A DNA stretch of 49,965 bases, from positions 1-49,965 of the forward strand of contig JABINT010000031.1 in NCBI GenBank assembly GCA_018698075.1, in the 5' to 3' direction. Origin of the DNA: Acidiferrobacteraceae bacterium (GTDB lineage: Bacteria > Pseudomonadota > Gammaproteobacteria > Arenicellales > UBA868). Positions 1 through 49,965 of the stretch are shown here, piece by piece. The translations under genes were made by a program, and so were the position numbers. The notes below the pieces were generated by a model, which saw only the letters and a list, made by a program, of their open reading frames with translations, searched no databases and was not told where the DNA came from. Each line of letters begins with the position of its first letter. Position 1 is the first letter of the stretch.

Positions 1-1
1 G

Positions 2-301
2 CGCTTGGCTGGATGTATTGACGGTGTCAATCTCAAGTTGATGAAGTGTGGCGGTATCAGCGAAGCTTTGCGTATCGTCGCTACCGCTCGAGCCCATAAT
101 CTTAAGACGATGATCGGCTGCATGGGTGAATCCTCGGTCGCCATAGGCGCTGGCGCTTCTCTTGGTGCACTGTTTGACCATATTGATCTGGATTCGCACC
201 TCAATCTGTTGCCTGATCCCGCTTCGGGGCTTTGTCTTGATGCGGGCGTGGTCAACGTGGATGCAAAACGACCTGGACACGGAGTCACACTGACATGCTA
301 A
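2..301 (+). CDS. dgcA: C-terminal part of an enolase-superfamily dipeptide epimerase / N-acetyl-D-Glu racemase (DgcA-like), 5' end outside window
   Basis: Open from the window edge; 'DGVNLKLMKCGGISEALRI...MIGCMGESSVAIGAGASLGALFDHIDLDSHLNL' is typical of the muconate-lactonizing/dipeptide epimerase C-terminal barrel; overlaps a DUF1611 gene as in dgcA-dgcN pairs. Confidence 0.7.
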   Translation, partial: RLAGCIDGVNLKLMKCGGISEALRIVATARAHNLKTMIGCMGESSVAIGAGASLGALFDHIDLDSHLNLLPDPASGLCLDAGVVNVDAKRPGHGVTLTC

Positions 302-1326
302 AGCCTGACCAGAAACTGGTCATCCATTTTTTCGAACAGATTGACAAGTTGAACGGCAAGATGGGGCACGGCGTGCTGCGTTACTCACGCAACCCGATTG
401 CCTGTGCTGTTGACTTCAATCACGGCGGGTGCAGCACCCGTGAACTGCTGGGCTTCGGGCCGGATGTGCCGGTGGTGTCCTCGGTTGCCCAGGCTGTCGA
501 TGTCGGTGGTGAGGTGCTGGTACTGGGGATGGCGCCTTCTGGTGGCCGCCTGCCACCAGAGATGGTGGCAGAAGTAGATCACGCCGTGGCGTCGGGGATG
601 AGTGTGGTTAACGGCCTGCATGAACAGCTTGGACCGCGGTATCCGGATCTGAAGGAAGGCCAGTGGGTTTGGGATATCCGCCGGGAGCCCCAAGATCTGG
701 GCATCGCCTGGGCGCGGGCGGCCGGGCTGTCGAATCGGCGAGCGCTGCTGGTGGGAACCGATATGGCAGTTGGAAAAATGACGGCTGGCCTTGAGATCTG
801 GCATGCGTCGCTCAAGCGCGAAATCCGTGCCGAGTTTCTGGCGACCGGGCAGATCGGCATCCTGATCAGCGGTAAGGGGATCCCCCTGGATGCGATCCGG
901 GTGGATTATGCCTGTGGTGCCGTGGAGGGAATGGTGATGGATGCCGCTGATGCCCAACTGGTGATCGTTGAGGGTCAGGGCTCAATCGTACATCCTGGTA
1001 GTACCTCGACACTGCCGCTGATCCGTGGCTCGTGCCCGACACACCTGGTGTTGTGCCATCGTGCTGGTATGACTGAGCTTGATACCGTGGGCGCAGCCAT
1101 TCGAGTGCCGCCGCTCAACGAGGTTATTGCACTGTATGAAGATCTGGCCGGTGCGTGCGGCACTTTTACCCGACCGCTGACGGCTGGAATTGCACTGAAT
1201 ACCGCACATCTTGATGCAGATGACGCGGCACGCGCCGTGGCGCAGATACAAGATGAAACCGGCCGGCTCGTGGTCGACCCTGTGCGAGATGGTGCCGATG
1301 CGTTGGTTGACGCATTAATGCGCTGA
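295..1326 (+). CDS. dgcN: DUF1611 family protein, DgcN-like D-glutamate N-acetyltransferase
   Basis: 343 aa ORF with P-loop-like 'LLVGTDMAVGKMTAGLEI' and 'IVEGQGSIVHPGS' motifs of DUF1611; 7-nt overlap with upstream epimerase. Confidence 0.7.
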   Translation: MLKPDQKLVIHFFEQIDKLNGKMGHGVLRYSRNPIACAVDFNHGGCSTRELLGFGPDVPVVSSVAQAVDVGGEVLVLGMAPSGGRLPPEMVAEVDHAVASGMSVVNGLHEQLGPRYPDLKEGQWVWDIRREPQDLGIAWARAAGLSNRRALLVGTDMAVGKMTAGLEIWHASLKREIRAEFLATGQIGILISGKGIPLDAIRVDYACGAVEGMVMDAADAQLVIVEGQGSIVHPGSTSTLPLIRGSCPTHLVLCHRAGMTELDTVGAAIRVPPLNEVIALYEDLAGACGTFTRPLTAGIALNTAHLDADDAARAVAQIQDETGRLVVDPVRDGADALVDALMR

Positions 1327-1518
1327 ACCTGGCCAGGGCCGAAAAAACGCAATCAATGTCTGGCTGCACCACAAAAGCCTAATCTTTCCCCCGTTGTGTG
1401 TGTTTTTGCCTGGAAAAACAGGCTAATTTGGACTGAATGAGAAAGGCATTTATCTCGATAGGGTATCTGCCTCAGTGGTAAAACACGGATCCCTCAACAG
1501 CATGAAGATAACCTCGTC

Positions 1519-1761
1519 ATGCACGTTCTAGACAATATTCGTCGGTGGGTGGGCGCATTGGCTGAGTTGGGTATTTCAATCATTGCGCTGGGAGTTGTTT
1601 TGCAGGTTCTTTTTGGAGACGAAACAGGCGCAACTCCTTTTTTACCCGTAGATGTACTTGGAAGTGTTGTCGGATTTGTTAGCGCTCTGGGAAGCGAAGG
1701 GCTGGTCGGTCTGATAGCGCTTGGAATTTTGTGGTGGGCATATAACAAGAGATCTGCATAG
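1519..1761 (+). CDS. small membrane protein, unknown function (two predicted hydrophobic segments)
   Basis: 80 aa ORF with hydrophobic stretches, followed by a strong intrinsic terminator; no clear Shine-Dalgarno. Confidence 0.5.
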   Translation: MHVLDNIRRWVGALAELGISIIALGVVLQVLFGDETGATPFLPVDVLGSVVGFVSALGSEGLVGLIALGILWWAYNKRSA

Positions 1762-1790
1762 GTTATTTTCGAGCAGTAAGAGCAGTCTTT

Positions 1791-1816
1791 AAGAGGGGGC
1801 ATCGCCCCTCTTTTTT
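1791..1816 (+). terminator. intrinsic terminator
   Basis: AAGAGGGGGC-ATCG-CCCCTCTTTTTT: GC-rich stem followed by T run. Confidence 0.8.
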
Positions 1817-1861
1817 ATGGTCCCCGGTTCAGACGAGCGTCCTTGAGGTGCCAGATCAGTG

Positions 1862-3616
1862 CTAGTGCGCTTCTTTATCTACAAAGCCGGCCAGTAGCAG
1901 CCCGTTGATAAAGGGCTCGATATTCCGTGGATCCTGATAGGGTTGGAATCTCCGGCTGTCATTCACCGTATAGCCCGGTACCTCGGCCATCACAGCGTCG
2001 CGCTCGGCGGCCGCTCGGCCCATATCGCCCAGTTGTGCGTAACTGGCCGCGAGCACCCGACGATGAAATCGGTTGGGGTTGTCGATTCTCAGTAGTGCCT
2101 GGACAGCATCCACATATCTGTCGGTGTTGTAGTGGGCAATCGCCAACCCCCACAAGTACCATGACGGCGGAAAGGGGTTGTGGGACAGCGCTTTGTTGAG
2201 CTGGATGAGCGCTGACTCGGGTTCACCGGTGAAGATCAGTACGAGGCCTCTGCCGGCGAGCGCATCAGCGTGGTTTGGATTAAGGTCGATGGCCTGATCC
2301 AGGTGAGCCATCGCTTCAATGTAATGCCTGCGCCACAGATAGGTGAGGCCGAAGACGGCATGCGCCAGGCTGTCAGTTGGATCAAGCTCGAGCGCGTGAC
2401 TCGCATGGCGTGCCGCCTGGCGTATACAGGCGTTTGGATCTTCTGTCCACATCATCAGAAAATCCGCCAGGTAGGTCAGTGCGAGGCCCGACAGGGCGGT
2501 CGCGGACGCTGAATCGGTGCGAAGTACCTTTTGGAAAAGTTCTCGAGCTGTTTTGGTGTCGACTGGCTCACGCATCCGGTAGACCAACTGGCGAGCCTGA
2601 ATTGTGTCCGCATAAGCGGTTACCTCAGACTTTGTTGCCGAGTCTCGAATGGCGTTTTGCTCCATATTACCGATCAGCGTCATTACGATGTGCCGGGTAA
2701 TCTCGTCCTGTATTGCCGGCAGATCTGTCATGACGGCATCAAAAGTCTCAGACCACAGGTAGTTGCCGGCTGGAATCTCCAGAAGGTTCACGACCAGGCG
2801 GAAGCTGTCAGCGCGCTTCCGGAGAGTGCCGTCAACCAGATAACGTACGCCAAGGCGTTGACCTAGCTGAGCCTTGTTCTGTGACTGGTGATGCTGTGTC
2901 AGTGCCGTGTGCGAGGCGAGGACAAACAATTGGCGAAACCGCGACAGGGCGCCGATCAGATCTACGGTAAGTGCTTCACCCATGTTGTCCAAAGGCAGAT
3001 TGTGATCAAGACTGGCAAACGGCAGCACCAGGATTGCGAGCCGGGTGTCGGTGGTGTTGTTGCCTTCGCGCTGTGTTATCTCGTAATCTGTGTGCAACAG
3101 GTGGGCGTGGACTGGTACGGCAATATTGCGAAGCAATTGATCGCCGATGGATTCGAAACAGACATCCAGAGAGTCGCCTATGACCTCACGCGCTGATTGC
3201 GAGATACAGATGCCCCCAGGGGGGGCGATTTCCTGTAGCCGGGCCGCGATGTTTACGCCATTGCCGAAAGCCTGGTCACCGTCGACGATCACTTCTCCCA
3301 GGTTGATTCCAATGCGGGCCCGCAAGCACTGGTGTTCCGGTACGTTCTCGTTAGCTACGGCCAGCCGCTTGTGCAGGGCGATGGCGGTTATTGCCGCAGC
3401 GCTGGCGGTAGGGAATACGGCCAGCAGGCTGTCACCGGCTGTGTTGACCAGTTGTCCCCCGTTGTTGGTAATAACGATGCGCGCGTGGGCAAAGCCCTCT
3501 TTCAGCGCGTGGAAGGTCGCTTCTTCATCCTGCCAGGTCAGGCGGGAAAATTCGACGATATCTCCATGTAACACCGCCAACAGCACTCGTTCAGTTTTTT
3601 CTTTAGTTTCGCCCAT
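1862..3616 (-). CDS. class III adenylate/guanylate cyclase domain protein with C-terminal TPR repeats
   Basis: N-terminal 'VLHGDIVEFSRLTWQDEEATF...GDSLLAVFPTASAA...ARIGINLGEVIVDGDQAFGNGVNIAARLQEIAPPGGICIS' cyclase homology domain; TPR pattern 'ALELDPTDSLAHAVFGLTYLWRRHYIEAMAHLDQAIDLNPNHADALAGRG'. Confidence 0.85.
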   Translation of the reverse strand: MGETKEKTERVLLAVLHGDIVEFSRLTWQDEEATFHALKEGFAHARIVITNNGGQLVNTAGDSLLAVFPTASAAAITAIALHKRLAVANENVPEHQCLRARIGINLGEVIVDGDQAFGNGVNIAARLQEIAPPGGICISQSAREVIGDSLDVCFESIGDQLLRNIAVPVHAHLLHTDYEITQREGNNTTDTRLAILVLPFASLDHNLPLDNMGEALTVDLIGALSRFRQLFVLASHTALTQHHQSQNKAQLGQRLGVRYLVDGTLRKRADSFRLVVNLLEIPAGNYLWSETFDAVMTDLPAIQDEITRHIVMTLIGNMEQNAIRDSATKSEVTAYADTIQARQLVYRMREPVDTKTARELFQKVLRTDSASATALSGLALTYLADFLMMWTEDPNACIRQAARHASHALELDPTDSLAHAVFGLTYLWRRHYIEAMAHLDQAIDLNPNHADALAGRGLVLIFTGEPESALIQLNKALSHNPFPPSWYLWGLAIAHYNTDRYVDAVQALLRIDNPNRFHRRVLAASYAQLGDMGRAAAERDAVMAEVPGYTVNDSRRFQPYQDPRNIEPFINGLLLAGFVDKEAH

Positions 3617-3753
3617 GGCAGATGCTCAACGGGGTTGATGGCGATTCCAGTCACTGGTCAGCAGCCACCGCCTTGGAGTGCTGACTTTGCGAAAGTTCGC
3701 TACTCGGCAAGAATGGGTTCTTGGTAAGTTCGTAACCCAACTGGAGAAAGTGT

Positions 3754-4371
3754 ATGTCAAGCACGACAGGCTCGTATACCTTGCATAACTGCAGCTCGGT
3801 AAAAGATTACTTCAGACAGAAGGTGACTGATGCGATCGATGAAGAAAGTATCAGCGTAATGGAAGATACCCAGGCCTATTTGGTTAATCTGCTGACTTTT
3901 TACACGCGAACAGATCATTTTTTTGAGCACACGAATCAAGGGCTGGAGCTGCGACCGCTCGCGCTCGTCTACGGTGAGGCACTTTCAGCCAAGACAACCA
4001 CTGAGCGTGCTGTTGCGCTGCGCCGAGTCGGCGATGTGGCGCTGTTTGTGGCCGGGGTATTTCGACATAGTTTCAGCCGCAAGCCGGTAGGGGTGGACTA
4101 TTACATTGCCATGGGCGGTAATGCTTACGAGCACCTGTCGCTCGCCTGTACTCGAACCAGCCAGGGCACTGGCGCGGTTTTTTCGGAATTGGGGACAAAG
4201 TTTGCGCTTCTGGCCGAGGTGCTGACACGCACTTTTGAACAAGGCGTGAAGAGCGATAAAGACCTGCTCGCAGTTTATGAGCGCTGGCGCCGGACTGGCA
4301 GCGCGCGTTACGCCAGACAATTACAGCAAGTTGGCATAAACCTTGGGGTTTCTTCCCGCCGGGCGCACTGA
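3754..4371 (+). CDS. conserved hypothetical protein (205 aa)
   Basis: Long ORF, protein-like composition; stop directly adjoins the next ORF start (TGA|ATG). Confidence 0.65.
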   Translation: MSSTTGSYTLHNCSSVKDYFRQKVTDAIDEESISVMEDTQAYLVNLLTFYTRTDHFFEHTNQGLELRPLALVYGEALSAKTTTERAVALRRVGDVALFVAGVFRHSFSRKPVGVDYYIAMGGNAYEHLSLACTRTSQGTGAVFSELGTKFALLAEVLTRTFEQGVKSDKDLLAVYERWRRTGSARYARQLQQVGINLGVSSRRAH

Positions 4372-5022
4372 ATGCGCTCCCTGAGCCGGCTGCAGCACTG
4401 GCTGGCGGCCGTGTACGAGATCAACGTCGATTACGACGTAATGGACTTTCTTGTGACAGATCAGGCGGTGGCTTGCGCTTTGCAGGGGGATAACAACCGA
4501 CCGGATTGCCCGGAAAAGCTGTTTTTGCAGCAGACCTCTGGGGAGTTAGGCATTTCGCTTTACCTGGCACCTGAGGTCATCACCGGGTTGGCGACCGGTA
4601 ACGCTGTTTCCAGCGCCCGTGATGCGCAGGTGTTTTGTCATGCCATCGAAGGCGTCAGCCACTTTCTTTATCTGGTTTGGCGTGCCGGTTTTGATCGCAC
4701 GCTGACACAACTCGAGCTGGAACTGCAGGCAGAGATAGATAAGTTCATCGGTTTGCTGGTTCTGGCTGGAGGTCGACACTCTTTCGACGTGGCGTCACTG
4801 CACTCTTGGCTTTTTGAAAACGTGGCCTTCGAAAGTGGATTGAACTGTCAGGCGCGAGCCCGGTACCAGGCGGCCAACTGTTATGCCAGCGACTATTGCG
4901 GCCAGTTGGATCGCCGATACCTGAGAGCTCAGGATGGGCCGGGACTGACCCGGGAGTTGCGCCGGTTTTATCGCCAGGATCAACGTGGCAAGCTGGCTAT
5001 GATCAGATCACTTGCGGCCTGA
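4372..5022 (+). CDS. conserved hypothetical protein (216 aa)
   Basis: ORF immediately following the 205 aa ORF, likely co-translated. Confidence 0.65.
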   Translation: MRSLSRLQHWLAAVYEINVDYDVMDFLVTDQAVACALQGDNNRPDCPEKLFLQQTSGELGISLYLAPEVITGLATGNAVSSARDAQVFCHAIEGVSHFLYLVWRAGFDRTLTQLELELQAEIDKFIGLLVLAGGRHSFDVASLHSWLFENVAFESGLNCQARARYQAANCYASDYCGQLDRRYLRAQDGPGLTRELRRFYRQDQRGKLAMIRSLAA

Positions 5023-5167
5023 GCATCTTCTTGGGGTTGAGATCCTGTTGTGGTCCCCGGGGCTAGTCTCATAGACGGGTGTTGGCAAACACATTCAATT
5101 AAACAATCATTTACCTATACAATATCGCGTTCTTTGACAGATTAACCCGCTCGGCGGGAGATGCTCG

Positions 5168-6727
5168 ATGCGAGAACATGTGTTGTTGATGGATACGACT
5201 TTGCGGGACGGGGAGCAGACCCAGGGAGTCTCGTTCGCACCGGACGAGAAGGTCAGCATTGCCCGCGCGCTACTGCACAACCTCAAAGTGGATCGTATTG
5301 AAGTGGCTTCCGCCGGAGTCTCACACGGCGAAAAAGAGGCTGTGACTCGTATTCATGACTGGGCCGCAACTAACGAGTGCCTGGACCGGGTCGAAGTGCT
5401 GGGCTTCACGGATCACCGGCGCAGTGTCGATTGGCTGATGAGCACTGGTGGCCGGGTGCTTAACCTGTTGACCAAGGGCAGCGAGAAGCATTGCACTGAG
5501 CAATTACGCAAGACCCTTGAGCAGCATCTGGACGACATTGGGCGTACTGTGGCTTATGCGCACGACCAGAATCTATTGGTTAATGTTTATCTGGAAGACT
5601 GGTCCAATGGGTATCGCGACAGTCGCGATTACGTGTACCGGATGGTAGAAGGCCTGGTGGCCATGAACATCGGTTACCTGATGCTGCCTGATACGCTCGG
5701 CGTGATGAGCCCGCAAGAAGTGACCACTGCTGTTGGCGATATGTGTGATCGTTTCCCTGAGCAGGATTTTGATTTTCATCCGCACAACGATTACGGGCTC
5801 GCCACCGCCAACGCCATGGCCGCAGTGCAGTGCGGTGTCGCATCCATTCACGTAACGCTGAACTGCTTAGGTGAACGGGCCGGCAACGTCTCACTGGCTG
5901 AAGTGGCTGTCGTCCTTAAGGATAAGCTCGGGGTAAGTGTTGCGATAGACGAATCCAAAATTCACGATCTCAGCCAGATGGTCGAGAATTTCTCCGGCAA
6001 GCGGGTTGCTGCGAACTCACCCATTATTGGCAGCGATGTGTTTACCCAGACCAGCGGGATCCATGCCGATGGTGACCGCAAGGGCAAGCTCTACCAGACC
6101 GAACTCAGCCCGAACCGCTTTGATCGTCAGCACAGCTATGCGCTGGGCAAGATGAGCGGCAAGGCATCGCTGACCAAGAACCTGGAGGAGCTTGGCATTG
6201 AATTGTCCGAAGACAATCAGCGTAAGGTGTTGCAAAAGATCGTGGAGATAGCCGACACCAAGGCAACCATCACCATCGAAGATCTGCCCTTTATCATTGC
6301 TGATATTCTGGAAAGTGGCGACTACCGTCATGTCGAGCTGCTGAACTGTTCGATTACCAGCGGTTATGAGATCGAGTCGACTGCCAGCCTACGAGTGCGG
6401 ATCGGTGATCAGATCCACAAGTCATCGAATTCTGGCAACGGCGGTTTTGATGCCTTTATCAAGGCGATGAAACAGGTGCTTGAGCCGGACGGCTTTGTGC
6501 TCCCGGAGCTGACGGATTTCGAGATCCGCATTCCCAAGGGCGGCCATACCAGCGCCCTTACCGAATGTTTTATTAGTTGGGATGACAACGGCCGCGAGTT
6601 CAAGACCCGGGGCGTGCACGCCAATCAGGTTTTTGCCAGCGTCAATGCGGCTCTGCGCATGCTCAATATGAAAATGCACCAGGACCTACCCGGCGGCGAA
6701 TCACAACCGCTGGATACGCCGGAGTAA
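5168..6727 (+). CDS. 2-isopropylmalate synthase / citramalate synthase family protein (HMGL-like barrel plus LeuA-type regulatory domain)
   Basis: 'LLMDTTLRDGEQTQGVSFAPDEKV', 'FDFHPHNDYGLATANAMAAVQCGVASIHVTLNCLGERAGNVSLAEV', 'TSGIHADGDRKG'; 519 aa. Confidence 0.85.
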   Translation: MREHVLLMDTTLRDGEQTQGVSFAPDEKVSIARALLHNLKVDRIEVASAGVSHGEKEAVTRIHDWAATNECLDRVEVLGFTDHRRSVDWLMSTGGRVLNLLTKGSEKHCTEQLRKTLEQHLDDIGRTVAYAHDQNLLVNVYLEDWSNGYRDSRDYVYRMVEGLVAMNIGYLMLPDTLGVMSPQEVTTAVGDMCDRFPEQDFDFHPHNDYGLATANAMAAVQCGVASIHVTLNCLGERAGNVSLAEVAVVLKDKLGVSVAIDESKIHDLSQMVENFSGKRVAANSPIIGSDVFTQTSGIHADGDRKGKLYQTELSPNRFDRQHSYALGKMSGKASLTKNLEELGIELSEDNQRKVLQKIVEIADTKATITIEDLPFIIADILESGDYRHVELLNCSITSGYEIESTASLRVRIGDQIHKSSNSGNGGFDAFIKAMKQVLEPDGFVLPELTDFEIRIPKGGHTSALTECFISWDDNGREFKTRGVHANQVFASVNAALRMLNMKMHQDLPGGESQPLDTPE

Positions 6728-6733
6728 AACGCG

Positions 6734-7843
6734 TTAGCCGTTGCTGGGCATTGATTTCAGCGCTGCGACCACCCGGTCACCAAATTCGCTGGTGCTGATC
6801 TGTCTTTCCGCGTTACCGCGACGTGCCAGGTCAGGGGTGGTGTAGCCATCGGTGAAAACGCTTTGCATGGCCTGCCACAGGTTGCGGGCCTCGGCTTCCA
6901 TGCCAAAACTCATTTGTAGCATCATCGCCACCGATCCCAGCATTGAGTAGGGATTGGCGATGCCTTGCCCGGCGATATCGGGTGCCGAACCGTGCGAGGG
7001 CTCGTAGTAGGATTTTTCCGGGCCGACACAGGCCGAAGGCATTAGGCCAAGTGATCCGAGGATTCCGCCGCACTGGTCGCTGAGAATGTCACCGAACATA
7101 TTCTCCATTACCATGACATCAAATCGAGTCGGGTCAAGGCACAGGTAGGTGGCAGCCGCATCGACCAGCACATGTTCAACCTGTACATCCGGGTAATCCA
7201 CGCGAACTTCTTCAAGGATCTCGTTCCACAGTACGCTGGACTTAAGCACATTGCTCTTGTGCACGTTGTGCAACACCTTTTTGCGCTGCGATGACAATTT
7301 GAAAGCCACCTCGAGTACCTGGCGGATCTGGTCTTCGTCGTACTCGAGCGTCTCGTGGACGTAGCGCCGTCCAGAATCATTGACACCAGTGGTCTTAGCG
7401 CCGAAATACAGGCCTCCCACCAGTTCACGGATAATGACCAGGTCGATACCGTCACCGATGATCTCTGGGCGTAACGGCGAAAAGTGGGCAAGGCTTGGCG
7501 GCAGGGTGACCGGGCGGAAGTTGGCATAAGTCTGGTAACGCCGGCGCATTGGCAGTAACGCACCGCGCTCGGGCTGCTCATCGATGGGAATCTTCTTTGA
7601 TTCCTCATGACTTAAGCCGATCGTTCCTTTGAGAATCGCATCAGCCTCGTCGCAGATGGCGATCGATTCGTCAGGAAAAGACTTTCCGGTCTCGAACCAG
7701 GCGCAGGCACCAAACAAGGCAGGCCTAAGATCAAAGGAAACCTTGTTACGCTGTTCGATGAGTTTCAGGATCTTGACCGCCTCAGCCATGATCTCGGGAC
7801 CTATGCCGTCACCGGCCAGCAGAGCAATTTTATGTGTTGTCAT
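6734..7843 (-). CDS. leuB: 3-isopropylmalate dehydrogenase family protein
   Basis: 'IALLAGDGIGPEIMAEAVKIL', 'IIRELVGGLYFG', 'DVMVMENMFGDILSDQCGGILGSLGLMPSACVG', 'YEPSHGSAPDIAGQGIANP'. Confidence 0.85.
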   Translation of the reverse strand: MTTHKIALLAGDGIGPEIMAEAVKILKLIEQRNKVSFDLRPALFGACAWFETGKSFPDESIAICDEADAILKGTIGLSHEESKKIPIDEQPERGALLPMRRRYQTYANFRPVTLPPSLAHFSPLRPEIIGDGIDLVIIRELVGGLYFGAKTTGVNDSGRRYVHETLEYDEDQIRQVLEVAFKLSSQRKKVLHNVHKSNVLKSSVLWNEILEEVRVDYPDVQVEHVLVDAAATYLCLDPTRFDVMVMENMFGDILSDQCGGILGSLGLMPSACVGPEKSYYEPSHGSAPDIAGQGIANPYSMLGSVAMMLQMSFGMEAEARNLWQAMQSVFTDGYTTPDLARRGNAERQISTSEFGDRVVAALKSMPSNG

Positions 7844-7880
7844 GTTATCGGGGGCTTGCGGCCCTTGGTGGCGTTACGGG

Positions 7881-8180
7881 TTATTCGCAGGCATCACCGA
7901 TGCCGTTGTGGTTCTGGTCAGATTGTTCCGGGTTGAAGTATCCGGCGCAATTGTCGAGCGCATCGAGTATTCCATCTTCGTCAAGGTCATCACAGATCAG
8001 AATATCGTCCTCATCGTCGATCGGAGGGTAAATCTGGCTCACGGCGCCTGCCTCGGTCGCGGTCATTGCCAGTCCAGTTATCAGGATGGCCAGTAGAGGG
8101 CCGATCAGCGCTGAGTGCGGTCGGGAAGCGATTCTATCTGTCGATTCGCGAACAGTACATCGATACTCGGGGTTTACCAT
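7881..8180 (-). CDS. small exported protein with one thrombospondin type-3-like (TSP3) Ca-binding repeat
   Basis: N-terminal hydrophobic segment 'ALIGPLLAILITGLAMTATEAGA', then 'CDDLDEDGILDALDNCAGYFNPEQSDQNHNGIGDACE'. Confidence 0.65.
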   Translation of the reverse strand: MVNPEYRCTVRESTDRIASRPHSALIGPLLAILITGLAMTATEAGAVSQIYPPIDDEDDILICDDLDEDGILDALDNCAGYFNPEQSDQNHNGIGDACE

Positions 8181-8884
8181 GGAATCTGCGCCCCGGTGTA
8201 ATCAAGGAATTTGCCATTGTCATCCGGCCCAACCTTATCCAGCACCGATTTCAGGCCGGCGGCACTGACTGTTGTGTCTAGCGGCGCTTTGGGTCCACCC
8301 ATATCGGTGCGTACCCACCCCGGATGCAGGGCGACCACAGAAATACTGTTGCACGCCAGATCATGAGCGAGGCTTCGTGTGACCGCATTGAGGGCAGCTT
8401 TGCTGGAGCGATAACTGTATGCACCGCCCGACTGGTTTTCCGACAGGCTACCCATTTTGCTGGAGATCATCGCAACTGTAGCGTGGCCGGTCGCCGCGAG
8501 GTTTGGCCGCAGCGCCCGGGTGACCATAAAGGGCGCGATCGTATTAACCCGTATCTCATTAAGCCAGGTGTCACTATCCAGTGTGTCGATGCAGTCGTCG
8601 CTTGAGGTATAGAGTCCAGCGTTATTAATGAGTAAATGCAGTGGTTGTTTGTCCAGGGTTTTGGGTATCAGTGCGATTGCCTGTGGACTGGTTACGTCCA
8701 GTGTCAGCAGTTCGATCTGATCACGGTATTGCTGTTGCAATGCAAGCAGATCATCTCCCCCGGCATTGCGGGCGGTGGCGATCACCCGGCTGCCCCGAGC
8801 AAGATACTGACGGGCCAGTGCAAACCCAATGCCCCGGCTAGCACCGGTAATCAGTACATTGTGGCCCATAGTCAGGGTATCCAT
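8174..8884 (-). CDS. SDR family NAD(P)-dependent oxidoreductase
   Basis: 'VLITGASRGIGFALARQYLARGSRVIATAR', 'LLINNAGLY', 'YSYRSSKAALNAVTRSLA'. Confidence 0.88.
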   Translation of the reverse strand: MDTLTMGHNVLITGASRGIGFALARQYLARGSRVIATARNAGGDDLLALQQQYRDQIELLTLDVTSPQAIALIPKTLDKQPLHLLINNAGLYTSSDDCIDTLDSDTWLNEIRVNTIAPFMVTRALRPNLAATGHATVAMISSKMGSLSENQSGGAYSYRSSKAALNAVTRSLAHDLACNSISVVALHPGWVRTDMGGPKAPLDTTVSAAGLKSVLDKVGPDDNGKFLDYTGAQIPW

Positions 8885-9238
8885 AACAAAAAGCGATAGA
8901 GAGACTTATAAACGTCTTTTCTGGTACTACCATACATGAGGAAATAGCGTATCTCAGTCGCACAGAACTCCCACAGTGTTCAAGATTACCCCAGGGTTCG
9001 TCAAGACATACAAATCCAACGGCAAGCGTAAGGACCCCTATGGTCCAAGGTTACACATTGTAATCCACCCCCACTGCTCGGGTGACTGTATCCATCGCTA
9101 TTTAAGCGTAGTGGAGTTTCATTCCGAAAGGCGATTGGCAAGCATCCCAATAACTTGCTCGATGCTCATCAGGTTGCTGAACTTCAAAATAGATATCGCG
9201 CATGGTTCTTGAGGCTTGATGCTGGCCCCAGCCGTCTC

Positions 9239-9517
9239 CTAAAGGGCTTGGATAGGCGTTGGAGTTGTAGTCCGGCCGGTTGGAAAGTCTGATATCTCAG
9301 GACGATTCTGGCGAGACACTGGACGAATAGAACTTGGTAACTGACCGATGCGGTACTCCAGTATCGCATCATGGAGTTCCGTTATTTCGCCCAGCCAATG
9401 TGATAACAGTTCCACCTGTCTGACACGGTGAAGTTCGTAGAAAGCGTCATCCAACCAGATATTGCCTTCATCATTTGTACTGACTAACGCTCCCATTTCT
9501 TCTGGTCTTCTCATCAT
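9239..9517 (-). CDS. hypothetical protein (about 91 aa)
   Basis: Minus-strand Shine-Dalgarno GGAGG about 5 nt before ATGATG; protein-like composition. Confidence 0.45.
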   Translation of the reverse strand: MMRRPEEMGALVSTNDEGNIWLDDAFYELHRVRQVELLSHWLGEITELHDAILEYRIGQLPSSIRPVSRQNRPEISDFPTGRTTTPTPIQAL

Positions 9518-9892
9518 TCAGCCTCCATTCGTTGGTGTTTGGGTCTTGGAAATTCAAAACCTGCGCGCATTCTGCTGCCGTCTATGAGGTTTCGATAATC
9601 AGATCACGCCCGAGTGTTATCAAATTCCCCGCCGGCAGGTGGACAGGATATATATAACGACAATGTCCTTATGTGAAAATGTGAAAGTATTATATCACTA
9701 TATCAATGCGTGAAAGGGGCGAGGTGAGCGTCGGATGTGGATGGCGGGCAAATTCTTGAACCCTCTCAGTAGTCCACCAGTATTCCTATGACTCTGCCAG
9801 GCTCCCATGGGAATGCTGGCTGACTCCCACAGATTGTCTAAAAAGTCTTATTTGAGTGGAGAGCGTTGTGATGGATAAATCACGAGCTAAAG

Positions 9893-11260
9893 TTATTGTT
9901 GCGTGGCGGGGGGAATCTTGGGCGGCGCAAATGCACTGACCATTTCGTCACGTGCAAGTGTCGCTTCGTCAGGTGTGCCGACGTCTACGTCATCGCGACA
10001 CAGCATTTGACCGCTGGCCACGTTGCGAACCAGGCGCATCCCGGCAGATAGGCCCAGTGGGACCGTCCGGGCAGACAGTGATTTTTCCGAGGGCATCTGT
10101 CGGCCAAAGACGCAGTGCCCGCCCTCGCCATCCAGTAACTCTCCGATCTTCAAATCCCGTTTAGCAATGGCGACCACATCTGACGAAAAACACATGGGTT
10201 GACCGGTCGGTTCACCTCGCAAGGCGACTGAGGCGATCGAGACGCCAAGTTCCAATCCAATCATGTGTGTTGGCCGGTACAGTGCTCCGTATTGCCCGGT
10301 CTTATCGGGCAGCATATGGTATTCACGCAGGCACTGGCGGGCATAGTCACTGCCTGCCTGTATTACGACAAAAGTACCCATGGCGAGGTGGTGGGCAACA
10401 GTCTCGCCGGCGCGCGTCAGCGACGATACCACTTCGGTTGTGCCAGAGCGCGTCAGCACACCGCCATCACTGCTGGGCTTGCAGATGTCGGCAAGTTCAA
10501 ACCTCGACGCGCTGGGAAACTGCAGACCTGCGTCCTGGGGTATCAGGCCGGTTGCGTTACACACAGCAGTCATTTCAATAGCCGATTTGCTGCCATCGAG
10601 AAAAGAGTTAAACATCTGCAGGTTGATACTTTCTGGATCATCGATGTCCAGATATTGCTGGAGCACAGCCCAGACCGTGTCAGGGGTGAGCGAATGATAA
10701 TCTGGCAGGTAGCGAGTACCCTTGCCCGCAGCGGTGACTTCAAAGCCACAGCTACGCGCCCAGTCGACATGCTCGCAGATCAACGCCGGTTGATCACCCC
10801 AGGCCAGGCTATAGACTACGCCGGCACGGGCAGCCTCGCGTGCCAGTAACGGCCCGGCCAGAACATCGGCTTCGACATTGACCATCACAATATGGTGGCC
10901 AGCAGCGATCGCCTGGCGACAGTGGCTGATACCCGCCCGAGGCATGCCGGTTGCCTCGATGACCACGTCGATTGCCCCGGAACTGATCAGGGCTGATGCG
11001 TTTTCGCTCAGGACAGTTCGGCCGCTGCCCAGGGCATCATCAAGGGTGGCGGCGCTGAACTGTTCAGGGGGCCATCCGGCAGCGGCGAGATTAATCTTGG
11101 CCCGGCTGATATTAAGGTCGGCGATCCCTGCGACGTGAATGCCGGGGGTTCGCCGGGCTTGGGCCAGGTACATGGTGGCGAATTTGCCGCAGCCGATTAT
11201 CACGACTCGAACCGGCTTATTGTCGGCTGCACGCTGGTTGAGCATTCGGGATAAGTTCAT
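9893..11260 (-). CDS. NAD(P)-dependent oxidoreductase with homoserine-dehydrogenase-like N-terminus and C-terminal SAF-like domain
   Basis: 'VRVVIIGCGKFATMYLAQARRTPGIHVAGIADLN' Rossmann motif; C-terminal 'VVAIAKRDLKIGELLDGEGGHCVFGRQMP...GLSAGMRLVRNVASGQMLCRDDV' SAF-like. Confidence 0.75.
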   Translation of the reverse strand: MNLSRMLNQRAADNKPVRVVIIGCGKFATMYLAQARRTPGIHVAGIADLNISRAKINLAAAGWPPEQFSAATLDDALGSGRTVLSENASALISSGAIDVVIEATGMPRAGISHCRQAIAAGHHIVMVNVEADVLAGPLLAREAARAGVVYSLAWGDQPALICEHVDWARSCGFEVTAAGKGTRYLPDYHSLTPDTVWAVLQQYLDIDDPESINLQMFNSFLDGSKSAIEMTAVCNATGLIPQDAGLQFPSASRFELADICKPSSDGGVLTRSGTTEVVSSLTRAGETVAHHLAMGTFVVIQAGSDYARQCLREYHMLPDKTGQYGALYRPTHMIGLELGVSIASVALRGEPTGQPMCFSSDVVAIAKRDLKIGELLDGEGGHCVFGRQMPSEKSLSARTVPLGLSAGMRLVRNVASGQMLCRDDVDVGTPDEATLARDEMVSAFAPPKIPPATQQ

Positions 11261-11292
11261 CAGATCAGCCTTAATCTACGGTACGGGTCCAA

Positions 11293-12075
11293 TCAGTTTT
11301 GAGCGGCGCGGTGATCGCGGACACGCTCCCAGGCGCTTCGGATTTCCTGGGTCTTTTCATTGGCAAGTTGGATCATCTCCTCAGGCATACCTTTGGCGAC
11401 GAGTTTATCGGGATGGTGCTGGTTGGTCAGTCGGCGATAGGCTTTTTTGACCTCGCCGTCAGGTGCGTCGGCCGAGATGCCCAGCACTCGGTAAGCGTCT
11501 TCGAGTGGCTGCATCCGCTGACCTGATTGCCCTTGGCCCGTCGCTCCGGAGACCAGATTTACTAACTGTTCAATCTCGGCAGCGCTGAAACCGAGGACTT
11601 CACCTACATGGGCGAGGATGCGGTTTTCGGCCGGATCTATGCGGCCATCGGCCCAGGCAGCCTGCACCTGTATTTCCAGGAACATGCGCAGCAGGGTGGT
11701 GCGTCGGTGGCATTCGCTGCGAAACTGGTGCAGTACCGCATCGAGGGGAAAGTCGGGTTCCTTGCCTTTTTCGAATAGATCGATCGCCGCTTCACGCTGG
11801 GCTTTGTTCAGCCGCATCTGGTGCATCAGGCTGCGGGCCGCCTGAATCTCGTGCTCCGATACCTGCCCATCAGCTTTGGCCAGGTGTCCCATGACAGAGA
11901 AAGTTGCGGTGAAAAACGCAGCCTGGGTACGTTCCTGCCCGCCGGCATCAAAGCCACCTGCGCGGCCCCTGCCACTGTCAAATTGATGGCCGATACTGCT
12001 GCCGAGCAGTGCACCCAGCGGCCCACCCATCATGAAGCCTAGCGTACCGCCGATCAGTTTGCCCCACCACGCCAT
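11293..12075 (-). CDS. djlA: co-chaperone DjlA-like (TerB-like domain plus C-terminal J domain)
   Basis: 'MAWWGKLIGGTLGFMMGGPLGALLGSSIGHQFD' N-terminus; 'DAYRVLGISADAPDGEVKKAYRRLTNQHHPDKLVAKG' J domain with HPD. Confidence 0.88.
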   Translation of the reverse strand: MAWWGKLIGGTLGFMMGGPLGALLGSSIGHQFDSGRGRAGGFDAGGQERTQAAFFTATFSVMGHLAKADGQVSEHEIQAARSLMHQMRLNKAQREAAIDLFEKGKEPDFPLDAVLHQFRSECHRRTTLLRMFLEIQVQAAWADGRIDPAENRILAHVGEVLGFSAAEIEQLVNLVSGATGQGQSGQRMQPLEDAYRVLGISADAPDGEVKKAYRRLTNQHHPDKLVAKGMPEEMIQLANEKTQEIRSAWERVRDHRAAQN

Positions 12076-12180
12076 ATTGTGTACTCCTGAAAACCTTTAG
12101 TCGCAGATTGTAAAGGAGCCTGCGTTGTTGGTGCTTAGATCATGTTTTGCAGTGCTATTTTGGCAAGGTGGCGAGCGACT

Positions 12181-13533
12181 TCACCGCAGGGTGACCAACT
12201 CCTCAGCTGCAGTGGGATGGATTGCCACGGTGTTGTCCAGATCTGCTTTGGTCGCACCCATTTTTACCGCTACGGCGAAACCCTGAATCATCTCGTCGGC
12301 GGCTCGGCCAACGACGTGACAGCCGACCACTGTCTCTTGCGCACCGGTGACTACCAGTTTGACCACGGTCGGTACGCGATGGTGCGTCACAGAGTAAAAA
12401 AGGTCGGTAAAGCGGTTCTGGTAAATCTTGACGTTGTCATGGCCGTAAGTTTGTCGTGCCTCGTCTTCTGTCAGGCCAACGGTGCCGATCGGGGGGTGGG
12501 AAAACACCACACTTGGGATATTCAAGTAATCCAGTCGCGCCTCATCCTGGCCGCCAAAAAGCCGATCCGACAAGCGCCTTGCGGCAGCAATGGCCACCGG
12601 GGTCAGGGCCTGGCGCCCGGTGACATCACCAACAGCGTAAATCCCTGGCACAGTCGTGTTCTGCCATTCATCCGTGCCTAGGTAGCCCGCGTTGTCGGGT
12701 TTTATTCCAGTCGATGCCAGGCCCAGGGTGTCAGTGGCCGGATCGCGGCCGATGGCGTAGATAACACAGTCGAACCCGCTTATCTGCTCACCGTCCTGGC
12801 GCTGTACCGCCAGCAGCCCATTTTCTTCGCGAACAATACCGATTATCTGTACGCCGGTCAGAATGTTGATTCCAGCGGATATCATTTCGTCCATAACGCT
12901 CTCGCGCAGGGTGATATCGAACCCACGCAGCAGGATGTCTTTGCGCAGCGCCATGGTGACATCGGACCCAAGCGCATTAAGCGCCCCGGCGAGTTCAGTC
13001 GCGATATACCCGGCACCGATAATCAGTGGACGCTGCGGCTGGGTGTCAAGATCAAAGAAGCCATCGCTGGTAATGGCGAGGTCCGCTCCGGGTACCTTGG
13101 GTATCATCGGCCGTCCGCCAGTCGCAATCAGGATGTGGTCAGCGCTAAGGTACTGGTCACCCACGCGAACGGTTGAGGTGGAGTCAAACTGAGCCCAACC
13201 GGTATACAGTGATACCTTTGAGGATTCCAGATTACGCTGGTAGATGCCGTTCAGTCTTAAGATATACGCATCGCGCGCATCTTTGAACGATGCCCAGTCG
13301 AATGTGGTATCCGGCAGGGCAAAGCCGTAGTCATCAGCGATAGCCAGAGTGTCGGCAAAGTGCGCCGCATTCCACATCATCTTCTTGGGCACGCAGCCTA
13401 CATTGACGCAGGTCCCGCCAAGTCGATCGCCCTCTACGATCGCCGTGCGGGCACCGTACTCGGCCGCGCGTCGCGCGCCCGCCATACCGCCGCTACCGCC
13501 ACCGATTACCAGGAAATCAAAATGTTCAGTCAT
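12181..13533 (-). CDS. gor: glutathione-disulfide reductase
   Basis: '[24 protein letters not shown]', redox motif '[16 protein letters not shown]', C-terminal '[14 protein letters not shown]'. Confidence 0.92.
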
Positions 13534-13651
13534 ATTGGAAAGATCTGGGAAAGGAGTGCTTTAATCCGCGCCGACCGTTAGCAATGATAAAGTAATCGAA
13601 GTAACTTTGGCAGTGACGCGGATGTCCATGTGGACGGGCGGGGCGCCTGCC

Positions 13652-15739
13652 ATGACCGATAGCGATCAATTTATGAGTAACCAAGATAGTCACTTGACTG
13701 ACAATCCCCTGCTGGATCTGAGCGGTTTACCGCGTTTTCGCCAGATCGAGCCGTCGCTGGTAGAGCCGGCACTCGATGCTGTGCTGCACCAGCACCGCTT
13801 GCAGATACAGGCGCTTGAATCACAAGCCGATGATGCGGGCTGGGAGTCTTTTGCTGAACCATTACAGGACATGGAAGAGCAACTGGAGAGAGTCTGGTCA
13901 CCGGTGTCACATCTTAATGCCGTGCGCGACAGCCAGGAGTTGCGCACGGCAGTTGACGCTTGTTTGCCTAAAATCAGCGCCTTCCAGAGCGAGGTCGGGC
14001 AGAACCGTGCTCTTTATCGCGGTTACCACCGTATAGCCGACAGCCGTGGATTTGCCGGGCTCTCTGGCGCACGGCGCAAGGTGGTGCAAAATGCGCTGCG
14101 CGATTTTCGACTCGCCGGTGCAGAGCTCAAGGGATCGTCCCGGGAGCGTTTTCGTGAAATCGTGACCGAACTGGCAAGCCTCGCCAACCGTTTCGAGCAG
14201 AACCTTCTGGACGCTACCGATCATTGGGTTCTTGACCTCGATGAGACGGCAGATCTTGCCGGGTTGCCGGACAGCGTGGTCGAGTTGGCCCGTGAGGCGG
14301 CCAGCGCTGCAGGTTGTCCGGGTTGGCGGTTCTCGCTGCAGGCACCGTTCTATCTGCCATTCATGATGTTCAGTGAGCACCGCAGGTTGAGGCGGCAGAT
14401 GTACGAGGCTTATGTCACCCGGGCAAGCGAGGTCGGCCCTGACGCCAAGCGTTTCGACAGTGGTGATCTGATGGTAGAGATTCTCACCCGGCGTGGCGAG
14501 ATGGCCCGGCTGCTGGGTTTTGCCAGTTACGCCGAGTATGCACTGCAAGATCGCATGGCTGGATCGCCACAGGAGGTCAGTGACTTTCTTGAGCGGTTGA
14601 CCGCTTGCACCCGTCCCGCGGCGCAGGTTGAGTTTGACGAGCTACGTGAGTTCGCAAGCTCGACACATAGCCACGACGATTTACAGGCCTGGGATATTCC
14701 TTATTACTCGGAGAAACTCAAACAGTCGCGATTTGCTTTTTCCGATGAGCAGGTTCGGCCCTACTTTCCGTTGCCGCGGGTGCTCGAGGGGCTCTTTGCC
14801 GTGACCGAAAAACTTTTTGGCATACGTGCTGTTAAGGCGGAATGTGAACACACCTGGCACGAAGACGTGCTGTTTTTTGAACTGCGAGATCACACTGGCG
14901 TAGTGCGCGGATGTTTTTTTCTCGATCTGTATGCGCGCGCTCACAAGCGCGGCGGCGCCTGGATGGCCGACTGTATTGGTCGGCGGCGTTTGGCCGATGG
15001 CGCCCTCCAGTTACCGGCGGCTTTTCTGACCTGTAATTTCATGCCACCCGTAGGCGACAAGCCGTCGTTGTTGACCCACGATGATGTAGTTACGCTGTTT
15101 CACGAGTTTGGCCACGGCCTGCATCACCTGCTGACGCAGGTCGACGAGCCCGCTGTCGCGGGTATCAGCGGCGTTCCCTGGGATGCGGTGGAGTTGCCGA
15201 GTCAATTTCTGGAGAACTGGTGCTGGGCACCTGAGGCATTAGTAGCGATCTCCGGCCACTACCAGACCGGCGAGGCGCTGCCGGATGATTTACTCGATAA
15301 GCTGCGCGGTGCTCGCAATTTCCAGTGTGCATTGCAGATGTTGCGCCAGCTGGAATTCTCGATTTTTGACATGGCTGTGCATGGCGCCGAGTCATTGTCG
15401 ACAGCGCAGGCCATTCAACAAACGCTGGATACAGTGCGCGAAAAAATAGCGGTTGTTCACACGCCCGCGTGGAATCGCTTCCAAAACAGCTTCTCGCATA
15501 TCTTCGCTGGGGGTTATGCGGCGGGATACTACAGTTACAAGTGGGCCGAGGTGCTGTCAGCAGATGCCTTCAGTCGTTTCGAGGAAGATGGAATTTTTGA
15601 TCCCAGGTGCGGCCGTGATTTTTTGCAATTGATACTTGAGAGCGGCGGTGTCAATGATCCGTTGGATAATTTCATCGCGTTTCGCGGTCGCGAGCCCTCG
15701 GTTGAGGCTTTACTGCGCCACAACGGTCTGGAAAAATGA
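13652..15739 (+). CDS. prlC: oligopeptidase A (M3 metallopeptidase); ORF track starts at 13607
   Basis: Zinc motif 'LFHEFGHGLHHLLT'; M3 family layout. Confidence 0.9.
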   Translation: MTDSDQFMSNQDSHLTDNPLLDLSGLPRFRQIEPSLVEPALDAVLHQHRLQIQALESQADDAGWESFAEPLQDMEEQLERVWSPVSHLNAVRDSQELRTAVDACLPKISAFQSEVGQNRALYRGYHRIADSRGFAGLSGARRKVVQNALRDFRLAGAELKGSSRERFREIVTELASLANRFEQNLLDATDHWVLDLDETADLAGLPDSVVELAREAASAAGCPGWRFSLQAPFYLPFMMFSEHRRLRRQMYEAYVTRASEVGPDAKRFDSGDLMVEILTRRGEMARLLGFASYAEYALQDRMAGSPQEVSDFLERLTACTRPAAQVEFDELREFASSTHSHDDLQAWDIPYYSEKLKQSRFAFSDEQVRPYFPLPRVLEGLFAVTEKLFGIRAVKAECEHTWHEDVLFFELRDHTGVVRGCFFLDLYARAHKRGGAWMADCIGRRRLADGALQLPAAFLTCNFMPPVGDKPSLLTHDDVVTLFHEFGHGLHHLLTQVDEPAVAGISGVPWDAVELPSQFLENWCWAPEALVAISGHYQTGEALPDDLLDKLRGARNFQCALQMLRQLEFSIFDMAVHGAESLSTAQAIQQTLDTVREKIAVVHTPAWNRFQNSFSHIFAGGYAAGYYSYKWAEVLSADAFSRFEEDGIFDPRCGRDFLQLILESGGVNDPLDNFIAFRGREPSVEALLRHNGLEK

Positions 15740-17565
15740 GAACGCTGGGCGCTCTTTGCTTGTGGCTGGCCCTGGTGAGCCCGGCACAGGCGCTGACCAA
15801 CCAGCTTGGTTCGCACCCTTCGCCTTATCTTGCGTTGCACGGCGATGATCCTGTGGCGTGGCAGGTCTGGAGTGAGTCGGTATTTGAAAAAGCCCGCCAA
15901 GAAAACAAATTGGTTTATGTTTCGGTGGGTTACTTCTCATGCCACTGGTGTCACGTGATGCAGCGCGAGAGTTATCGCAACCCGCAAATCGCACGGATGC
16001 TGAACCGGGATTTTGTGCCGGTCAAAGTCGATCGCGAGTTACAACCCGCTTTGGACGAGACGCTTATGGATTTTGTCCAGAAAACCCAGGGCCGTGGCGG
16101 TTGGCCATTGAATGTTTTTTTGACCCCCGAGGGTTATCCACTCTATGCGGTTCTGTACCTGCCGCCAGATTCGTTCGCCAAGGTGATTCGGCAACTGGAT
16201 GCAATCTGGCGCGAAGACTCCGAGCACCTCACCGCAATGGCCCGACCCGTTGGCACCGACGATTTTCCGGATAGTGCTGGCCAGGTTGATCCGGCCCAAG
16301 TAGCTTCTTTGGGTAAACGTTTTGAAAAGATGGCACTGGCCTTCGCCGATACTTTTGAAGGGGGTTTTGGTGATCAGTCACGCTTTCCACACGTGCCACA
16401 GCTGGAATATCTGCTGGACCGCTATCAGCACCGGGCCAGTGCGCCGGTGCGTGAGGTACTGAAAAGCTCGCTCGATGCGATGGCCTGGCGCGGCCTGCGC
16501 GACCATGTTGATGGAGGGTTCTTTCGTTATACCGTAGATCCCGGGTGGAGCCAGCCGCACTTCGAGAAAATGCTTTATGGCAATGCGCAGCTTGCTTCGC
16601 TGTACCTGAGAGCCGGGCAGGTATTGCAGCGTGAGGATTACATTGAGGTCGGGCTCTCTACCCTGGACTTCATGGCGGATCATATGCTGAGCGATGGCGG
16701 GGCCATGGTCGCTTCACTTTCGGCGATTGATGCCCAGGGCCGTGAAGGGGCGTATTACCTGTTCGACCTTGAGACTTTGCAGCGGACACTACATAAAGAC
16801 GAGCTTGAAGTTCTGCGCGCAACATGGTCGCTCGATGGCCCGGCGCCTTTCGAGGAGGGGCATCTTCTGGTAAGTCAGTTGCCCCTGAACGAGGTAGCAA
16901 ATACCCTCGGGCGACCACTGGCCGATGTGCACACGATGCTGGCCAGTGCGATGGCAAAATTGCGCACCCTGCGCCGTACCCGGGGCCTTCCGGTTGACGA
17001 CAAGCAGCTGGCGGGGTGGAACGCACTTGCTCTGCAGGCTTTTGTTGCGGCATCAGTCCAGACTGGCGCTGCGCGATACGCAGATATCGCCAGGGGGATC
17101 AAAGCTTACCTGGAGCAGACGCTGTGGCGCGATGGCACGCTCTACCGCGCTATAGTCAATGACGAGCCACTGGGAGTGGTCGCGCTCGCAGATTACGCTT
17201 ACCTGGCCCGCGCTTTGCTGGATTTTGCCCGCTGGTCGCAAGATTCAGCCGATTTCAGGCTCGCGACCGAGGTGGCCAAGGCAGGCTGGCGTGATTTTAG
17301 GGTAGCTAACGGCTGGCGCCGCGAGCCAGGTAGAGCGTTGGCTGAATCGGGACTGCACGAGATATTTTCCGATGATTCTTTGCCAGCGCCTGATGCGGTA
17401 CTGGCGAAAGTCAGCCTGCAACTGGCACGCGCCGGGGCAGATCCTACGCTTTCCCGTTGGGCCCGAGCGATGCTTGACCGCGCCTATGATACCGTGGCGC
17501 AGAACCCTTTTTCCCACGGCTCCCGCCTGGCCGCACTGGCGCTAGCCGTAAGTGACGGGGGGTAA
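15736..17565 (+). CDS. thioredoxin domain-containing protein (DUF255 / YyaL family)
   Basis: 'NQLGSHPSPYLALHGDDPVAWQVWSESVFEKARQENKLVYVSVGYFSCHWCHVMQRESY'; overlaps prlC by ATGA. Confidence 0.88.
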   Translation: MRTLGALCLWLALVSPAQALTNQLGSHPSPYLALHGDDPVAWQVWSESVFEKARQENKLVYVSVGYFSCHWCHVMQRESYRNPQIARMLNRDFVPVKVDRELQPALDETLMDFVQKTQGRGGWPLNVFLTPEGYPLYAVLYLPPDSFAKVIRQLDAIWREDSEHLTAMARPVGTDDFPDSAGQVDPAQVASLGKRFEKMALAFADTFEGGFGDQSRFPHVPQLEYLLDRYQHRASAPVREVLKSSLDAMAWRGLRDHVDGGFFRYTVDPGWSQPHFEKMLYGNAQLASLYLRAGQVLQREDYIEVGLSTLDFMADHMLSDGGAMVASLSAIDAQGREGAYYLFDLETLQRTLHKDELEVLRATWSLDGPAPFEEGHLLVSQLPLNEVANTLGRPLADVHTMLASAMAKLRTLRRTRGLPVDDKQLAGWNALALQAFVAASVQTGAARYADIARGIKAYLEQTLWRDGTLYRAIVNDEPLGVVALADYAYLARALLDFARWSQDSADFRLATEVAKAGWRDFRVANGWRREPGRALAESGLHEIFSDDSLPAPDAVLAKVSLQLARAGADPTLSRWARAMLDRAYDTVAQNPFSHGSRLAALALAVSDGG

Positions 17566-17609
17566 CCCAAAGAGGCGATTCCAGGTGTCGGGTAAACAAG
17601 CTGATTTGC

Positions 17610-17615
17610 TATAAT
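17610..17615 (+). promoter_or_regulatory. extended -10 element (TTTGCTATAAT), probable petABC promoter
   Basis: TGCTATAAT about 70 nt upstream of petA ATG. Confidence 0.5.
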
Positions 17616-17685
17616 CGCGCCTCTTTTTTAGTTGGCGCCTGAGATGCTTGCAGGGCGCCTTTTGTGATTAACACAAGAGAGCTTC

Positions 17686-18288
17686 ATGGCTGACAATATA
17701 AATAACGGTAGACGTCGCGTGCTTACCACCGTGACCACAGGCGTTGGCCTTGCCGGCGCCGCTGCGCTGGCTGTACCACTAGTGGCCAGTATGAAACCCA
17801 GCGCCCGTGCGCGAGCGGGCGGAGCGCCGGTCGAGGTTGATATAACTGATCTGGCTCCGGGGCAAATGAAGGTTGTGGAATGGCGTGGCAAGCCAGTTTG
17901 GATACTGCGCCGTGACGAGACCATGCTCTTGGAACTCGCCAGCATCGTGGACGACCTGTCTGATCCGAATTCCGCTGTGGTTGAGCAGCAGCCGGATTAT
18001 GCCCGTAACGCACACCGCTCCATCCGTTCCGATGTTTTGGTCGTGCTCGGAGTTTGCACCCACCTTGGCTGCGCGCCCAGCAAGAATTTTGACAAAGGGG
18101 TCGCATCGGGTCTTGGCGATGACTGGGTTGGTGGATTCTTCTGTCCCTGTCACGGCTCCAAGTTTGATCTTTCCGGTCGGGTCTATAAGAACGTACCCGC
18201 CCCGACTAATCTTGAAGTGCCGCCGCATTCCTATGTGTCGGATAACCGGATCGTCATCGGGATAGATGAAGAGGAGGCGACTGCATGA
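17686..18288 (+). CDS. petA: ubiquinol-cytochrome c reductase iron-sulfur (Rieske) subunit
   Basis: Tat-like 'GRRRVLTTVT'; Rieske motifs 'CTHLGCAP' and 'FCPCHGSKFDLSGRV'. Confidence 0.95.
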   Translation: MADNINNGRRRVLTTVTTGVGLAGAAALAVPLVASMKPSARARAGGAPVEVDITDLAPGQMKVVEWRGKPVWILRRDETMLLELASIVDDLSDPNSAVVEQQPDYARNAHRSIRSDVLVVLGVCTHLGCAPSKNFDKGVASGLGDDWVGGFFCPCHGSKFDLSGRVYKNVPAPTNLEVPPHSYVSDNRIVIGIDEEEATA

Positions 18289-19529
18289 GTCTTCTCAACT
18301 GGATAGATGATCGTTTTCCGTTAACCAAAGTCTGGCAGGAGCATATGGCGCAATATTATGCGCCGAAGAACTTCAATATTTGGTACTACTTCGGGTCGCT
18401 GTCTCTACTTATGCTGGTGCTACAAATTGTCACCGGCATCGTCCTGACGATGCATTACAAGCCTGATGCCGACCTGGCGTTTGCCTCGGTCGAATACATC
18501 ATGCGCGATGTACCCGCAGGTTGGTTCGTACGTTATCTGCACGGCGTCGGGGCATCGATGTTTTTTCTCACCGTATACCTGCACATGTTCCGCGCCCTGC
18601 TGTATGGCTCGCACCGTCATCCGCGTGAGCTCATCTGGTTGCTGGGTATGGTGATCTACGTGGCACTGATGGCTGAAGCCTTTTTTGGCTACCTGCTACC
18701 GTGGGGCAATATGTCCTACTGGGGCGCCCAGGTCATCATCTCGTTGTTTGGCGCAATCCCTGGCATCGGGGAGCCATTGGCCGAGTGGATTCGCGGCGAT
18801 TTCGTGATATCCGATGCTACGCTAAACCGCTTTTTCGCGTTCCATGTCATTCTGTTGCCCTTGTTGCTGGCATTGTTGGTCTATTTACACATTGTCGCCC
18901 TGCACAAGGTAGGCTCAAACAATCCTGATGGGATTGAGATCAAGAAAAACAAGGACAAGGATGGTATCCCCGTAGACGGGATTCCGTTCCACCCGTACTA
19001 CACTGTGAAAGACACCTTTGGCGTGGCGGTCTTTATGGCCGTGTTTTTGGCCATTGTCTTTTTTGTGCCCGAACTGGGCGGCTGGTTTTTAGAGAAGGAT
19101 AATTTTGCACCAGCCGATATCCTGCAGACACCGCCGGATATTGTGCCGTTGTGGTATCTCACTCCGTATTACTCAATTCTGCGGGCTGTCACCTTTGAAT
19201 GGTTGCCCGGGGGCGCGAAGCTGTGGGGCGTGATCGCGATGGGTGCTGCGATCGTGATGTTCTTCTTCTTGCCGTGGTTGGATCGCGCCAAGGTTCGCTC
19301 GATTCGCTACCGTGGCTGGCTATACAAGACCTTTCTCATGCTTTTTGTGGTGACTTTTCTTATGCTCGGTTACCTGGGAACGAAGAATCCCGGACACGTC
19401 GATATTTTCTGGTTCAAAAACCTCATATGGGCGCAGATTGGCTTGGTAATTTACTTCGCGTTTTTTCTGCTCATGCCAATTTATCCCCGGCTCGACCGAA
19501 CAAAGCCCGAACCGGACCGGGTGAGGTAG
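18285..19529 (+). CDS. petB: ubiquinol-cytochrome c reductase cytochrome b
   Basis: 'WYYFGSLSLLMLVLQIVTGIVLTMHYKPDADLAFASVEYIMRDVPAGWFVRYLHGVGASMFF'; operon context. Confidence 0.95.
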   Translation: MSLLNWIDDRFPLTKVWQEHMAQYYAPKNFNIWYYFGSLSLLMLVLQIVTGIVLTMHYKPDADLAFASVEYIMRDVPAGWFVRYLHGVGASMFFLTVYLHMFRALLYGSHRHPRELIWLLGMVIYVALMAEAFFGYLLPWGNMSYWGAQVIISLFGAIPGIGEPLAEWIRGDFVISDATLNRFFAFHVILLPLLLALLVYLHIVALHKVGSNNPDGIEIKKNKDKDGIPVDGIPFHPYYTVKDTFGVAVFMAVFLAIVFFVPELGGWFLEKDNFAPADILQTPPDIVPLWYLTPYYSILRAVTFEWLPGGAKLWGVIAMGAAIVMFFFLPWLDRAKVRSIRYRGWLYKTFLMLFVVTFLMLGYLGTKNPGHVDIFWFKNLIWAQIGLVIYFAFFLLMPIYPRLDRTKPEPDRVR

Positions 19530-19535
19530 GAATTC

Positions 19536-20270
19536 ATGATGAGCATGATCAAAAAGCTATTACTGATCGTATCCCTACTCGTATCGCCCGCACTGCTGGC
19601 GTCTGGAGGAGGAGAAAACCTGGATTCGGTATACATCAACCTGGCTGACAAAGGCTCGCTGCGCCGTGGAGCGCATACTTTTGTCAACTATTGCCTATCC
19701 TGCCATGCGGCCTCCTATATGCGATATGAGCGGATGGCGGCTGATCTCGAGATCGATACCCCGACGCTGGTTGAGAACTTGATGTTTGCGGCAGATAAGC
19801 CGGGGGAACTGATGACAATAAATATGGCATCTGAGGATGCCAAGGCATGGTTTGGGGTTGTGCCACCGGATCTCAGCCTGACTGCGCGTTCTCGTGGGCC
19901 AGACTGGATTTATACCTACCTGCGAAGTTTTTACCGTGACGAGAGCACCCCGACTGGATGGAACAACACGCTCTTTCCAAGCGTTGCGATGCCCCATGTG
20001 CTGTACGAATGGCAAGGGTTGCGTGAAGCTCATTTTGATGAGTCACACGGTGTCAGCGAGTTCAGCGGCTTCGAGCAGATCGTATCGGGCGAGATGAGCG
20101 AGGTCGCCTATGACGAGGCAATCAGTGATCTGACCAACTTTATGGTCTACCTCGCTGAGCCAGCCAAACTGGTGCGTTACCGTATCGGTTTCTGGGTGAT
20201 GGGTTTCATGCTTGTTTTTATCGCCCTGACTTACGCTTTAAAAAAGGAATACTGGCGAGACATCCATTGA
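19536..20270 (+). CDS. petC: cytochrome c1
   Basis: Heme motif 'NYCLSCHAASYMRY'; C-terminal TM anchor; operon context. Confidence 0.93.
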   Translation: MMSMIKKLLLIVSLLVSPALLASGGGENLDSVYINLADKGSLRRGAHTFVNYCLSCHAASYMRYERMAADLEIDTPTLVENLMFAADKPGELMTINMASEDAKAWFGVVPPDLSLTARSRGPDWIYTYLRSFYRDESTPTGWNNTLFPSVAMPHVLYEWQGLREAHFDESHGVSEFSGFEQIVSGEMSEVAYDEAISDLTNFMVYLAEPAKLVRYRIGFWVMGFMLVFIALTYALKKEYWRDIH

Positions 20271-20337
20271 CGGCACACTGGTGGGGCAGCTATTGCGCTG
20301 CGCTGGTATACAGGATAAATGCTTTGGTTAATCAACT

Positions 20338-20937
20338 ATGAAACTCTACTCTGGACCACTTTGCCTTTACAGTCACGTTTGCCGATTTGTCTTGAGCGAG
20401 AAAGAGATTGACTACGAAGTCATTTACTCGACGAATGGGCGCGCAGACCAGGAGGTTGCCGAACTGAATCCTTACGGGGAAACGCCGACATTGGTGGACC
20501 GTGATTTAATTCTATACGACAGCATGGTCGTCAGCGAATACCTCGATGAAAAGTTTCCGCACCCACCGCTGCTGCCCAGCGACCCGACTGCCCGGGCCCA
20601 GGCCCGGGTAATGGTGACCCGATTACGTCGTGACTGGCTGGATGCGCTACAGTTTTGTATCACTACCGGTACGCGGGTCGACAAGAAGCTGAGTAAAAGT
20701 CTGTGGGATGGTTTGATGGCAATGTCGAACCATTTCGGGCAGCAAAAGTATGCGCTTGGCAATGAATTCAGCCTGGTTGATTGCTACCTGGCAGCACTGT
20801 TGTGGCGGTTGCCTGTGCTGAAATTAGATCTGCCTCGACAGGCTTCGAAGATTCTTGACTACGGCGGCCGGATGTTTGATAAACCGGGTTTCCAGGCAAG
20901 TCTGAGCGAAGCCGAGCGAGAGATTCGCGCCGCTTAA
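20338..20937 (+). CDS. sspA: stringent starvation protein A / GST-fold protein
   Basis: 'MKLYSGPLCLYSHVCRFVLSEKEIDYEV...ELNPYGETPTLVDRDLILYDSMVVSEYLDEKFPHPPL'; followed by sspB. Confidence 0.9.
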   Translation: MKLYSGPLCLYSHVCRFVLSEKEIDYEVIYSTNGRADQEVAELNPYGETPTLVDRDLILYDSMVVSEYLDEKFPHPPLLPSDPTARAQARVMVTRLRRDWLDALQFCITTGTRVDKKLSKSLWDGLMAMSNHFGQQKYALGNEFSLVDCYLAALLWRLPVLKLDLPRQASKILDYGGRMFDKPGFQASLSEAEREIRAA

Positions 20938-20962
20938 GGCGCACTACTGTTTGCCGGGTCTG

Positions 20963-21367
20963 ATGGGATCTGATGACATTGAGGCGAGTTCAAACCGCCC
21001 TTATCTGATACGGGCGATTCGCGACTGGGCTATTGATAATCACCTGACGCCACAACTGCTGGTTAATGCCACGATCAGTGGTGTCGAGGTGCCCAGTGAG
21101 TTCGTTGAGAACGGACAGATTGTGCTGAACGTTAGCCCTCATGCAGCGGATAATCTGGACATGGGAAACGACTTTATCTCTTTCTCAGCCCGCTTTCAGG
21201 GTGTTTCGCGGTCGGTGATTGTGCCGGTCTCAGCAGTTATCGCGGTATTTGGCCGCGAGAGCCGTCAGGGCATGTCTTTTGAAGATCTGCCCGAGGATAT
21301 CGAAGCCGACGAGGCGTTGAACGACCCGCCTGCGCGCGGTAAGCCCCACCTTAAACTGGTGGACTAG
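20963..21367 (+). CDS. sspB: ClpXP protease specificity-enhancing factor
   Basis: 'RPYLIRAIRDWAIDNHLTPQLLVNA...GVEVPSEFVENGQIVLNVSPHA' typical SspB; downstream of sspA. Confidence 0.9.
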   Translation: MGSDDIEASSNRPYLIRAIRDWAIDNHLTPQLLVNATISGVEVPSEFVENGQIVLNVSPHAADNLDMGNDFISFSARFQGVSRSVIVPVSAVIAVFGRESRQGMSFEDLPEDIEADEALNDPPARGKPHLKLVD

Positions 21368-21427
21368 TGGTTGAAAGATGTTGGGCCAGACCCGATATTG
21401 CCTTTAGAACACACTGAGCACCGTTTA

Positions 21428-21982
21428 ATGAGCACAACCCAAATGCGGGGCACTACCATTCTCTCGGTTCGCCGAGGCAATCAGGTGGTGATTGGTGGGG
21501 ATGGCCAGGTCACACTGGGTGATACCCGGATGAAAGGCAACGCGCGCAAGGTTCGGCGACTGCATGATGATACGGTGATCGCCGGTTTCGCGGGTGGTAC
21601 TTCGGACGCGTTCACACTATTTGAACGTTTTGAGGGCAAACTGCAAAAACATCAGGGCAATCTCACTCGCGCTGCGGTTGAGTTATCCAAGGACTGGCGC
21701 ACAGATCGTATGCTACGCCGGCTGGAGGCCTTGCTTGCAGTTGCCGATGCATCGGTGTCACTGATTCTTTCCGGTACCGGGGATGTCATAGAGCCTGAGG
21801 GCGGGATCATGGCGATAGGCTCTGGTGGCGCCTACGCTAAGGCCGCCGCCCAGGCGCTGGTTACGGAGACCGATCTTGATGCCCGCCAGATCGTTGAGAA
21901 ATCATTGAATATTGCCGCTGGTATCTGCATCTACACCAACTGCGAACTTACCATTGAAGAACTGGAGATTGCACCGAAGTGA
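21428..21982 (+). CDS. hslV: ATP-dependent protease peptidase subunit HslV
   Basis: '[40 protein letters not shown]'; ORF track starts upstream at 21371. Confidence 0.95.
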
Positions 21983-22071
21983 GTTGGCGTAAGCCACTCT
22001 GGGCTGACTGTGCCGGGTGCTTTATCTTCCTGCGTTTGTAGACCCAAGAACTTTTCCAACAGAACGATACT

Positions 22072-23415
22072 ATGTCCGAGATGACGCCCCGGGAGATTGT
22101 CGAGGAACTCGACAAGCACATTATTGGTCAGGCACAGGCGAAGCGGGCTGTCGCGATCGCTCTTCGAAATCGCTGGCGGCGGGCTCAGGTGCCAGATGAA
22201 TTTCTGCGCAATGAGATCACGCCAAAGAACATATTGATGATAGGCCCTACCGGGGTGGGCAAGACCGAGATTGCCCGGCGTCTGGCACGCCTGGCCCGAG
22301 CGCCGTTTATCAAGGTCGAGGCGACCAAGTTCACCGAGGTGGGGTATGTGGGTCGTGAGGTTGATTCAATCATTCGTGATCTGGTGGATATGGCGATCAA
22401 GATGAGCCGCGAGGAAGCATTGGAGCGGGTACGTCCGCGCGCTGAAGATGCTGCCGAGGAGCAGTTGCTGGATCTGCTGTTGCCCCAGGCCCGCGGTGTT
22501 GACTCCGCTGATGACATTGCAGCCGTTGATCAGGAAGAGGGAGCCGGCCGCCAGCGCCTTCGCAAATTGTTGCGTGAAGGCAAGCTGGACGATAAAGAAG
22601 TCGAAATTGAAGTTGCGACTCCGACCGTGGGGGTGGAGATTATGGGTCCGCCAGGAATGGAGCAGATGACTGATCAGTTGCAGGGCATGTTTCAGAATCT
22701 GGGCGGTCAGCGCAAGACTGCGCGCAAGGTCAAGGTGCGCGAAGCATTGCGATTGCTCACCGAAGAAGAGGCCGGCGCACTTGTCAATGACGACGAACTC
22801 AAGCACGAAGCACTTGAGCGGGTAGAGCAGCACGGTATTGTTTTTCTTGACGAGATCGACAAGATTGTCGGCCGCAGCGAGGCCCAGGGTGCCGATGTGT
22901 CGCGCGAGGGCGTCCAGCGCGATCTGCTACCGCTGATTGAGGGCTGCACCGTCAGCACCCGCAACGGCATGATCAAGACCGATCATATTTTGTTTATTGC
23001 CTCGGGCGCATTTCAGATGAATAAACCCTCGGATCTGATACCGGAACTGCAGGGTCGCTTGCCAATACGGGTTGAACTCGATGCGCTGGACGCCGGCGAT
23101 TTTGTCCGCATCCTGACTGAGCCGGATGCTTCGCTGACCGAGCAGTACGCTGGGCTGATGGCGACCGAAGGGGTCAGCCTGGAGTTTGCGCCGGATGGTG
23201 TCGAGCGAATAGCCGAAGTGGCGTGGCAGGTTAATGAACGGATCGAGAATATTGGCGCACGGCGGCTGCATACCGTCATGGAGCGCTTGCTGGAGACGAT
23301 TTCGTTTGCAGCGGCTGATCGCTCAGGGCAAGTGGAGTTAGTCGATCGGGACTATGTGGATCAACACCTGGTTGATCTCGCCGCGGATGAGGATCTTTCG
23401 CGCTACATTCTCTAG
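22072..23415 (+). CDS. hslU: ATP-dependent protease ATPase subunit HslU
   Basis: '[34 protein letters not shown]', '[21 protein letters not shown]'; C-terminus 'DLSRYIL'. Confidence 0.97.
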
Positions 23416-23483
23416 ATTCTCCAGCGCAAAAATATGGCGGCAGCCGTATACTGGGTCGTCCACCCTCGCCGGGGAGGACGCGG

Positions 23484-24281
23484 ATGGCGGTACTGCTGAT
23501 AGATGGACTCAACCTGATACGCCGAATTCATGCTGGTGTACCGGATGCGGCGAAGGATCGTGACGATGGAGTGCTGACAGCCTGTGTGGCGTCGGCACGC
23601 CGGGCTCTGCGTCGGCATCATCCCAGTCACGTTATTCTGGTAATGGAAGGCCAAGAGTTGAGTTGGCGTTCGCTGGAGTATCCGGATTACAAAAAGGACC
23701 GGGTCGGGATGCCGGAAGATCTTCGAGCCAATCTGCCGGCCATTCTTGCAGCGCTTGCCGGGATTGGGGTTAATGCCCTGTCTGCACAAGGCTTTGAAGC
23801 GGATGATCTCATCGGCTCGATTGCTGCCCGTACCGCCACGAAGGGTGTTTCTGTGGTCATTCTGTCCACGGACAAAAGTTTTTGCCAGTTGGTCTGTGAC
23901 CATATTGCCGTTCACGACCACTTCAATGATGTGGCGCACGACAGTCTTTGGATACGCGATCGTTTCGGCGTCGAACCCGTGCAACTGGTCGATCTCTTCA
24001 GCCTGGCGGGTGATCCCTCACTGGGGCTGCCAGGCATTCGTTCGGTCGGGGTGCACACTGCGGCCCGACTGTTACATGACTACGGTGGCCTCGATGGCGT
24101 GATCAAAGCAGCCCCGCAGATTGCGGGAAAACTCGGTGAGAAACTGCGTGCCGGGCTTGACGGTATCGCACTGACCCGCCGGCTCGTCCCCTTGCGTCAG
24201 GACGTCGACCTCGGGGCCAACCTACATGACTTTCGTTGGCTGCCGTCGATGACGCATGATACAAGGGGGAGCTCTTCCTAG
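23484..24281 (+). CDS. 5'-3' exonuclease / flap endonuclease-like protein (Xni-like)
   Basis: 'LLIDGLNLIRRI', 'QGFEADDLIGSIAARTATKGVSVVILSTDKSFCQLV', H3TH-like 'LPGIRSVGVHTAARLLHDYGGLDGVI'. Confidence 0.82.
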   Translation: MAVLLIDGLNLIRRIHAGVPDAAKDRDDGVLTACVASARRALRRHHPSHVILVMEGQELSWRSLEYPDYKKDRVGMPEDLRANLPAILAALAGIGVNALSAQGFEADDLIGSIAARTATKGVSVVILSTDKSFCQLVCDHIAVHDHFNDVAHDSLWIRDRFGVEPVQLVDLFSLAGDPSLGLPGIRSVGVHTAARLLHDYGGLDGVIKAAPQIAGKLGEKLRAGLDGIALTRRLVPLRQDVDLGANLHDFRWLPSMTHDTRGSSS

Positions 24282-24335
24282 AACCCAGAGGCTTTGATCC
24301 CAGCAAGTGGGAACTGGCTATTCCGGCTGTGACTA

Positions 24336-24896
24336 TCAGTCAGCCTGTCGCCGCAGTTCCCCTTCAACAACACGTTGTTCTCCCGTCTCGTCAAGGCGCA
24401 GGTAGCGCAGGGACATGGCCTGCCCGTCATCGTGCAGTGTACGTGTATAGGAGAAAAGCTCGAACTCTCCCTGTTCGTTGATCAGCAGGCCGAGAATTTT
24501 CATGCTCTTGCCTGTGAAACGGGCCCACATGTAGGGGTCGCCCTGCAACGGGTCGAGTGGTTTCTTGCCACCGAACACGTTAACCTTTTGCGCGGCTGCA
24601 TAGATATGGTCGCGCTTGGTCGGTACAAAATCGATCGTATATTCCTTGCTTTTACCTGACTTCGCCTTGGTAGTAGACCAGTTGATGCGAAAACCTTTTT
24701 TGTGTTTGCTGATATCGACTGTGATCTCGCGGCCATTGGCAGTGCCTTCAGTGTTGCCAACGATCGTGGTGCTACCGGCATAGTGTCCGACAAAGGGGTC
24801 AAAGTCAGCGGCCAGGGTGTTCAGACTGAAGGTCAGTATCACGGCCCCGGCGAGCCATCGCAAAGGGCTGGAAAGCGTGAGGTCTGGTGATTTCAT
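24336..24896 (-). CDS. secreted conserved hypothetical protein
   Basis: 186 aa with signal peptide 'WLAGAVILTFSLNTLAADF'. Confidence 0.6.
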   Translation of the reverse strand: MKSPDLTLSSPLRWLAGAVILTFSLNTLAADFDPFVGHYAGSTTIVGNTEGTANGREITVDISKHKKGFRINWSTTKAKSGKSKEYTIDFVPTKRDHIYAAAQKVNVFGGKKPLDPLQGDPYMWARFTGKSMKILGLLINEQGEFELFSYTRTLHDDGQAMSLRYLRLDETGEQRVVEGELRRQAD

Positions 24897-24901
24897 GATG
24901 T

Positions 24902-25264
24902 TCAGTTTTCCTTTTCCAGAATTTCGATGCGGTCACTGTCAGCGAGATCTACTGCCAGACCGCCAATGGTGGTAAAGCGCCGACCGTCAACTGCCTTTTT
25001 GTAGGCCTGGTAGTTCAAGGTTGTGCCCTGGCTGTCTATCACACGGATATTAATGATGCGGTGCTGTTCTTGCCAGTGCAGGACAAAAACCAGTGCCGAT
25101 ATCGCGATCACCAGTCCCAGCAGAGAGTAAGCGACCATAGGGGCTGAAACCCCCCCTTTGTCAGGGGCAGGAGCCGCTGACGCCCCGGCAGGCTGACTCT
25201 TGGTTCGAAAGACCAGTGCTACCACCAGTATCACGGCAAGGGTAAAAAGGATCTTGGTCAGCAC
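24902..25264 (-). CDS. hypothetical membrane protein
   Basis: 120 aa, two TM segments; 7-nt overlap with ycgL. Confidence 0.6.
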   Translation of the reverse strand: MLTKILFTLAVILVVALVFRTKSQPAGASAAPAPDKGGVSAPMVAYSLLGLVIAISALVFVLHWQEQHRIINIRVIDSQGTTLNYQAYKKAVDGRRFTTIGGLAVDLADSDRIEILEKEN

Positions 25265-25506
25265 GTGTCGGTCGGAGCCCCCGGGGGCAGCTGCAGATAG
25301 AATCCTCGTGATTCTATGCTGTTCATCACAGCAGCGGGGTCGGCCGCTGCCAGGTTGAGGTGCGGCGTCAGATCCAAATCCATCACCTGCTGTAGCTCTC
25401 CGAGCTGGCCCAGCAGCGCTTTGGGGAGCTCAGTGAGCGCTTCAGCCGAAGCAACATACAGGTAGGTGTCTTGCTTGCGCATGCCTTTGTAGACCACACA
25501 TTTCAT
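25258..25506 (-). CDS. ycgL: YcgL domain protein
   Basis: 'MKCVVYKGMRKQDTYLYVASAEALTELPKALLGQLGELQQVMDLDLTPHLNLAAADPAAVMNSIESRGFYLQLPP'. Confidence 0.88.
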   Translation of the reverse strand: MKCVVYKGMRKQDTYLYVASAEALTELPKALLGQLGELQQVMDLDLTPHLNLAAADPAAVMNSIESRGFYLQLPPGAPTDTC

Positions 25507-25548
25507 TAGCGTTGGTCTCGATCAGGAACAGTTGATCGGCGCTATGCG

Positions 25549-26943
25549 TCAGTCGTTCTTGCGATTTCCGCCCCATAGCCAGGCCCAGCCCGATCGTTTC
25601 TCGGTATGTTCGCGCTGGGAGACTGCAGTAAACGGGCGCTCTTCTTTGCCGACGTAGAGTTGGCGTGGTCGGCCGATTCGGCTCTCGGAAGATTCCATCA
25701 TTTCTTTCCAGTGGGAAATCCAGCCTACGGTGCGGCCGATGGCAAATAGCACCGTAAACATATTGGTCGGGAAACCCAGGGCACGCAGAATGATTCCAGA
25801 GTAGAAGTCCACATTTGGGTAAAGCTTCTTGTCAACGAAATAGGAATCGTTGAGGGCGATCTGCTCAAGCTCCAGGGCCAGGTCCAGCGTCGGGTCCTGG
25901 ATGCCCAGCTCTTTCAGTACCTCGTGACAGGTATCACGCATTACTGTGGCCCGCGGGTCGTAGTTCTTATATACCCTATGGCCGAAACCCATCAGTCGAA
26001 ACCGGTCGTCGGGGTCCTGCGCCTTCTTGACGAATTTCTGGATCCGGTCCTTGGTGCCGATCTCCTGAAGCATGCTCAATACCGCTTCGTTGGCACCCCC
26101 ATGAGCAGGGCCCCACAATGAAGCAATGCCAGCGGCCACGCAGGCAAACGGATTGGCATCCGAGGAGCCAGCCAGGCGCACCGTGGAGGTCGACGCGTTT
26201 TGTTCATGATCTGCGTGCAAGATCAGGATGCGGTTAATAGCGCGGGCCAGCACCGGGTTAACTTGGTAATCCTGGGTCGGCACGCCGAACATCAGCTGGA
26301 GCAGGTTTTCCGAGTAGGTGAGGTCGTTACTGGGTTGCATGAATGGTTGACCCAGAGAGTATTTAAAGGCGTAGGCGCCGATGGTCGGCATCTTCGCGAT
26401 CAACCGGTGGGCGGCGGACATGCGCTGCAGCGGATCGTTGATATCGGTGCTGTCGTGGTAGAACGCCGACAAGGCGCCAACCACCCCAACCATGATGGCC
26501 ATCGGGTGGGCGCTGCGCATGAACCCGCTGTAGAACCGTACCAGTTGTTCGTGCAGCATGGTGTGTCGAGTAATGTCGCCGTCGAACTGCTCCTTTTCTT
26601 CCGGAGACGGTAGCTCGCCGTGCAACAGCAGGTAACAGACATCCATGAAGTCGGTATTCTCGGCGAGATCAGCGATGGCGTAACCGCGGTGCAGCAGGAT
26701 TCCGGCCTCACCGTCGATATAGGTGATCTCCGATGAGCACGATGCGGTGGAGGTAAATCCGGGATCATAGGTAAAGGCGCCGGTTTGACTGTACAGCTTG
26801 CGGATGTCGATTACCTTGGGGCCAACGGCACCATGCAGGATGGGTAACTCCCAGGACTCACCAGTCTCGTTATCCGTCAGAGTGAATGAGTGGCGTACCG
26901 CCTGCGCCAGACCATTATTCTGAGCTTGTGTCCCTTGCGACAT
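25549..26943 (-). CDS. gltA: citrate synthase (type II)
   Basis: '[49 protein letters not shown]', '[18 protein letters not shown]'. Confidence 0.96.
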
Positions 26944-27188
26944 AACAGCGTCCTCGAATGGGCTAATAATCAGTATTAAACTGATTAATAGTTATGTAAA
27001 TTAACTTTGTCTATATTTATACGTAATCCCGATCAAATGATAGTCTTGACAGGGAAAAACAGTGTAAAAAACCTTGTTCGTATCGTCACTTTGTGTAACT
27101 TTATTTTTTGATATTTTGTATAAAAAACAATTAATTAGCAGCTCTAGGTCGCAGCCTAAAGGCTTTCTGGGAAGGCATTAGAGCCACC

Positions 27189-28043
27189 ATGGACTGTCAG
27201 TCGTTTTCTGTCGAAACACCCAGTGCAGGTACGATCTGTGGGCTTCGCTGGGGATCGGCTGATGGAATCCCGGTACTGGCCGCGCATGGCTGGCTGGATA
27301 ACGCCGCGAGTTTCTTGCCGATGGCGCCTTATCTCACCGATCTTAATCTGGTAGCGATCGATCTACCGGGTCATGGTTTTTCACAGCACCGGCCCGAAGG
27401 CGCGCGTTACCATTTAATGGACTACCCGCCAGCTGTGCTCGAGGTCGCTGATGCTCTGGGCTGGAAAGAGCTGGTGCTGTTGGGACATTCCTTGGGTGGC
27501 GCAATCTCAACCACGGTGGCTGTAGCAGCGCCCACGCGTATTCGGGCAATGGTGCTCATCGAAAACCTCGGCCCAGTGTCCCAAGCGGCCGATGGCGCTC
27601 CGGGTCGGCTGCGTGACTCGATCGCAGCTTACGCCAAGCTTCGCGATAAGACTCCGGCTCTGTACCCTGACCTTGAGCCGTTAATCATGGCGCGTGCACG
27701 ACTCGGCAAGATGGGCCACAAAGCCGCACAAGCTTTGGTGAGTCGCAACCTTGCCAAGGTCGAAGGCGGTTATCGCTGGCGCAGCGACCCACGGCTGCGA
27801 CTGCCGTCACCTGTATTTCTAACCGAGTCGCAGGTATTGGCCTATCTTCGCGCCATTGAGACGCCCACCCGGGTACTGCTCGCCAACGATGGCCTGCTGG
27901 CCAAATCTGAAACTTTGACACCTCGCCTTGCATCACTACAAGCCGCGAGCGTGCAATGGTTGAGCGGAACGCATCACCTGCATATGGATGATCCCGAGCC
28001 GGTAGCGACGGCCATTTTGGACTTTCTGTTAAGGCTTGATTAG
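27189..28043 (+). CDS. alpha/beta hydrolase
   Basis: 'VLAAHGWLDNAASFLPMAPYL', nucleophile elbow 'LLGHSLGGAIS', C-terminal 'GTHHLHMDDPEPVA'. Confidence 0.88.
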   Translation: MDCQSFSVETPSAGTICGLRWGSADGIPVLAAHGWLDNAASFLPMAPYLTDLNLVAIDLPGHGFSQHRPEGARYHLMDYPPAVLEVADALGWKELVLLGHSLGGAISTTVAVAAPTRIRAMVLIENLGPVSQAADGAPGRLRDSIAAYAKLRDKTPALYPDLEPLIMARARLGKMGHKAAQALVSRNLAKVEGGYRWRSDPRLRLPSPVFLTESQVLAYLRAIETPTRVLLANDGLLAKSETLTPRLASLQAASVQWLSGTHHLHMDDPEPVATAILDFLLRLD

Positions 28044-28048
28044 TTCGA

Positions 28049-29488
28049 TCAGTTAGCCTCGCGGGGCTGATTCTGGAACAGCGTCTCCAGCAGTTTGTGC
28101 TGGATCTTGATACCAACCGCATTGGTTGCGCGTGGGTGGTTGTGCAGGATCACGATGACCCAGGTGTTTCCAGATGGATCAATGGCATAGCCGGCCAGTG
28201 TGCGCACATCGCGCAGCAGTCCTGTCTTTAATCGAAGCCGACCGGGCCGGGCAATCCCGTAAAAACGCCGGCGCAATGAGCCGTCGACTGTCGCGATTGG
28301 CAGTGAACCGACGAATTCAGGCCACCAGGGCTCGGTGGTTGCTTTTTCCAGCAGTGTGGCCAGGCCTGCAGCGCTGAGTCGCGCATCTCGGGAGAGTCCG
28401 GCACCATTGTCGATACGCAAAGCCGGCATCAATACACCGCTGGCGTCCAGCCAGTCCTCGATAACTTTGGCACCTTTGGCCGGAGTTGCCGGGGTCACCG
28501 CAAACTCGCTGGCGAGGGTTAGCAGTAGATTACGCGCCATCACGTTGTTACTGAATTTGTTGGTGTGCCGAATGACATCGGCCAGCAATACCGAATCGAG
28601 AGTTCCCAGGACTTTGGCTTGTGCCGGGGTTTTACCGTACATCCAGTTGCCCGACAGCGTGCCGCCCAACTCCTGCCACAGGGCCTTGAAAACTCCGTAG
28701 ACGTACTGGCCATGTGGCAGCAGGGTGCGTCGCAGGGTGCTCTGGCCGCAGTTGGCGGGATACGTGCCGCCCAGTTGCACATCTGTTTGCTGTGTGTGAG
28801 CGGTGGACTCAAGGGTGACCCGGTGCAGTCGATTGGCGCAGCTGGTTTTGTCCTGTTTGACTGAATTCACCAGACGCAGGGTCGTGGCAGCGGGATCAGC
28901 ATGGACCGCAAGCCGCCCCATACGCGAATCAAACACCAGTGAGGTAGCACCAAAGTTCACCAGCAGTGCGCTGGGCAGCGTGTTGTAGCTACGTTGATAT
29001 TTGCCGTCGATGGCTTTTCGGCCGATAGCCTTGCGGTCAAACAGGCTGTCATCGAGTACCAGGTTGCCCTGGATATGGGTTAACCCACGTTCGCGCAACT
29101 GCCGCGCCAATAGCCAGAAGCGTTCGATGACCAACCAGGGATCGCCACCCCCGCGCAGGATCAGGTCGCCATGCAGCGTATCGTCCCGCAAGGCGCTATC
29201 AATAAGCACCTCGGTCTGCCAGCGGTGTTGGGTGCCAAGTAGATTGAGTGCAGCCGCGGTTGTGACCAGTTTCATGACTGATGCGGGGTTGCGTGGCGCC
29301 CGACTCTGGTGGGTGATCTGTGATGCCTGGGAGCCCACGCGCCTGATGACCACGCTGATCGAGTCGAGCGGGATACCGTTGGCCCGCATCAATTGGGCGA
29401 CCGGCGCCGGTAGGGTAGCGCCGGCCCCTTGCGATGCAAGGGCGGTGGCAAGCAGTACGCTGACCCGAATAAGTAACTGCACCTTCAT
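28049..29488 (-). CDS. dacB: D-alanyl-D-alanine carboxypeptidase/endopeptidase (PBP4 family)
   Basis: 'NPASVMKLVTTAAAL' SxxK motif, 'KFSNNVMARNLLL' SxN, 'LKTGLLRDVRTLAGYA' KTG; ORF track starts at 29545 but the signal peptide fits MKVQLLIRVSVLL at 29488. Confidence 0.9.
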   Translation of the reverse strand: MKVQLLIRVSVLLATALASQGAGATLPAPVAQLMRANGIPLDSISVVIRRVGSQASQITHQSRAPRNPASVMKLVTTAAALNLLGTQHRWQTEVLIDSALRDDTLHGDLILRGGGDPWLVIERFWLLARQLRERGLTHIQGNLVLDDSLFDRKAIGRKAIDGKYQRSYNTLPSALLVNFGATSLVFDSRMGRLAVHADPAATTLRLVNSVKQDKTSCANRLHRVTLESTAHTQQTDVQLGGTYPANCGQSTLRRTLLPHGQYVYGVFKALWQELGGTLSGNWMYGKTPAQAKVLGTLDSVLLADVIRHTNKFSNNVMARNLLLTLASEFAVTPATPAKGAKVIEDWLDASGVLMPALRIDNGAGLSRDARLSAAGLATLLEKATTEPWWPEFVGSLPIATVDGSLRRRFYGIARPGRLRLKTGLLRDVRTLAGYAIDPSGNTWVIVILHNHPRATNAVGIKIQHKLLETLFQNQPREAN

Positions 29489-29565
29489 AAGTGAAATTCT
29501 AAACTTCTGCCACAAATGCTGAAAATTTCCGCAAAGACAGTGCATTGTGGCATGGCCAGCGTTGC

Positions 29566-29571
29566 TATAAT
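29566..29571 (+). promoter_or_regulatory. extended -10 box TGCTATAAT upstream of DUF1820 gene
   Basis: Exact TATAAT with TGn extension 42 nt before the ATG. Confidence 0.5.
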
Positions 29572-29612
29572 GCGCCCGGCCGCAAAGCCTGACACCAGAT
29601 TTCTATTAAGTC

Positions 29613-29945
29613 ATGACAAAAAAAAGCATCTTCCGGATAATTTTTCACAACCAGGGAAACATCTACGAGGTTTATGCCCGCGAGGTTTCCCAGGGCGGCA
29701 TGTATGCTTTTGTTGAGGTCGGCGAGATCATTTTTGGTGAACGATCCAAGCTGGTGGTGGACCCATCTGACGAAAAACTCAAGAGCGAGTTCTCGGGCGT
29801 CAAGCGCACCTATATTCCGCTGCACGCCATAGTGCGTATTGATGAGGTCGAAAAAGAAGGGCAGGCTAAGATTGTGCCTGCTGGCGAAACCAAAGGGGGC
29901 AATATCGCCTCCTTCCCGATGCCGATCAAGCCGCCTGGATCGTAG
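29613..29945 (+). CDS. DUF1820 family protein
   Basis: 'KKSIFRIIFHNQGNIYEVYAREVSQGGMYAFVEVGEIIFGE...VKRTYIPLHAIVRIDEVEKEG'. Confidence 0.85.
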   Translation: MTKKSIFRIIFHNQGNIYEVYAREVSQGGMYAFVEVGEIIFGERSKLVVDPSDEKLKSEFSGVKRTYIPLHAIVRIDEVEKEGQAKIVPAGETKGGNIASFPMPIKPPGS

Positions 29946-29954
29946 CCGTTCTCT

Positions 29955-30602
29955 TCAGGGCGCGTTTGATGCAGACCAGGCGCAGCGCACGCCAGTCCCG
30001 CCAAGACCACAGTAACCACCCGGATTTTTGGCGAGGTATTGCTGATGGTAATCCTCGGCATAGAAGAATCTCCCGGCGGGGGCAAATTCAGTTGTAATCT
30101 CAGCAAAGCCGGCATTGCGCAATGCCTTTTGGTATCGAGTGGCTGTGTCACGGGCCATGTCGATCTGTTCTTCATTGCTGGTGTAGATGGCCGAGCGGTA
30201 CTGAGTGCCAATGTCGTTGCTCTGGCGCATGCCCTGGGTAGGGTCGTGCGATTCAAAAAAGACTTTCAGTAGTTGGGCATAACTTATCCGCCGGGGGTCA
30301 AAGATTACCAGCACCGCCTCGGTATGGCCGGTCATCCCTGAGCAGACCTCCTGGTAGGTGGGGTTGGGCGTGCTGCCGCCGGCGTAACCTACGGCCGTCG
30401 TCAATACGCCATCGAGTTCCCAGAAGCAACGCTCCGCCCCCCAGAAGCAGCCCAGTCCAAAGACCGCCTGTTCGGCGTCTGCAGGAAAGGGCGGTTTAAG
30501 CGGTGCGCCATTCACATAGTGTTGTTTTGCAACCAGCACCGCCTCGGTCCGCCCTGGAAGCGCGTTGGCCGGTGAGGGAATCGTGAAGTTACTCTGGAGC
30601 AT
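29955..30602 (-). CDS. msrA: peptide-methionine (S)-S-oxide reductase
   Basis: '[50 protein letters not shown]'; '[11 protein letters not shown]' tail. Confidence 0.95.
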
Positions 30603-30641
30603 CGTAGTTTTGTGTTTGAGGTTTGAGGTTTGATGCCAAGT

Positions 30642-31499
30642 TTAGTGGTTGCTGCGGGCCACGCGGCGTGCAGTGCTTACCCGTGCCTGGCCTGCGTAGT
30701 CGTTGAAGCGGGCGATAGAGCCAAGGCCAGCGCCCAACAGCAATTCATCCAGTGCAGATCGCTGGTCATGGCCGTGTTCCAGTGCCAGCATCCCACCGGG
30801 CTTTAGGCAGTCGCTGGCACCCGCGCAAATCTGGCGGATGGCGCTAAGGCCATCAGGGCCAGAAAAAAGAGCCTCTCGTGGCTCAAAAAGGGATGGGCCG
30901 CGTTCCAGTGCCGGATCACCCTCGCGCACGTAGGGTGGATTGCTGACGATGATGTCGAAGGCTTGTCCTTGCAGCGGGACTAGCCAGTCACCTAGCTCAA
31001 ACGTGACCTCAAGGTTCAGGCGCTTGGCATTGTCGCTTGCCTGGGCGAGCGCCCGCCTGGATGAGTCCGTTGCCACGATACGTGCAAGGGGGCGTTCGCT
31101 GGCAAGTGCCAGCGCGATGGCGCCGCTGCCGGTACCAAGGTCTGCGATATCCACCGGTGAATCGGCCGGTGTGGCATCGAGCACTGCCTGCACCAGGATT
31201 TCGGTTTCGGGCCGCGGCACCAGGGTGTCCTGACTAAGAGCAAGATCCAGCGACCAGAACTCTTTGTGTCCCAGGATGTACGCAATGGGTTCCCCGGTAC
31301 GGCGGCGCTCGACCAGTGCCAGTAGTTGTCGGCCTTGTGTAGAGCTTATGGCTTTTTCAGGATCGCGGGCAAAAGTCGTGCGATCAATGCCGCAGGCGGC
31401 TTGCAGCAGAATCTCGGCATCCAGACGCGGCGAATCACTTTGCCCGGTCAGCGCCTGGCATGCCTGGTGCAATAGTGCCGAGGCGGTGGATTCAGCCAC
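30642..31499 (-). CDS. prmC: peptide chain release factor N(5)-glutamine methyltransferase
   Basis: 'SNPPYV' motif, '[14 protein letters not shown]'; adjacent to prfA. Confidence 0.94.
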
Positions 31500-32577
31500 T
31501 ACTCATCGTCGCCAACAGGTCTGCCTGGTATTCGGCAATTAGCGGCTCGATGACTGGCTTCAGATCTCCAGACAGGACCTCATCGAGTTTGTACAGCGTC
31601 AGGTTGATGCGGTGATCGGTGACCCGGCCTTGCGGAAAATTGTAGGTTCGGATGCGCTCGGAACGATCACCGCTACCGACCAGGCTGCGCCGGTTTTGCG
31701 CTTCTTCGCTTTTTTGCTGGCTGATTTTTGCTTCGAGCAGGCGTGAGCGCAGGACCGACATGGCCCGTGCTTTATTTTTGTGCTGCGAGCGTTCGTCCTG
31801 GCACTCCACAACGACGCCCGTAGGCAGGTGAGTGATCCGCACTGCTGAATCGGTACGGTTCACATGCTGGCCGCCGGCCCCGGAGGCACGAAAGGTGTCT
31901 ATTCGCAAGTCAGTGGTGTTGATTTCAACATCATCAATCTCGTCGGCTTCAGGCATGACTGCGACGGTACAGGCCGAGGTATGTATCCGCCCCTGTGCTT
32001 CGGTTTCAGGAACGCGCTGCACCCGGTGGGCGCCGGATTCAAACTTCAGTTGTGAATAGGCGCCGCGTCCGGCAACACGGCTGATGATCTCCTTATAGCC
32101 GCCGTGCTCGCCCGGGCTCTGGCTCACGACCTCGACCTGCCAGTTGCGTTTTTCCGCATAGAGGTTGTACATGCGAAAGAGGTCACCGGCAAAAAGCGCA
32201 GCTTCGTCGCCGCCGGTGCCGGCCCGCACTTCGAGAAAGATATTGCGCTCGTCGTTAGGGTCGCGTGGAATGAGCAACTTGCGAAGCGCCTGCTGGCTCT
32301 GCTCTAGCTCGGATTGCAACCGCGGCATCTCATCATGAGCCATGCGCCGGATCGAGGGGTCACCGTCTTCCAGCATGCCGCGGGTTTCGGATAGTTCTCC
32401 ATCGAGGATCTGGTAGTGCTGAAAATGCTCTCCCACCGGACTAATGTCGGCGAGTTCGATCGACAAATCACGAAATGAGTTCTGGTGGGCAATCACCGTG
32501 GGATCTGAGAGCAGCGCGTTGATCTCTTCTTGGCGCTCAAGCAGGCGCTCGAGTTTGACTCGCATCGTCGGGTTCAT
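31492..32577 (-). CDS. prfA: peptide chain release factor 1
   Basis: '[43 protein letters not shown]' containing GGQ. Confidence 0.97.
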
Positions 32578-32579
32578 GT

Positions 32580-33833
32580 TCAGGGGGCGAGCTTGAACAG
32601 TCGTCGGGCAGTGCTGATCAGGCTGGCATTGCCTTCCTGGCCAGCTTGTTTCAGCGCCTGACTGGGTCCGTGGGCAAATTTGCGCGAGAGATTGCGGGCG
32701 AAATGCTCCAGAACCTGTTGCGGATTCTCACCGTTGGCAAGGCGCCGCTGGGCATCTTCCAGTTCAGTCTCACCGAGTGCTTCTATCTTGTCGCGCAAAG
32801 AACGGATAGTTGGCACCGAATCCAGCGAGCGCATCCAGTGCATAAAGCGCATGACTTGCAGGTCGATGATCTTCTCGGCTTCGACTGCCGCTTCCTGGCG
32901 CGAGGTTTGGTTGGCAGTAACGACATTTTGCAGATCATCGACCGTATACAGGAAGACATCATCGAGTTCGTCCACTTCGCCCTCGATATCGCGGGGAACC
33001 GCGAGATCGATCATGAACATGGGTCGATGCCGCCGTTTGCGTAGCGCGCTTTCGACAGTACCCTTGCCGAGGATCGGCAGAGTGCTCGCGGTCGAAGCTA
33101 CGATGATGTCGGCTTCATGTAGCCGGGCGGGTATCTCGGCGAGCGAGATAGCCTCGCTACCCAATTGGCTGGTGAGTGCCTGGGCCCGCTCAATGGACCG
33201 ATTGGCGACGATAATGTGGCGAACTTCATTCTGCTTGAGATGGCGTGCCACCAGTTCGATCGTTTCTCCGGCACCGATCAGCAGCACTGTCTGTTCCTGC
33301 AGTCGCGAGAATATCCGCTTTGCCAGATCCACCGCTGCAAAGGCCACGGATACCGCGTTGGCACCGATGGCGGTATCCGTGCGGATTTGCTTGGCAACCA
33401 AGAAGGTGTGCTGGAATAGACGATTGAGGATTTTGCCGGTAGTTCCTGCCTGGTGAGCGACCGAAAAAGCCGTTTTCATTTGCCCTAGAATCTGAGGTTC
33501 TCCCAGTACCATGGAGTCCAAGCCCGAGGCCACGCGAAAGGCATGCTGGACTGCCTGTTCCCCGGGCAGCGTATAGGTTGAGCTATTCAGGGCATCTTCA
33601 GGCAGATCACCGTATTCACGAAGCCAGTTAAAAACCGGGGCAGTTGCTATCTGCTCCTGACGACAATAAATCTCGGTTCGGTTGCAGGTCGATAAGATAG
33701 TCGCCTCTTGGACCTGCGGGCTTGCCACAAGGGAGCGAACCGCGTCCGGTAATTGTTCCGGCGAGAACGCGGTTCGTTCACGCAGGGCAACCGGGGCCGT
33801 GCGGTGATTGAGACCTAGAGTGAGAAGATACAT
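32580..33833 (-). CDS. hemA: glutamyl-tRNA reductase
   Basis: '[20 protein letters not shown]', '[12 protein letters not shown]', '[17 protein letters not shown]'. Confidence 0.96.
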
Positions 33834-33975
33834 AGAATCAATATTTTACGATTTTTGGATGCAATTTTCACTGACCCAGAGCCTTTGTAAGGCTGTTAGC
33901 GCCAAGCACTGGGCGAAAACCGCCCTGGCGGATCGAGGCGCCTTCACCGTTAGGGCAACGATTCTGCTATTCTGA

Positions 33976-35724
33976 GTGATTGAGCGCCGATGGGCGTTTA
34001 TTTGCGAGTTTTACGTGACACACTTCAATTTTTCCACGACTGGCCTGCTATGTACCTTATTGGCATTGTCCGGTTGCGTCGGCGTTGCGCCGGCACCCAA
34101 TAGCGCCAGTGCGCAAGAGCAGCACCCGCTGGTGGTGGCAGGTCTTTCCCAGGATCTGGTCTTTGAATACCTGCTTGGCGATGTAGCGGCCCGTCGCGGC
34201 GATCCGGTCACTGCGGCACAAGCTATGGCCCGCGCAGCAATACTTTCGGGCAACGCGCGGATTACGGTACGTGCTTTTGCCTTGGCCATAGAAGTGCGCG
34301 AGTTTGAGCGGGCCCTGGAACTCAGCGAACTCCTGGTATCGATTACCCCGGAGGATCCAAGGGCCCTGGCTATGCGGCTACAGGCCTTGATTATGCTCGA
34401 CCGTGGGCAGGCTGTGTTCGATGCGTTGGTAGAGTTGATCGACACGATGCCCGAGAAAACGGCTGTCCTGTTGGAGCATATTGTGCAGATCCTGGGGCAG
34501 CAGGCGGATCCGGGTCGTTGGCTGGGTTTGATGCAGCGCATCGCCACTCATTACCATGAACTTGATTCGGCACAATGGGCAGCCGCCTGGCTTGGCTACC
34601 GCGTTGGTGATGAGGAGGCAGCACAAGCGGCGCTTGACCGGGCCATGGAGTTGACACCTGGGTGGGAGGAAGCTGCGCTGCTGAAGTTTTCATACCTTCG
34701 CGAGCACGGTGACCGCGAGCGAGTAAGTGCTTACGCCAACGAGTATCTTGATGCCTATGCTGACCGGCCTCGGTTTCGTCTGACGTATGCCCGGTTGCTG
34801 GCACAATGGAACGAGAATCGTGCGGCGCTTGCACAGTTCGACAAACTGCTCGAATCTGACCCAGACAGTATCGATGCCCTGTACGCAGCCGGCGCACTCA
34901 ACCTCGACCGCGGTGATCTGGCTCGTGCCCGTGAGCATTTTGAGCATGTATTGGCGCTTTTCCCTAACGAGGATCGCGCCCGACTTTATCTTGGTCGAAT
35001 CGCCAGTGAACAGGGCGACTACGATGTCGCGCTGACATTATTGCGAGAGGTGGTTTCACGGGAGTTGTATTTCGATGCGCAAATGCGCGTTGGTTTTGTC
35101 CTGGCAGATGCCGGGCGTATCGATGAGGCCTTGGAACATCTGGCTGATGTCACACCAAAGTCACGCGATGAGCAGGTGCGGGTGTACCTGGCACGCGAAC
35201 AGGTGCTGCGCGACAGCGGCCAGCCGGAGCAGGCGCTGAAGCTGTTGGATGCGGCGCTGGTTGATCTGCCGGATGACCTCGATCTGCTCTATGCCCGCGG
35301 GCTCGTGACCGCGATGCTGGATCAGGTGGTCGAACACGAGCGCGATATGCGCCGGCTCATCGAGTTGGATCCCCAGAATGCGCATGCCTACAACGCGTTG
35401 GGCTATACACTGGCCGACAAGACCGAGCGCTTCGAAGAAGCTCTGGCACTTATAGAAAAGGCGCTTGTGCTGTTACCGGGTGACCCCTATGTTCTCGATA
35501 GCCTGGGGTGGGTGCATTACCGGCGGGGCAACCTAAAGCTCGCGCTTGAATACCTGACTCTGGCAATGGATCAGCAGCCCGATGCCGAGATTGCTGCACA
35601 TTTGGGTGAGGTCTTGTGGCATCTGGGCGACAAGGCAGAGGCGATCTTGGCCTGGGAAGACGGCAAGAGTAATGATTCCGACAATCCGGTACTAATTGAG
35701 ACGCTGCGGAAATTCGGCCAGTGA
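33976..35724 (+). CDS. tetratricopeptide repeat lipoprotein
   Basis: Lipobox 'LLALSGC'; multiple TPR motifs; upstream of lolB. Confidence 0.88.
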   Translation: MIERRWAFICEFYVTHFNFSTTGLLCTLLALSGCVGVAPAPNSASAQEQHPLVVAGLSQDLVFEYLLGDVAARRGDPVTAAQAMARAAILSGNARITVRAFALAIEVREFERALELSELLVSITPEDPRALAMRLQALIMLDRGQAVFDALVELIDTMPEKTAVLLEHIVQILGQQADPGRWLGLMQRIATHYHELDSAQWAAAWLGYRVGDEEAAQAALDRAMELTPGWEEAALLKFSYLREHGDRERVSAYANEYLDAYADRPRFRLTYARLLAQWNENRAALAQFDKLLESDPDSIDALYAAGALNLDRGDLARAREHFEHVLALFPNEDRARLYLGRIASEQGDYDVALTLLREVVSRELYFDAQMRVGFVLADAGRIDEALEHLADVTPKSRDEQVRVYLAREQVLRDSGQPEQALKLLDAALVDLPDDLDLLYARGLVTAMLDQVVEHERDMRRLIELDPQNAHAYNALGYTLADKTERFEEALALIEKALVLLPGDPYVLDSLGWVHYRRGNLKLALEYLTLAMDQQPDAEIAAHLGEVLWHLGDKAEAILAWEDGKSNDSDNPVLIETLRKFGQ

Positions 35725-36395
35725 TCCGCGGCGGATGTGCCTTGCTTGCAGCAATACTGCTAAGTGGTGGCTGCGCCAGGATACCGCCTGCGGCATTAGC
35801 GCCTAGCGCAGCCGATGCGCTTTGGGCGGCACGCCAGGAACAGCTTAATAATCTGCGGCAGTGGAATCTGCGTGGACGTGTCGCCATACGCACCTCGGAG
35901 TCGGGCGCCAGTGCACACCTACGTTGGGAGCGTAAAGATCAGCAGAGCCGGATTGATCTTTTTGGTGCTTTCGGCGGTGGCAAAGCCCGTTTGTGGGTTG
36001 ACGAAAACGGTGCCCGGTTGCGTGACCACCAGGGCCAGGAATTTGAGGCAGACAGTGCCACCCAAGTCCTTGCTGACGGCACCGGCTGGCATATCCCCCT
36101 TGATGAGCTGGGCTACTGGATTCGGGGGCTACCCGCTCCAAGTGAGGTCCGGGCGATAGAAACTGATGCTCGCGGGGCTTTGATTTCACTCAGCCAACTG
36201 GGGTGGGATATCACCTATTCTGAGTACGCGGTGTTCGACGAAAAGGAGCTACCCCGTAAGATCCGAATGGTGGCCTGGCCTGATACCGTGAAAAACTTCT
36301 CGACCCACGCGGGGCTGATAGGGGATACCCTGATTGTAAAAATACTGATCGAACACTGGAGCGAGCGGGCTACCGTCAAAGAGATGGAGCAATGA
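35721..36395 (+). CDS. lolB: outer membrane lipoprotein insertion protein LolB
   Basis: Lipobox 'ILLSGGCA', 'WNLRGRVAIRTSESGASAHLRWERKDQQSRIDLFGAFGGGKARL'; hemA/ispE context. Confidence 0.9.
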   Translation: MIRGGCALLAAILLSGGCARIPPAALAPSAADALWAARQEQLNNLRQWNLRGRVAIRTSESGASAHLRWERKDQQSRIDLFGAFGGGKARLWVDENGARLRDHQGQEFEADSATQVLADGTGWHIPLDELGYWIRGLPAPSEVRAIETDARGALISLSQLGWDITYSEYAVFDEKELPRKIRMVAWPDTVKNFSTHAGLIGDTLIVKILIEHWSERATVKEMEQ

Positions 36396-37225
36396 GCAGT
36401 TGGCTGGCACCCGCAAAACTTAATCTGTTTTTACACGTAGTTGGCCAGCGTGACGATGGACTGCACGAGTTGCAGACGCTCTTTCAGTTGCTCGACTATG
36501 GCGATACGCTGGATTTTGATGCCCGCCGTGACGGTGTGATCCGGCGTCTGGGTGCGCCGCAATTGCCTGATGACGACCTGAGTGTACGCGCAGCGCGCGC
36601 CCTGCAGGCAGCAAGCGGCACTACCCTTGGGGCCGATATTCATCTTACTAAGCGAATCCCTGTTGGGGCGGGTCTCGGTGGTGGGAGCTCTGACGCTGCC
36701 ACCGTGCTTGTCGCGTTGAATCGGATATGGAATACAGGTTTCAGCCGGGCAGAATTGACTCAACTTGGACTGGCGTTAGGGGCGGATGTCCCGTTATTTG
36801 TCGGTGGCTGCTCAGCCTGGGGTGAGGGAGTGGGCGAGCGACTATTGCCAACAATCCTGCCAGAGCAGCAATACTGTGTGATTTGGCCCCAAGTCAGTGT
36901 CTCGACCGGGATTATATTTGCTGATCGCGAATTGACACGAAACAGCCCGCGAATCAGAATACCGGGCCCATTTGAGGGTGATCGGCGCAACGATCTGGAG
37001 CCGGTGGCAAGACGACAGTTTCCTGAGGTAGGGCAGTGCCTGGATTGGCTGGGCAAATTTGGTCCCACCCGAATGTCGGGCAGTGGGTCAGCGGCTTTCG
37101 TGGCAGTGGTTGATAACCACGCTGGCCAGCAGATTCTTGACCAGCTGCCTGCCGTATACAGTGGCCTGGTTGCCCGGGGAATTAACCAGAACCCGGCGTT
37201 TGCCGATGAATCTGATGGGGTGTAG
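36392..37225 (+). CDS. ispE: 4-diphosphocytidyl-2-C-methyl-D-erythritol kinase
   Basis: 'APAKLNLFLHVVGQRDDGLHELQTLFQLLDYGD', 'PVGAGLGGGSSDAATVLVALN'. Confidence 0.95.
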   Translation: MSSWLAPAKLNLFLHVVGQRDDGLHELQTLFQLLDYGDTLDFDARRDGVIRRLGAPQLPDDDLSVRAARALQAASGTTLGADIHLTKRIPVGAGLGGGSSDAATVLVALNRIWNTGFSRAELTQLGLALGADVPLFVGGCSAWGEGVGERLLPTILPEQQYCVIWPQVSVSTGIIFADRELTRNSPRIRIPGPFEGDRRNDLEPVARRQFPEVGQCLDWLGKFGPTRMSGSGSAAFVAVVDNHAGQQILDQLPAVYSGLVARGINQNPAFADESDGV

Positions 37226-37290
37226 CCAAGTGGTAAGGCACCGGATTTTGATTCCGGTATTCCCAGGTTCGAATCCTGGCACCCCAGCCA
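37216..37290 (+). tRNA. tRNA-Gln (anticodon TTG)
   Basis: Acceptor TGGGGTG/CACCCCA, anticodon loop ttTTGat, T-loop GGTTCGAATCC, encoded GCCA 3' end. Confidence 0.95.
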
Positions 37291-37334
37291 CTTGCTAAAG
37301 TTCCAACCCCTGACACCAAAGCGACAAGAATCTC

Positions 37335-38285
37335 ATGGCAGTTGATGATCTGACATTGTTTACCGGTAACGCCAACCCGGCACTGGCCAGCGAAGTGGCT
37401 GATCGCCTGGGCATTGGCATTGGCCGCGCCCTGGTGAGCACCTTCAGCGACGGTGAGGTTAACGTCGAGATCATGGAAAATGTTCGCGGTGCCGACGTTT
37501 TCGTGATCCAGCCGACCTCTATGCCCGCGAGCAATCACTTAATGGAACTGCTGGTGATGATCGATGCCTTGCGCCGCTCTTCGGCAGAGCGTATCACCGC
37601 GGTAATCCCATATTTTGGCTATGCACGCCAGGATCGTCGACCGCGAACAGCCCGGGTTGCGATCACAGCCAAGCTCGTTGCCGACATGATCGGCATTGCA
37701 GGCGCAGACCGGGTGGTGACCATGGATCTGCACGCGGACCAGATCCAGGGTTTTTTCGATATCCCGGTTGACAATATTTATGCGGCCCCGGTACTTAACG
37801 GTGAGTTGTGGCGTCAGGAGCCCGAAAATCTGATTGTGGTGTCACCAGATGTGGGTGGCGTGGTCCGGGCGCGGGCGATGGCCAAGCAACTTGGCGTTGA
37901 ACTTGCCATCATCGATAAGCGCCGGCCTCGGGCTAACGAGGCCAAGGTCATGCATATCATAGGTTCGGTGGATAATCGCACTTGCGTGTTGATGGACGAT
38001 ATGGTGGATACCGCCAACACCTTGTGTGAGGCGGCCCGGGCGCTGAAGGAGTCCGGCGCGATGCAGGTTAAGGCCTGTTGTACCCATGCGGTGCTTTCCG
38101 GCTCAGCGGTCGAACGTATTGAAGCGTCGGAGCTGGACGAAGTCGTGGTGACCAACTCGATCCCACTGTCAGTCGAGGCAAGTAATTGCGCGAAGATTCG
38201 ACAGATCAGTATTTCCAGTTTGCTGGCTGAATCAATCCGGCGAATAGCCAGTGGTGATTCGGTCAGCTCCCTATTTATGGACTAA
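37335..38285 (+). CDS. prs: ribose-phosphate pyrophosphokinase
   Basis: '[39 protein letters not shown]', '[12 protein letters not shown]', '[18 protein letters not shown]'. Confidence 0.97.
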
Positions 38286-38348
38286 TCAGCCCGGTATCTC
38301 CGGGAGAGCAAGACGGCGCCTGCGGCGCCAGTGTAAGGAGACCCTGTA

Positions 38349-39050
38349 ATGAGCAGTAACTACGAACTCGATGCCCGGCTGCGGGAAGCGTTTGGTACCA
38401 ATGCAAGCCGGCGGCAGCGCCATGATAAACAGGTGCCGGCAGTTGTCTACGGCGCAGGAAAGGGCAATGAAAGCCTGATGCTGGATCATCATCAGGTAAT
38501 GAATAGCCTTGGAAAAGAGGCCTTTCATTCGGCGATCATCGATCTGAAGACCGATGCCGGTTCGCAGCAGGTGATCCTGCGCGAGGTGCAGATGCACCCA
38601 CACCGGCCGATCGTGTTGCATATCGACTTCCAGAGAATCAGGGCAACCGAAAAACTGCACATGAAGGTGCCGCTGCACTTTGAAGGCGCTGATGTAACTC
38701 CTGGCGTGAAGATTGATGGCGGTATTTTGGCGCATCTTATGACAGAGCTTGATATCACCTGCCTGCCTAAAGATCTGCCCGAGTACATTGCCATTGATGT
38801 CTCTGAACTGCAGATGAACCAGTCCTTGCACCTTTCGGACATACAACTACCTGAGGCGGTTGAGTTGACAGCCACTGCCTACCATGAAGGTGAAGACCCC
38901 ACGGTGGCCATTGTGACGGCGCCCAAGGTAATTGAGGAAGAAGAGCTTGAAGACCTTGATGAGGCTGAAGCAGGCGAGTTGGCCGAAGGCCAGCCGGCAG
39001 ATGACGAGACGGCGCCGGCCGATAGCGACCGGGCGAAAAGCGGGGAATAA
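38349..39050 (+). CDS. rplY: 50S ribosomal protein L25/general stress protein Ctc
   Basis: 'RQRHDKQVPAVVYGAGKGNESLMLDHHQVMNSL', TL5/CTC C-terminal domain, acidic tail; prs/pth context. Confidence 0.93.
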   Translation: MSSNYELDARLREAFGTNASRRQRHDKQVPAVVYGAGKGNESLMLDHHQVMNSLGKEAFHSAIIDLKTDAGSQQVILREVQMHPHRPIVLHIDFQRIRATEKLHMKVPLHFEGADVTPGVKIDGGILAHLMTELDITCLPKDLPEYIAIDVSELQMNQSLHLSDIQLPEAVELTATAYHEGEDPTVAIVTAPKVIEEEELEDLDEAEAGELAEGQPADDETAPADSDRAKSGE

Positions 39051-39128
39051 GCAACCTGCGGCATACGCTAGCCCGGGCCTGAACGTGCGTTGCCCGGCGG
39101 CGCACGTGCACCATCTGGCCGGACAGAT

Positions 39129-39719
39129 ATGACAGCCATTTCACTGATCACCGGCCTGGGCAATCCGGGTAGTGGCTACGCGGCGACCCGCCACAACGCG
39201 GGTTTCTGGTTTCTGGATGTGTTGGCCCGGCGCTGGCCAATGGACCCGCGTGTGGAAAACCGTTTTCGAGGCGCGTTGGCAGATCTGCGTATCGACCGTC
39301 ATCGGGTACGGGTCCTCAGGCCAGAGACTTTCATGAACGAAAGCGGCTCGCCGGTAGCGAGTGTTGCAAATTACTTCGACTTTGCGCCTGAAAAAATACT
39401 GGTGGTGCACGATGATCTGGATCTACCACCAGGCACTGTGCGGGTGAAACGTGGTGGTGGGCACGGCGGCCACAATGGCCTTCGTGACATCTTTTCGAAA
39501 CTCGGTTCACGGGAGTTTGTACGGTTGCGGATCGGCATTGGCCATCCCGGAAACGCTAATGAGGTGACCAACTATGTGTTGCAAAAACCATCCGCTGCAG
39601 ATCGCAATGCGATCTTTGATGCCATAGACCGCGCAGTTGAACGACTGGACGAGTTACTCGACGGAGAGTTGGAGTTGGCGATGAATGTATTGCACCGCGA
39701 TGCTAAGGACACGCTCTGA
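39129..39719 (+). CDS. pth: peptidyl-tRNA hydrolase
   Basis: 'LITGLGNPGSGYAATRHNAGFWFLD', 'LVVHDDLDLPPGTVRVKRGGGHGGHNGLRDI'; ORF track starts at 39090. Confidence 0.95.
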   Translation: MTAISLITGLGNPGSGYAATRHNAGFWFLDVLARRWPMDPRVENRFRGALADLRIDRHRVRVLRPETFMNESGSPVASVANYFDFAPEKILVVHDDLDLPPGTVRVKRGGGHGGHNGLRDIFSKLGSREFVRLRIGIGHPGNANEVTNYVLQKPSAADRNAIFDAIDRAVERLDELLDGELELAMNVLHRDAKDTL

Positions 39720-40811
39720 ATGGGATTTCGCTGCGGGATCGTGGGCCTGCCCAATATCGGCAAGTCGACTCTTTTTAATGCTCTGACGCGGGCCGGCGCG
39801 CAGGCCGAGAATTATCCATTTTGCACTATCGATCCCAATGTCGGCATCGTTGAGGTGCCAGATCTGCGTCTGCAAAAAATTGCGGCGCTGATTAACCCCA
39901 AGTCAGTCATACCCACCGCGATCGAGTTTGTCGATATTGCCGGATTGGTCGCCGGTGCCTCGAAAGGGGAAGGCCTGGGTAATCGTTTTCTTGCACACAT
40001 CCGCGAGGTGGATGCGATTATTCATGTGGTGCGTGCGTTCAGGGATGACGACATCACCCATGTTGCCGGCAAGGTAGATCCGCTGGCCGATGTGGCCACC
40101 ATCGAGACCGAGCTGGCACTGGCTGACCTGGAGACACTGGAGCGTGGCATCGAGCGAACTGCCAAGGCCGCTAAAACCGGCGACAAAAAAATCCTGCGTG
40201 AACTGGAATGCCTGCGCCAGGCCAACCAAGCGCTTAATGAAGGTCAAGGTTTCCAGCGACTGCTGCAGGACAGCGACGTGGCAACGGCATTAATGCCGTT
40301 ATGTCTTTTAAGCGCCAAACCAGTGCTTTATGTAGCCAATGTCTCAGAGCAGGATCTTGCCGGCAACGAGCAGGTAGCGCAATTGCGTGAACATGTTCAA
40401 AAAACCGATGCGCAGTTGGTTGTGGTCAGTGCCGCGATCGAGCAGGAGATATCAGAGCTGGATCCAGACGAACGCAGTAGTTTTTTGGATGACCTGGGAT
40501 TGGCGGAGTCAGGTCTCGACCGGGTAATTCAGGCGGGCTATGTTCTATTGGGATTGCAGACCTTTTTTACCGCCGGACCTAAAGAGGTAAGAGCCTGGAC
40601 GGTGCGTATCGGTGCTACGGCGCCTCAAGCCGCGGGCGAGATACACACGGATTTTGAGCGCGGTTTTATCCGCGCTGAGACCATCGCCTATGACGACTTT
40701 ATCGTCAACGGCGGAGAGCACGGTGCACGTGAAGCGGGCAGGTTACGGCTGGAGGGAAAAGACTACGTCCTAAGTGATGGCGACATCATGCATTTTCGTT
40801 TTAACGTCTGA
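39720..40811 (+). CDS. ychF: redox-regulated ATPase YchF
   Basis: '[48 protein letters not shown]'; C-terminal TGS domain. Confidence 0.97.
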
Positions 40812-40845
40812 ATCAAACGTGAGCGCGACCGGAATATCCGGGTAA

Positions 40846-40914
40846 GTACGAGAGCGCAACGCTCAGGCTGACCACCTTTGAACAGGCCGGCCTTTTCAAG
40901 GTGATATGTCGTAC
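40846..40914 (+). other. predicted three-way-junction RNA secondary structure
   Basis: Outer stem GTACGA (40846-40851)/TCGTAC (40909-40914) enclosing hairpin GAGCG-CAA-CGCTC (40852-40864) and long hairpin CACCTT..GGCC/GGCC..AAGGTG (40873-40903). Confidence 0.45.
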
Positions 40915-40922
40915 GCTTGAGG

Positions 40923-40939
40923 CGCGGCCACGCGTTTTT
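40923..40939 (+). terminator. weak intrinsic terminator-like hairpin
   Basis: CGCG-GCCA-CGCG-TTTTT. Confidence 0.4.
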
Positions 40940-40962
40940 AGCCCGTTTTAGTGGTCTTTACC

Positions 40963-40991
40963 TTGTTCTGGAGGAGATTTCGCGCTACATT
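40963..40991 (+). promoter_or_regulatory. predicted tRNA-Met promoter (TTGTTC - 17 bp - TACATT)
   Basis: Near-consensus -35/-10 with 17-nt spacer and GC-rich discriminator just upstream of the tRNA. Confidence 0.5.
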
Positions 40992-41005
40992 CGCGCACCC
41001 ACCGT

Positions 41006-41082
41006 GGCTATGTAGCTCAGCTGGTTAGAGCACGGCATTCATAATGCCGGGGTCGGTGGTTCAAGTCCACCCATAGCCACCA
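41006..41082 (+). tRNA. tRNA-Met/fMet/Ile2-type (anticodon CAT)
   Basis: GGCTATG/CATAGCC acceptor, TAGCTCAGCTGGTTAGAGC D-arm, anticodon loop ttCATaa, GGTTCAAGTCC T-arm, encoded CCA. Confidence 0.95.
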
Positions 41083-41261
41083 TCCTTTCAGTTAGTTATG
41101 CCTGTTGCGCCATGTGGGCAATGTTCCGTGGCACAAATATGGCACAGCAGATTCCCGCAGACCCTGGTTGACCGGATAACCGTCCCACCAGTGTCACAGT
41201 CGCATCAGGTTTGGGAAACTACCGCTGCTCCCGTTCACTCCGATGTTTTGCGCAAACCCGA

Positions 41262-42020
41262 CTAAAACTGCTGGCTCCAGTCTGCCACCGCCACGACTAA
41301 CTCGTCATTCATCTCGTCAAAAAAGTGGTTTGCACCTTGGATCACCTTTTGACTGTACTGCGGATTATGTGCTGCAGCCTGTTTTCGAAGTTCGGCCGTT
41401 TCGAGTACACCGGGAAGGTCATCTGTACCGTAAAGATCCAGCACCGGAATATTTATGGTTTTCAGTGAAATCGAGCTGTTGACGCCGCTATCTTTCTGCG
41501 TCGCGCCCATACCGATCGCGACAAAGCCCTGGATGTCGTTGGTATTACGCGAGAGGTAATAGCTCGACATCGTGGCGCCTTGGCTGTGGGCAACGATGAC
41601 CAAGGTTTTTACACCCTTTTGCTTAAGGAAGCGCTCAGCCGCCTTCAGGCGCGGTGGAACCTCAGGGTACAGCGGCACCTATTCTTCGTACTTCGCATCG
41701 TTGTGCAATATCGGCATCTGGATCGACAGCGTATGCCAGCCATACTCCGTCATCGCCACGCGGATCGGCTGCACGACCTGCTGCCAGTCGGGGTGGATGC
41801 CGGTGCCATGGACAACGATCATGCCCTTGTTGGAACCATTGGTAGCTTCGGTGTAAATACCGAACACGCCGCGGCCATCAACCATGACATCGACTTCCTC
41901 GCCATCCATGATCGAATCGGCGACCTGCTCGCGCCAGCGTTGCTCCTTGCCAAGGTCGGAAGCAAAGCCAGGCGCAACCAGAGCAATACCCAGAATCAAC
42001 ACGATGTATTTCTTGCCCAT
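41262..42020 (-). pseudogene. exported alpha/beta hydrolase (DUF3530-like) interrupted by one in-frame TAG (41679-41681)
   Basis: Two same-frame ORFs abut exactly: signal peptide plus N-terminal half ending 'LHNDAKYEE*', then 'VPLYPEVPPRLKAAERFLKQKGVKTLVIVAHSQGATMSSYYL' with nucleophile-elbow-like HSQG. Confidence 0.75.
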
Positions 42021-42135
42021 TTCCGTTAGCTCCTATCGCGTTTCTCAGAGAAAAACTAACATAAGTGACTCGCGTGCGCACTCAGCAGGTGCGCAGGTTA
42101 AGCTGACTGGTCTAGACTATCGACTAACCGCGGAT

Positions 42136-42170
42136 GCTAACTCGCTCATTCATCTCAACCGCCTCACCAA
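42136..42170. repeat. imperfect direct repeat, copy 1
   Basis: GCTAACTCGCTCATTCATCTCAACCGCCTCACCAA; 29/35 identical to copy 2 at 42608. Confidence 0.6.
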
Positions 42171-42196
42171 CCCCCCCAACAATTTGGAGGCTACCG

Positions 42197-42310
42197 GTGG
42201 TGGCCAAATCTATCGTTGCTGTAATGCTGGTGCTGTTGCTGACAGGTTGCGCTAGTATCCCTGATGGAATGAACGTCCAATTCGGCATCGACTTCAACCC
42301 ATCAAAATAA
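42197..42310 (+). CDS. tiny lipoprotein (36-37 aa, GTG start)
   Basis: Shine-Dalgarno GGAGG 42186-42190; (M)VAKSIVAVMLVLLLTGCASIPDGMNVQFGIDFNPSK with lipobox L-T-G-C; below the ORF-track size cutoff. Confidence 0.6.
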   Translation: MVAKSIVAVMLVLLLTGCASIPDGMNVQFGIDFNPSK

Positions 42311-42336
42311 CCCTTCCGAAAAAATTTGAGGACAAC

Positions 42337-42576
42337 ATGATGAACGCCTTTCAATCCTTCCGTAACGCCGTCCTTGAAGATGATGACTTACAAGAACAGG
42401 TTATCTCTATCGTAAATACAGCAACTGCCAATGGCTCAGGACTTGGCGACGGCATTGCTACCTTGGCCAAGAATCATGGTTACAGCATTACCTCAGAAGA
42501 AGTCTATGCTCATGCTGATTTCTTAGGACAAGACGGTGACCTGACTGATTTTGAGTTAGAGATGATTAGTGGTTGA
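42337..42576 (+). CDS. Nif11-like / NHLP-type RiPP leader peptide, ending at 'ELEMISG'
   Basis: 'AFQSFRNAVLEDDDLQEQVISIVNTA...GDGIATLAKNHGYSITSEEVYAHA...LTDFELEMISG' follows the Nif11 leader pattern; GAGGA Shine-Dalgarno upstream; adjacent to NHLP-type export genes. Confidence 0.75.
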   Translation: MMNAFQSFRNAVLEDDDLQEQVISIVNTATANGSGLGDGIATLAKNHGYSITSEEVYAHADFLGQDGDLTDFELEMISG

Positions 42577-42607
42577 ATGGCCAGTGATACTTTGGGCGGC
42601 GGTAAAA

Positions 42608-42642
42608 GTTAACTCCCTCATTCATTCCAACCTCTTCACCAA
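42608..42642. repeat. imperfect direct repeat, copy 2 (overlaps integrase remnant 3' end)
   Basis: GTTAACTCCCTCATTCATTCCAACCTCTTCACCAA. Confidence 0.6.
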
Positions 42643-42711
42643 ATCCTCCGCCCTTAAATGGGTATAGCGCATCAGCACACGCGGATCTTTACGCGCTAAG
42701 TGTGCGTTGTC
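42622..42711 (-). pseudogene. 3' remnant of a tyrosine recombinase/phage-type integrase
   Basis: Minus-strand translation DNAHLARKDPRVLMRYTHLRAEDLVKRLE*: typical integrase C-terminus with catalytic Tyr in 'RYTHLRAEDL'; in-frame TAA directly upstream and no other integrase domain seen. Confidence 0.7.
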
Positions 42712-42853
42712 TTAAGAAGCGTGTGAGCGTTTCACAGTCATTCAGCAGTAGCCACTTCTACTAAACGTATCTATTATTGGCATTACAGCTGAAAGAGCTC
42801 TGGGTAAAAAGTTGCTCGACTTGAACTTAACTGATTACGAGATTTGACCTGCT

Positions 42854-45800
42854 ATGAATACTCTGGCCGAGGCGCTTGTATGCCGGGCTGATAACGCTCC
42901 CAGCGACCCGGCATTTTCGTTTATTGAAAACGACGAAGGGCAGATCAGCCAGTTAAGTAATGCTGAGCTCGCATCCTGGGCATGGTGCGCTGCACAGGCG
43001 CTCACGGAGAAGACTCGCGCAGGCCAGCGGATCGTGCTTTTGGCCCCGGAAGGTCTTGACTTCATAGCCGGCTTTTATGCATGCATTCTTTCTGGCCGGG
43101 TTGTGGTTCCCACCTACCCGCCGAACAGTTCCCGGATTACACGGGCGACTACAAGACTGAATCTGCTGATTCGAGATGCAGATCCAGATGCCATTCTCAC
43201 AACGCAGGCCTTGGCCGCGCGCATCACAGCACTGGTGCGCGAGTTTGGATGGCGGCACATACCGGTATTAACCGTTAAAGAGCGCCCTGATAGTGCCTGT
43301 CGCGAGACGGCGGAATCGATGCTTAACAATATTCAGCCAAGGTCTCCGGCGATCATTCAGTACACCTCGGGCTCGACCAGTCAACCGAAGGGCGTGGTGT
43401 TGTCGCATCACAATCTCGTTAACAATGCACGAGGAATGCAGGCCCATGGCGCTTTCGATAGTACTTCAGTGGGCTTCTCGTGGCTGCCGCCCTATCACGA
43501 CATGGGCCTGATCAGCGGCCTTACTCTGCCAGTTTGTGTTGGGTATCACTCGGTGTTGTGTGCTCCCAGTCGCTTCCTCGGCAGGCCAGCGTCCTGGCTT
43601 GAATCTATCGACCGTTTCAGTGCCACGATCACCGGAGGCCCTAATTTCGCTTTCGACCTATGCGTAGAAAAAATAAAAGATCAAGAGATAGAGGGTATCA
43701 GTCTGTCCAGCCTCAAGGCGGTATTTAATGGGGCCGAACCGGTCCGCAGCTTCACCTTGGCGCGCTTTGTTGCACGCTTTAAGTCTTTTGGCTTTAACCC
43801 AGATTCGTTTTCGCCAGTCTATGGGTTGGCGGAGACCACCCTTATGGCGGCCGGTATTCGGGCAGGGGAGCCCGCAGTGGCGCGCGCCTTTGATAAAGAA
43901 TCGCTTTCTTCAGGTGTTGCGCTTCCGCCAACCGGCGGGAACCCAACAGTATCGTTGGTCAGTTGCGGCACGCCGTTGGTAGAACATGCGATCACGATAC
44001 ATGATTCAGAGTCATCGGAACCACTTGGCCCAGGCGTGGTAGGCGAGATATACGTAGAGGGTCCAAGTATTGCATCGGGATACTTCAGATCGGGTGATGC
44101 TGATGCGCCGACCGCTTTTTGTTTAAGCCAACGTTACCCAGGTGAGATGCAGTTTCAAACAGGCGACCTGGGTTTCATTCTTGATGACCATTTATTTATT
44201 ACAGGTCGGATAAAAGATTTGATCATCGTGCGGGGCAAAAATCTTTATCCGCAGGATATAGAGCTTTCAGCCGCAGATGCACATCCTGCAATAGATCACT
44301 ATCGCGTCTGTGCATTTTCAATTGATGATGGCATGTGCGAACAACTCGCGATTGTCTGCGAGATTAAAAGAACACATAGGCGAAATCTTGAAACTACTAC
44401 GGTCACGCGATTGATACGAAAGGCAGTTACTCAGGAGCATAATGTGACCCCTGCTGTTGTCAGTTTAGTTAAGCCCGGAACGATCCCCCTTACCACAAGC
44501 GGAAAAATTCGACGACACGCCTGTCGAGATTTGTTTTTCGCAAAGGGGTGGAATCCGATTTACCAGCACGCGACAAACGAAGGTGAAAAGAATCCTGATT
44601 CGGATGTGTTGATCTCAGCAGGCTATCAAAGGGGTCGATCGCAGAACCTGACGCGACAAAAACTAAAAGGTTTATCGCACGAGGATCAGACACAGGCAAT
44701 CAAAGATTATCTTGCGACAGTTGTTAGTTCGCTTCTCAACCTATCGCCCCAGGCAGTGGTGCATGACAGGCCGCTGATCGAGTCGGGTGTGGACTCTCTT
44801 TCTCTGGTGGAGTTAGGCCACCGAATCCGGCGTGATCTTGATTGTGCTGTGGGCTTGTTCATCGAAAAAGATCTGTCGCTTGATGACTTGGTTCACGAGA
44901 TTCTTGTTCAATTGAGTCATGATCCGGTCAGCGAAGGGCTCACAGGCGTAGACAGAGGCAACGCTAGCAACCGGGATATTCCCATGAGTCCGATACACCT
45001 TGAGTTGCTGGACTCGGGTGCTGACCTTGAGAGGCAGATCGTCACCGTATACATCCGGTTACCACCACAGGCGGACCAGAATGTCGTTAAGCGAATTCTG
45101 TCTCACGTACTCGCCCAGCACGGCGTCTTTTATCTTCGCAAGAACTCCGAGAGACAACACTGGCGATTTGTTCCGTCAGAAACCACGAGCCTCTTTTCTT
45201 TTGCCGTGCTAAAAGCAATCGATTTGGAGGAGGAGCAAGTAAAAAGGTTTTCTAAGGAGTTGGACTCCCTCGTATGTGAGCCATTTGACTTAATACAAGG
45301 CCCGTTGGTCCATGCAGTGTTTGTCGATAAAGGGCCAGGTGAGAGTGGGATGCTGGTACTGTCTTTTTCCCACACCGTCGTTGATGCCATATCGCTATGG
45401 ATACTTTCTAACGAACTAGAGCAGGTCTGGACTCAGCGAAGCGATACGGCAGAGATTCACTCCCCAGTTCTGGATCAATCAGGTCTCGATTGGAACTGCT
45501 ACCTTCACGCCCACGCCCAAAGTCATGTGGCAGGCCAGCAGACGCACTATTGGATGGATATCAAGAAAAAAATCAATGGCTCACTTGTCGATTTACAGCC
45601 CCGCGGCAATCGCGAAGAAAGTTCTTTGCGGGCGGTATCTAGACCTCACCAGCATCCGGGTCGGTTGAACCCGTTTCTCAGTTTAACCTTGTCTGATCGC
45701 TTTGCATCGTTGAGAGAGCAGCATGATGTATTCCTTACGGCATTTTTACGGGCCTGGTATCAGGCGTCTGGCAATGCACTCTGTGCGGTTAGCTTGGAGT

Positions 45801-46345
45801 CGCACGGGCGGCAACAAATGGGTCAGTGGGGCATAAGTGGTATGCCGGTTGGGTGGTTCACTATGCATTTCCCTGTTGTGTTTGAATTGGATCCAAGTGA
45901 TTCCATTTGGTCATCCTGTGACAAGATTACAACTGCGATTAATAACGTCCCTGAAGGTGGATCGGGTTTTGGGCTCTTACGGTATCTGTGTTGCGACCCA
46001 GAAATTCAAACCCTGTTCTCGAAGTTTCCGGCTCCGCTGATACGTTTTGTGTACCGGGGAAAAATGGATCAACGCTTTCGTGACCGCGATGCGTTCAAGA
46101 TTCTCGACGCCAGCGTTCAGCGTCCTTATAAGGCGGGCCCCAGCTCTTCTGACTCAAATGAGATACTGGTTTTTGTGCGCCACGAAGTAGGTGGGTTTTC
46201 ATGGAATATCGAGTCAACACCGGGTACCCGTACCGACTGGAAAATGCCTCCTGAAGAACAACTGGTTAGCCTCATGGAGCAAGCTCTGAATGACGGCCTC
46301 AGGCCTTTCGATAAGATGTCGGCAAAAGTCGCTGAACCACGGTAA
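42854..46345 (+). CDS. fatty acyl-AMP ligase - acyl carrier - condensation-domain protein (NRPS-like)
   Basis: FAAL motifs 'IQYTSGSTSQPKGVVLSHHNLVNNARG', 'SWLPPYHDMGLISGL', 'ATITGGPNFAFDLCVEKI'; carrier 'LIESGVDSLSLVELGHRI'; condensation-like 'LSFSHTVVDAISLW' (HxxxD). Confidence 0.88.
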   Translation: MNTLAEALVCRADNAPSDPAFSFIENDEGQISQLSNAELASWAWCAAQALTEKTRAGQRIVLLAPEGLDFIAGFYACILSGRVVVPTYPPNSSRITRATTRLNLLIRDADPDAILTTQALAARITALVREFGWRHIPVLTVKERPDSACRETAESMLNNIQPRSPAIIQYTSGSTSQPKGVVLSHHNLVNNARGMQAHGAFDSTSVGFSWLPPYHDMGLISGLTLPVCVGYHSVLCAPSRFLGRPASWLESIDRFSATITGGPNFAFDLCVEKIKDQEIEGISLSSLKAVFNGAEPVRSFTLARFVARFKSFGFNPDSFSPVYGLAETTLMAAGIRAGEPAVARAFDKESLSSGVALPPTGGNPTVSLVSCGTPLVEHAITIHDSESSEPLGPGVVGEIYVEGPSIASGYFRSGDADAPTAFCLSQRYPGEMQFQTGDLGFILDDHLFITGRIKDLIIVRGKNLYPQDIELSAADAHPAIDHYRVCAFSIDDGMCEQLAIVCEIKRTHRRNLETTTVTRLIRKAVTQEHNVTPAVVSLVKPGTIPLTTSGKIRRHACRDLFFAKGWNPIYQHATNEGEKNPDSDVLISAGYQRGRSQNLTRQKLKGLSHEDQTQAIKDYLATVVSSLLNLSPQAVVHDRPLIESGVDSLSLVELGHRIRRDLDCAVGLFIEKDLSLDDLVHEILVQLSHDPVSEGLTGVDRGNASNRDIPMSPIHLELLDSGADLERQIVTVYIRLPPQADQNVVKRILSHVLAQHGVFYLRKNSERQHWRFVPSETTSLFSFAVLKAIDLEEEQVKRFSKELDSLVCEPFDLIQGPLVHAVFVDKGPGESGMLVLSFSHTVVDAISLWILSNELEQVWTQRSDTAEIHSPVLDQSGLDWNCYLHAHAQSHVAGQQTHYWMDIKKKINGSLVDLQPRGNREESSLRAVSRPHQHPGRLNPFLSLTLSDRFASLREQHDVFLTAFLRAWYQASGNALCAVSLESHGRQQMGQWGISGMPVGWFTMHFPVVFELDPSDSIWSSCDKITTAINNVPEGGSGFGLLRYLCCDPEIQTLFSKFPAPLIRFVYRGKMDQRFRDRDAFKILDASVQRPYKAGPSSSDSNEILVFVRHEVGGFSWNIESTPGTRTDWKMPPEEQLVSLMEQALNDGLRPFDKMSAKVAEPR

Positions 46346-46398
46346 ATAGCAGGCTGGCCTTAATCGAGTCAAAAATGTGTTAAAAAGATCGGTTCATA

Positions 46399-46977
46399 TT
46401 GGCTAAAACCAGTTGGGAGAGAGTTGTGAGAGCCGTACTATATTTCTTGGGATGTCTCAGCGATCTTGATATCAAATGGCTGGTATCCAGCGGCAGGGCA
46501 TTATCCTTTGATGAAGGAGAGACGCTGGTCGTTGCTGGTACTCCTCTTACCGACGTTTTTTTTCTGATGGAAGGAGAGCTCTCAGTCCGGGTGGGCACAA
46601 GCGGCGACCAGGAAGTGAACCGCATGAAATATGGAGAGTTCTTTGGAGAGATCTCTTTCCTGGATAGCCGGCCTCCCAGTGCTACTATTGTTGCGGTCAC
46701 GCCGGTACGTGTGCTCGCGATGGATCGCGACGATATCGAGGGCAAGTTAGACCGCGACGCGGAGTTTGGTGCGCGCTTTTTTCGCGGTATTGGGGTGTTA
46801 CTCGCAAACCGGATACGCGGCCTGATTCAGCATGTAGATGAATCAGAGGAGATAGACCTTTATGCCGATGAAGTGGCAGGAGAACTTGATCCTGATCTTC
46901 TCGATACAATTAATCTTGCCGGTCGACGTTTTGATTTAATGCTGGATTTATTCCGAGATTCATTATCCCGAGGCTAG
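46399..46977 (+). CDS. cyclic nucleotide-binding domain protein without HTH
   Basis: 'LSFDEGETLVVAGTPLTDVFFLMEGELSVRVG...YGEFFGEISFLDSRPPSATIVAVTPVRVLAMDRDDIE'; TTG start. Confidence 0.82.
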   Translation: MAKTSWERVVRAVLYFLGCLSDLDIKWLVSSGRALSFDEGETLVVAGTPLTDVFFLMEGELSVRVGTSGDQEVNRMKYGEFFGEISFLDSRPPSATIVAVTPVRVLAMDRDDIEGKLDRDAEFGARFFRGIGVLLANRIRGLIQHVDESEEIDLYADEVAGELDPDLLDTINLAGRRFDLMLDLFRDSLSRG

Positions 46978-46978
46978 A

Positions 46979-48466
46979 TTGGCTTGGAAACTTGAGCGCG
47001 GTGAAATGAGCGAAGAGAAAAATAAAGCCAGTCCAAAGCCCAGAAGTATTTTTCGGGCCGAAGCGCTCGACCAACTTAGTTCTCCCGAGCAACTTGAACA
47101 GCTTTTGCAGGTGACCGGCCGCAAGTCCTGGATCACACTTGGGACGATTGGTGTATTACTCGGTGCTGTTCTGGTTTGGAGTATCTTTGGTCGGATTCCT
47201 GTTACGGTAAGCGGCACTGGGATTCTCATCTATCCAAGGCATGTGATGCCTTTTCAGGCTTCAACGGCGGGTCAATTGGCTTCATTAAATTTTGCTGTTG
47301 GTGACCGGGTTCAGGCCGGGCAGGTCATTGCTACGATAAGTGTTCCGGAGATCGCCCAACGTTTGGAGCAGGAAATCACACGACTCGAGCGCATGAAAGC
47401 GCGACACTCTACGATCACGGACCTCCAAAACCAACGTTTAAGCCTCGAGACAGAAGCGTTGCATCGCAAGCGCGCAATGCTTAAGGACCGAATCGACACG
47501 GCCAAGGCGATGGCCCAGGCGCTGCGAACGAAAAACGAAACCTATCTGGCGAAGCAGCATACGGTACTCAATGACTACCTGAAAGCACAAACTGAGCTAG
47601 AGGAAACACTGGGTAAGCGATACCAAAGCTTTAAACGGTTGCTTGAGTCGCAGCTTACCTCAGACGAGATGGTCCTTCAGGCCTATCAGAAATTAGTTGA
47701 TGTGCGAATTAAGAAATCAGATCTTGAGCTGGAGGCGCAACAGCTTGAGCTAAAGAAACTCGAGACAGAGGAGGCCTACGCGGAACAGAAAAATCGGATA
47801 GCAGAGTTTACTGCACAGCTGCAAGAAATATCTATTGATGAGACCAGGTTGAAGCAAAAGGGATTTGAAGAAGCCGCAGAACTGGATATTCAAATCCAGG
47901 ATGCGCTTAGGAATATTGCTCGACTCGAGAAATCATTGAAGAAAGGAGGCGAGATCGTAAATACCCATAATGGGGTCGTTTTAGAAATTAGCGCTGTGCT
48001 TGGCGAATTTGTTCGCGCTGGAGAAACGCTCGGATTCATTGAGGCGGAAGATTCGGATAGCAAGTTAATGGCGGTTGGCTATTTCAAGGTGGGAGATGGC
48101 AAAAAAATCCGACTTGGGATGCCAGTGAACATTACGCCATCGACCGTTAAACGTGAACGCTATGGCAGCATCATTGGAGTTATCGCGGATGTATCTGCGT
48201 TTCCAGTAAGCACAGATGCCGTGGTCGCAGTAGTTGGGAATCAGGAGGTGGCTGCTGAGTTGACCCGAACGCAGTCACGAATTCAGGTCTATGCCTCCTT
48301 GAAGATAGATCAGGACACGGTATCTGGTTATGGATGGACATCGGGAGGCGGGCCAGATATGACGATCAGCTCTGGCACAACAGCCAAAGTCAGGGCTACC
48401 GTTCAGTATTTTCGGCCCATTTCGTACGTGATTCCCTTGCTACGGCGTTGGAGTGGCATCAATTAA
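46979..48466 (+). CDS. NHLP-type bacteriocin system HlyD-family secretion protein
   Basis: 'IFRAEALDQLSSPEQLEQLLQVTGRKSWITLGTIGVLLGAVLVWSIFGRIPVTVSGTGILIYP' resembles the NHLP secretion protein N-terminus; coiled-coil and lipoyl-like region; possible start ATG 47006. Confidence 0.85.
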   Translation: MAWKLERGEMSEEKNKASPKPRSIFRAEALDQLSSPEQLEQLLQVTGRKSWITLGTIGVLLGAVLVWSIFGRIPVTVSGTGILIYPRHVMPFQASTAGQLASLNFAVGDRVQAGQVIATISVPEIAQRLEQEITRLERMKARHSTITDLQNQRLSLETEALHRKRAMLKDRIDTAKAMAQALRTKNETYLAKQHTVLNDYLKAQTELEETLGKRYQSFKRLLESQLTSDEMVLQAYQKLVDVRIKKSDLELEAQQLELKKLETEEAYAEQKNRIAEFTAQLQEISIDETRLKQKGFEEAAELDIQIQDALRNIARLEKSLKKGGEIVNTHNGVVLEISAVLGEFVRAGETLGFIEAEDSDSKLMAVGYFKVGDGKKIRLGMPVNITPSTVKRERYGSIIGVIADVSAFPVSTDAVVAVVGNQEVAAELTRTQSRIQVYASLKIDQDTVSGYGWTSGGGPDMTISSGTTAKVRATVQYFRPISYVIPLLRRWSGIN

Positions 48467-49965
48467 TCTGCGAATTGGTTTGAAATCGTCAAGTCGAGTG
48501 CATACACCGGCTGTTCTCCAATTGGAAGCAGTTGAGTGTGGGGCAGCGGCTCTTGCCGCTGTGCTGGGGTTTTATAAGCGATTTGTGCCGTTGGCAGAAC
48601 TAAGACGCGAGTGTGGTGTTTCAAGAGATGGCAGCAAGGCATCAAATCTGATAAAGGCCGCGCGGCGTTATGGGTTGCAGGCCAAGGGCTTGACCCGCCA
48701 GAGTGATGAACTAGCCAAGATAAAGGCGCCTTTTATTATTTTCTGGAACTTTAATCATTTTGTTACCTACGAAGGCTGCCATAAAGAAAAGGTATATGTG
48801 AATGATCCAGCGGTAGGGCACCGGACGATCGCTCGCGAGGAGTTTGATCGGTGTTTTACTGGAGTTGTTCTGGCCATGGAGCCAGGGCCAGAATTCATGC
48901 CTGGTGGCAAACTGCCGGCACTTTGGCCAGCAATCATCGAACGTTTGACTGGTTCGTTTGGCCCCGCTTTGTACTGTTTCCTCGCTGGTCTTTTCCTCGT
49001 CATTCCTGGTCTTGCGATTCCGGCTTTTAACCAGGTTTTTATTGACAGTATTATCCTCGCGGGCCGAGTCGACTGGCTCAGGCCATTAATTCTTGCGATG
49101 GTGATCGCACTGGTCACACAAGGCCTACTCCACTTTCTCCAGTTGCGTTATCTGCGGCGACTGAAGATCAAACTTGCCATGAATATGTCCAGTAAGTACA
49201 TCTGGCACATGCTAACGCTCCCCATTAGTTTTTATCAGCAGCGTTTTGCAGGCGAGGTCGCAAATCGTAGTGAACTGAACGACAAACTCGCGACCCTTAT
49301 GTCTGGCGAGTTAGCGCAAACTGCGATTGGAGTAGTAATGATGGGCTTTTTCGCCCTCGTGATGTTTTCTTACGATGCGCTGCTGACCAGTATAGGCATA
49401 TTTTTTGCGGCCGTTAATTTTGTGGTGTTAAGGCTGGTTTCTAAACGCCGCATTGAATTGAATATGCGAGTCTTGTCCGAGATGGGGAAAACCTATGGAG
49501 TGGCAATAGCGGGTCTGAACAGCATTGAAACCATAAAAGCCAGCGGCCTTGAAGACGACTTTTTTCAGAAGTTTGGCGGATATTTTGCCAAGGGTACTAA
49601 TGCAGCCCAAGCACTTCAGTTATCGAACCTGGTGTTAGTGATCCTGCCCTCGCTCCTCCTGGGATTAACTACGGCATCGATTCTTGTTGTAGGTGCGTTT
49701 CGCGTGATCAATGGGGATTTAACAATCGGCATGCTGGTGGCGTTCCAAAGCCTGATGGCCAGCTTCCTGTTGCCGATTACAGAGTTATCAAACCTGGGGC
49801 AGAAGTTTCAGGAACTTCGCGGCGATCTTAACCGGGTAGACGATGTCATCAAATATCCTACGCCTGAGCCCATTGCCAAAAGAGAGCTCAAAGATAGCGC
49901 CGGCAATCCCGTTATTCGGCTTGATGGGAAAATTGACCTGATTAACCTCACCTTTGGCCATAGCC
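48453..49965 (+). CDS. NHLP-type C39 peptidase/permease/ATPase ABC exporter, truncated by window end (GTG start)
   Basis: 'HTPAVLQLEAVECGAAALAAVLGFYKRFVPLAELRRECGVSRDGSKASNLIKAARRYGLQAKG...IIFWNFNHFVTYEG' C39 domain (Cys codon 48537-48539); TM region; ATPase start 'IDLINLTFGHS' at the edge; overlaps HlyD gene by 14 nt. Confidence 0.87.
   Translation, partial: MASINLRIGLKSSSRVHTPAVLQLEAVECGAAALAAVLGFYKRFVPLAELRRECGVSRDGSKASNLIKAARRYGLQAKGLTRQSDELAKIKAPFIIFWNFNHFVTYEGCHKEKVYVNDPAVGHRTIAREEFDRCFTGVVLAMEPGPEFMPGGKLPALWPAIIERLTGSFGPALYCFLAGLFLVIPGLAIPAFNQVFIDSIILAGRVDWLRPLILAMVIALVTQGLLHFLQLRYLRRLKIKLAMNMSSKYIWHMLTLPISFYQQRFAGEVANRSELNDKLATLMSGELAQTAIGVVMMGFFALVMFSYDALLTSIGIFFAAVNFVVLRLVSKRRIELNMRVLSEMGKTYGVAIAGLNSIETIKASGLEDDFFQKFGGYFAKGTNAAQALQLSNLVLVILPSLLLGLTTASILVVGAFRVINGDLTIGMLVAFQSLMASFLLPITELSNLGQKFQELRGDLNRVDDVIKYPTPEPIAKRELKDSAGNPVIRLDGKIDLINLTFGHS

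Follow-up and report, generated by a model that had tools for sequence, protein, structure and literature searches.

The Nif11-derived peptides (N11P; TIGR03798/PF07862) and their association with NHLP export systems (TIGR03794/03796/03797) were described by Haft et al. 2010 (PMC2887384). The precursor family analysed here resembles them in its Nif11 leader with an acidic, Leu-rich double-Gly end, its many paralogues with hypervariable C termini, and its adjacent HlyD protein and C39 ABC exporter. It differs from them in that its cores have only 3-10 residues with an obligatory C-terminal Cys or Ser and no other Cys, in that its cluster has a FAAL-PCP-condensation protein and no LanM or cyclodehydratase, and in that the copy at the centre of this work lacks the second Gly of the cleavage motif. 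The family is also like the prochlorosins and synechococsins, which combine one conserved Nif11 leader with many divergent cores and near whose genes site-specific integrases have been reported (PMC10783134), a likeness to the recombinase gene ends described below. Prochlorosins, however, are lanthipeptides cyclized by LanM, whereas the cluster here has no lanthionine synthetase and at most one Cys per core. LanM is absent from the cluster genes examined in our locus and in two related genomes (G013 and G017), so these clusters are not of the prochlorosin lanthipeptide type.

A further comparison is with fatty-acylated RiPPs, the selidamides and nostolysamides, which are acylated by GNAT-type acyltransferases. 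These are leader-guided RiPPs, some with NHLP-type leaders or export, whose acyl groups sit on Lys-type side chains (PMC13060382), and the present family is like them in its expected lipid attachment. Our family differs in having a FAAL-PCP-condensation protein and no conserved Lys.

The locus lies in a 49,965-nucleotide stretch of DNA (the window), contig 127 in a metagenome-assembled genome (MAG) of 2.67 Mb and 89% completeness from an Acidiferrobacteraceae bacterium, a marine gammaproteobacterium. Here a Nif11-type precursor gene precedes an intact gene for a 1163-residue FAAL-phosphopantetheine carrier-condensation domain protein (42854..46345, +), which is 42-47% identical to its homologues in the precursor clusters of relatives. 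Next come a cyclic-nucleotide-binding protein of the bacteriocin-transport-associated type (46399..46977, +; TIGR03896-like), an NHLP/NHLM HlyD-type membrane fusion protein (46979..48466, +; TIGR03794, 330 bits) and the NHLP C39 peptidase/ABC exporter ABC1 (48453..49965, +), which is cut by the contig end and covers TIGR03796 profile positions 1-488. The NHLP/NHLM set of the window thus comprises HlyD and a partial ABC1, and the ABC2 of the cluster is absent from the 89% complete assembly; further intact precursors of this cluster may lie in unassembled DNA past the contig end. The export system is complete in G013 and G017, whose clusters consist, in sequence, of precursor(s), glutaminyl cyclase (PF05096, 259 bits), FAAL-PCP-condensation, cNMP-binding protein, NHLP HlyD, C39 ABC1 and ABC2, with additional precursors after ABC2 in G013. 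Elsewhere in the genome of the window there is a second, complete NHLP export system (two HlyD, ABC1 and ABC2; G000:C143:17476-25531, L091 and L096), as well as an unrelated Nif11 precursor that has GG and a long core (GVAGGRGSISSNRISQ...) and adjoins a radical-SAM-like gene (L001:1501-1881, 2255-3142).

The precursor gene opens with ATG at 42337 and encodes a 79-residue leader (42337..42576, +; MMNAFQSFRNAVLEDDDLQEQVISIVNTATANGSGLGDGIATLAKNHGYSITSEEVYAHADFLGQDGDLTDFELEMISG) ending in ...DLTDFELEMISG, where GGT at 42571-42573 is followed directly by TGA at 42574-42576. A second ATG, at 42340, is probably the homologous start. In profile searches the leader matches Pfam Nif11 (PF07862) at 26.3 bits, above the cut-off of 23.8, and TIGR03798 at 28.9 bits, slightly below the cut-off of 32.3, so that the N11P leader domain is recognized by the former profile and narrowly missed by the latter. 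The TIGR03798 alignment reaches profile position 67 of 68, one residue before the double-Gly end. The recognition helix described for C39 peptidases, with L-12, E-8, L-7 and I-4 (PMC6363468), is present as L(-12)...E(-8)L(-7)..I(-4)-S-G(-2) at 42541..42573 (+) and is kept through the first Gly; the TGA (+) stands in place of the second Gly (-1). After the stop the frame continues as ATG GCC AGT GAT ACT TTG GGC GGC GGT AAA AGT TAA (42577..42612, +; TAA at 42610-42612), which would encode MASDTLGGGKS. A first-pass annotation had read the leader as ending in ELEMISG and TGA with these 11 in-frame codons behind it, and sequence, coordinates and frame are all as it gave them. Just upstream of the gene is a 58-residue ORF with a lipobox-like LTGC (42134-42310, +) and no Pfam match.

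When the genus and public genomes were searched at the protein level, many close copies with 65-94% identity emerged; nearly all belong to other genomes of the genus, which often carry several, in tandem. A further 368 genomes of the class yielded no family member. Deduplication left 32 other sequences that keep the region around the cleavage site. All 32 encode Gly at the position of the stop codon (GGT 26, GGC 4, GGG 2, GGA 0), although such tallies, like the Fisher value given below, count copies rather than independent events and overstate independence. The Gly-Gly (Gly-Ala/Ser) cleavage motif is complete in 32/32 relatives and missing from the window ORF, which ends at the first Gly. After the motif, 29 of the relatives continue into short cores of 3-10 residues, two (L007 and L060, the latter being the one tested) run into a Peptidase_S74-type chaperone domain, and one (L030) is a remnant. 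The variable C-terminal core that should follow the motif is likewise missing from the window protein, its slot in the DNA lying past the stop. In the fusions, a Peptidase_S74 (endosialidase chaperone) domain takes the place of the short core behind a Nif11 leader with double Gly (L060:12893-13459 (-); L007/L067).

The region 3' of the gene indicates what the 11 codons are. In relatives the 3' flank starts directly after the core stop codon, and in the window the homologous flank starts 3 nt past the TAA, not past the TGA; the 11 codons therefore fill the core slot. The window flank is identical to that of L012 at 57 of 62 positions (92%), with an alignment score of 52 against a shuffle maximum of 15. 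The stretch after the TGA also keeps the frame, is rich in Gly and Ser, has a length (11) close to that of family cores (3-10) and places Ser before the TAA; its nearest look-alike among cores is GGNPALGGGNS. The continuation exceeds what chance would give: an open run of 7-12 codons ending in Cys or Ser arises in 2.9% of random tails of like composition. We considered a frameshift as the origin of the stop and rejected it: a family-like core appears in neither of the other frames, and the tail read in frame closes at the homologous stop. The 150 nt preceding the window gene do not resemble the DNA upstream of the precursors in relatives; the best score, 15, matches the shuffle maximum.

Read on the opposite strand, the shared flank encodes the C terminus of a tyrosine recombinase (...RVLMRYTHLRAEDLVKRLE stop). 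In the window it forms a convergent C-terminal gene remnant (DNAHLARKDPRVLMRYTHLRAEDLVKRLE stop; 42616..42711, -), longer versions in L009 and L010 match Phage_integrase (PF00589), and 12 of 20 genomes of the genus hold scattered tails of this kind. Recombinase gene ends convergent on Nif11 precursor 3' ends are found in the window (42616-42711 (-), 42147-42174) and at L009:1731-1949 and L010:441-629; a role in cassette mobility is possible.

Taken together, these sequence comparisons suggest, with a probability of about 0.8, that the window gene is a copy of a genus-specific, multi-copy Nif11-leader RiPP precursor in which the second Gly of the double-Gly motif has been lost to a nonsense codon. 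In intact relatives, the neighbouring NHLP exporter would be expected to cleave behind GG with its C39 domain and to export the core. Translation of the window copy would end one residue ahead of the cleavage point, sparing the C39 recognition helix, removing the scissile bond and core, and yielding a leader with nothing to release. The first-pass annotation had suggested a possible nonsense mutant, a reading that is supported, and a C39 exporter with no site and no core to release, which holds for the gene as read; the homologue alignment it called for gives GGN at this codon in 32/32 relatives and a conserved TGA-ATG in none. Its proposed single GGA>TGA step is not suggested by the relatives. 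GGA, the sole Gly codon one step from TGA, makes up 12% of Gly codons in window genes, a usage at which the chance of 0/31 GGA at the site is ~0.016. Its absence from relatives implies that two bases were substituted or that a synonymous change to GGA came first.

Pairwise leader dN/dS between the window and its relatives is 0.02-0.12 (median of the background, 0.089), and the window leader has just three residues found in no relative. A leader so intact and constrained apart from the stop suggests that the change is recent relative to family divergence, although this lack of decay would also be seen if the leader had kept a role of its own or if the assembly were in error. Broken family members are frequent, with in-frame stops, frameshifts or truncation in L007, L014, L021, L023, L028, L048 and L050, and the other two family copies in the genome of the window are remnants.

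An error in the MAG, from base calling, assembly, binning or strain mixture, would mean that the gene is intact in the organism, and we give this a minor but real share of the probability. A second gene close by invites it: the convergent DUF3530/alpha-beta hydrolase gene (41262-42020, -) has a lone in-frame TAG at 41679-41681, where 12/12 same-genus orthologues have Tyr in an open frame. The two genes each carry one lone nonsense codon (at 42574 and 41679) in an otherwise intact ORF, and a check of stop-to-stop frames across the window revealed no other obviously split genes. Two such codons 0.9 kb apart could mean that selection has relaxed locally or that the consensus is poor in this region. 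The leader has no other lesion, the precursor family is repetitive and the copies of relatives often lie at contig ends, all of which fit an error. Against it, the large flanking genes are intact (FAAL, 1163 aa; HlyD, 495 aa), the usual codon of relatives, GGT, is two bases from TGA and out of reach of one error, and single-base consensus errors are rare in short-read MAGs. We judge the TGA about three times as likely to be a real allele as a consensus error.

Readings in which the allele is real and the gene still works fare worse. Purifying selection on the leader across the branch as a whole, and its being the only full-length leader of the family found in its own assembly, would suit a core-less protein kept as a decoy or regulator of modifying enzymes or exporter, the stop itself being selected. 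That signal may wholly predate the stop, however, and the family has no other known leader that lacks a core, which makes such a function improbable. Slightly less probable still is the idea, also raised in the first-pass annotation, of coupled leader and core ORFs, in which ribosomes would stop at TGA and restart on the adjoining ATG to make the 11-mer MASDTLGGGKS as a free peptide, with the leader acting in trans. The ATG is immediately 3' of the stop and the 11 codons are open and family-like, but this split layout occurs in 0/32 relatives, Met is not conserved as a core start and a free 11-mer would have no GG site, which the C39 domain needs in cis. The same continuation of the frame into a family-like core could instead give a full precursor by read-through or recoding of the TGA (Sec or suppression), which we consider the least credible of these readings. 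TGA is an ordinary stop in the window, where it terminates 6 of the 20 genes checked; with A as the next base it is not a leaky context, the RNA fold around it is no better than shuffles (z 1.1), and relatives encode Gly at the codon rather than Cys, Sec or Trp. Two TGA codons reported within the FAAL gene of a relative were discarded as a sign of recoding; they fall beyond its aligned C-terminal end.

The intact members of the family follow simple rules. Their cores usually have 7-10 residues, rarely 3, and the C-terminal residue of all 29 short cores is Cys (19) or Ser (10), with Cys at 0/189 residues elsewhere. Cores that start with Gln follow LISGG in 16/17 cases and MISGG in 0/15 (Fisher p = 6e-8, computed on copies, not independent events). 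A glutaminyl cyclase gene (PF05096) lies within the precursor/FAAL/NHLP cluster at L060:11600-12487 (-) and L062:14380-15279 (-), paired with Gln-starting cores after LISGG; PF05096 is also present in genus members in which no leader was found. In line with this pairing, though weakly, the window leader belongs to the MISG type and PF05096 has no match in its incomplete genome. From its domains, the FAAL-PCP-condensation protein would activate a fatty acid and transfer it onto the core, for which the side chain of the C-terminal Cys or Ser would be the natural acceptor, and the glutaminyl cyclase of some clusters would cap Gln-starting cores as N-terminal pyroglutamate. It is the Gln/LISGG association, the Cys/Ser ends and the cluster genes that lead us to infer these two modifications.

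We tentatively propose, as a possibility that we hold with some doubt, that the intact family represents a new RiPP-NRPS hybrid, in which micro-peptides of 7-10 residues made behind a Nif11 leader are exported through NHLP machinery, are capped with pyroglutamate by a dedicated glutaminyl cyclase if they start with Gln and are acylated by the FAAL-PCP-condensation protein on the obligatory C-terminal Cys or Ser. Their cassettes would duplicate and die fast beside tyrosine-recombinase gene ends, and the window would hold a copy caught soon after its loss. Within the library searched, no paper was found that links Nif11 to glutaminyl cyclase, and a family of very short, Cys/Ser-ended ribosomal peptides looks new. 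Taken alone, a single precursor copy with a nonsense codon is of small importance, yet it offers a clean natural knock-out of a leader cleavage site. Of more interest is the intact family, whose rules (the Gln start after LISGG, the Cys/Ser end, the FAAL-PCP-condensation protein and the glutaminyl cyclase) make a testable prediction of an unstudied class of lipidated, pyroglutamate-capped marine peptides.
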